30,523 nt of DNA, from positions 1 through 30,523 of the IMG/VR virus record IMGVR_UViG_3300022839_000062; one strand, 5' to 3'. Shown in pieces: positions 1-30,523 of the stretch (position 1 is its first letter; each line of letters opens with the position of its first letter). This stretch comes from a virus. The notes beneath the pieces are model-generated. The model worked only from the letters and a program-made list of their open reading frames with translations. It ran no database searches and was not told where the DNA came from. The position numbers and the translations under genes are program-made.

Positions 1-396
1 TGCTTGTACGCCAGTGACGTATACCCCTACGCCTTCTTGGACTTCAACCGAGCCTACTGCGCCTGTAGCAGAAAGACCAATAGATTCGCTCCAAGGGCCC
101 TGCCCCCACGCGCCTCTACCCCACCCACCAAAGTAAACAGTAGCGTCCCAGACCGTATAAGCCGCAACGCCCGTGGCGCTAACCCCAGTAACCGAAACGC
201 TCGCACTTGCCTGCGCTACAGCCGTTCCTAAAGCCGCTGTGCCAACTACGCCGGTAACACTTACAACGGCACCCGCAGCTACCGCTACCGACCCTACCTC
301 ACCTGTACCGACAGGCAGAGCCTGACCTTCGCCCCACGAATCCGTACCCCAAGTGCTGAATCCCCAACCGGAGAGTGGGACCGTAACGTCAGTCAT
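1..396 (-). CDS. Virion-like Gly/Trp-rich repeat protein, C-terminus cut by window edge
   Basis: An ATG at 396 opens a frame that runs 132 codons to the window edge without a stop, so only the N-terminal part is present. The translation begins MTDVTVPLSGWGFSTWG. It alternates Trp/Gly patches (GWGFSTWG near residue 10; GGWGRGAWGQGPW near residue 95) with Val/Thr/Gly stretches containing VTGV three or more times. Such low-complexity beta-rich repeats are typical of phage fibre or surface proteins, but I cannot name a family. It follows the 144-residue virion-type gene by 8 bases and closes the run of small structural genes. The role is inferred from repeats and position. Confidence 0.7.
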   Translation of the reverse strand, partial: MTDVTVPLSGWGFSTWGTDSWGEGQALPVGTGEVGSVAVAAGAVVSVTGVVGTAALGTAVAQASASVSVTGVSATGVAAYTVWDATVYFGGWGRGAWGQGPWSESIGLSATGAVGSVEVQEGVGVYVTGVQA

Positions 397-404
397 ATCA
401 GGAC

Positions 405-839
405 CTAAGCGATACGAAGAATGGCGTTGCTCGCGTCAGCCGCAGGGAAGACAATAGTAAAGTCGCCCGCAGTAGAGGTCTTATCCGAACCGAAGTCCAG
501 AACTGCAACAGCAGGGTCCGTGACGCCGTCAGCCAAGTAGATCAAAGCGCCGCGAGCCGTAATAGTCGCTGTAGACCACGTAGTATCAGCAAAGTCTAGG
601 AACGCTGTGGTGCCACTAGACGCAGGGTTTGCAGAAATAGTCAGGGTGTTACCGCCCGCAGTATAGCCCGTGCCTGTAACCTCATTAGTCGTAGCATACG
701 CAGTAGTAGTCGCACCTAGCGTAGCCGATGAAGTAAACAACGCGATCTTAAAGACCTGCCCTGTACCGCTGCTGAAATCAAAGTCTCCACCAAGGATTTG
801 AACTTTGAATGATGTTGCCATAGCCTGTGAAATAGCCAT
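405..839 (-). CDS. Small beta-rich virion-type protein, function unknown
   Basis: 144 residues. The start at 839 is preceded by GAGAGGA seven bases upstream, which supports it over the in-frame Met at residue 7. The sequence is rich in Thr, Ala, Gly and Ser with alternating hydrophobics (for example VFKIALFTSSATLG near residue 30 and NEVTGTGYTAGG near residue 52), suggesting a compact beta-sandwich. There is no signal peptide, membrane helix or catalytic motif. It lies between the neck/adaptor genes and the Gly/Trp-rich gene, so a tail, fibre-base or decoration role is likely. I recognise the general type from phage genomes but know no function. Confidence 0.75.
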   Translation of the reverse strand: MAISQAMATSFKVQILGGDFDFSSGTGQVFKIALFTSSATLGATTTAYATTNEVTGTGYTAGGNTLTISANPASSGTTAFLDFADTTWSTATITARGALIYLADGVTDPAVAVLDFGSDKTSTAGDFTIVFPAADASNAILRIA

Positions 840-860
840 TTGTGTTTCCTCTCTTTAATG

Positions 861-1517
861 TTACGGGCCGGGAGATTCAGATTTAATGGGCAATCTAATC
901 ATGCCATCTCTAAATTCATCACGACGACGGCGACCCTGCTGCTCGATGCCGAGACCTTGTATTGCCTGCTTATAGCTGTCTTCAAAATATTTCAGCATTT
1001 CGAGCGGACCTTTGGTGTAACTGTATGCCTGAATAAGGCACGCATATAAAAGCGCTTCGGGGGCGTCAGTGCTTACCCACGTTGTCGTATTTGTGGACGA
1101 CAACTGTTGCGGCTTATATATGTAACCTAACTGAACTTCGTAGTTAGCGTCTGGTGTAGGGGCGATATAAAAAGTATTTTGGTTCCATACGGAGTAATAC
1201 TTGGGAGTTCCTGTCACTGTAGAATCAGGCCAGTACTCTTTCATAAAAGAGGTGTCCCTAAACTCCAGAAAAGTTTGGTCTCCACTTAACGTCGCCATAA
1301 TGTAGCGATGAGTAAGTATATCGCTTGGTGCAACTAGAAAACGATTGCCTGAGGTCATGTTTGCGGTGGCTTCAATCTTAAAAACATCTAGATCAATATC
1401 CCGCATGATGCGGTTTTCCGCCATCAAAATAAACGTGTCTATTACCGAGTTGGAAAAGACATTGCTGTCTACCTCGGTATAGTTACGAATATTTGTCACT
1501 AACTCATCATAGGTCAT
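861..1517 (-). CDS. Phage neck adaptor protein (SU10/P22 gp4-like)
   Basis: 218 residues. The N-terminus, MTYDELVTNIRNYTEVDSN followed by a helical stretch containing AENRIMRD, is typical of the phage adaptor (head-completion) family found in phage SU10 relatives and distantly in P22 gp4. Those proteins bind the portal ring from below and connect it to the tail. The C-terminal half contains a helix with YSYTKGPLEMLKYFEDSYKQ, then a basic tail (GRRRRDEF). Length fits the family. Its ATG overlaps the stop of the upstream gene (ATGA), indicating coupled translation. The family call rests on remembered motifs; the position within the neck gene block supports it. Confidence 0.7.
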   Translation of the reverse strand: MTYDELVTNIRNYTEVDSNVFSNSVIDTFILMAENRIMRDIDLDVFKIEATANMTSGNRFLVAPSDILTHRYIMATLSGDQTFLEFRDTSFMKEYWPDSTVTGTPKYYSVWNQNTFYIAPTPDANYEVQLGYIYKPQQLSSTNTTTWVSTDAPEALLYACLIQAYSYTKGPLEMLKYFEDSYKQAIQGLGIEQQGRRRRDEFRDGMIRLPIKSESPGP

Positions 1518-1852
1518 GTAGTCACCACCGTAACCGCTCCAAGTGTGCCCACGCCTTCAACTGCAATCGCAGGAGGGGCAGGCTGCATTGATCCCGGCAC
1601 TGTCTCAAAGGGTGTATCTCCGCCGGTGTTATTAACAAACACGCTCAGCGGCTCAGTTCTGTCAGGACGAGGGTCCTGTAGAGCTATTGCATCACCCCTG
1701 TACTTTAGCGGGGTTAGCTGCGGCTCTTTTGGCTCATAGTCCTCGGGGCAAACCATAAACCCCTTCCAGTTCTTTACCAGTGTCTGGTAGGGGTAGCGTT
1801 GCCCACAATAGTCACAAAGGGCGTAAGAAAACTTACCCGTTGCCTGAGCCAT
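1514..1852 (-). CDS. Small zinc-ribbon-like phage protein
   Basis: 112 residues. The N-terminal part holds a cysteine cluster, CDYCGQRYP near residue 13 and a third Cys in FMVCPEDYEP near residue 34, which looks like a partial treble-clef or zinc-ribbon site; a fourth ligand could be Asp or His. The rest is proline-rich and disordered-looking, ending in a hydrophobic beta tail (GTLGAVTVVTT). It sits between two neck-type genes and overlaps the adaptor start by four bases, so it is probably made with them. A connector accessory role is possible, but no function is known to me. Confidence 0.7.
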   Translation of the reverse strand: MAQATGKFSYALCDYCGQRYPYQTLVKNWKGFMVCPEDYEPKEPQLTPLKYRGDAIALQDPRPDRTEPLSVFVNNTGGDTPFETVPGSMQPAPPAIAVEGVGTLGAVTVVTT

Positions 1853-1853
1853 T

Positions 1854-2519
1854 TTAAAATCCTACGTCGGGAAGAAAGTACGTGCTTGCCGTGTCTCTAT
1901 CTTCCTGTGCCGCTCGGTCAAAATCTTGCTCATACATCTGCTGCAACGCGCCCGTGCGGTCTGGGGCATATTTCAAAGACAGCATATAAGCCAGTCCTGA
2001 GGCCAGACATGGAAGGAATCTGAAATTAACGTCCGTATTATTGGTGTAATCTCCGGCGTCTTCCATGCGGCGTATGCGGTAGTAAACCAACGTATACGCC
2101 TTGTCTGCTGCAGGGTACAAATAAGCCTTAGGTGTATTTGTACGCTCGATGTATATCTGCGACGGTCTTGCCTGCGTAAGCTTGTCGGGGACGTTAAGGT
2201 ACTCCTCCCGTCCAATACGCTCGATGTTTATATCCTGCTGCTGCCCGTTAGTTGTCTGACGGATAACTGCTGTCAAAACATTGACTGTATCTGTTGGCAG
2301 GGATATCTCAGCGTCGCCTTGGACCAAAGCATAAGTAGCTTGCTCTATGGTCCACAGGTTTAAGCCTCGATTTGCCCAATCCAAAAACAACAGATTTAAC
2401 GAACGACGAGCCGAGTTAAGCTGATAGCCTGCAGTCATCTGCATGCCACAACGCTCGAACGCCTCTTCTACGAGGTCGTCAATCGATAAATTAAAGTCTG
2501 TTGTTCCTGAAGTAGCCAT
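1854..2519 (-). CDS. Putative neck/head-tail connector protein
   Basis: 221 residues. The N-terminal region is helical (SIDDLVEEAFERCGMQM, then SARRSLNLLFLDWANRGLNL near residue 37), followed by a beta-rich middle with LPTDTVNVLTAVIR and YIERTNTPKAYLYP. This architecture resembles the neighbouring adaptor gene and other small head-tail connector or tail-tube-like proteins of podovirus-type phages. The start at 2519 overlaps the stop of the preceding gene (TAATG). I am confident it is a structural neck-region gene and less sure whether it is a second adaptor, a stopper or a tubular protein. Confidence 0.65.
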   Translation of the reverse strand: MATSGTTDFNLSIDDLVEEAFERCGMQMTAGYQLNSARRSLNLLFLDWANRGLNLWTIEQATYALVQGDAEISLPTDTVNVLTAVIRQTTNGQQQDINIERIGREEYLNVPDKLTQARPSQIYIERTNTPKAYLYPAADKAYTLVYYRIRRMEDAGDYTNNTDVNFRFLPCLASGLAYMLSLKYAPDRTGALQQMYEQDFDRAAQEDRDTASTYFLPDVGF

Positions 2520-2764
2520 TACTTATACATCATCCCGCCGCCCATTTTCTTTTTGACACCACGGCCCATAAGAACGTCAGCTTGAGTCACTTTGCCGTCT
2601 TTGTTCATGTCAGGAAAGCTTTTCTTACTGTTTGCCATGCCTCCTTTGTTCATCATGACGGGGTCACCCACCTTACGGCTAGGCTTAGATTCAACTTTAT
2701 TTCTAGGACCTGTTCCTACGCATCCTCCGCCTCTGGTAGCGGCACCCATTCCACGTCCGGCCAT
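2519..2764 (-). CDS. Small Gly/Lys-rich protein with a single EF-hand-like loop
   Basis: 81 residues, basic and glycine/methionine-rich at both ends. Near residue 53 it has DMNKDGKVTQADV, which matches the DxNxDGxxxxxD calcium-loop pattern seen in EF-hand and dockerin repeats. Its start and stop lie next to the flanking genes (stop overlaps the next ATG), so it is part of a chain of short basic proteins. Such small proteins are common near tail-fibre genes in environmental phages; calcium binding is inferred only from the loop sequence. Confidence 0.65.
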   Translation of the reverse strand: MAGRGMGAATRGGGCVGTGPRNKVESKPSRKVGDPVMMNKGGMANSKKSFPDMNKDGKVTQADVLMGRGVKKKMGGGMMYK

Positions 2765-2765
2765 G

Positions 2766-3026
2766 TTACTTACCTCGTCTGGTTGTATTACGGCCCTTAT
2801 GAGCCGAATTCTTCATAATCGTGCCATCAGGCATGCGGTGTGAGCCCTTCTTGACTATTCCCCCATCCTTCTTGGCTACGGGCTTGGCAGTTTTAGCAGC
2901 CTGTTTAAATGCGCCTGCGGTAGGGGCACCTTTGGTGCCTACTTTACGCATTTTTTCGCCAGAACCTGCGGCTATGCGCGCCTTTTTGGCCGCGATATTC
3001 GCATATAAACCTTTTTTAGCTACCAT
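2766..3026 (-). CDS. Small lysine-rich phage protein
   Basis: 86 residues, strongly basic. It begins MVAKKGLYANIAAKKARI, a start pattern I recognise from many phage small lysine-rich proteins of unknown function that sit near structural genes. The C-terminal part reads HRMPDGTIMKNSAHKGRN. There is no membrane segment or cysteine. It may be a DNA- or capsid-interior-binding protein, by charge alone. It overlaps the end of the upstream gene by seven bases. Confidence 0.65.
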   Translation of the reverse strand: MVAKKGLYANIAAKKARIAAGSGEKMRKVGTKGAPTAGAFKQAAKTAKPVAKKDGGIVKKGSHRMPDGTIMKNSAHKGRNTTRRGK

Positions 3027-3304
3027 TTTTTACAGCTCCAGTATCGTGCGCTGAACTTGTCTTTTGCAGTGTCACAATTGTGACGGGCCCTAAAGTTAGC
3101 TCGGCGCTCAGGTATAGCTTTTTTGATAGTCATGTTCGGATCACCAAAGCGCACTAGCTTTACGTCGTCACCCTTCTTGGCTAAAACAGCAAACTTCTTG
3201 CTGCCTCCTGAGGTTCTTTTAGGCTTGTTGTAGCCTGAAAAAGTCTCGCCTCGATAAGCTACACGCCCAGAAGGCGTGCGTTTAACCGCCTTCGTGGAAG
3301 CCAT
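3020..3304 (-). CDS. Small conserved viral protein with RARHNCD / ARYWSCKKW motif
   Basis: 94 residues. The second half contains VRFGDPNMTIKKAIPERR, then RARHNCD and ending SARYWSCKKW. This Cys/Trp signature is shared by a family of short proteins of unknown function in tailed phages and some large DNA viruses, to my recollection. The N-terminal third is basic and probably disordered. The two cysteines and the histidine could form a metal site, but that is speculation. The start abuts the stop of the upstream gene (position 3304), consistent with coupled translation. Confidence 0.7.
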   Translation of the reverse strand: MASTKAVKRTPSGRVAYRGETFSGYNKPKRTSGGSKKFAVLAKKGDDVKLVRFGDPNMTIKKAIPERRANFRARHNCDTAKDKFSARYWSCKKW

Positions 3305-3624
3305 TAGGCCGCCGCTCCGCCTGCATATATCAAGGTCACACTGGTTATCTCAGTGTCGGCTGCGTCAATAAATGCACCTGCATTAAACAAAGCTCCGCCG
3401 TCTGGGATATCTATCTCATACTGTCCGGCTGCTGCAGGGGTATGAATAGTAATCAAAGAGGTGGCCGTGTCCGCAGCACCGTTTCTAATTTCAAAAGAAG
3501 AAGCAGTGGCTGTACAAGTGTAATAGATGCCATACAGGCGTGTTCGGCCCGAGATTGCTGCTGCGCTAACGGCTGCTGCACCCACAGGTATTTTGGTAAC
3601 TAGCTCAATGTTACTTGCGCTCAT
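3304..3624 (-). CDS. Small beta-rich structural-type protein
   Basis: 106 residues, rich in Ala, Thr, Ile and Val with alternating hydrophobic strands (RTRLYGIYYTCTATASSFEI near residue 28; EIDIPDGGALFNAG near residue 69). It looks like a single beta-sandwich, similar in style to phage decoration or tail-associated small proteins. No catalytic motif, signal peptide or membrane helix. It lies second in the leftward block that begins downstream of the HNH gene. Function not recognised. Confidence 0.65.
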   Translation of the reverse strand: MSASNIELVTKIPVGAAAVSAAAISGRTRLYGIYYTCTATASSFEIRNGAADTATSLITIHTPAAAGQYEIDIPDGGALFNAGAFIDAADTEITSVTLIYAGGAAA

Positions 3625-3649
3625 AAGTTACTCCTATTGAGTGAGAAAC

Positions 3650-3880
3650 CTACGCTGAGACAGCCAGAGTTCCACCGTTATTCCAGATAGCGCCAGTAAC
3701 ACCGGGGTCACTAGTAGGGATAATGATGACGTTAGCAGTGCCGGATAGGGTAGCGTTGCTAGAAGCGGTGATAGTGGTCGCAACGACTGCGCCGGTTACA
3801 TCGCCAGTTACATCGCCAGTTACATCGCCGACAAAACCATTGGTCGAGGTGACCGGGCCTGAAAAAGTTGTTGAACTCAT
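3650..3880 (-). CDS. Small protein with GDVT tandem repeats (virion fibre-like)
   Basis: 76 residues. The N-terminus runs MSSTTFSGPVTSTNGFVGD, then GDVT repeats at residues 18-30 encoded by tandem 12-base DNA repeats near 3796-3832. The remainder is Thr/Ser/Val-rich (ATTITASSNATLSGTANV). This resembles the N-terminal trimerising or collagen-like beta repeats of phage head-fibre and tail-fibre proteins. It has a clear ribosome binding site (GAGGA, eight to nine bases upstream). It is the first gene after the non-coding gap and terminator downstream of the HNH gene. Confidence 0.65.
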   Translation of the reverse strand: MSSTTFSGPVTSTNGFVGDVTGDVTGDVTGAVVATTITASSNATLSGTANVIIIPTSDPGVTGAIWNNGGTLAVSA

Positions 3881-3978
3881 TGGGAAATCCTCACATGCGA
3901 GTTATGGGGCTTATCTGTCTGCATGTCGTCAGTCCGGAAACTGTCAGATAGGCCGGTTTGGTTCCGGATTTATAACAG

Positions 3979-4007
3979 TATATACCAGTTGTTTCCTTGT
4001 TGCACAA
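3979..4007 (-). promoter_or_regulatory. Candidate promoter for the 3880-to-1 gene block
   Basis: On the minus strand, TTGTGC (4002-4007) and an extended -10-like TGGTATATA (TATATA at 3979-3984) are separated by 17 bases. It lies directly beyond the T-tract of the terminator at 4008-4037 and about 100 bases upstream of the GDVT-repeat gene. That layout would restart transcription after the terminator. The -35 match is weak, so this is a tentative call. Confidence 0.35.
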
Positions 4008-4037
4008 ATAAAAAAGGCCCATCTGTAAGGATGGGCC
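4008..4037 (-). terminator. Rho-independent terminator downstream of the HNH gene
   Basis: Read on the minus strand, GGCCCATC and GATGGGCC form a perfect 8-bp stem with a 6-base loop, followed at once by TTTTTTATTT. It stands about 150 bases after the HNH endonuclease stop. The rest of the gap 3881-4186 holds only the candidate promoter and AT-rich sequence; the 77-codon open frame there has no ribosome binding site or recognisable sequence. Confidence 0.85.
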
Positions 4038-4186
4038 AAGTCTCTTCAAGGGAGATAAACACACTAAAAAAACAAAAATCAAAGCATTAATTTGATTACT
4101 GCGAAATTGCAGCACCCCCAACATATCACTTAATGCGGGCCTCGTAAATGTTCTTTACCCCGATATGTACATATTTCAAGAAAATC

Positions 4187-4699
4187 TTAACCTATTAAAT
4201 TGTCATGTACGTTTTTTACCCACCACATGAACATGTCTTGGCCGAGGGTGTGCTTCATGGTATTTACCCTAGCAGCAACTAGCTGTACGTTTTCCCGTAC
4301 GTAAGGACCTTGGGGATTTATCCGGTCTATCGATGCGTTAAGTTCTTTTGGCTTTTTATCACCGTAGGTGCCATCTCTTTGATGGGTCATGAGGACGCCA
4401 GAAAGAGCGCACTTACCCTCCTGCACCTCCCAAATCTCGATAACTTCCTCTGTGGTTAGATCGTATTGGATGCCTTGTTTGAGACGCTGAGATTTTAACT
4501 GCGTGTTTAAGACCCGGATGTAGGCTTCAGGAGTAGCCGAGGTTTTTTTCGATCTTTGGAGGGTCACACAATGCCGACAGACGCCCCGTATCTGCCCTTC
4601 TTTAAAGGTCTCAAATTGGGACAGCGGCTTTACTTTGTTGCACGAAGTGCATAATCGGGAACCTTGTGAAACAGGCTTTACTTTAGTTTGTCTAGGCAT
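4187..4699 (-). CDS. Free-standing HNH endonuclease
   Basis: 170 residues. The N-terminus carries a CxxC...CxxC zinc finger (C17, C20, C41, C44). The C-terminal half has the HNH-type pattern ASIDRINPQGPYVRENVQLV (residues 122-141) followed by VNTMK, typical of phage-encoded His-Me-finger nucleases that often behave as homing endonucleases. It lies just downstream of the major capsid gene and is bracketed by two intrinsic terminators, so it is probably a mobile insertion expressed apart from the late operon. Inference: it may cut cognate phages lacking it near the capsid gene. The exact catalytic histidine is uncertain because the first HNH residues are divergent (KCALSGVLMTHQ near residue 96). 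Confidence 0.85.
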   Translation of the reverse strand: MPRQTKVKPVSQGSRLCTSCNKVKPLSQFETFKEGQIRGVCRHCVTLQRSKKTSATPEAYIRVLNTQLKSQRLKQGIQYDLTTEEVIEIWEVQEGKCALSGVLMTHQRDGTYGDKKPKELNASIDRINPQGPYVRENVQLVAARVNTMKHTLGQDMFMWWVKNVHDNLIG

Positions 4700-4716
4700 A
4701 ACTGTTACTTCTCAAA

Positions 4717-4741
4717 CGAAAAAAGGCCCCGAAGGGCCTTT
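4717..4741 (-). terminator. Rho-independent terminator after the major capsid gene
   Basis: On the minus strand, AAAGGCCC and GGGCCTTT arms enclose a UUCG tetraloop and run into TTTTTTCG. This is a textbook intrinsic terminator, 21-45 bases after the capsid stop codon. It separates the capsid operon from the HNH gene. Confidence 0.9.
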
Positions 4742-4761
4742 CCTGACTTTCGTCTTCTGGC

Positions 4762-5670
4762 TTACGGAGTACCCGGTGAGCCAAAGATACCACGTGGATC
4801 GCTGAAGCCAAAGCTGTAGCGCTCACGTGCCTTGTAGCGAACATTGCCGGTGTCGAAGTCGCCTTCAAAGCCGGTCTTGATCCCTACACGGTTAAACATC
4901 TTCATGCCGTTAGGCGCGTCAGTCATGATAAAGAACGCATCAGGGTCTGTGAGGTAATGGTTTACCTTGTAGCCCTGTGGAACCATACCCATGTTACGCA
5001 CGGCGTTGATGTCGTTATCAGCAGTGCCAACACGAAGAGTAGACTTCATGATGCGGTCTGCCGTGAACTGAAGCTCCTTAGGGATGATCAGCTTAGTACC
5101 TTGAACAGCAATCTTCAGGCCGCGCTCGTCAGTGAACGCTGCGATGTCGATAAGAGCTTGCTCAAGAGAAGCCTCACTAAGGTCTGCCGCAACAGCCAGC
5201 TCGTTTGCCAGATTAGGCCCACCTAGTGTGGGGTGATCTGTCGCACAGAGAGGCTTGCCGTCACCGCCAATAGAGGTAGTGAAAGCGTTGTTGAGGATAG
5301 AAGCAGCTTTAATCTGCTTCGTTGTCGCCATTGAACGAGCGAGCGCCTTTGTGTAACGAGCCGATAGTCGGTCGTACAGGTTGTCTTCCACTGCCTCTTC
5401 AGTCAGTGAGAAGGCCAAAGCCACTGTTTCGTGAGTGTAGCGAGCAGTGTAAACCTCTTGGGCTTGATCGAATGCAACACCCGAACCCTCTGATTTAACT
5501 GGCGCTTCGCCAAACCCGGATAGCATCACCTCCTCTTCAAAGGCTCGGTCCGAAGACTCTGTCTCGTAGATTTCAGTATGCTCGGTATCGTAATTGTTGT
5601 ATTCCAGACCAAACAAAGCGTTTAGACCTGGCTCCAACTCTTTTACTAGTTGTGAACGTGATATAGCCAT
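4762..5670 (-). CDS. Major capsid protein (Mu gpT-like, HK97 fold)
   Basis: 302 residues. Recognised from the N-terminal LEPGLNALFGLEYNNY segment, the ENSDRAFEEEV-like stretch (here ESSDRAFEEEVML, near residue 39) and the helix RYTHETVALAFSLTEEAVED followed by LYDRLSARYTKALARSM. These are characteristic of the Mu-like major head subunit gpT group. The C-terminal part has YKARERYSFGFSDPRG. Length is typical. A strong ribosome binding site (AGGAGA) precedes it. It is followed by an intrinsic terminator and preceded by a head-protein gene, accessory gene and scaffold, the usual head-assembly order. Many copies assemble into the icosahedral shell. Confidence 0.9.
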   Translation of the reverse strand: MAISRSQLVKELEPGLNALFGLEYNNYDTEHTEIYETESSDRAFEEEVMLSGFGEAPVKSEGSGVAFDQAQEVYTARYTHETVALAFSLTEEAVEDNLYDRLSARYTKALARSMATTKQIKAASILNNAFTTSIGGDGKPLCATDHPTLGGPNLANELAVAADLSEASLEQALIDIAAFTDERGLKIAVQGTKLIIPKELQFTADRIMKSTLRVGTADNDINAVRNMGMVPQGYKVNHYLTDPDAFFIMTDAPNGMKMFNRVGIKTGFEGDFDTGNVRYKARERYSFGFSDPRGIFGSPGTP

Positions 5671-5682
5671 GACCTAAGTCTC

Positions 5683-6258
5683 CTATTGACCTGCAACACC
5701 GGCAGAACCGTAAAGGTGCTCGTTAATTTTAACTACAACCACCGCGTTGGCACCGACTGCGTTGTTAGGCACGTCCCAAAGACCAATGATCTTAAGGTTT
5801 AGTGCTGCAGTAGTGGCAATACCTGATGTATCCAACTCGTTCGCTGAAACACCTGTTGTAGTGCTGCCCGTTCCAACAACGATATCAGCGTTCTTGCCGT
5901 AGTTTGCGGCGGCTGAAGTACCATCGTTTTGGATAAGGAACAACTGGCTAGGATCATCGAGTACGTCTGCGGTGATCTTACCCTGAGTGATGTTCACTGA
6001 ACCGGGATAATAGTTTGAGAAAGTGGGCTTGCCAGTGGTTGGGTCTGTATAGAAACAACCATTAAACACGCCGACCGCTGCACTGTGGCTTGAAGGGTCA
6101 AACTGCAATATGTAGCCGTCTTTCAGAGTGACTAGGTCACCTTGGAAGATAGCTCCCGCTTGGTTGTCCGCAATTTCGTAACCGTACTGCTTCTGGCTAC
6201 CAGTGCCAGAAAGGTTACCAAGCGGACGTAAGCCAAAGGCTTTGTCTGCATTTGCCAT
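5683..6258 (-). CDS. Putative head decoration / capsid-stabilising protein
   Basis: 191 residues, beginning MANADKAFGLRPLGNLSGTG. The sequence is beta-rich with few charged residues. It is of a type commonly found directly upstream of gpT-like capsid genes in environmental phages, where it is often detected as a virion protein. There are no enzyme motifs. The gap to the capsid start is only 12 bases, so both are surely co-expressed. Decoration is inferred from neighbourhood and fold style, not from a recognised domain. Confidence 0.65.
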   Translation of the reverse strand: MANADKAFGLRPLGNLSGTGSQKQYGYEIADNQAGAIFQGDLVTLKDGYILQFDPSSHSAAVGVFNGCFYTDPTTGKPTFSNYYPGSVNITQGKITADVLDDPSQLFLIQNDGTSAAANYGKNADIVVGTGSTTTGVSANELDTSGIATTAALNLKIIGLWDVPNNAVGANAVVVVKINEHLYGSAGVAGQ

Positions 6259-6281
6259 GATAAATGTCCTTTAAATTAAGA

Positions 6282-6767
6282 TTACTCGGAACCCGATCTT
6301 GGGCCACCGAGGCTTACTTTAGACTGTCTTTCCGGCGAGTTGATCTTCATTGACGAGTGTGCATTCGTCTTCAACATGTCGTTATCGACTGCCCTTATCT
6401 GATCATGGGTCCGCGAAGAATAAAACTGTCGACGCTCTTCTGCTGTTTCATCGGGTATTCTAGCTAACAACAATCCGCCTACAGAGATTACCCCTGCATG
6501 CTTGCCGTCATCCTGAACACCTGAGTCGAAGTTAGGGTGCTCGTCCGCTCTAACCAGTTCATACCCCTCTCGGAGTTTCCCTGCGATGTTAGTACGGTCA
6601 TCTACCCCGCCTGATTCAGCCCTGATCCAACGGTGCTTGTAGCCCGCAGGCGCAGGAGGCGCGTCTAATCGTGAAGGAGGTGCCCAAGGCTTGCGGCGCG
6701 TAGTGGTCTCACGGGTATCCGAATCACGAACACTACGATTAAGTTTTGGCACGCTATTCTCAGTCAT
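6282..6767 (-). CDS. Conserved head-region protein, function unknown
   Basis: 161 residues. The N-terminal 45 residues are basic and Pro-rich (RRKPWAPPSRLDAPPAPAG). A compact middle follows: GYKHRWIRAESGGVDDRTNI near residue 42, then GYELVRADEHPNFDSG and GGLLLARIPDETAEERRQFY. The C-terminus is polar. I recognise this arrangement from other phage head operons between scaffold and capsid genes, without a known role. The start has a good ribosome binding site (AAGGAG). Six bases separate it from the scaffold stop. Confidence 0.65.
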   Translation of the reverse strand: MTENSVPKLNRSVRDSDTRETTTRRKPWAPPSRLDAPPAPAGYKHRWIRAESGGVDDRTNIAGKLREGYELVRADEHPNFDSGVQDDGKHAGVISVGGLLLARIPDETAEERRQFYSSRTHDQIRAVDNDMLKTNAHSSMKINSPERQSKVSLGGPRSGSE

Positions 6768-6772
6768 TTCAA

Positions 6773-7702
6773 TTACTCCTTAACGTATTTGGCATATTCT
6801 TCAAGTGGAACCCCAAGTTTTTTTGCTATCGCAACCTGACTCGGACTCAACCTTACAGAGCGGCGTGCTGAGTTATTTACTCCCGAAGATCGGGTTGCAG
6901 GAGCTACCGTTTGCACGGGTCGGTTAGTCCTGTTGTTTTGTTGCGTAGGCTCAATGCCATATTCACTAGGAAATATTTGGCTCATCCTACGGTCGATCTC
7001 ACTATAGTACTCGTCGGTGCTTGGGTCAAACCCTTCTTTTTGGATTAAATCCATGTGAATTCCCCTAACTGTGTGGGTCATCACCGTATTTTCACCAAAC
7101 CAAGCGTTCTTTTCTGCCCAATCCTCGGCCTTCATGTCTGGCTCAGGCATTCTTGGGCGTAGTATTTCAGGCTGTTCTCGGGGAGGCTTAGGCCTTTGCG
7201 CTTCCTGACGACGTTGGTTTGTCGTCTCGTTAAGGCGGTTTTGCTCCCAAACCATAGAGGTAAGACGCTGTTGAGCTTCCGTCTCGGTATCTATGTCACC
7301 CTCTTCACGGGCCTTTCTAATAACTTGCTTTAGAGCTATTAGGTGACTGTCAACACGGCCTTGGGCTTCTTGCAGCCTTTCCGTGTCAGTCTTCTGGTAT
7401 CGTTGCTCAAGCTGTTCGTTTTGATCCCTTACGTTACGGGCATAATCAAGAGCGGCCTCTTCACGACGCTGAGTCTCTCTTAACCGAGCAGTAAGCTTGT
7501 CTATTCGTTTTTTAACTTTGCCCGAATAGTCATCTAAATCTTCTTCCGCAGGACCTGCTTTTTTAGCGCCCTCCTGTACTACTTCCGCCTCTTCTTCCAC
7601 CGCTAATTTAGCGTCAGAGCCGTCCTCGTTCATCTCAATGGTGGCTTCCTGCTCATCTTCGCCAACATTAAAGTCTAACTCTTCTGTCATTGATTCACTC
7701 AT
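6773..7702 (-). CDS. Capsid scaffolding protein (putative)
   Basis: 309 residues. It is very acidic over the first 60 residues, then predicted long coiled coil from about 60 to 170 (VKKRIDKLTARLRETQRREE and similar heptads rich in Glu, Gln, Arg), a Pro-rich hinge (QRPKPPREQPEILRPRMPEP), and a basic C-terminal segment (RRSVRLSPSQVAIAKKLGVP). Acidic and coiled-coil proteins with a basic C-terminus located between portal and capsid genes are usually scaffolding proteins; the C-terminal basic helix normally binds coat protein. A strong GGAGG site lies six bases from the ATG. Confidence 0.75.
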   Translation of the reverse strand: MSESMTEELDFNVGEDEQEATIEMNEDGSDAKLAVEEEAEVVQEGAKKAGPAEEDLDDYSGKVKKRIDKLTARLRETQRREEAALDYARNVRDQNEQLEQRYQKTDTERLQEAQGRVDSHLIALKQVIRKAREEGDIDTETEAQQRLTSMVWEQNRLNETTNQRRQEAQRPKPPREQPEILRPRMPEPDMKAEDWAEKNAWFGENTVMTHTVRGIHMDLIQKEGFDPSTDEYYSEIDRRMSQIFPSEYGIEPTQQNNRTNRPVQTVAPATRSSGVNNSARRSVRLSPSQVAIAKKLGVPLEEYAKYVKE

Positions 7703-7713
7703 AAAAAGCCTCC

Positions 7714-8193
7714 TTACATATGTAGAATGTCTTCAGGGTCATTTACTATCCCTAAGATTTCATCGTCGTTTAACAGACGAATCTCGCCGCCATCTATCTG
7801 AATCCGAGACCCCGCGTATCGACCAAATATCACCCAATCGCCCGGCTTGCACCACGGACCGTGGGGAAACTTAGACTCGTCAGCATAAGATAGGCCACCT
7901 ACCTTCAACACGTAGCCGACATTAGTTGCCAGTTGTGTTCGTTGACGGGTCTCATCCGCAAGCACAATTCCGCCTTTAGTGGTTTTAGCGCCACGATAAG
8001 GCAGGATAGCTAGTCGCCATCCAGTGGGTTGCGGAATAAGGTCTAAAACAGAGTCGGAAAGGCCGTGTTCAGCGACTTTTCCTTCTTCGGTGTACGCATC
8101 GTCAAGGGTTAGCTTAGTGCTTTCGGCTACTTCATCTTTAGCCTCTGCCTTCCACTTTTCCTCTAAGTGCGTAAGTTTCTTTTCAGGTTCCAT
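7714..8193 (-). CDS. GroES-like co-chaperonin (Cpn10)
   Basis: 159 residues. Residues about 53-155 form the GroES domain: IPQPTGWRLAILPYRG at the start, GGIVLADETRQRTQLATNVG where the mobile loop sits in GroES, then CKPGDWVIFGRYAGSRIQIDG and DDEILGIV. The first 50 residues are a charged extension absent from bacterial GroES (about 95 residues). By analogy with T4 gp31, a phage co-chaperonin could cap host GroEL to help fold the capsid protein. Its location immediately upstream of scaffold and capsid genes fits that role. Confidence 0.85.
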   Translation of the reverse strand: MEPEKKLTHLEEKWKAEAKDEVAESTKLTLDDAYTEEGKVAEHGLSDSVLDLIPQPTGWRLAILPYRGAKTTKGGIVLADETRQRTQLATNVGYVLKVGGLSYADESKFPHGPWCKPGDWVIFGRYAGSRIQIDGGEIRLLNDDEILGIVNDPEDILHM

Positions 8194-8211
8194 ATAGGTC
8201 TCTCTGGTGGG

Positions 8212-8400
8212 TTAAAATTCTTCTGAATGTTTATCCAATTTGTCTCGGATAATCTGATCCACAAGCTTTATGCCTTCCAGACGGCCCATAAGGAAACGGT
8301 AGCGTTCCATGTCGGAAATAGCGCCATTGAGCACTAGTCCCTCGGAGTCTTCCTGTAACTTCCTAACTTCTTTCAATACGCTTTCAGCGAATTCAAGCAT
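8212..8400 (-). CDS. Small helical phage protein
   Basis: 62 residues, entirely helical in character: LEFAESVLKEVRKLQEDSEG, then SDMERYRFLMGRLEGIKLVD. Charged/hydrophobic spacing suggests a short coiled-coil hairpin. Comparable short proteins occur between portal and scaffold genes in related phages, to my recollection. The role is unknown; a head-assembly partner is a guess based on location. Confidence 0.6.
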   Translation of the reverse strand: MLEFAESVLKEVRKLQEDSEGLVLNGAISDMERYRFLMGRLEGIKLVDQIIRDKLDKHSEEF

Positions 8401-8452
8401 GGTCGTTTTTCCATGAGAGCAGACAGTTTAAAGCCACCGTCTGGGGGCATTC

Positions 8453-8692
8453 TTAGTAAATCTTTACTGGTCGGTTACCGTCACGTTTTTTAACGGTTCT
8501 TACTGCACCGCCGGATTTCATCTTGTTAGATTTACCGGCTGTATTCATCGCAATTGCCACAGCTTGTTTTTGGGCTGCAGATTTGCTCTTAGGTTTACTG
8601 GCGCCTATTTTACCCTTTTTTTTGTAAGTTCCAACTAATTCACTGATATTTTTACCAATTGTTTTACTACTAGAACCTTTTTTAAGTGGCAT
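8453..8692 (-). CDS. Small Lys-rich protein, DUF6496-like
   Basis: 79 residues. It starts MPLKKGSSSKTIGKNISEL and has SAAQKQAVAIAMNTAGKSNK near residue 38, the pattern of the phage DUF6496 family (MPLKKGSS...TISKNI plus QAVAIAL). It is strongly basic, with no cysteine. The family function is unknown. The start overlaps the portal stop by one base. Confidence 0.7.
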   Translation of the reverse strand: MPLKKGSSSKTIGKNISELVGTYKKKGKIGASKPKSKSAAQKQAVAIAMNTAGKSNKMKSGGAVRTVKKRDGNRPVKIY

Positions 8693-11046
8693 TACCTGCC
8701 TCCTTGCTTAGGGGCATTGATTCTTTCCCTAGCAACATTTGCCCTTTCTTGGGCTATTTTCTGTTGGGAGTCTATTCGGGCTTGGTTGGCTTCAGCATTT
8801 TGAACAATTCTAGCCTCATCAAGTTTAACTCCCTCTTGTTTAATGGCTATGTCCGCTTGGTCCTTAGCAGCACGCTGCTCTAACTCCTTGGCCTTCAGCG
8901 CTACCACTGGGTCTTCGCCTGTTCCCTCGCCAGAAAGTTGGCCCTGAACGCTCTTCATTTCCATCATGCCCTCGGCAACCTTGATCGAGACCATTGCCTC
9001 ACGTTGAAGGTCAGAAACCATACCGTCAGGGTCCGCACCGTACTCTGCAAAGAGCTCTGCCTCCGTACCCTCTTCCGCTTTTAAGCGTATGTGGTCCAGA
9101 ATATGCTTCTGAAGTTCTGCCGAGCCTAAAGGGTTCGCTTGCATGAGAGGCGACATGCCCATCATCAGGTGGGCCGCAATATGCGCGTCGTGTTGTTGAC
9201 CGGCAAAGGCTTTCAACGACTTGTTGTCCGCCACGTCAGCGTTCTCGCTTGCAGGGTCCTTAGGTAACTGGTTAGTTTCCATCTTCAGAATGCCGTCAAT
9301 GTCTCGGACATTCATGGCCTGATAGACGCGGTGGTAAGCCTCGTACATATTGTGCATTTGAGGCGCACTTTGAGCTAACTGCAGTTGAGCCTGTGCAAGA
9401 GTGATCCTTTGGGCCGCAGAGAATACATTTGGGTCCGCTATGGGCAATATAGCGACCATATGGGTAAAATCATCTCTTTTTACACATCTAGACGCTCCGG
9501 GAACGTCATATGGGTATTCATCGGGCAGAAATTGCCCGAATCCTGCCGCTAACATCTCGAATTCTTGCGTCTGAGCGTAGTAAAGGCGCTTGTGTATGGC
9601 AGAGGTGACGATAGAGCCGCGCTCCAACAGCGCAAGCGTAGTGCCTACAGCGGCCTGTTGGTTAGAATCGCCAACTTGCATGTCTGCAGTGCTCGCAAGG
9701 CGCTTTCCGGCGTCTACGGTGAAACCTAGAAGCGTAAATAGCGTCTGAGAAGGTTCTTTATACGGTAAAGGCAACAAAGAAGACGACAATTCGGCGCCAC
9801 CGGCGTCAATATCCCGCCATTCGCCCGGCTGAATGGGGTTATCGTCGTCAGCAATCCGTGCACCCTTCGCTTTGAAGCCCGCAGGAAGATTAGATAGCGT
9901 GCCTGCGTCAAGAAGTTGACGCAAAGCGGCCGTTGCAGTCTTACTTAGGCCACCAATCAGGTGAACAAAGCCCAAACCGTAAGCGCCGGGGCCTTCAATC
10001 AGCACATAATGCACAAAATACTCACGACGACGCTTTAATTCGTCATCTTCTAACCAATTTCTGCGTATTCCGACCACCTGACCGCTGTTTTCGTCAATAG
10101 TAACGACGTAAGGCAGCTTGATTTCGGTCTCGTTGTTCTTTTCATCGACATCTTCAAAGCCCATGAGGTCCAAATTGACTTGGAACTCGAGCAAGAAGAT
10201 TTCTTCGGGCTCTCCGCTTTGAGTCAGGCCCGTAAGTTTGTCGACTGCATACCTAATTTGGTTGCCGCTAACGGGGCTTTGCTCTGGGTCGAGCACTACA
10301 TCAAGGTATTCACCGGCAACAACACGCTTTCTGAACTCATTTGAATCCATTGCAATACGTTGGGTAATTCTTGGGCACTGAGAGATGACACTCGACCCGT
10401 TGTAAGGAATATAGAGGTCGTCAGGAAGAACCAAACGACTAACCATACGACCCAGTTGTTCATCATAATAAACCTTTTTAAATGCAGAGCCGCCGTATCC
10501 GACGTAAAACAATAACTGATCAAACTCCGGCGTGTATTCTTTCATCACCGACGTGATTTGGTAATTCATAAAGTCCTGCACGCGCGAAGCCTGTTGGACC
10601 TTGTCGATAGTTTCTTTGCCTAACGTCTCAGTACGGACAGGGCCGCCTGCGGGCATAAGCTCTTTAAACGCTTGCGCTTGAAACTGGACAACGGCTTCTG
10701 TAAGCATGGGGTGGACAGCGCCTGCAGCGCCACGGAACGGGCGTGTACGGTCCTCTATCTTCAGGCCTAGCAAATCCATTCCCTTGGAATACATCTGCTC
10801 CCAGTCCTGCCGTGAGGCCTTGTCTGCGTCGAATAAAGCCAGTAGGTCAGATGAAATAGAACCTAGCTCATCCTCATCAACTACTTCGGCTAGGTTGCTG
10901 TAGAACTCAACGTCGTCTTCCTCGTTAACTTCAATGACCGCGCTACCGTCATCCTCAAGTATGATTTCAATATCCGGCTCTTCTTCGCCCATCAGTTCAA
11001 TGATGTCAGTTACTGGGGCCAGATTAACGACTTTATCTACAGGCAT
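8692..11046 (-). CDS. Portal protein
   Basis: 784 residues. It is recognised by the segment near residues 99-135 (RTRPFRGAAGAVHPMLTEAV then FQAQAFKELMPAGGPVRT) and by VGYGGSAFKKVYYDEQLGRM near residue 182, which are typical of large podovirus/SU10-type portal proteins. The C-terminal 150 residues are charged helix (LKAKELEQRAAKDQADIAIK and following), as in portals with a long barrel or crown. Twelve copies would form the DNA entry ring at the capsid vertex and dock TerL. Acidic N-terminus. The start is supported by an AGGAC site. Neighbours TerL, scaffold and capsid fit. Confidence 0.85.
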   Translation of the reverse strand: MPVDKVVNLAPVTDIIELMGEEEPDIEIILEDDGSAVIEVNEEDDVEFYSNLAEVVDEDELGSISSDLLALFDADKASRQDWEQMYSKGMDLLGLKIEDRTRPFRGAAGAVHPMLTEAVVQFQAQAFKELMPAGGPVRTETLGKETIDKVQQASRVQDFMNYQITSVMKEYTPEFDQLLFYVGYGGSAFKKVYYDEQLGRMVSRLVLPDDLYIPYNGSSVISQCPRITQRIAMDSNEFRKRVVAGEYLDVVLDPEQSPVSGNQIRYAVDKLTGLTQSGEPEEIFLLEFQVNLDLMGFEDVDEKNNETEIKLPYVVTIDENSGQVVGIRRNWLEDDELKRRREYFVHYVLIEGPGAYGLGFVHLIGGLSKTATAALRQLLDAGTLSNLPAGFKAKGARIADDDNPIQPGEWRDIDAGGAELSSSLLPLPYKEPSQTLFTLLGFTVDAGKRLASTADMQVGDSNQQAAVGTTLALLERGSIVTSAIHKRLYYAQTQEFEMLAAGFGQFLPDEYPYDVPGASRCVKRDDFTHMVAILPIADPNVFSAAQRITLAQAQLQLAQSAPQMHNMYEAYHRVYQAMNVRDIDGILKMETNQLPKDPASENADVADNKSLKAFAGQQHDAHIAAHLMMGMSPLMQANPLGSAELQKHILDHIRLKAEEGTEAELFAEYGADPDGMVSDLQREAMVSIKVAEGMMEMKSVQGQLSGEGTGEDPVVALKAKELEQRAAKDQADIAIKQEGVKLDEARIVQNAEANQARIDSQQKIAQERANVARERINAPKQGGR

Positions 11047-11055
11047 GACTTTGTC

Positions 11056-14000
11056 CTATTTGTATGTGCGGTTGTCATTGTACACGCGCTCTACTGATCC
11101 GCCACTCGCTTTTTTAGTTGGCTCAGGGGAAGATTGAGCAGGTTGTGCAACGGAAGCATTTGAAATACCTAGCGCCTCATCCTGTAACCTTACAGCGTCG
11201 TCGTAGTCCGTAACTACAGGAACATCCTTAGCGCCGCCAAAGTATTCAGGATCATGGACAAAGAATACTACATCCGGCTCGCCCTTACTGTATTTAGCAA
11301 ACGCTTCCTTGTCCCAGTTAGGCGGTGCAAATTCATCGTTCCAGAGCAAGCGTGCTACCGGACGGAATCCGGCGGGCTCATAAATTTCTGGCAAGAATGT
11401 GTCAAAAGCGTCTAGCTTAGTGCCGCCTGCTTGTGCTGCAGCTTGCAGCATCGCAAAACTTCCGCCCTTAGGCTCATTGGGTGATGCGAATACAGCGACT
11501 ATGTCACCGTCCGGTTTAATGGCAAAGCCACTGCCTGCTTCAGTTCGGAAGAGGTTGTAGCCAGAAAGGTCTTCTGCGCTCTTTATCTCTACCTGAGCAC
11601 CAAGCCTATTCCCTGCCATAGCATTGGTCATTTCTACGTTATAGGCAGGGGCATTAGCCGCTGCCTCTACTTGTCGAATAACCGGTAGGTTAAGGCCTGC
11701 GCTTTGGTATTGGGTCAGGGCACTACTGTCTGGAGAGAAACTTAAAAGCCCATCTCCTCCATATCCCTCGACAGCTCCTCTCTGGTAAGGTCCGGATGCT
11801 TCTTGAGCACGTCCTCCATTATCGACTCCCTGAACCACTCTTGTTGCGGCTGTTGTTCGGTTTTGATCGGCTCGGAAGGAGCGGAGGAACTGTCGTCTTC
11901 GTTCAGAAAGGGTGTCCCCACCCGTGTAAGCCCTAACATCGCCTGATCTAAGGCTGCCGTCGGGGTTAGCGTTTTCGAATTGTCTTGCGGCATCGTCTAA
12001 TTTCCCTCTGTTGACTTCTGGTCTTTCATACCAAGTAACGGCTTGTTTTACTTTAAACCCTTTAGGTACTATACCGTTTTTTGGTTTTTTAATAAAGGAC
12101 TCAAACTCTTTTTGTCTTTCTGGGGTCATTCTTACTACATTTCCATCAGAAAGAGGGTATTCAACTACTGGGCCGTTGATTGCTTGTCGATAAGTCATGC
12201 CAGAAGAGAAAGTGCCGGGCTTTCCTTCCGTAACACCAAACCCAATAGGTGATCCGCTTCTAACTGATTGCAAAGTACTGTGCGATACGCCTTGGTTTCC
12301 TTCAATCAACCACGTTTCCCAGTGCATACGACCAAGGCTACCATCTTGTGGACGACCTATCATCTCATAGGCTTTTTTGGCTGAGTCCCTAAGGCCATTT
12401 TCTAACATTTCGGTGACCATCAACCCCCGTGGTCCACCTAAAATTTTGCTTAGTCCGCCTTTGTTACTGCCGATGCCATCATAGATGTTTTTACCTTCAT
12501 AGCGCCCATCATCCCACAAATGCCTAGATTGAATGCGATCCATAACCAGCAGGTCATCTTTACCTGAAACCAGTCCAATAAACGACACAACCTTGTTATC
12601 AATGCCCGGCTTATTCGTCAGCTCAAAGAATTTACGACGGAATTGTGGGCCGGATACTCTAGGGTCAGCTAAGTCGTTGTGCAAAGTTTTTAGTACTGAT
12701 TGACCACTGGGCGACTTTGCACTCAATGCCTTGAGCAAAGTTCCTGCCGCATTAGCGTTCATCGTTACCTGCTTGGCAGGAGAACCCTTTGGCAACCTTT
12801 TTGAAACCATTTGCTTCCAAGAAACAAGGTCTGCATCCGTAAATTCACCATTAACCGACTTAGCAATGTAGGGCTCGGCCTTTGACACAAGATCAAGGAA
12901 CGCCGCTTCTTGCTGCGCGGGACCCGCACCACGGGACAAAATGCCCCAAAGGAACATGCGGCCGGTGAGATCAGGAGTAGCGACTCTAGAGTTGTATAAA
13001 TTCTTTATCTCGTTAACGTACCTAAAGCCCTCGTCCACCGTCGCTTTTAGCTGTGGTGTCAGCTTATCTAGTTTGGCCGCTAACGCTGAAGGAGTCTGGT
13101 TATAGCTAATAGCCTGAGAAGGGGGTGCAGGCAGATAGTCCCCACCAAAAGCCTGTGCTTCTGCGGTTAGCCAGTTATTTGCAGAAGCTAACGCATTAGG
13201 ATTGGTTCGCACCACTGCGTCTATTTTTCCGAGAACTACGTCTTTGTTCTGTGGAGTGAAACTTTGAACAACCGGCATGACTGCTTTTTCGCCGGTGCCT
13301 GCTGTGAGAAGGATAGGCGGAAGTGCGTGGCCCTTGGCGTCAGGGATTATTTCCACAGGCGGTACTGTGACCGTTGCCGTCAGATTATCTAACAGTTTAC
13401 GAGAGTCTGTTTGAACAACGTCCCCTGCAGGGAGTAGTTCTCCCTCTAATTTGTCTAAGTTCTCAAGTGGAAGAGGGATAGCATCCACGTCGTCCAACAT
13501 CTTGCCTGATTCGCTTTGATCCGAGATTCCTAGAACCGTGCCCTCCGGCTCGCCCTCTGGGAGAGGTCCGTCGTCAATAGGGGGCTCGTCGCCCGTTATT
13601 CGGCGCACGTTACGGCCGTCTAGCGTATCTAAAATACCCCTAGCCGACATGTCGCCAGTTACCGCCCCCGCAAGCTGCGCGGCTAACGAATCAGGGAACT
13701 GTGTGGCAGCTACCTGCGCGCCGCCTTCTCCGGCAAGGTACGCCATTGCCTCTCTGTAGGCTGCGGGACCCGCCGCAAGAGCTTTCTGTAGTCTTGCAAA
13801 AGGGAGTATTTGAGTAGCCATGTAGGCGGGGTTTAGCGGGCTTACGTCATCCGCGCCAACGCTTGCCTTTATGTTCTCACCCACAGGAACAAACGGCTTA
13901 GTCTCTATGCCCATTTTGTTCGCGACGGCCTTTGTACCCATCTGGGCTAAGTCACCAAGGCCCACGGTCATGTCCGTCGCGGCTGCAACAACGGGCTGCG

Positions 14001-15576
14001 TAACCTGAGACATTGCACGATTAAGGTTGTCGAGCATGCTTTGGCTTTCAGTCTGCACTTGATCCGTGGGCCGTGGTTCTTCGACAGGGGCCGGGGCCTC
14101 TTGGGTGTCCATCGCCATTAACTGGGCCGTGAGCTCGTCAGCCGTCATCGAGTCCGCAGGACCACCGTCCGCGAACCCTTCAGGCTTTTTTACAAGGCCA
14201 CCCTCCGCAAAGACGGGCCGTATGATTGCCCCTCCTGCCGGTCCGAGGTCTCTGGCTAGTAGCTCATTGTCGTAGCCTGTGGTGGTAAAGTTAGACTGGC
14301 GGCTCTCCTCGTCACCCTCGCCAAACCCGGCTATGGCCGGTGAGGTGTAAGACTGGCCACCCCCTTGAGCTTGGGCCAAGGTAAACGGTGCCCGCTTGCC
14401 TGCGGCCATTTCGGCAAGGCCATCTCTGTTGTAGTGAGCGTTGGCGAACCCTTCAAGCGTAAGGTTGGGGTCTAGCGTGTCTCGCTGAGATAGATAGCTT
14501 TCTCTCACGTCAGGGTTGGCCGCTATGTAGTCCTGTATCGTGCCTGTTCGTGTTGTGGCACCTTGGCCCGCGCCTTGCTCTTCTCTTGGTCGCTGTGAGT
14601 CCTGCTGACGGGTCAACGCATAGAGCTGTGAGCGAGACAGTCCGCCACCGTAACTGCCTGTCCTGTTAAGGAGTCCGCTGTACTGGTCGTAGTTGGCGCC
14701 GGTAAGTTGACGCAGGTCCTGCGCCGAGCGGCCTTGGGTGTAACGATTAAGCGTATTGGTATCCATGAGCGAACGCGGACGGCTAGTGACAGAAGGAGGG
14801 GTGAAGCTGAACCCTGATCCGGTGGCCGAGAGCAACTTAGCAGCAGGCGTGTAGTCAAACCCTGCGAGGTTGCCATACTGATCAGTGACCTCGGTCCGTG
14901 GTGGGCTGTCCCTGAACTCACGGTCGAGTGCTTCCTCGCCCGGCGCATAAATATCAGGCTGCGGTGCAATAGGCTGATAGACCGTGGGCGGGACGTACTC
15001 GGGCTGCGTGTTTACAAACCTATCCACGGAATCCTGTACTTGCTTTTCCTTCGCTGTTTCTTCAGGTGTCTGTGTCACGTTGAACAAGATGCTTGGATCA
15101 ACGCCCGCCGCTAACATGTCTTGGAAGGTGGCGCCCTGCTGCGTGGCAACAGTCTGCGCTTCACGTCGCTCGGCGTCGGTCAGGCCGTCGGCCATGAGTC
15201 CAGAAACGTAGTTCTGAGCGCCCGTTCTAATCTGCTCCATTGACTGACCGGCATACGGCGCACTTTCAAACGCCGAGCCTACAGTGGAAGGAGTAGAGAA
15301 CGAGGTAACAGGAAGAGGCGCGCCAGAGGTAAAGATCGCGTCGATAGTGCTCTGCTGAACTCCAGCGGCTAGTGCATCTTCTATCGTAACGCCGGATTCT
15401 AAAATGGCATTGTAAGCAGTGGCCACGTCCCACGTGTCAGGGCTCGCGGCTATCTCACCAAGGATACGCTGCTCAGCGGCCAAGAGGTCCGCAGCAGTCT
15501 GCCCGTATTTGCCGTAGGTGGCTTCGCCGCCCTCGGCCATTCTAAGAAGCATATCTCGCGCGGAATAATTAGGCAT
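11056..15576 (-). CDS. Very large multidomain phage protein (polyvalent-like)
   Basis: 1506 residues between TerL and portal. The N-terminal ~200 residues contain helical repeats with a DALAAGV / DMLAAGVDPSIL theme (near residues 68 and 155). A Gly/Gln/Arg-rich low-complexity stretch follows, then FAEGGLVKKPEGFADGGP near residue 455. Residues about 760-1110 form a conserved-looking helical domain with MDRIQSRHLWDDGRYEG and GRPQDGSLGRMHWETWLIEG. Residues about 1330-1480 resemble an acyltransferase-like or toxin-like fold (YNLFRTEAGSGFAIKPDGDI; FDTFLPEIYEPAGFRPVARL). Separate modules joined by disordered linkers resemble phage polyvalent proteins that enter the cell with DNA. The GNAT-like idea is tentative. 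The region 11742-11993 also carries an overlapping frame (separate entry). Confidence 0.7.
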   Translation of the reverse strand: MPNYSARDMLLRMAEGGEATYGKYGQTAADLLAAEQRILGEIAASPDTWDVATAYNAILESGVTIEDALAAGVQQSTIDAIFTSGAPLPVTSFSTPSTVGSAFESAPYAGQSMEQIRTGAQNYVSGLMADGLTDAERREAQTVATQQGATFQDMLAAGVDPSILFNVTQTPEETAKEKQVQDSVDRFVNTQPEYVPPTVYQPIAPQPDIYAPGEEALDREFRDSPPRTEVTDQYGNLAGFDYTPAAKLLSATGSGFSFTPPSVTSRPRSLMDTNTLNRYTQGRSAQDLRQLTGANYDQYSGLLNRTGSYGGGLSRSQLYALTRQQDSQRPREEQGAGQGATTRTGTIQDYIAANPDVRESYLSQRDTLDPNLTLEGFANAHYNRDGLAEMAAGKRAPFTLAQAQGGGQSYTSPAIAGFGEGDEESRQSNFTTTGYDNELLARDLGPAGGAIIRPVFAEGGLVKKPEGFADGGPADSMTADELTAQLMAMDTQEAPAPVEEPRPTDQVQTESQSMLDNLNRAMSQVTQPVVAAATDMTVGLGDLAQMGTKAVANKMGIETKPFVPVGENIKASVGADDVSPLNPAYMATQILPFARLQKALAAGPAAYREAMAYLAGEGGAQVAATQFPDSLAAQLAGAVTGDMSARGILDTLDGRNVRRITGDEPPIDDGPLPEGEPEGTVLGISDQSESGKMLDDVDAIPLPLENLDKLEGELLPAGDVVQTDSRKLLDNLTATVTVPPVEIIPDAKGHALPPILLTAGTGEKAVMPVVQSFTPQNKDVVLGKIDAVVRTNPNALASANNWLTAEAQAFGGDYLPAPPSQAISYNQTPSALAAKLDKLTPQLKATVDEGFRYVNEIKNLYNSRVATPDLTGRMFLWGILSRGAGPAQQEAAFLDLVSKAEPYIAKSVNGEFTDADLVSWKQMVSKRLPKGSPAKQVTMNANAAGTLLKALSAKSPSGQSVLKTLHNDLADPRVSGPQFRRKFFELTNKPGIDNKVVSFIGLVSGKDDLLVMDRIQSRHLWDDGRYEGKNIYDGIGSNKGGLSKILGGPRGLMVTEMLENGLRDSAKKAYEMIGRPQDGSLGRMHWETWLIEGNQGVSHSTLQSVRSGSPIGFGVTEGKPGTFSSGMTYRQAINGPVVEYPLSDGNVVRMTPERQKEFESFIKKPKNGIVPKGFKVKQAVTWYERPEVNRGKLDDAARQFENANPDGSLRSGDVRAYTGGDTLSERRRQFLRSFRADQNRTTAATRVVQGVDNGGRAQEASGPYQRGAVEGYGGDGLLSFSPDSSALTQYQSAGLNLPVIRQVEAAANAPAYNVEMTNAMAGNRLGAQVEIKSAEDLSGYNLFRTEAGSGFAIKPDGDIVAVFASPNEPKGGSFAMLQAAAQAGGTKLDAFDTFLPEIYEPAGFRPVARLLWNDEFAPPNWDKEAFAKYSKGEPDVVFFVHDPEYFGGAKDVPVVTDYDDAVRLQDEALGISNASVAQPAQSSPEPTKKASGGSVERVYNDNRTYK
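11742..11993 (-). CDS. Candidate 83-residue gene nested out of frame in the 1506-residue gene
   Basis: An ATG at 11993 is preceded by AGAGGG ten bases upstream and opens 83 codons in a different frame from the large gene. The product looks like a natural protein: the C-terminal half is an acidic helix pair (WFRESIMEDVLKKHPDLTRE then ELSRDMEEMGF). The large gene's own reading here (about residues 1195-1278) is Arg/Gly/Thr-rich and linker-like. This suggests overprinting of a linker by a small gene. No function recognised. A chance open frame remains possible. Confidence 0.45.
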   Translation of the reverse strand: MPQDNSKTLTPTAALDQAMLGLTRVGTPFLNEDDSSSAPSEPIKTEQQPQQEWFRESIMEDVLKKHPDLTREELSRDMEEMGF

Positions 15577-15620
15577 GGGTGAAGCCCTACAGATAAGGTT
15601 AGTTATTTCGCATTCTAGGC

Positions 15621-17987
15621 TTAATAATACTCAGGGACAAGTCCTTCATTTTCCGAAGGATCGTCATCCTCGTCGCTGTGCAGAGAGATGAAATTACCGG
15701 CACGGAAACGCATCAGCGCCTGCGTCGTACTATCCACCATGTCGTCGTTGTCACCGTTAGGGAACGCAGCACACTGCTCGATGACTTCGTCCGCCCAATC
15801 CGCCTCGGGGGCCCAGACCATGCCGGACTCAAAAATCGGTGCGACAGAGTTAGCCCGTGACACCTTGTCTTGGCCCGCGCGTCGCCCGCCGGGGCTATAC
15901 ATAGTAACCGGAATACCCATCCTACGCAGTTCCTGCTGAAGCGTGATTCCCGTCGCCTTGGCCTCGATTAAGACATTATCCGGCTGCCAGTAGTCATACT
16001 GCTCCTTCGCCTTACGCTTTAGGTCAGGGAAGTCCCACCGGCCTTTACGCATGTCAACAAGCAACAGATTAGGCCCAGAGTCCTCCGTGGGGAAGAACAC
16101 CGCCCACGTCGTGATGACAGAGAAATCCGCCGTCTCCTTCTTCGAGTACGCCGTATCATAGGACTGGATAAGGTATTCCATGTGCGGCATGTAGTCTTTA
16201 TCCCAAATGCGCCACCACTCACGCTTCAGGATTGCACCCTCATCAGCCGTGGGCCGTTGTTGGTACATCGCGTTCCATTTCTGCACCGACATAGATGCAC
16301 GGACCGCGCGGAGCTCGTCAAGTTCCCAGAAGCTAGGCCAAAGAGCGCGCTCGTTTTCTTCGCCCTCATCAAAAACGGCAGGGAACTCAATAACCTCCCA
16401 TTGGTCCGCATTCATATTGGACTGAGATTTGAGTAATCGGGCCGTTAAGTCCTTGGTCCCCCACCGTGTATTGTGGCTAACCACACCATTGGCTATGAAG
16501 TTCTCAGTGCGGTCAACCTCAACGTCGAAGACCTCTTCCTCACAGTCATAGCTGATCTCAACTATTTCGTCGGAGGTAATCTGCGGCTTTTTCCAGTGTG
16601 CTTGGGTTTCCGCCGTATCCGACGCATAAATTACAGTTGTTGCAGAGCAAGCCCCTGATCCTTCCCATATCATGGCAGTGGTCGATGCACAGCTTCCCAT
16701 TCCAGTGGGCACGAGTGTTGGAGACAGAAGGCTCCTCGCCACATACATCGCATCGATTTTTGCGCTCTGCCACCATTGCCTCATACTGCTCAATAGTAAT
16801 TCCGTAACGGTGCTTGATCCTGCTGCTCCGGCTTTGTTCCGGCGTTTTTGTGTAGCCTTTCCACTTGCGGTAACAGCTATTACAAAAACCTTTACTAACC
16901 ACCAGTTTAGTGCAGTCTTCCGTTTTGCAGGTCTTTCCTTTCCACTTTCCGTGAAACCCAACCCCACGGTACGGTGCATTGGGGTTTTTCCGGTGGTAGC
17001 TGGCTGTAGCTTGACATGCCGCGCACGTCCCCCGTCGAGTTGTTGCTCTTGACAGGCGCTCGCATCCGTCAACGATACAAGTAAATCCCCCTCCTTCAAG
17101 TGTTTTAATCGTGTCCACGTCTCTTCTCCGTCTTTAACGACTAGGAATGGATGCCTAGCGTTTGCACGGATGATTCTGCCAGATTGTGTTCGTACTGTAT
17201 ATACCGAATCAATACCACTTGACTGCCAGTTGTTTATCTTGGACGTGGCTATGCCACCGTTTTCATAGGTTGCAACAGAGTCCCCCGCCCGCAAGTCTCG
17301 CAGAAACGTCTCCGTACCGTCAGGACGCAAGACCCTAGTGTCGCCAACCATGCACATAACAATAACAATTGCTCCGCCGGGCTGCAATCTTGTTCGCGGG
17401 CCAGAGGTGTACCATTCCCAAGCGTTGTCCAGAGCTAGGGCTGAGGCCGCGTCCTGCTCCGAGTGCGGGTCATCAATGATCAGCATATCCGCACCACGGC
17501 CCGTCATCGCGCCGCCTACACCTACAGCAAAGTACTCCCCACCTTTGTCCGTGTCCCACCTTCCGGCGGCTTTACTGTCAGCCTTCAAGGCAACGTCAGG
17601 GAATACTTCCTTGTATTTATCAAGGTCCATCAAGTTACGCACCTTGCGGCCGAACCTGACAGCGAGCTCGCCGGTGTGTGTTGCCTGAATGATCTTGGTG
17701 TTTGGCTTACGGCCCATGATGTAGGCAGGCAGCAGATACGACGCAAATTCTGATTTGGTGTGTCGAGGAGGCATGTTAACGATCAAGCGCTTCAGGGTGC
17801 CCTTGGCTATTCTGTCAAAGGCGTCAGCCATAATCTTATGGTGGCTGCTGAGTATCGCTTCAGGCCAGACGTATTGAGAAAAACCGATAAAGGTGTCCTG
17901 TGCCCGTTCTTGGCCATCTAACAAGGCTAGGCGGAGTTCTAGTTTTAAGCGTTCGGCTTCGACATCTTGTTGCATACGGATTCCCAT
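15621..17987 (-). CDS. terL: Terminase large subunit interrupted by an intein
   Basis: 788 residues before splicing, about 493 after. The ATPase domain has NMPPRHTKSE (residues 71-80, Walker A-like) and MLIIDDPHSE (168-177, Walker B plus catalytic Glu region). Residues 212-506 are an intein (separate entry); the C-extein resumes at T507 with TRWGTKDLTARLL, the coupling motif that normally follows VIVM directly. The RNase H-like nuclease has D611 (SYDTAYS), E675 (VLIEAKATG) and D749/D752 (NDDMVDSTTQALMRF). The protein packages DNA through the portal using ATP. Start: no good site before 17987; the Met at residue 5 (17975) is an alternative. It follows a long palindrome-rich gap. Confidence 0.95.
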   Translation of the reverse strand: MGIRMQQDVEAERLKLELRLALLDGQERAQDTFIGFSQYVWPEAILSSHHKIMADAFDRIAKGTLKRLIVNMPPRHTKSEFASYLLPAYIMGRKPNTKIIQATHTGELAVRFGRKVRNLMDLDKYKEVFPDVALKADSKAAGRWDTDKGGEYFAVGVGGAMTGRGADMLIIDDPHSEQDAASALALDNAWEWYTSGPRTRLQPGGAIVIVMCMVGDTRVLRPDGTETFLRDLRAGDSVATYENGGIATSKINNWQSSGIDSVYTVRTQSGRIIRANARHPFLVVKDGEETWTRLKHLKEGDLLVSLTDASACQEQQLDGGRARHVKLQPATTGKTPMHRTVGLGFTESGKERPAKRKTALNWWLVKVFVIAVTASGKATQKRRNKAGAAGSSTVTELLLSSMRQWWQSAKIDAMYVARSLLSPTLVPTGMGSCASTTAMIWEGSGACSATTVIYASDTAETQAHWKKPQITSDEIVEISYDCEEEVFDVEVDRTENFIANGVVSHNTRWGTKDLTARLLKSQSNMNADQWEVIEFPAVFDEGEENERALWPSFWELDELRAVRASMSVQKWNAMYQQRPTADEGAILKREWWRIWDKDYMPHMEYLIQSYDTAYSKKETADFSVITTWAVFFPTEDSGPNLLLVDMRKGRWDFPDLKRKAKEQYDYWQPDNVLIEAKATGITLQQELRRMGIPVTMYSPGGRRAGQDKVSRANSVAPIFESGMVWAPEADWADEVIEQCAAFPNGDNDDMVDSTTQALMRFRAGNFISLHSDEDDDPSENEGLVPEYY
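16470..17354 (-). mobile_element. Intein in TerL (295 residues), inserted before TRW motif
   Basis: Block A is CMVGDTRVLRPDG with C212 as residue 1. Block B is IIRANARHPFLVV with H279 (the usual Thr of TxxH is Asn). The first splicing half ends near GDLLVSL (residue 306). Blocks F and G are EEVFDVEVDRTENFI and NGVVSHN, with penultimate H505 and terminal N506; the +1 residue is Thr507. Removing it rejoins VIVM with TRWGTKDL, the conserved terminase motif. Residues about 307-470 match no intein endonuclease: no LAGLIDADG motif is seen. They are the out-of-frame reading of the HNH gene at 16558-17118. The two real splicing parts total about 130 residues, mini-intein size. Confidence 0.92.
16558..17118 (-). 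CDS. Endonuclease VII-type HNH homing endonuclease, nested out of frame in the TerL intein
   Basis: 186 residues. A GTG start at 17118 has GGAG seven bases upstream. Two N-terminal zinc fingers: C14/C19/C32/C35 and C64/C69/C79/C82. The C-terminus is endonuclease VII-like: YGITIEQYEAMVAERKNRCD, CDVC (C123/C126), the D146-H147-x-H149 metal motif in CIDHCHDMGRIRGLLCNNCN (residues 144-163), then STLEKAADYLRR. The frame differs from the surrounding intein. It overlaps about 17 codons of the N-terminal splicing half and about six of the C-terminal half. It should be translated as a separate enzyme from the terL transcript. Role: inferred to spread the intein to intein-free terL genes. Confidence 0.85.
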   Translation of the reverse strand: MDTIKTLEGGGFTCIVDGCERLSRATTRRGTCAACQATASYHRKNPNAPYRGVGFHGKWKGKTCKTEDCTKLVVSKGFCNSCYRKWKGYTKTPEQSRSSRIKHRYGITIEQYEAMVAERKNRCDVCGEEPSVSNTRAHWNGKLCIDHCHDMGRIRGLLCNNCNLCVGYGGNPSTLEKAADYLRRNS

Positions 17988-18050
17988 TTAGTAGAAATTT
18001 GCTAAAAATTTATAGCCCCTTTGATTGTCAGAAACAAGGGGGTGGGTATC

Positions 18051-18078
18051 GGACAATGTTGCACGTGCAACATTGTCC
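18051..18078. repeat. Perfect 28-bp palindrome
   Basis: Half-site GGACAATGTTGCAC is followed without spacer by its exact reverse complement. On the plus strand it is followed by ATTTTTG, but all genes are on the minus strand and no T-tract follows on that side, so it does not fit a terminator for the known genes. It starts 64 bases upstream of terL. A dimeric protein site, a cruciform or a packaging-related signal are all possible. Confidence 0.9.
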
Positions 18079-18161
18079 ATTTTTGTTTTGGGCCAAATTA
18101 ATTGTGTGAAAACTGGCTATAGCCCTCTTGCTGAGCGAGGGGCCGGGGCCTCACCGCCTCA

Positions 18162-18180
18162 AATGAGAATCATTCTCATT
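18162..18180. promoter_or_regulatory. Fur-box-like operator (perfect 19-bp palindrome)
   Basis: AATGAGAATCATTCTCATT is a perfect 9-1-9 palindrome. Its core TGAGAATCATTCTCA agrees with the 7-1-7 Fur consensus TGATAATNATTATCA at all positions except the symmetric fourth base of each half, a substitution seen in many natural Fur boxes. It lies about 175 bases upstream of terL. If functional it would tie late phage transcription to host iron status. No strong promoter was seen adjoining it, so function is unproven. Confidence 0.55.
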
Positions 18181-18209
18181 CAGCCCTCAAAACGGCCAAA
18201 AGGGACCCG

Positions 18210-18241
18210 CTATTTCCGGTAATAACCATTACCGGAAATAG
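18210..18241. repeat. Perfect 14-bp inverted repeat with 4-base loop
   Basis: Arms CTATTTCCGGTAAT and ATTACCGGAAATAG flank AACC. A transcript on either strand would form a 14-bp stem. No T-tract follows closely on the minus strand, so it is not a standard terminator. It may be an operator or an RNA structure protecting or regulating the terL message. Confidence 0.85.
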
Positions 18242-18350
18242 TGAATCGTTTAAAATCAAGCACTTAGCTATTTCCATGCACCTCGAACCCGGCAAAACAC
18301 TACATCTTGTGGTTGCCCCGATTCGGGCACCTCGGGTCATGGCCCACGCA

Positions 18351-18397
18351 TCTGGGCGCCCAGAGCCAAAAACGCGCCGCTCGCACCCCGCGCGGGG
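18351..18397. repeat. Two short GC-rich palindromes
   Basis: TCTGGGCGCCCAGA (18351-18364) and CCCCGCGCGGGG (18386-18397) are both perfect palindromes in the GC-rich half of the same gap. Short GC palindromes arise by chance more easily than the longer ones nearby, so they are listed mainly as part of the cluster. Confidence 0.6.
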
Positions 18398-18470
18398 GCG
18401 GCCGAGGGCCCCTTCCCAGTTTCCACTGTGGCACGTTCTCTTGCAGGCAGTAGGTAGGCAGGGGGTCAGG

Positions 18471-18926
18471 CTAAACGCGCTCACAGGCCTTCTCCGTCGA
18501 TATACGAGCACTCTTTACTATTTCAGCACGCAATTCACTCCAGTCGACTGCATTCAAGGCCCACTGGGCCACTGGAGGCGTGTCTACGCCCCTCTCGTGC
18601 AGCTCCTGAGCCTGCGTGCCGTGGTACAGCAGCAGGCGCGTCTCAGCGGCCTTGGTCGTCCCCTTGGGGTGCCACTGGACTAGAATGTACGTCGGCATCC
18701 CCATCGTCCCGTACTTCAAAGCAAAGGCTATCTGGTGCGGACTCAGCCTCACTTTCTTGCCCGTCTTCACCACCTTCAGCTCCACCATTGAGTAGGTCGG
18801 CGGCAGGGCTATCAGGCAGTCCGGTATCCCGAGGTTCACCCGGTTCTCCAGTCGCACTATCGTCGCGTCCGGCAGATTTGTTTTTACTCGCTTGTGCAGC
18901 GCTGCTTCTGGTCCGAGACTCGGCAT
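18471..18926 (-). CDS. VRR-NUC-like PD-(D/E)XK nuclease
   Basis: 151 residues from the ATG at 18926, chosen because GAGGAG lies seven bases upstream; a longer TTG start at 18941 lacks this. Catalytic motif: E27 in VRLENRVNLGIPD, P35-D36, E49-x-K51 in SMVELKVV, and Q65 in LSPHQIAFA. This is the VRR-NUC/Holliday-resolvase-like nuclease pattern. It probably resolves branched DNA before packaging or processes replication intermediates. The first 95 codons overlap the 3' end of terS in another frame (18643-18926), so the two genes are translationally linked and constrain each other. Confidence 0.85.
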   Translation of the reverse strand: MPSLGPEAALHKRVKTNLPDATIVRLENRVNLGIPDCLIALPPTYSMVELKVVKTGKKVRLSPHQIAFALKYGTMGMPTYILVQWHPKGTTKAAETRLLLYHGTQAQELHERGVDTPPVAQWALNAVDWSELRAEIVKSARISTEKACERV

Positions 18927-19623
18927 CGCGCATCTCCTCAATTATTGTCTTGGCGGGTGGGACATCCTCAAGCTCTTCTATCTGCTCAAGCTCTTCTATC
19001 TGCTCAAGCTCTTCTATCTGCTCAAGCTCTTCTATCTGCTCTGGCTCGATGTCTATGAGGGTCTGCGGCGGGGAGCCGTACAGCGCTTTTATTTCTTCGA
19101 GCTTTCGAGTGACCTCTTCTTTCGACATGCTGTCGATGGTGCCGTGCCTGATCTCTTTGCGCTCGATGTAGATGGTGCCCAGAGCTTGGCCGCGCCGGTA
19201 TTCAGCAGAGACTGCTGCGCCGAAGTTACCTGCCTCGAGAGCCTTGTCACGAATTATTTGCATGTCGCGCATGTGCCGGTCGAAGTTCGTGCCGTATTTC
19301 TCAGCAAGCTGTGCTCGATACTCTTGGATAGCTGCGACGACGTGCGGTTTCTTTTTTGGGTCGGTGAGTTCTGAGGCTATTGAGCTTGCGGATTCCTTTG
19401 GATACCCAGCGCGTATGGCGGCTTCAGTTAAAGTGATCCGGCCGTCGTTTGATATGAACTCTTGAATAAACCTCCATTGTTTGGGGTTGACAACGTGCTT
19501 TTGGTCTTTAAGTGGCGCTACCGGCTCGCTTAACCGTTGCTCAAGCTTGTCTCGGACTGCGGGCCTTAACGGGCTAGTGTTTAAGATGTCTCGGCGTTGC
19601 TTTCCCTCATCGCGCTTGCTCAT
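18643..19623 (-). CDS. terS: Terminase small subunit with acidic repeat and long disordered tail
   Basis: 326 residues from the ATG at 19623, preceded by AGGAGG with five-base spacing; a GTG at 19644 gives seven more residues but lacks such a site. Residues about 45-105 fit the Terminase_2 HTH domain: NPKQWRFIQEFISNDGRITL then TEAAIRAGYPKESASSIASE. Middle helices follow (FDRHMRDMQIIRDKALEAG). Residues about 195-220 are a perfect EQIEEL hexapeptide repeat from four 18-base DNA repeats. The last 95 residues are Glu/Asp/Ser/Gly-rich, disordered, and overlap the nuclease gene. TerS recognises phage DNA and activates TerL. The usual size is 150-200 residues, so the tail is unusual. Confidence 0.85.
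   Translation of the reverse strand: MSKRDEGKQRRDILNTSPLRPAVRDKLEQRLSEPVAPLKDQKHVVNPKQWRFIQEFISNDGRITLTEAAIRAGYPKESASSIASELTDPKKKPHVVAAIQEYRAQLAEKYGTNFDRHMRDMQIIRDKALEAGNFGAAVSAEYRRGQALGTIYIERKEIRHGTIDSMSKEEVTRKLEEIKALYGSPPQTLIDIEPEQIEELEQIEELEQIEELEQIEELEDVPPAKTIIEEMRDAESRTRSSAAQASKNKSAGRDDSATGEPGEPRDTGLPDSPAADLLNGGAEGGEDGQESEAESAPDSLCFEVRDDGDADVHSSPVAPQGDDQGR
18967..19038 (-). repeat. Four perfect tandem 18-bp repeats inside terS
   Basis: Unit CTCAAGCTCTTCTATCTG (plus strand) occurs four times in direct contact with no mismatch, and a degenerate unit follows. In the terS frame it encodes the acidic hexapeptide EQIEEL, likely a coiled-coil extension. Perfect identity implies recent expansion or contraction by slippage. 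Confidence 0.95.
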
Positions 19624-19865
19624 GCTGTCCTCCTGCAGGTCCACACAGGGCCTTCTGACTGCACCACAGAAAAACGTCGGCCTGTGCCATTACGAGACTT
19701 GTAGAACGTCGACAGGGCGCTGTTAATGCGCTTGGCGTCTTCTTTTGAGTGCACAACAAAATAATCGCCGAGGACCATGCCCTTAAACGGGTAGCGGGTC
19801 TGCCTGTGGTTGCCGTTGCAAAACTGCAAAGTGTGCTGGTGTGGAGTAATGCCTGTGAGTGTCAT
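19620..19865 (-). CDS. Small YPF-GD-family phage protein, copy 1
   Basis: 81 residues from the ATG at 19865. A 22nd-codon start is preferred over the longer frame because a good promoter (19893-19921) lies inside the longer reading and GAGG stands close upstream. The core is YPFKGMVLGDYFVV, then a helical Arg/Ser segment, then GRRFSVVQSEGPVWTCRR. It matches the pattern of the gene at 24522-24734 (YPFLDMEVGDSVYF ... LRIWRAE), so two copies of one small fold are present. These proteins are common in phages and probably bind nucleic acid, but the function is unknown. The end overlaps the terS start. Confidence 0.75.
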   Translation of the reverse strand: MTLTGITPHQHTLQFCNGNHRQTRYPFKGMVLGDYFVVHSKEDAKRINSALSTFYKSRNGTGRRFSVVQSEGPVWTCRRTA

Positions 19866-19892
19866 TGTGGCCTCGCAAGTTGGAAAAACGGT

Positions 19893-19921
19893 ATTGTATC
19901 GACAGGTTATCAATCTGTCCA
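19893..19921 (-). promoter_or_regulatory. Sigma-70-type promoter for the packaging genes
   Basis: Minus strand: TGGACA (-35, 19916-19921) and TACAAT (-10, 19893-19898) with exactly 17 bases between; each matches consensus at five of six positions. The spacer carries a dyad GACAG...CTGTC (19901-19905 and 19915-19919), so an operator may overlap it. It would initiate about 20-25 bases upstream of the ATG at 19865 and could drive that gene, terS, the nuclease gene and perhaps terL. Confidence 0.65.
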
Positions 19922-19932
19922 TTTTCAAGCAT

Positions 19933-20172
19933 TTCTATAATACCGTATTCTCACAAAAAATAAGTTTTTTTTCTAAAAAATGAGTCGCGCGCGCACCCCG
20001 TAGATTAGGTAAAACCATTACGTCATTACGCCTAGTTATTATAGACGTAATGCTAGACGTATCGCTACAGACCACGTAGATAGGGCAGCATTACGTCAAT
20101 TACGTCAAACGTACCGTATTTCATTAAAAATAAAATCAACACTTTTTTTTCTCAGAATACGGTATTATAGAA
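19933..20172. repeat. Perfect 19-bp inverted repeat flanking about 200 bases
   Basis: TTCTATAATACCGTATTCT at 19933-19951 recurs exactly in inverse orientation at 20154-20172. Each copy contains the dyad AATAC-C-GTATT and a TATAAT hexamer. Related partial sites are at 19888-19895, 20111-20120, 20379-20385 and 20404-20411. The 202 bases between the copies hold most of the iterons. Confidence 0.9.
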
Positions 20173-20369
20173 GAGACCAACATAGGCAGCTCCGTGGTCC
20201 GTGGTCCATGCCCCCCAAAGCCCGCACCGCGTGGGCTCCAGAGCAATTCCGCCTCCATTTTCCGTGGTCCACGGCCCCTCTTTACTTTCCCGCATTAAAA
20301 ACCTCTCGTTCCTTTATCCACGGGGCCTTCACCGTGATAGACAAAAAAAGATTACGTTAGATTACGTCA
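20017..20369. repeat. ATTACGTCA iteron-like repeats
   Basis: Exact ATTACGTCA copies occur at 20017-20025, 20090-20098, 20099-20107 (contiguous with the last) and 20361-20369. Near copies: ATTACGTTA at 20351-20359, ATTACG at 20025-20030 and the inverse GACGTAAT at 20044-20051. The 9-10 base phasing in two pairs puts sites about one helical turn apart, as expected for cooperative protein binding. Confidence 0.75.
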
Positions 20370-20411
20370 AAAACAAAAAATACCGCAAAAAAGGCCATTT
20401 TTTACGGTATT
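20370..20411 (-). terminator. Probable intrinsic terminator after the 120-residue gene
   Basis: On the minus strand AATACCG and CGGTATT (20405-20411 and 20379-20385) pair; inside them six A/T pairs extend the stem after one mismatch, closing on a GGCC-containing loop. The minus-strand transcript then reads TTTTTTGTTTTTG. It lies about 55 bases after the stop at 20467. The stem is AT-rich, so efficiency is uncertain. Confidence 0.6.
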
Positions 20412-20466
20412 GGGGTGTGTACTGTAATGTACTGTAATGTCCAACGGGCGTAGTTTACAGCGCCTC

Positions 20467-20829
20467 CTAATCTAGCCCCCCCTTATCTAGCGCCTCCTCA
20501 TCCTTTTCAATTTCTCGGAGGTCCTCGATCAAACTATATCTTTGGAATGCAAGGTGCTCGCCTTTATCGAAGACTGTTTGGTCGTGGGACGTGCGCCAGT
20601 AAAGCTCGCCTTGAAACCAGCTTTCTATTTCTGTCAGGGTTTCGAGGGGCACGTTGGCCTGCAGGCGTGCCTCAGGGTACTTGTCGGCGATGATCCTCAC
20701 GGCTTTGATGAACTTGCTGTAAGTCGAGTAGTGCTCAGTGAAGAACGATTCAGGGGCGCCTGCGCCGTAGAAAGAGGCGTCGAAGGCCTTGGGGTCGGTG
20801 ACGATGGTGAGTGAAAAGTAGTTGTGCAT
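20467..20829 (-). CDS. Early phage protein, function unknown (cassette A)
   Basis: 120 residues from the ATG at 20829, which follows AGGAGACAGAC. The open frame extends 25 codons upstream, but that part is duplicated leader DNA shared with the next gene, so it is not counted as coding. Starts MHNYFSLTIVTDPKAFDASF; the middle helix is FIKAVRIIADKYPEARLQ, and the C-terminus is acidic. No known domain. It has its own repeat element and leader hairpin and ends shortly before a terminator, so it forms a one-gene unit. Confidence 0.75.
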   Translation of the reverse strand: MHNYFSLTIVTDPKAFDASFYGAGAPESFFTEHYSTYSKFIKAVRIIADKYPEARLQANVPLETLTEIESWFQGELYWRTSHDQTVFDKGEHLAFQRYSLIEDLREIEKDEEALDKGGLD

Positions 20830-20847
20830 GTCTGTCTCCTGTATCCG

Positions 20848-20921
20848 GTCAGGGCCATTCCCTGACAACAACTGCAGCTTAAAGCATGTCATCAGGGGAG
20901 TCAACTACTTTTTTACTACTT
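20848..20921 (-). promoter_or_regulatory. Cassette element A with leader hairpin
   Basis: AAGTAGT and AAGTAGTTGAC direct repeats lie at 20900-20921 (minus strand), a few bases after the TAG stop of the upstream gene. A leader hairpin GTCAGGG-AATGG-CCCTGAC follows at 20848-20866, then AGGAGACAGACATG. The segment from the hairpin to the ATG is nearly identical to the leader at 21717-21760. Confidence 0.7.
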
Positions 20922-20925
20922 TTTT

Positions 20926-21717
20926 CTACCCTAGATCCTCCCCAACATATTCGAGGCCTTGGTCCACGTTCCCATCTTCAAAGCCCTCGACCTTGACCAC
21001 CTCAGCAAGCCACTTGGCATTCTTCTTCAGGGCGTTGGCTGAGATTGATTGATAAGGCGACGTGTAAGCGTGGCGCAGGTAGCTGCCGTAGCGGTAACCT
21101 TTGATGTGGCTGGTGCCTTCATCACGGTAGCGCGTGGCTGCTCCGATATATGGGTTATGATCGATCAGGACCATATAGACTGCACCGGCAGGCATGCGGT
21201 AGGCGATCAAGGCTCGATTACCAATGCACAGCAAGCCGGGATTTCTGATAGTCGCTAGGACAATTCCGTCCCTCCAAGCTTGGTTGGCCCAGAATTGTAC
21301 TTGATGGTTTGGCTCGAGTTGAGCCTGTTTGGCCTCCCATTGGGCCTGCTGCTCTCTACGGTATTTCTCGATGGCCGCCTTGGCTTCAGCTTGGTACTCA
21401 GTGTAGCCAGTGCCATCCTGCCAGTCTGACCAGACCACGTAGAAGTGGTCCGCACCGTCCCTGTAGTCAGGTCCGTGGAGCGCGCGGAGTTTATCGCTGA
21501 CCTCGATTCGGCCCTGCTGTCGGTACAGGGGCTTGTTTAGATCTTCCCCGAAAGCGAACAGGTGGTATTTATTGCTGTTGTAGTTGCATTTGATTTTGAC
21601 AATTTCGACTTTCTCACCAAGCTCAACGAAAAGCTTCTGTGCCCTCTTCTGGTAAGACTTAGGAGTTGAGTTTGAAACACCGTGACGGTACTCAGCGTTA
21701 GGAATGATGTTTAGCAT
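20926..21717 (-). CDS. Early phage protein, function unknown (cassette B)
   Basis: 263 residues from the ATG at 21717, preceded by AGGAGAAAGAC; as in the neighbouring gene, the 25 further upstream codons are repeated leader. The sequence includes YHLFAFGEDLNKPLYRQQGR, HFYVVWSDWQDGTGYTEYQA, a Gln/Glu/Lys-rich helix (about residues 110-145) and IGNRALIAYRMPAGAVYMVL. It has no motif I recognise, no membrane segment and only two cysteines. It stands in the early region among small genes with repeated leaders, so host interaction is plausible but unproven. Confidence 0.75.
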   Translation of the reverse strand: MLNIIPNAEYRHGVSNSTPKSYQKRAQKLFVELGEKVEIVKIKCNYNSNKYHLFAFGEDLNKPLYRQQGRIEVSDKLRALHGPDYRDGADHFYVVWSDWQDGTGYTEYQAEAKAAIEKYRREQQAQWEAKQAQLEPNHQVQFWANQAWRDGIVLATIRNPGLLCIGNRALIAYRMPAGAVYMVLIDHNPYIGAATRYRDEGTSHIKGYRYGSYLRHAYTSPYQSISANALKKNAKWLAEVVKVEGFEDGNVDQGLEYVGEDLG

Positions 21718-21735
21718 GTCTTTCTCCTGTATCCG

Positions 21736-21807
21736 GTCGGGGCCACTCCTCGACAACAACTGCAGCTTAAGGCATCTAATCGTAGGAAACAAGTCTTTTT
21801 ACTACTT
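21736..21807 (-). promoter_or_regulatory. Cassette element B with leader hairpin
   Basis: A diverged copy of the repeat element (AAGTAGTAAAAAGACTTG) lies at 21790-21807. The hairpin GTCGAGG-AGTGG-CCCCGAC, with one mismatch, is at 21736-21754. The interval TTAAGCTGCAGTTGTTGTC is shared base for base with cassette A, so these two leaders are recent duplicates. Confidence 0.65.
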
Positions 21808-21848
21808 TTTTCTACATTAATATACTTTAATCAAATCAACAGGTTACA

Positions 21849-21914
21849 GGGTAAGGACAAAATTATGTGCAGTTTTCTGCGGGGTAAGGACAAAATTATG
21901 TGCAGTTTTTTGCG
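21849..21914. repeat. Tandem duplication of a 33-bp unit
   Basis: GGGTAAGGACAAAATTATGT starts two adjacent 33-base copies (21849-21881 and 21882-21914) that differ at one base. They fall between the SleB-type hydrolase gene and cassette B, outside any supported gene. The unit resembles no leader element elsewhere in the window. Possible protein-binding pair or recombination remnant. Confidence 0.9.
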
Positions 21915-21935
21915 CTGCTCCCGTCTGGAACCGTC

Positions 21936-22358
21936 CTACCACGGTCCGTGGTCCGTGGCGCTTGAACCTTCCCGGTAGAACAGGTGATCCCCGATAACGG
22001 CCGTGGGCCTCATATAACGCGCCCAGTCGGGGCGGACGTAGTAGGCATGATAATGCGTGGCGTAACCCGTAACGTCGCTCACAACGCCGCTGAGGACGCC
22101 TGAGGCTACCCACCGCGCTACGGTGTAGGCGCGCCCGTCTTGTGGCTTATCGGACTGGCCGTCGCAGTAGAATGAGAAGGCGCAGCGGTTGCGGACCTCG
22201 CCGCCGTCGGTGACGACGCCGCAGACGGTATCAGGGAAGCGTGAGTCGTAGACTCTCTCGAGGACGACCTGTGCGACGGCGACCTGCCCCTGCAGGTCTT
22301 GGTTGCGCGCCTCGAAGTAGATCGTAGTCGCTAGGCACATGAGGGCTGAGGTAAACAT
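21936..22358 (-). CDS. SleB-type cell-wall hydrolase (endolysin)
   Basis: 140 residues from the ATG at 22358, which overlaps the stop of a 55-codon gene (TGATG); a GTG at 22373 is less likely. It begins MFTSALMCLATTIYFEARNQ, the start of the Hydrolase_2/SleB domain with the catalytic Glu in YFEAR. Then follow GQVAVAQVVLERVYDSRFPD, CAFSFYCDG and THYHAYYVRPDWARYM, and IGDHLFYR near the end. SleB enzymes cut peptidoglycan as lytic transglycosylases or amidases. The first 15 residues are hydrophobic but belong to the domain, so export by a separate signal peptide is doubtful. Expected role: host lysis or wall passage. Confidence 0.85.
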   Translation of the reverse strand: MFTSALMCLATTIYFEARNQDLQGQVAVAQVVLERVYDSRFPDTVCGVVTDGGEVRNRCAFSFYCDGQSDKPQDGRAYTVARWVASGVLSGVVSDVTGYATHYHAYYVRPDWARYMRPTAVIGDHLFYREGSSATDHGPW

Positions 22359-22525
22359 CAATCTTCCCGCCACATGTCTACTCTGTCGTTGACTTGCTCG
22401 ATGAGCTGCTCAGCAACTACCACCGCTTCACGTGCCAGTTGATCGGTAGAGCGTTTCGATCTGGCGAGCAGCGCGTGCATCATTACCGTCGAGACTAATG
22501 CTAGGATTGCTTTTTCTTCGTCCAT
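22358..22525 (-). CDS. 55-residue protein upstream of endolysin
   Basis: ATG at 22525 with GGAG seven bases upstream; stop TGA overlaps the endolysin ATG. The product starts MDEEKAILALVSTVMMHALL, with a short hydrophobic segment (about residues 6-20), then a charged helix (QLAREAVVVAEQLIEQVNDR). Position just before the endolysin invites a holin or lysis-regulator guess, but the hydrophobic stretch is short for a membrane span. The first 98 bases overlap the HTH gene in another frame. Confidence 0.65.
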   Translation of the reverse strand: MDEEKAILALVSTVMMHALLARSKRSTDQLAREAVVVAEQLIEQVNDRVDMWRED

Positions 22526-22673
22526 TTTTCTTCTCCAAATATTTAGGTCTATTAAACCAGTCGTTCAATGTGTGTGTTGACGGCCCGAGCTTGCGGCTGA
22601 TTAATTTTTTAGGAATGCCTTCGTCACGAAGTCGGAAGGCCTCCTGTACTACTTCCCACGGCCACGCTTTCAT
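22428..22673 (-). CDS. Small HTH-like DNA-binding protein
   Basis: 81 residues. The N-terminal 45 residues look like a helix-turn-helix of the resolvase/transposase type: AWPWEVVQEAFRLRDEGIPK, then KLISRKLGPSTHTLNDWF. A basic stretch follows (KYLEKKNGRRK). The C-terminal third overlaps the 55-residue gene and is polar. Its ATG overlaps the stop of the upstream zinc-finger gene (ATGA). A transcriptional regulator or cofactor is plausible. Confidence 0.65.
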   Translation of the reverse strand: MKAWPWEVVQEAFRLRDEGIPKKLISRKLGPSTHTLNDWFNRPKYLEKKNGRRKSNPSISLDGNDARAARQIETLYRSTGT

Positions 22674-22954
22674 TTTATTAAGCCTTTACTTCTAGCTAAA
22701 TTTATTAATGCTTGATTCATCTCTTTCTTGTCTTGCGCTTTCTTTGCCATAGAACAGTCGTAGCATGTGTAATCTTTATTTTTGTAATATTTGACGAGTT
22801 TGACGTGTTTTACTAACTTTTCTTTTTTGCAAATCGCGCACAGCGTTAATATCTTTTCCCTCCCCATTTTCTTTTTCTGAATTAGTTCCTCTTTACCGTA
22901 CCCATTCAAGCCCGCTACTGCTGCGCTTAACGGCAGTTCGTTATAAGTTCTCAT
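22670..22954 (-). CDS. Small zinc-finger protein
   Basis: 94 residues. CAICKKEKLVKHVK (Cys near residues 39 and 42) and CYDCSMAKKAQDKK (Cys near 64 and 67) form a four-cysteine zinc finger; the rest is Lys-rich. The N-terminus ELPLSAAVAGLNGYGKEELI may be a separate helix. The fold resembles the zinc-finger parts of phage HNH enzymes, but no nuclease motif follows. The start overlaps the nuclease gene stop. Confidence 0.7.
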   Translation of the reverse strand: MRTYNELPLSAAVAGLNGYGKEELIQKKKMGREKILTLCAICKKEKLVKHVKLVKYYKNKDYTCYDCSMAKKAQDKKEMNQALINLARSKGLIK

Positions 22955-23358
22955 AGCAACGCCCTCGCTTTTAGTATTTCGTAGTTTGCTTTGTGTGCGC
23001 TTTCGATTTCTTGTTTGTTCTGGCCGGTGTACGGCACGGCTAAGTGCTCTGAAACTAATGCTGCGTTGATGGTTAGGTCGCCCGCTATTTTAATCGTGCC
23101 TAGGTACCGCCCGAACTTTCCCTTCTCTTTCGTGCTGAGCTTGTAGGTTCCTCCAACGTGGAGCATCTGTTCGACAAACTTCTTTGCCAAGAACCCGGCA
23201 GCTTTCTCCGTTGCATTTCTAGTGCGGCACTCTGGAGTATCAATACCGTACAGACGAATGCGCTCACCACAACGCCAAGTATCAAAGCCAAGATCAATAT
23301 CAACATCGACAGTATCTCCATCGACAACGCGCGCAATCGTGCAGTTGTATTCATGCAT
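22951..23358 (-). CDS. Thermonuclease (staphylococcal-nuclease homologue)
   Basis: 135 residues, about one SNase domain. ARVVDGDTVDVDIDLGF carries the calcium-binding Asp residues (D13, D15). RIRLYGIDTPE provides R35, D40 and E43, and GKFGRYLG provides R84; together these match the catalytic Arg, Asp, Glu, Arg of staphylococcal nuclease. No signal peptide, so it should act inside the cell, degrading host or recombination DNA. It is embedded in a long chain of overlapping small genes, with its start inside the end of the 69-residue gene. Confidence 0.88.
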   Translation of the reverse strand: MHEYNCTIARVVDGDTVDVDIDLGFDTWRCGERIRLYGIDTPECRTRNATEKAAGFLAKKFVEQMLHVGGTYKLSTKEKGKFGRYLGTIKIAGDLTINAALVSEHLAVPYTGQNKQEIESAHKANYEILKARALL

Positions 23359-23560
23359 GCTCTAGTTCCATCCTGCCTATAAGACCATACTCGCCTAAGG
23401 TGTGTACTTCTATCGTGCTGCCATCTTCGTATAAACCCCAAACTAAAGCGGTTTCAATATCTTCGTGGAGGGTGTGGCTACCGTTTGGGGTAGTGAGTAA
23501 ATAAATTAGTTTGTATGGGAATTTACCTGTATCTATGCCCTTCTGTTCTATGCCTTTCAT
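23351..23560 (-). CDS. Small early protein, function unknown
   Basis: 69 residues: FPYKLIYLLTTPNGSHTLHE then IETALVWGLYEDGSTIEVHT. A beta-rich small domain, no recognised motif. The ATG overlaps the stop of the BPSL0761-like gene (ATGA), so the two are translated together. Confidence 0.65.
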   Translation of the reverse strand: MKGIEQKGIDTGKFPYKLIYLLTTPNGSHTLHEDIETALVWGLYEDGSTIEVHTLGEYGLIGRMELEHA

Positions 23561-23736
23561 TGCCTATCTCCTAGTTTTTCCAGTTGGTTTTCACTTACAG
23601 GGTAGTGCTTGAGCAATCGCTGTGCTTCTTCGCGTATCTTTTTTGGTACCTTGGGTGTGGCTCGCGGGTTGCACAGGTCTAATAAGAAGTCCTTGGTGTA
23701 CAGGATAGCCCTGCGTCTTTCGTCAGGTAGCGTCAT
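23557..23736 (-). CDS. BPSL0761-like small protein
   Basis: 59 residues beginning MTLPDERRRAILYTKDFLLD and continuing with KIREEAQRLLKHYPVS. This matches the pattern of the BPSL0761 family, short bacterial and phage proteins of unknown function: MxxPDERxRAxxxTxxFL followed by an EAxRLLxHYP helix. GAGGA precedes the ATG closely, and both ends overlap neighbours by ATGA. Confidence 0.75.
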   Translation of the reverse strand: MTLPDERRRAILYTKDFLLDLCNPRATPKVPKKIREEAQRLLKHYPVSENQLEKLGDRQ

Positions 23737-23945
23737 TCCTCTGCTTCCTGTTCTAAAAGAGTCAACTCATACGTACTTAAGTAACTTCTTTGTAGCACCA
23801 AAAGATGAGCCAAATGATTGTTAAGAAGAACTACATATTCTTTGTTTTCACTTCCGCTTGAGTTTTCTATTGCGGACACAGTCTGTGCTATTGTTTTTGC
23901 TATTCTTGCTGCTGTTCTTGCTGTTGCTGTTTGATCCGGGGTCAT
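23733..23945 (-). CDS. Small helical early protein
   Basis: 70 residues, Ala/Thr-rich helix at the N-terminus (ARTAARIAKTIAQTVSAIEN), then a leucine-rich helix (YVVLLNNHLAHLLVLQRSYL) and an acidic end. No known family. Ribosome binding site GGAGAG upstream, and TAATG overlap with the previous stop. Confidence 0.6.
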   Translation of the reverse strand: MTPDQTATARTAARIAKTIAQTVSAIENSSGSENKEYVVLLNNHLAHLLVLQRSYLSTYELTLLEQEAEE

Positions 23946-24121
23946 TATTTACTCTCCTGTATGTTAGATATTGTAACGCTTGGTGCAGTGGACCCGTGGG
24001 CCTCGGTCCCAAATACGCTAACGGTAATCGTGGTTTCTTTTTCTTTCTTGCCGAAAATCTTATCGAAGTTCTCGTCAAACTTTTTCTTATCCACCGGGCG
24101 CGATCTACTTCCCTTACTCAT
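23945..24121 (-). CDS. 58-residue protein, MSKGSRSRP family
   Basis: Starts MSKGSRSRPVDKKKFDENFD and then KIFGKKEKE, followed by a Thr/Ser tail. The M-x-K-G-S-x-x-R-P...F..N.D.IF pattern is common in phage miniproteins of unknown role. Its start lies inside the end of the upstream gene (ATGAGTAA overlap). Confidence 0.7.
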   Translation of the reverse strand: MSKGSRSRPVDKKKFDENFDKIFGKKEKETTITVSVFGTEAHGSTAPSVTISNIQESK

Positions 24122-24305
24122 TGTCTTTATCCTTAAATTTTGATTGGCTTTGCCATTCGATTAGCCCTTTCTCCGTAGCCGACTGGCCACGCGCGAGCTT
24201 GGTCACCTGCCCCCCGTTCTTAAGATATTGCCTGATGTCTTCGGCAAGCTTTTCCCTTAGGGCATCTCCATCATCGGGGGTAGGCAAATTGTTTTTTGTA
24301 AACAT
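24114..24305 (-). CDS. Small early protein with EDIRQYLKNGGQV motif
   Basis: 63 residues from the ATG at 24305, preceded by GAGG with five-base spacing; an upstream in-frame start at 24344 lacks a site and would overlap the preceding gene. The helix ALREKLAEDIRQYLKNGGQV is followed by TKLARGQSATEKG, a pattern (DI..fL..GG.v..l..G) found in small phage proteins. No function known. Confidence 0.65.
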   Translation of the reverse strand: MFTKNNLPTPDDGDALREKLAEDIRQYLKNGGQVTKLARGQSATEKGLIEWQSQSKFKDKDNE

Positions 24306-24312
24306 AAAAACC

Positions 24313-24525
24313 TCAGCGAATCTTATGAACTTCTGGGCGTCCAAAGTTGTAGCCTGAGACTCGAGCTTCGTGCGTTATTGCCACAAAAGCGTTAAGCGCT
24401 TTGTCCGGATCGTTGATGACGTCCTTCATTGCCTGCAACAGCCTTAGCTTATCGGCGAGCTGCATCAGCTCAAAATGATTCACGGCTTCCTGAACCATTT
24501 CTTTATCGTGTTCAGTGCTAGTCAT
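24313..24525 (-). CDS. Small early protein, function unknown
   Basis: 70 residues from the ATG at 24525 (GGAG six bases upstream; ATGA overlap with the previous stop). It is helical: MVQEAVNHFELMQLADKLRL and LLQAMKDVINDPDKALNAFV. No motif recognised. Confidence 0.6.
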   Translation of the reverse strand: MTSTEHDKEMVQEAVNHFELMQLADKLRLLQAMKDVINDPDKALNAFVAITHEARVSGYNFGRPEVHKIR

Positions 24526-24734
24526 TCTGCTCTCCAAATTCTTAAACCATTATCTTCACGGCGTGCGACGTACTTCTGGTCCCATCGTCGTCCAGTTGAC
24601 ATGGCCGCGCGGTACGCTCGGCCGTTAACATCCTCACCGTCGAAGTAGACGCTGTCGCCAACCTCCATGTCGAGGAACGGATACTTCCGCGCTCTCGACG
24701 ATTCCGGTAATGGAAAGTCTGTTTCAATTTTCAT
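24522..24734 (-). CDS. Small YPF-GD-family phage protein, copy 2
   Basis: 70 residues. YPFLDMEVGDSVYFDG near residue 18, then NGRAYRAAMSTGRRWDQKYV and GLRIWRAE. This is the same layout as the gene at 19620-19865: a YPF..M..GD strand pair, an Arg/Ser helix, and a closing beta strand with Arg. The first four codons and bases around the ATG match those of the gene at 26418-26741. Function unknown; possible nucleic-acid binding. ATGA overlap on both sides. Confidence 0.75.
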   Translation of the reverse strand: MKIETDFPLPESSRARKYPFLDMEVGDSVYFDGEDVNGRAYRAAMSTGRRWDQKYVARREDNGLRIWRAE

Positions 24735-25096
24735 TTTTTATTTCCCTCAGTTACAAAATAAGTATTGCCAATTTTCTGCACAGTCGAGCCGTCGGACCCG
24801 AACGTAAAATTCCCAATCTTCTGGAAAGTTGTAGACTTACCATCACTGTCCGTGACGTAGGTAATGTTCCCAATCTTTTGCGCGGTGCTCGAGGTTGTCG
24901 AGTTCTGTGCAGGCAGAGTTGAGCCAAGAGACTGCTGCACTACGGGGCTGCCACCTGTGACGAATGTCGTACCACCGATGGTGGTGGCCGTTGAGCCGTC
25001 GCTCCCGAAGGTGATGTCACCGATAGTGGTGAACGTGATTTGAGCCGTGGCGCATGGGGCAAGAACTAAGGATGCTGCTAGCAGTAGCGCTTTCAT
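24731..25096 (-). CDS. Exported repeat protein (KIGN/TFGSDGS repeats)
   Basis: 121 residues. The N-terminal signal peptide MKALLLAASLVLAPCATAQ has a short basic start, hydrophobic core and likely cleavage after ATA. The mature part has repeats: TTIGDITFGSDGSTATTIG, QKIGNITYVTDSDGKSTTFQ, QKIGNFTFGSDGSTVQKIG. Similar short exported proteins occur in proteobacteria. In a phage early operon, it may sit in the periplasm and affect superinfection or the envelope; that is conjecture. Confidence 0.75.
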   Translation of the reverse strand: MKALLLAASLVLAPCATAQITFTTIGDITFGSDGSTATTIGGTTFVTGGSPVVQQSLGSTLPAQNSTTSSTAQKIGNITYVTDSDGKSTTFQKIGNFTFGSDGSTVQKIGNTYFVTEGNKK

Positions 25097-25257
25097 TTTA
25101 TTTCCTCACAGTTGATGTCTTGGTTGTACGGGGGCCATGTTCCGTCGGCCACGAACTCACAGTAGCGATCCTGCTGCTGCTGTGCTTCTTCAAAATCAAA
25201 GTTACCGGCAACGCCGAGGGCCGCGACGAGCGCGGCTACTGCTAATAGGATTCGCAT
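25093..25257 (-). CDS. 54-residue exported or membrane-anchored miniprotein
   Basis: MRILLAVAALVAALGVAGNF is a hydrophobic leader (one span or signal), followed by EEAQQQQDRYCEFVADGTWP and two cysteines (C33, C50). The pattern YCxxV...G.WP.Y is frequent in small phage proteins of unknown function. The ATG overlaps the preceding stop (TAATG) and its stop overlaps the next ATG. Confidence 0.7.
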   Translation of the reverse strand: MRILLAVAALVAALGVAGNFDFEEAQQQQDRYCEFVADGTWPPYNQDINCEEIK

Positions 25258-25694
25258 TACGCTGCCTCCTGTGCGAGCTCGTATCGATAAGCGAACTCAG
25301 AGAGGAGCTGATCTTTAATGCAGCGCACTAGGTGGTAGGCGTCAGACTGACGGTATTCTGGGTGCTCGCATGACTGGTAGTCGAAGCAGTTGAGAATCTC
25401 TTTAATTTTAACGAGGTCGTTGTAATCGTAGCGGGCCTTGGTTGCAAGTTTAACCTCGGCGAGGAACTCTTCGAGAGTGCCGCAAAGGAAGCCACCGGCA
25501 GTGCCGTACTTAGGGTAGAGCGCCTCGAGAGACTTGATGTTCTCCTTGGCAAGTATTGTGGCGATGTCTGCAGCAATCACGATGTCGATGTACTCTTTCT
25601 GATCGAGGTTAACGAAGTGACGTGGAGCGCCGGGCTTGAGGGCATACGCTGCAAGCAGGGCGAAGTCTTCTGAGTTACATAAATAAGCTGACAT
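25257..25694 (-). CDS. Early phage protein with DYQSCEHPEY motif (cassette C)
   Basis: 145 residues. N-terminus MSAYLCNSEDFALLAAYALK; centre AADIATILAKENIKSLEALY; C-terminal CFDYQSCEHPEYRQSDAYHL, a motif I recall from many phage and plasmid small proteins of unknown function. The ATG has AGGAGAAAGAC upstream. It is the first gene downstream of cassette element C and heads the long operon down to the endolysin. Confidence 0.7.
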   Translation of the reverse strand: MSAYLCNSEDFALLAAYALKPGAPRHFVNLDQKEYIDIVIAADIATILAKENIKSLEALYPKYGTAGGFLCGTLEEFLAEVKLATKARYDYNDLVKIKEILNCFDYQSCEHPEYRQSDAYHLVRCIKDQLLSEFAYRYELAQEAA

Positions 25695-25755
25695 TGTCTT
25701 TCTCCTGTATCGGTTAAATTAAACTACAAAGGAATACTAGCACACTGATCAGGCA

Positions 25756-25777
25756 GCGCAACTACTTTAGACTACTC
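25756..25777 (-). promoter_or_regulatory. Cassette element C
   Basis: Minus strand: GAGTAGTCTAAAGTAGTTGC, starting at the TAG stop codon of the upstream gene. A TTGC -35-like end and TAGTAT 16 bases later could be a promoter. The leader continues to AGGAGAAAGACAATG at 25694, without a clear hairpin. Confidence 0.65.
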
Positions 25778-25947
25778 TATCTGTCGTACTTCTCTTGCTG
25801 CGTGTCCAACCCTTCTTCACTAGCGCAGTAAGCGTAGTACACATCGAGCTGGGCGCTAGTGACCACAAACTGCTGCAAGATACTCTGTCTGCTCCTGCCA
25901 TCGTTCTCTGCTTCTGCCGCAAGAACTATATTTTGTCCTTCAGTCAT
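25777..25947 (-). CDS. 56-residue early protein (cassette D)
   Basis: Starts MTEGQNIVLAAEAENDGRSR at 25947, chosen because AGGAG lies seven bases upstream; 24 more upstream codons are leader. Helical and polar: QSILQQFVVTSAQLDVYYAY. No family known. The stop codon TAG is part of cassette element C. Confidence 0.6.
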   Translation of the reverse strand: MTEGQNIVLAAEAENDGRSRQSILQQFVVTSAQLDVYYAYCASEEGLDTQQEKYDR

Positions 25948-25986
25948 TTCCTGTCTCCTTTCTGGGTGAGTGTTTTCGGTCAACAA

Positions 25987-26035
25987 GGTCATTAGACCAC
26001 GTCTAACTACTACATGCAACTACTTTCGACTACTC
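25987..26035 (-). promoter_or_regulatory. Cassette element D with small hairpin
   Basis: GAGTAGTCGAAAGTAGTTGC lies at 26015-26035, starting at the TAG stop of the upstream gene. Its TTGCAT and TCTAAT (17 bases apart) fit a sigma-70 promoter spacing. TCTAAT lies within the small dyad GGTC-TAAT-GACC (25987-25998). Confidence 0.65.
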
Positions 26036-26337
26036 TAGTTAGAGTAGATTTGGTGGTCCTTGATGGACCACTTCTGAACTACTGGCTGACCGTCGTCGGC
26101 CTCATCAGTGACGATGTAAGCGACGGTCTTCTTGACCAGGGCATAACGCCATCCTGAGTCGTTGACCGGGTTCTCAGAGACCCACACGCGGTGAGGATAG
26201 CCGCTGACACTGGCAGCATGGTCACCAGTTGACTCGCCTGCTGGCACTAAGTCGTACTCGAAAAATTTGCCGTGATCCTTCTCGACAAACGATCCGCCTT
26301 CGCGGATTGGGTAAACTGCTGAAGGGGCATATGCCAT
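26035..26337 (-). CDS. Early protein, function unknown (cassette E)
   Basis: 100 residues from the ATG at 26337 (AGGAG eight bases upstream). Contains GSFVEKDHGKFFEYDLVPAG, PHRVWVSENPVNDSGWRYAL and VVQKWSIKDHQIYSN. Mixed beta-rich domain without a recognised motif. Preceded by two hairpins and element E. Confidence 0.65.
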   Translation of the reverse strand: MAYAPSAVYPIREGGSFVEKDHGKFFEYDLVPAGESTGDHAASVSGYPHRVWVSENPVNDSGWRYALVKKTVAYIVTDEADDGQPVVQKWSIKDHQIYSN

Positions 26338-26356
26338 GTGACTTTCTCCTTTCTGG

Positions 26357-26422
26357 TGTCGGCCAATCCGACAAAGAGATGGTCTCACATTATGAGACCA
26401 CTCGCAACTACTTTTTACTACT
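26357..26422 (-). promoter_or_regulatory. Cassette element E with two hairpins
   Basis: GAGTAGTAAAAAGTAGTTGC lies at 26402-26422 and includes the TAG stop (26418-26420) of the upstream gene. Hairpin 1: GGTCTCA-TAATG-TGAGACC at 26381-26399, perfect. Hairpin 2: TGTCGG-ATTGG-CCGACA at 26357-26373, perfect. AGAAAGGAGAAAGTCACATG follows. Confidence 0.75.
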
Positions 26423-26741
26423 CAGTGAAACACAAGTCGAATGAGTAGTAAGGCTCGGTGTACCATCCGCCTTTGAAGTAATTATGTAACTGCATTGAAG
26501 TGCCGATGGCCCACTCATAGGGTCCGGCTTCCCAACAGACTCGCCAATTTTTGCCGAAGCCACGGGCTTGGCTTTCTTCAGGGGTATCGATGAAGATTTC
26601 AACATCTGGGTTTTGCCCGTACACCTCTTTCGCAAATTTGCACAAGGCTTTATGGAACGCCTTGGCAGCACCTGCCTTGGTCTTGTACTTCTTAGGGTCG
26701 AAGTCAATCTCGATGGGTCCTACTTCAGTTTCAATTTTCAT
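26418..26741 (-). CDS. Early protein, function unknown
   Basis: 107 residues, start with AGGAGAAAGACATG. N-terminus MKIETEVGPIEIDFDPKKYK, then KAGAAKAFHKALCKFAKEVY and WRVCWEAGPYEWAIGTSMQL. An alpha/beta small domain; no recognised motif. It shares its first codons and the GTTTCAATTTTCAT DNA with the gene at 24734. Second gene after element F. Confidence 0.7.
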   Translation of the reverse strand: MKIETEVGPIEIDFDPKKYKTKAGAAKAFHKALCKFAKEVYGQNPDVEIFIDTPEESQARGFGKNWRVCWEAGPYEWAIGTSMQLHNYFKGGWYTEPYYSFDLCFTE

Positions 26742-26762
26742 GTCTTTCTCCTGTATTTAAAA

Positions 26763-26978
26763 TTACTTGTTTAATAAAGCGCGTTCAATTTGTCCTTCGA
26801 TCATTTCGCACCACTTTGCGTAGCCACAACGATTGAGTGCGTAGACCATGATCGACTCGACGTAAAGGTCGTCGTTGCCAACGAAATAAAAGTAGCCTTC
26901 CCCTTTAACAAATCCAAGGCCAAGATCGGAATAGCGTGCCTGTATGTAGGCGTTTAGATTCTTTATAGTCGCTTTCAC
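26763..26978 (-). CDS. Small early protein (cassette F)
   Basis: 71 residues from a GTG at 26978 with AAGAGA upstream, in the position where the other cassettes have AGGAGAAAGAC. Protein begins MKATIKNLNAYIQARYSDLG and continues GYFYFVGNDDLYVESIMVYA. The further 16 upstream codons in frame are leader. No motif recognised. Confidence 0.65.
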   Translation of the reverse strand: MKATIKNLNAYIQARYSDLGLGFVKGEGYFYFVGNDDLYVESIMVYALNRCGYAKWCEMIEGQIERALLNK

Positions 26979-26994
26979 GTCTTTCTCTTGTATG

Positions 26995-27062
26995 TGTCGG
27001 CCAACCCGACAACTGAATAATCGCACGAATTAAATACTACCGTCAACTACTTTTTACTACTT
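26995..27062 (-). promoter_or_regulatory. Cassette element F with leader hairpin
   Basis: AAGTAGTAAAAAGTAGTTGA is at 27041-27062. Its TTGACG and a GATTAT 18 bases later could act as promoter. The hairpin TGTCGG-GTTGG-CCGACA is at 26995-27011, matching that of element E in stem and loop type. Confidence 0.75.
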
Positions 27063-27086
27063 ATTTTAATTAACTAAATCAACAGG

Positions 27087-27341
27087 TTAGTGGACCGTGA
27101 TCTCTTCTTCAGTGTAATCGTTAAGCTTTTCCCTGTCGACGTCGTAGTGCATTTCCATCATTACAAGGAAAGCTTCTTTCTTGACCCCTGATCCTTGGGC
27201 CGTGGCGCACAGCATATTAGTCAAGACGCACATCAGCTCGCTAGGGCCAATGTCGAGAGTATTTTCCATCTCTTCGACGACGGCCCACATTTCGTCGTAC
27301 ATCGCAACCACCAATTGGCTGAAATCTTCAATAGTCTTCAA
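27087..27341 (-). CDS. Small acidic early protein
   Basis: 84 residues from a TTG at 27341 with GGGAG seven bases upstream. Acidic and helical: DFSQLVVAMYDEMWAVVEEM then SELMCVLTNMLCATAQGSGV. No recognised motif. It overlaps the end of the 59-residue zinc-ribbon gene by 14 bases. Confidence 0.6.
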   Translation of the reverse strand: MKTIEDFSQLVVAMYDEMWAVVEEMENTLDIGPSELMCVLTNMLCATAQGSGVKKEAFLVMMEMHYDVDREKLNDYTEEEITVH

Positions 27342-27507
27342 CGACCGTCTCCCGTAAAATTGCGTCTTCCCAATGCCTGCAGCTAAAACAATACCAACCT
27401 CGTCGCACGGGTACCAATTCTTTTTTGGCGTTCTCGTCGTGCCCGATTATCTGCCCCATTGTCTCGCCGCAGGGGCAGGGCTTGGTGCTTAGGTCTTCAC
27501 TATCCAT
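27328..27507 (-). CDS. 59-residue zinc-ribbon miniprotein
   Basis: MDSEDLSTKPCPCGETMGQI ... RRGWYCFSCRHWEDA: two Cys pairs (C11/C13 and C40/C43) suggest a zinc ribbon. The ATG lies within the last codons of the upstream gene (ATGGATAG). No known family. Function unknown; possibly binds RNA polymerase or nucleic acid, as many phage zinc ribbons do. Confidence 0.65.
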   Translation of the reverse strand: MDSEDLSTKPCPCGETMGQIIGHDENAKKELVPVRRGWYCFSCRHWEDAILRETVVEDY

Positions 27508-27691
27508 AGTTCACCGGCTCCACTCTATACTTGCCGACAATGCCATGCTTAGCCTCGACGAGGCGCACGAAGTCCTTGGCGAACAGTGGCGCGGGCTTGA
27601 TGTGTTTGGCTGCGTCCATGTAGATCTGCAGTATCTGGTCCTCATCGAGAGGCTTTTGACTTAGTAGGTAAGCCTTTATTCGTTTGATCAT
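27500..27691 (-). CDS. Small early protein, function unknown
   Basis: 63 residues: MIKRIKAYLLSQKPLDEDQI then IYMDAAKHIKPAPLFAKDFV. Helical, basic. TAATG overlap with the preceding stop indicates coupling. No family recognised. Confidence 0.6.
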   Translation of the reverse strand: MIKRIKAYLLSQKPLDEDQILQIYMDAAKHIKPAPLFAKDFVRLVEAKHGIVGKYRVEPVNYG

Positions 27692-27942
27692 TAGCGTAAC
27701 CTCTCGTGGATTTCCCCAATGATATCTCCGTCGTCAACCACCTTCTTTTGCAGCCACTCAGCAGGCCTTCCACGGCGGTCTAGGACGACGTAATCGACTT
27801 CCGAATACCCGTAGTACTCAAGATCACTGTGGCACTGGTGCGGGTCTAAAGAGACCGGAGGCGTGTAGTCGTAAGCAAGCACTCCGATCTGGCAGGGAAT
27901 GCCTGCTACCCTGTAGTCAAATTGCAATACGAAATCAGACAT
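27691..27942 (-). CDS. Small conserved phage protein
   Basis: 83 residues. FDYRVAGIPCQIGVLAYDYT, a Pro-rich link, then YYGYSEVDYVVLDRRGRPAE WLQ. The GIPCxIxVxxY ... ExxxxVLDRRGRxAxWL arrangement is a pattern I recall in several phages, of unknown function. Overlaps the 48-residue gene by eight bases. Confidence 0.65.
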   Translation of the reverse strand: MSDFVLQFDYRVAGIPCQIGVLAYDYTPPVSLDPHQCHSDLEYYGYSEVDYVVLDRRGRPAEWLQKKVVDDGDIIGEIHERLR

Positions 27943-28081
27943 CGACCACCCCCTTGTTCTTTAGCTCTTGCTTGGCTTTGCCTGCAACCTCTTCGCGGCT
28001 GTACCCGAAGAACGTGTGCTTGCTCTTGCCTATGGTGACCATAGATTTATACCAATTAGGCCCTATTCGATAAACTGTCAC
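27935..28081 (-). CDS. 48-residue miniprotein
   Basis: GTG start at 28081 with AGGAG six bases upstream. Product MTVYRIGPNWYKSMVTIGKS then HTFFGYSREEVAGKAKQELK. A short beta-alpha unit that resembles dsRNA- or DNA-binding mini-domains only vaguely. It fills the gap between its neighbours precisely, which supports its reality. Confidence 0.65.
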   Translation of the reverse strand: MTVYRIGPNWYKSMVTIGKSKHTFFGYSREEVAGKAKQELKNKGVVDV

Positions 28082-28082
28082 G

Positions 28083-28301
28083 TCATTCTCCTGTTTGATC
28101 GGTTTCGTCTTCAAGTCTAAATACCTCCGCCTCGTCGAGCATGAATAGCACGTCGACCTTTCGTTTGCGCCCGGTTGGCCCTCTCACTGCGATGTTTACA
28201 GCGACGATGTCCACCTGTTCAGGCAGGCCGAACTCTGCAGGCAGAATCTCGTAGACGACTTCAACGGGCAAGCTTAATGAGCTGGTTAACGTATTTTTCA
28301 T
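28083..28301 (-). CDS. Small early protein, function unknown
   Basis: 72 residues: LPVEVVYEILPAEFGLPEQV, NIAVRGPTGRKRKVDVLFML, and an acidic tail (DETDQTGE). It overlaps the end of the RHH gene by 41 bases, GAGG being nine bases from the ATG. Beta-rich. No family recognised. Confidence 0.6.
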   Translation of the reverse strand: MKNTLTSSLSLPVEVVYEILPAEFGLPEQVDIVAVNIAVRGPTGRKRKVDVLFMLDEAEVFRLEDETDQTGE

Positions 28302-28572
28302 TTTTGTATTCCTCCTCTAGCGCGTAGGCTTTTTCAGGGTCACTCTGCCGCAAAAGCTCGATGAAATGATCCGTGATCAGCGTCGCTGTAATCTTGCTCA
28401 ATGGCGCCTCGTAATACTCCCCCAGCTCACGCAGCATCGCGTAATTCTCAGCCCGCATGCTAATGTTGACCCACGGAGTTTCGCGCTGTGATGGGGAGGG
28501 AGGGGCCACGTAGCCCTTTGGTCTTTTCTTGGGGCGCTTGATCTTGCGCCGCACGTACACGCCTGTTGGCAT
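28261..28572 (-). CDS. Ribbon-helix-helix-like DNA-binding protein
   Basis: 103 residues. A basic arm (RRKIKRPKKRPKG) leads into WVNISMRAENYAMLRELGEY and YEAPLSKITATLITDHF, which fits a ribbon-helix-helix: one beta strand, helix, turn, helix. The C-terminus is acidic helix. AGGAG lies six bases upstream of the ATG. A 9-bp inverted repeat stands just upstream (28596-28624), a likely operator for autoregulation. It is the first gene after the polymerase. Confidence 0.65.
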   Translation of the reverse strand: MPTGVYVRRKIKRPKKRPKGYVAPPSPSQRETPWVNISMRAENYAMLRELGEYYEAPLSKITATLITDHFIELLRQSDPEKAYALEEEYKNEKYVNQLIKLAR

Positions 28573-28595
28573 AATTTTCTCCTTTCTGGTTAAAA

Positions 28596-28624
28596 GTATA
28601 TCAGTCTACACTAATCTGATATAC
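28596..28624. promoter_or_regulatory. Inverted repeat upstream of the RHH gene
   Basis: GTATATCAG at 28596-28604 and CTGATATAC at 28616-28624 are perfect 9-base arms around an 11-base spacer. It lies 24 bases upstream of the RHH gene ATG and near the polymerase stop codon. A TATACT hexamer on the minus strand overlaps the proximal arm. Probably an operator/promoter. Confidence 0.65.
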
Positions 28625-28628
28625 GTAG

Positions 28629-30497
28629 CTACTTGGCTTGACCCCAACTTGGCCCAACCTCAACGTCTACCTTGCTTGGCACGGAAAGCTCCACCGCTTC
28701 ACGCATGATCTTAGCGGCCTCCTCGGCCTCTTCACGGCTCTTTACCGACAAAGCTATCTCATCATGCACCTGCAGCATAATGTTGAACCCTGCCTTGTGT
28801 AGGGCAAGCATGGCGCTCTTGCACTGATCCGCAGCCGATCCTTGGATTAATTTATTGGTGCCCTTGTACGTCATCGCTCGGCGGATGTGCGTTCCGTATT
28901 TAGCGGCAGCCTCTTCGTACGGCAGGGCCTTGTTGATACCCCACGCCATTGGCTCCCATAAAGGAAAGCGACACTTGCGTCCGAGCAGTGTTCTGATCGA
29001 ACCGCCAGAGGCAGGGTACTCGATGCGCTTCTGCACCGCGCCGATTGTGGACTTCAAAAAAGGAACCTTCGCGTGGAATGTCTGAATAAGCTCTTTGGCT
29101 TCGTCATCGTGCATGTCAAGCTCTAGCGCGAGCTTCTTAACGCCCATGCCGTAGATCAACCCAAGACCAATTGTTTTTGCCTGCTTGCGACTAATACCTG
29201 CGATGTCTGCGACCATCTGGTGGAAATCTGTATCAGGATTCTCCTGATACGCGTCCGCCATTTTCTCGGCGCCATCCAACTTAAGCAGGCGGGCATAGTG
29301 GACCAGTAACCTCGGCTCCTGACTCGAGAAATCGTTTGCCGCCCAGAGTTCGCCCTCCTCTGGCAAGAACAGACTGCGGACCATCGGACCGATAACGGGG
29401 TGACGTGCAGGCACCTGCTGCAAATTCGGTTGGTTCATTGACAGTCGTCCGGTAACCGTGCCGCCGCCCTCACCGCGCAGTTGATTTATGTGCGAATGAA
29501 TTCGCCCGGTCGCCTCACTGGCGTCTAGATACGGCTGCAAAAAAGTGTTGTGGGTCTTATTTATCTCGCGCACCTCGACAATGGCCTTGGCAATCGGGTG
29601 CTCGCAACCTTCGAGGAAAGACTTAGTAAAACTTGGCGCGCCTTTATCTGTCTTCGGATATGCAACATTTAACCTATCAAACGCCTTAGCAATACTTGCC
29701 GCCGCCCACATGTCGACAGGTACGCCTGCCTCCTTGCGGATGTAGGCCATCATCTTCTTCTCTTTCTTCTTAAGCTCTTCGGTAAGCTCTATTGCTTTTT
29801 CCCTATCAAAGCGAATGCCCTTGAGTGTCATGCCTACAAGCACCGGCAGCATCTCAGTTTCCAATTTAAAAATAGACTCGACTTCCTCCTGCCTGAGCAG
29901 CGTCTCGAGATGATGCCAAAGTTTAAGTGTAAGCGCTGCATCCTGCTCTCCGTAGCTGCCTACAAAATTTGCGGGAAGCTTCCATAATTCTTTCTTCGGA
30001 TGAACACCAAAGTCTGCAGCCGCCTGCTTCAACGCCACCTCGCTCTTCACTTCCTTTAGCATGTCGAAGCCGAGAGAGTTGAGCGCGTAGCTGTAACGGT
30101 TTTCGTCAACTAGGCCTGCAGCAATCATCGTGTCGATAATCTTACCACTGACCTCGAACCCTGACGCAAGCAACCAACCCAAGTCGTAGGCAGCATTGTG
30201 CATAACCTTAGGGCAGGGCAGCTTTAAAATGTCCGTGATCCACGCCTCGACCACTCTTTTATCTAGGTTGCCGCCGCCGCCGTGCGCGATGGGATAATAA
30301 CCGCACCACCCGTCAACTGCTACTGCGTAACCGACAATGAACCCGTCGTTGCGCGGCCATCCCGGCCCAAACTTTTCTAGGTTTGGATCGCAGGTCTCAA
30401 GGTCGATGGCAATCTCTTTTGCCTCCGACAGGTCAGGGAAATTCTGCGGCGGTAGCCACTCACTGCTCTGGGGAAATAATGATCCAGTCTTATTCAA
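28629..30497 (-). CDS. Family A DNA polymerase with 3'-5' exonuclease domain
   Basis: 622 residues, about the size of the Klenow part of Pol I. Exonuclease motifs: IDLETCDP (D32, E34), HNAAYDLGW (D105), SYGEQDAAL (Y182, D186). Polymerase motif A is NDFSSQEPR with D389; motif B is RKQAKTIGLGLIYG with R437, K441 and Y449; motif C is QVHDEIAL with H578-D579-E580. The residue equivalent to E. coli Phe762 is L445. No N-terminal 5' nuclease. It should replicate the phage genome. The start is a TTG at 30497 with GAGGG eight bases upstream; no better start is in frame. An upstream gene appears to end at the window edge but too little is present to annotate. Confidence 0.95.
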   Translation of the reverse strand: MNKTGSLFPQSSEWLPPQNFPDLSEAKEIAIDLETCDPNLEKFGPGWPRNDGFIVGYAVAVDGWCGYYPIAHGGGGNLDKRVVEAWITDILKLPCPKVMHNAAYDLGWLLASGFEVSGKIIDTMIAAGLVDENRYSYALNSLGFDMLKEVKSEVALKQAAADFGVHPKKELWKLPANFVGSYGEQDAALTLKLWHHLETLLRQEEVESIFKLETEMLPVLVGMTLKGIRFDREKAIELTEELKKKEKKMMAYIRKEAGVPVDMWAAASIAKAFDRLNVAYPKTDKGAPSFTKSFLEGCEHPIAKAIVEVREINKTHNTFLQPYLDASEATGRIHSHINQLRGEGGGTVTGRLSMNQPNLQQVPARHPVIGPMVRSLFLPEEGELWAANDFSSQEPRLLVHYARLLKLDGAEKMADAYQENPDTDFHQMVADIAGISRKQAKTIGLGLIYGMGVKKLALELDMHDDEAKELIQTFHAKVPFLKSTIGAVQKRIEYPASGGSIRTLLGRKCRFPLWEPMAWGINKALPYEEAAAKYGTHIRRAMTYKGTNKLIQGSAADQCKSAMLALHKAGFNIMLQVHDEIALSVKSREEAEEAAKIMREAVELSVPSKVDVEVGPSWGQAK

Positions 30498-30523
30498 AAT
30501 CTAAACCCTCGCTCTTCATTCTT

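Follow-up and report, generated by a model that had tools for sequence, protein, structure and literature searches.

The window analyzed here, a stretch of 30,523 nucleotides, is the entire IMG/VR virus record IMGVR_UViG_3300022839_000062, and its main genes all lie on the minus strand. The largest intergenic stretch of the window lies upstream of two overlapping genes, viz. ORF82 (19620–19865, minus strand), which encodes a basic protein of 81 aa (12 K/R, 4 D/E), and terS (18643–19623, minus strand), which encodes the small terminase (Terminase_2) and whose start overlaps the ORF82 stop (ATGA). An earlier reading, based upon the sequence alone, had described a non-coding gap of 540 bases at this position. 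The gap is indeed non-coding, but its size required correction, as the most likely start of the flanking ORF is an ATG at 19865, preceded by the Shine-Dalgarno sequence GAGG, and not a TTG at 19928. The ATG is preferred because the similarity among homologues ends upstream of it, which gives the gap a length of about 600 nt (19866–20466). The next largest gap (17988–18470), upstream of terL, contains a perfect 28-nt palindrome GGACAATGTTGCAC/GTGCAACATTGTCC (18051–18078), a hairpin CTATTTCCGGTAAT/ATTACCGGAAATAG (18210–18241) and a Fur-box-like palindrome AATGAGAATCATTCTCATT (18162–18180). The large terminase gene itself (15621–17987, minus strand) contains an intein that interrupts it (matches to Intein_splicing and Hint) and is overlapped in another frame by an HNH-like ORF. 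Among the early genes, a CAACTACTTTTTACTACT-type repeat is present on the plus strand at 25759, 26017, 26405, and 27044 (four copies versus 0.02 expected) and is a candidate for a shared early or middle promoter element, and a 92-nt repeat with 80% identity (20821–20912 and 21709–21800) spans the leader regions of two neighbouring early ORFs.

The closest named phage is DSL-LC04, followed by pelagiphages of the HTVC023P type. DSL-LC04 is a circular genome of 61,547 bp that was assembled from lake water and placed in a proposed family "Dishuiviridae" (PMC10611076), and the window therefore corresponds to about half a genome. Many related records were identified in IMG/VR by scanning with TerS, with the DNA polymerase and with a protein encoded nearby, and sampling with an ORF82 profile yielded 34 distinct lineages. 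All conclusions presented here are drawn from the sequences of metagenomic contigs. A search of genome contigs for terL, carried out with regard to the host, gave no match.

In an alignment of the gap with those of relatives, read in gene sense, a terminator-like hairpin is followed by iterons, GGACCACGG repeats and an outer arm with an A-tract at its end. Next come two iterons together with the middle copy of the arm core, then an inverted pair of iterons, the GC core and a T/A tract. Beyond the partner arm, which is inverted, lies a promoter of the form TRGACA-17-TACAAT, with a further arm-core copy overlapping its -10 box, and this promoter is followed by ORF82 and terS. Four of these features had not been noted earlier, viz. 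the inverted repeat of 28 nt, the sigma70-like promoter, the GC core and the terminator-like hairpin. The repeats that had been noted, viz. four exact and several near copies of the iteron ATTACGTCA, a repeated 10-mer and A/T tracts, were all recovered. The four exact iterons of the window are all found within the gap (0.12 expected; none of 100 shuffles reached four), on the minus strand at 20017–20025 (TGACGTAAT, also seen in the alignment of relatives), 20090–20098, 20099–20107 and 20361–20369; the second and third of these abut and the last lies outside the arms. Two near copies, each with one mismatch, are AGACGTAAT at 20043–20051, in the opposite orientation (plus strand), and TAACGTAAT at 20351–20359 (minus strand). 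The 10-mer TGTACTGTAA occurs twice, at 20418 and 20428, and A/T tracts are also present. Two overlapping GGACCACGG repeats (20192–20207, minus strand) and a further copy (20262–20270) were recognized in the alignment of relatives. Both in the window and in DSL-LC04, repeats of this kind are also found at scattered positions, and HTVC023P has a similar sequence, GGACCACGAACCACGG, upstream of its terS.

Based upon such repeats, the sequence-only reading had proposed the gap as a candidate replication origin. In such an origin an initiator bound to the iterons would open the AT-rich tracts and, as far as the features added here are concerned, the arms and ORF82 would regulate firing. The occurrence of iterons in both orientations together with A/T tracts (139 RYGTAAY sites observed versus 15 expected in the 34 lineages), the concentration of the gap repeats at this single locus in six long or complete genomes and the position of the gap between replication and late genes are all in accordance with this proposal, and the iterons are kept in the relatives, where their absence had been named as evidence against it. 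The iteron-based origins of the F RepE type and lambda ori likewise combine short repeated sites, A/T-rich stretches and an autoregulatory operator of an adjacent gene. However, in contrast to these origins, no initiator gene adjoins the element, as had already been noted; apart from ORF82 and terS, the adjoining ORFs have no Pfam or PHROG match, and the neighbour is terS in every lineage. The proposed check of GC skew was carried out in the six long or complete genomes and the extremes were found at inconsistent places, none of them consistently at the gap, although this is a weak test because the skew is dominated by the coding strand. A combined literature query for an origin, terS and iterons returned no report. 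Hence, what stands of the earlier interpretation is a conserved, single-locus, iteron-bearing cis element, whereas its assignment as a replication origin is rather unlikely.

The repeats, the A/T tracts and the GC core (ACGGGGTGCGCGCGCGA) are enclosed by two 28-nt arms. The outer arm, which is on the left in gene sense, is TTCTATAATACCGTATTCTGAGAAAAAA (20145–20172, minus strand), and it is 93% complementary to the inverted partner arm TTCTATAATACCGTATTCTCACAAAAAA (19933–19960, plus strand), with the complementarity retained by double changes across relatives. In 27 of the 34 lineages, a count that includes a few repeats other than the arm pair, the best inverted repeat with a spacing of 90–320 nt was superior to those from all 60 dinucleotide shuffles; three or four lineages were dropped from later tests because their best repeat was not formed by the arms. 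The sequence of the arms varies widely among lineages (e.g., CTATAATACCGTATTCTGAG, CTATAGAGGTGTAATCTGA and CTATTAACGGATACTTCCCACG) and the two arms match within a genome. When the arms were aligned according to their context, 90.6% of the arm cells were paired. Eleven of 24 arm pairs had changed on both sides, giving 39 double-change cells, which was reached by none of 500 shuffles and approached by no slid register; both these shuffles and the swap test described below take in related lineages. In TerS homologues without a detected ORF82 the arms are mostly absent, with a CTATAGGTGTTTT pair in L040 and an A-tract pair in L088. The comparisons among lineages give good support for a conserved architecture in which two lineage-specific inverted arms with A-tracts enclose a GC core and an array of iterons.

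Compensatory changes in the arms would also be expected if they closed the helix of a structured RNA such as a packaging RNA, and the RNA fold of the gene-sense strand (z = -5.2) agrees with this. However, copies of the arm core that are in direct orientation at the promoter, and which a stem does not need, co-vary with the arms, and no G-U pairs are seen in the variable core columns 76–86; because of these two observations duplex DNA is favoured over RNA. In addition, no Rfam match and no evident promoter upstream of the arm were found, and we regard a structured RNA as very improbable.

The promoter of the ORF82-terS operon (19893–19921, minus strand) is sigma70-like, with the sequence TGGACA-17-TACAAT in the window and TRGACA-17-TACAAT in close relatives. 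Its -10 box is overlapped by a copy of the arm core, TACAATACCGTTTT (19885–19898, minus strand), and the middle copy of this core is TACCGTATT (20112–20120, plus strand). In a swap test with 24 lineages, copies of a lineage's arm core were found at its own ORF82 promoter (p = 1.5e-4), predominantly in the left-arm orientation, and several lineages carry two or three tandem core copies at the promoter, e.g., GGGTACTT or GGATACT operators. The "operator-like sites" suspected earlier are therefore well supported, as the arm core is repeated at the ORF82 promoter and, as described below, varies jointly with ORF82 residues. That the promoter is sigma70-like is understandable, because HTVC027P is reported to depend on the host RNA polymerase (PMC12753301). 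For the same reason a promoter of the T7/SP6 type, suggested by the arm end CTATAGAA, was dropped from consideration; PF00940 had no match in five related records, and also none in control genomes.

The promoter, with overlapping operator copies in many lineages, and the terminator-like hairpin on the early side could also indicate a purely transcriptional switch with no role in replication or packaging, where ORF82 bound at the arms and promoter would loop the DNA and time the late operon, and the iterons would serve a second regulator. The hairpin with its T tract (20379–20411, minus strand) reads in the direction of the early genes and, although it is at chance level when judged by a scan of the single window alone, its pairing is kept in relatives while the stem sequence varies. 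However, the preserved GC core, the iteron array and the long arms exceed the needs of a promoter, and we consider this explanation unlikely.

The GC core (19985–20001, minus strand) is present in a 16-nt form with no more than two mismatches in 18 of the 34 lineages, it is single-copy in the whole genomes that were checked, and it is preserved while ORF82 and TerS diverge to about 40–50% identity. Its position beside terS, and the fact that two contigs from different samples (L094 and L104) both start 8 nt upstream of it, could be taken to mean that it is a cos site where fixed virion ends are cut. The lambda cosB/cosN region similarly has repeated sites and bent DNA beside terS (PMC4856287). 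However, the genomes studied here map as circles with no fixed ends at the site, and the other contigs span the core or break at scattered points. A lambda-type cos site was rejected on these grounds, as the full-length relatives close into circles, their gap lies far away from the ends of the contigs, and only the L094 and L104 starts coincide; a cos site of any kind is scarcely probable. Of the circular maps, that of DSL-LC04 is circular as such, whereas three full-length contigs close at 127, 63, and 127 nt (G004, G005, and G006, respectively), lengths that equal the k-mer overlaps of an assembler. The varying distance of the gap from the contig ends in full-length relatives is consistent with headful-like maps.

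The protein that acts on the arms is suggested by the relationship between arm bases and ORF82 residues. ORF82 adjoins terS directly downstream of the element in 34 of 34 lineages. Within the group of the window, L053 and L057 have TACAGTA in place of TACCGTA at both arms, at the middle site (where C is replaced by A jointly with the arms) and at the promoter. The ORF82 changes S49G and K56R are found in L053, L057 and the hybrid L067, with S49/K56 present in all others; this coupling is based upon eight distinct ORF82 sequences. The K56R change involves different codons in two clades (AGG from AAG, and AGA from AAA) and the surrounding synonymous bases differ too, which means that this coupling originated, or was maintained, in two different backgrounds. 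The hybrid L067 retains C in the left arm and middle site despite S49G and K56R, and arm changes without a change in ORF82 are also seen in L085/L045 and L175. A partial Mantel correlation of arms with ORF82, given TerS, was weak (0.154, p = 0.10). TerS itself is disfavoured as the arm binder, since between L053 and L056 it differs in only 4 of 305 aa, none of these in the first 130, yet all four sites and ORF82 differ.

ORF82 is predicted to fold as beta-alpha-beta-beta, with residues 49 and 56 both located on helix 41–56 (pLDDT 79). A fold search of the PDB with the predicted structure revealed no significant match, either to a DNA-binding protein or to any other solved structure, and the prediction resembles only small phage proteins without known function. 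With respect to DUF7303 (PF23978), for which no mention was found in the literature, ORF82 falls below the curated cut-off and five of 15 homologues match with E values of 0.035 or weaker (14 versus 27 bits where shown). A small ORF elsewhere in the window (24522–24734, minus strand) shows a weak DUF7303 match (E 0.035), as do some ORF82 homologues. The covariation supports the inference that the arms are the target of ORF82, as a so far uncharacterised DNA-binding protein with an autoregulatory function. It probably binds the arm core, where by occupying the copies at the arms and promoter it would repress its own ORF82-terS operon and bring the arms together in a looped or wrapped complex, with a second protein of slower-changing specificity, perhaps TerS, bound to the GACGTAAT iterons.

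From the comparisons, the gap emerges as a genuine and conserved control element, non-coding and acting in cis, that is situated where the early module meets the late one in a little-known family of aquatic phages. With slightly less than even confidence, we suggest that this element is a packaging-start (pac) and late-gene control site with an SPP1-like layout. The complex formed there would mark the terminase start on the concatemer, the GC core being the candidate cut region, and the packaging start would be coupled to late-operon control through the element. The pac region of SPP1 (pacL-pacC-pacR) contains direct repeats, overlaps the terS promoter and has binding regions that flank the cut site pacC (PMC6316719, PMC4856287, PMC4737164). 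The element resembles it in its direct repeats and in overlapping the terS promoter. Bent DNA, a central cut site between binding regions and an operon that represses itself are further features of SPP1 that are predicted for the element, and the circularly permuted headful genomes of SPP1 have a putative counterpart in the circular maps described above. However, inverted lineage-specific arms have not been reported in SPP1, where TerS itself binds pac, whereas the arms here seem to follow the separate 81-aa ORF82. We do not place the element in the SPP1 pac class, membership of which would require binding by TerS and cleavage at the site. Upstream of terS in DSL-LC04 (OR003939.1) the gap has the same architecture and the same GC core, a sigma70-like promoter with an arm-core copy, and an ORF82 homologue before terS, but its arm sequence (CCTATAGGATACACTCTCT...) is unrelated to that of the window. 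The ORF82 homologue is present there as two tandem diverged copies (L089:19963–20474). The available part of PMC10611076 contains no description of this region that we could find, and for pelagiphages of the HTVC023P type no description of a packaging signal or origin was found in the literature.

It is conceivable, albeit improbable, that ORF82 founds a class of sequence-specific phage DNA-binding proteins in which helix residues 49 and 56 read the site, and that packaging specificity is set by two proteins, ORF82 and TerS, in a system where the paired sites and their reader diversify rapidly and jointly. Satellites or related phages exploiting the packaging signal might be the source of such a pressure to diversify. 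These results suggest what a family of small phage proteins without any characterised relative may do, and they provide a concrete residue-to-base prediction together with a record of how a DNA-binding protein and at least four sites in one locus would have coevolved. If the element is a packaging signal, it would show how packaging specificity changes within an abundant group of aquatic phages related to the HTVC023P-type pelagiphages.
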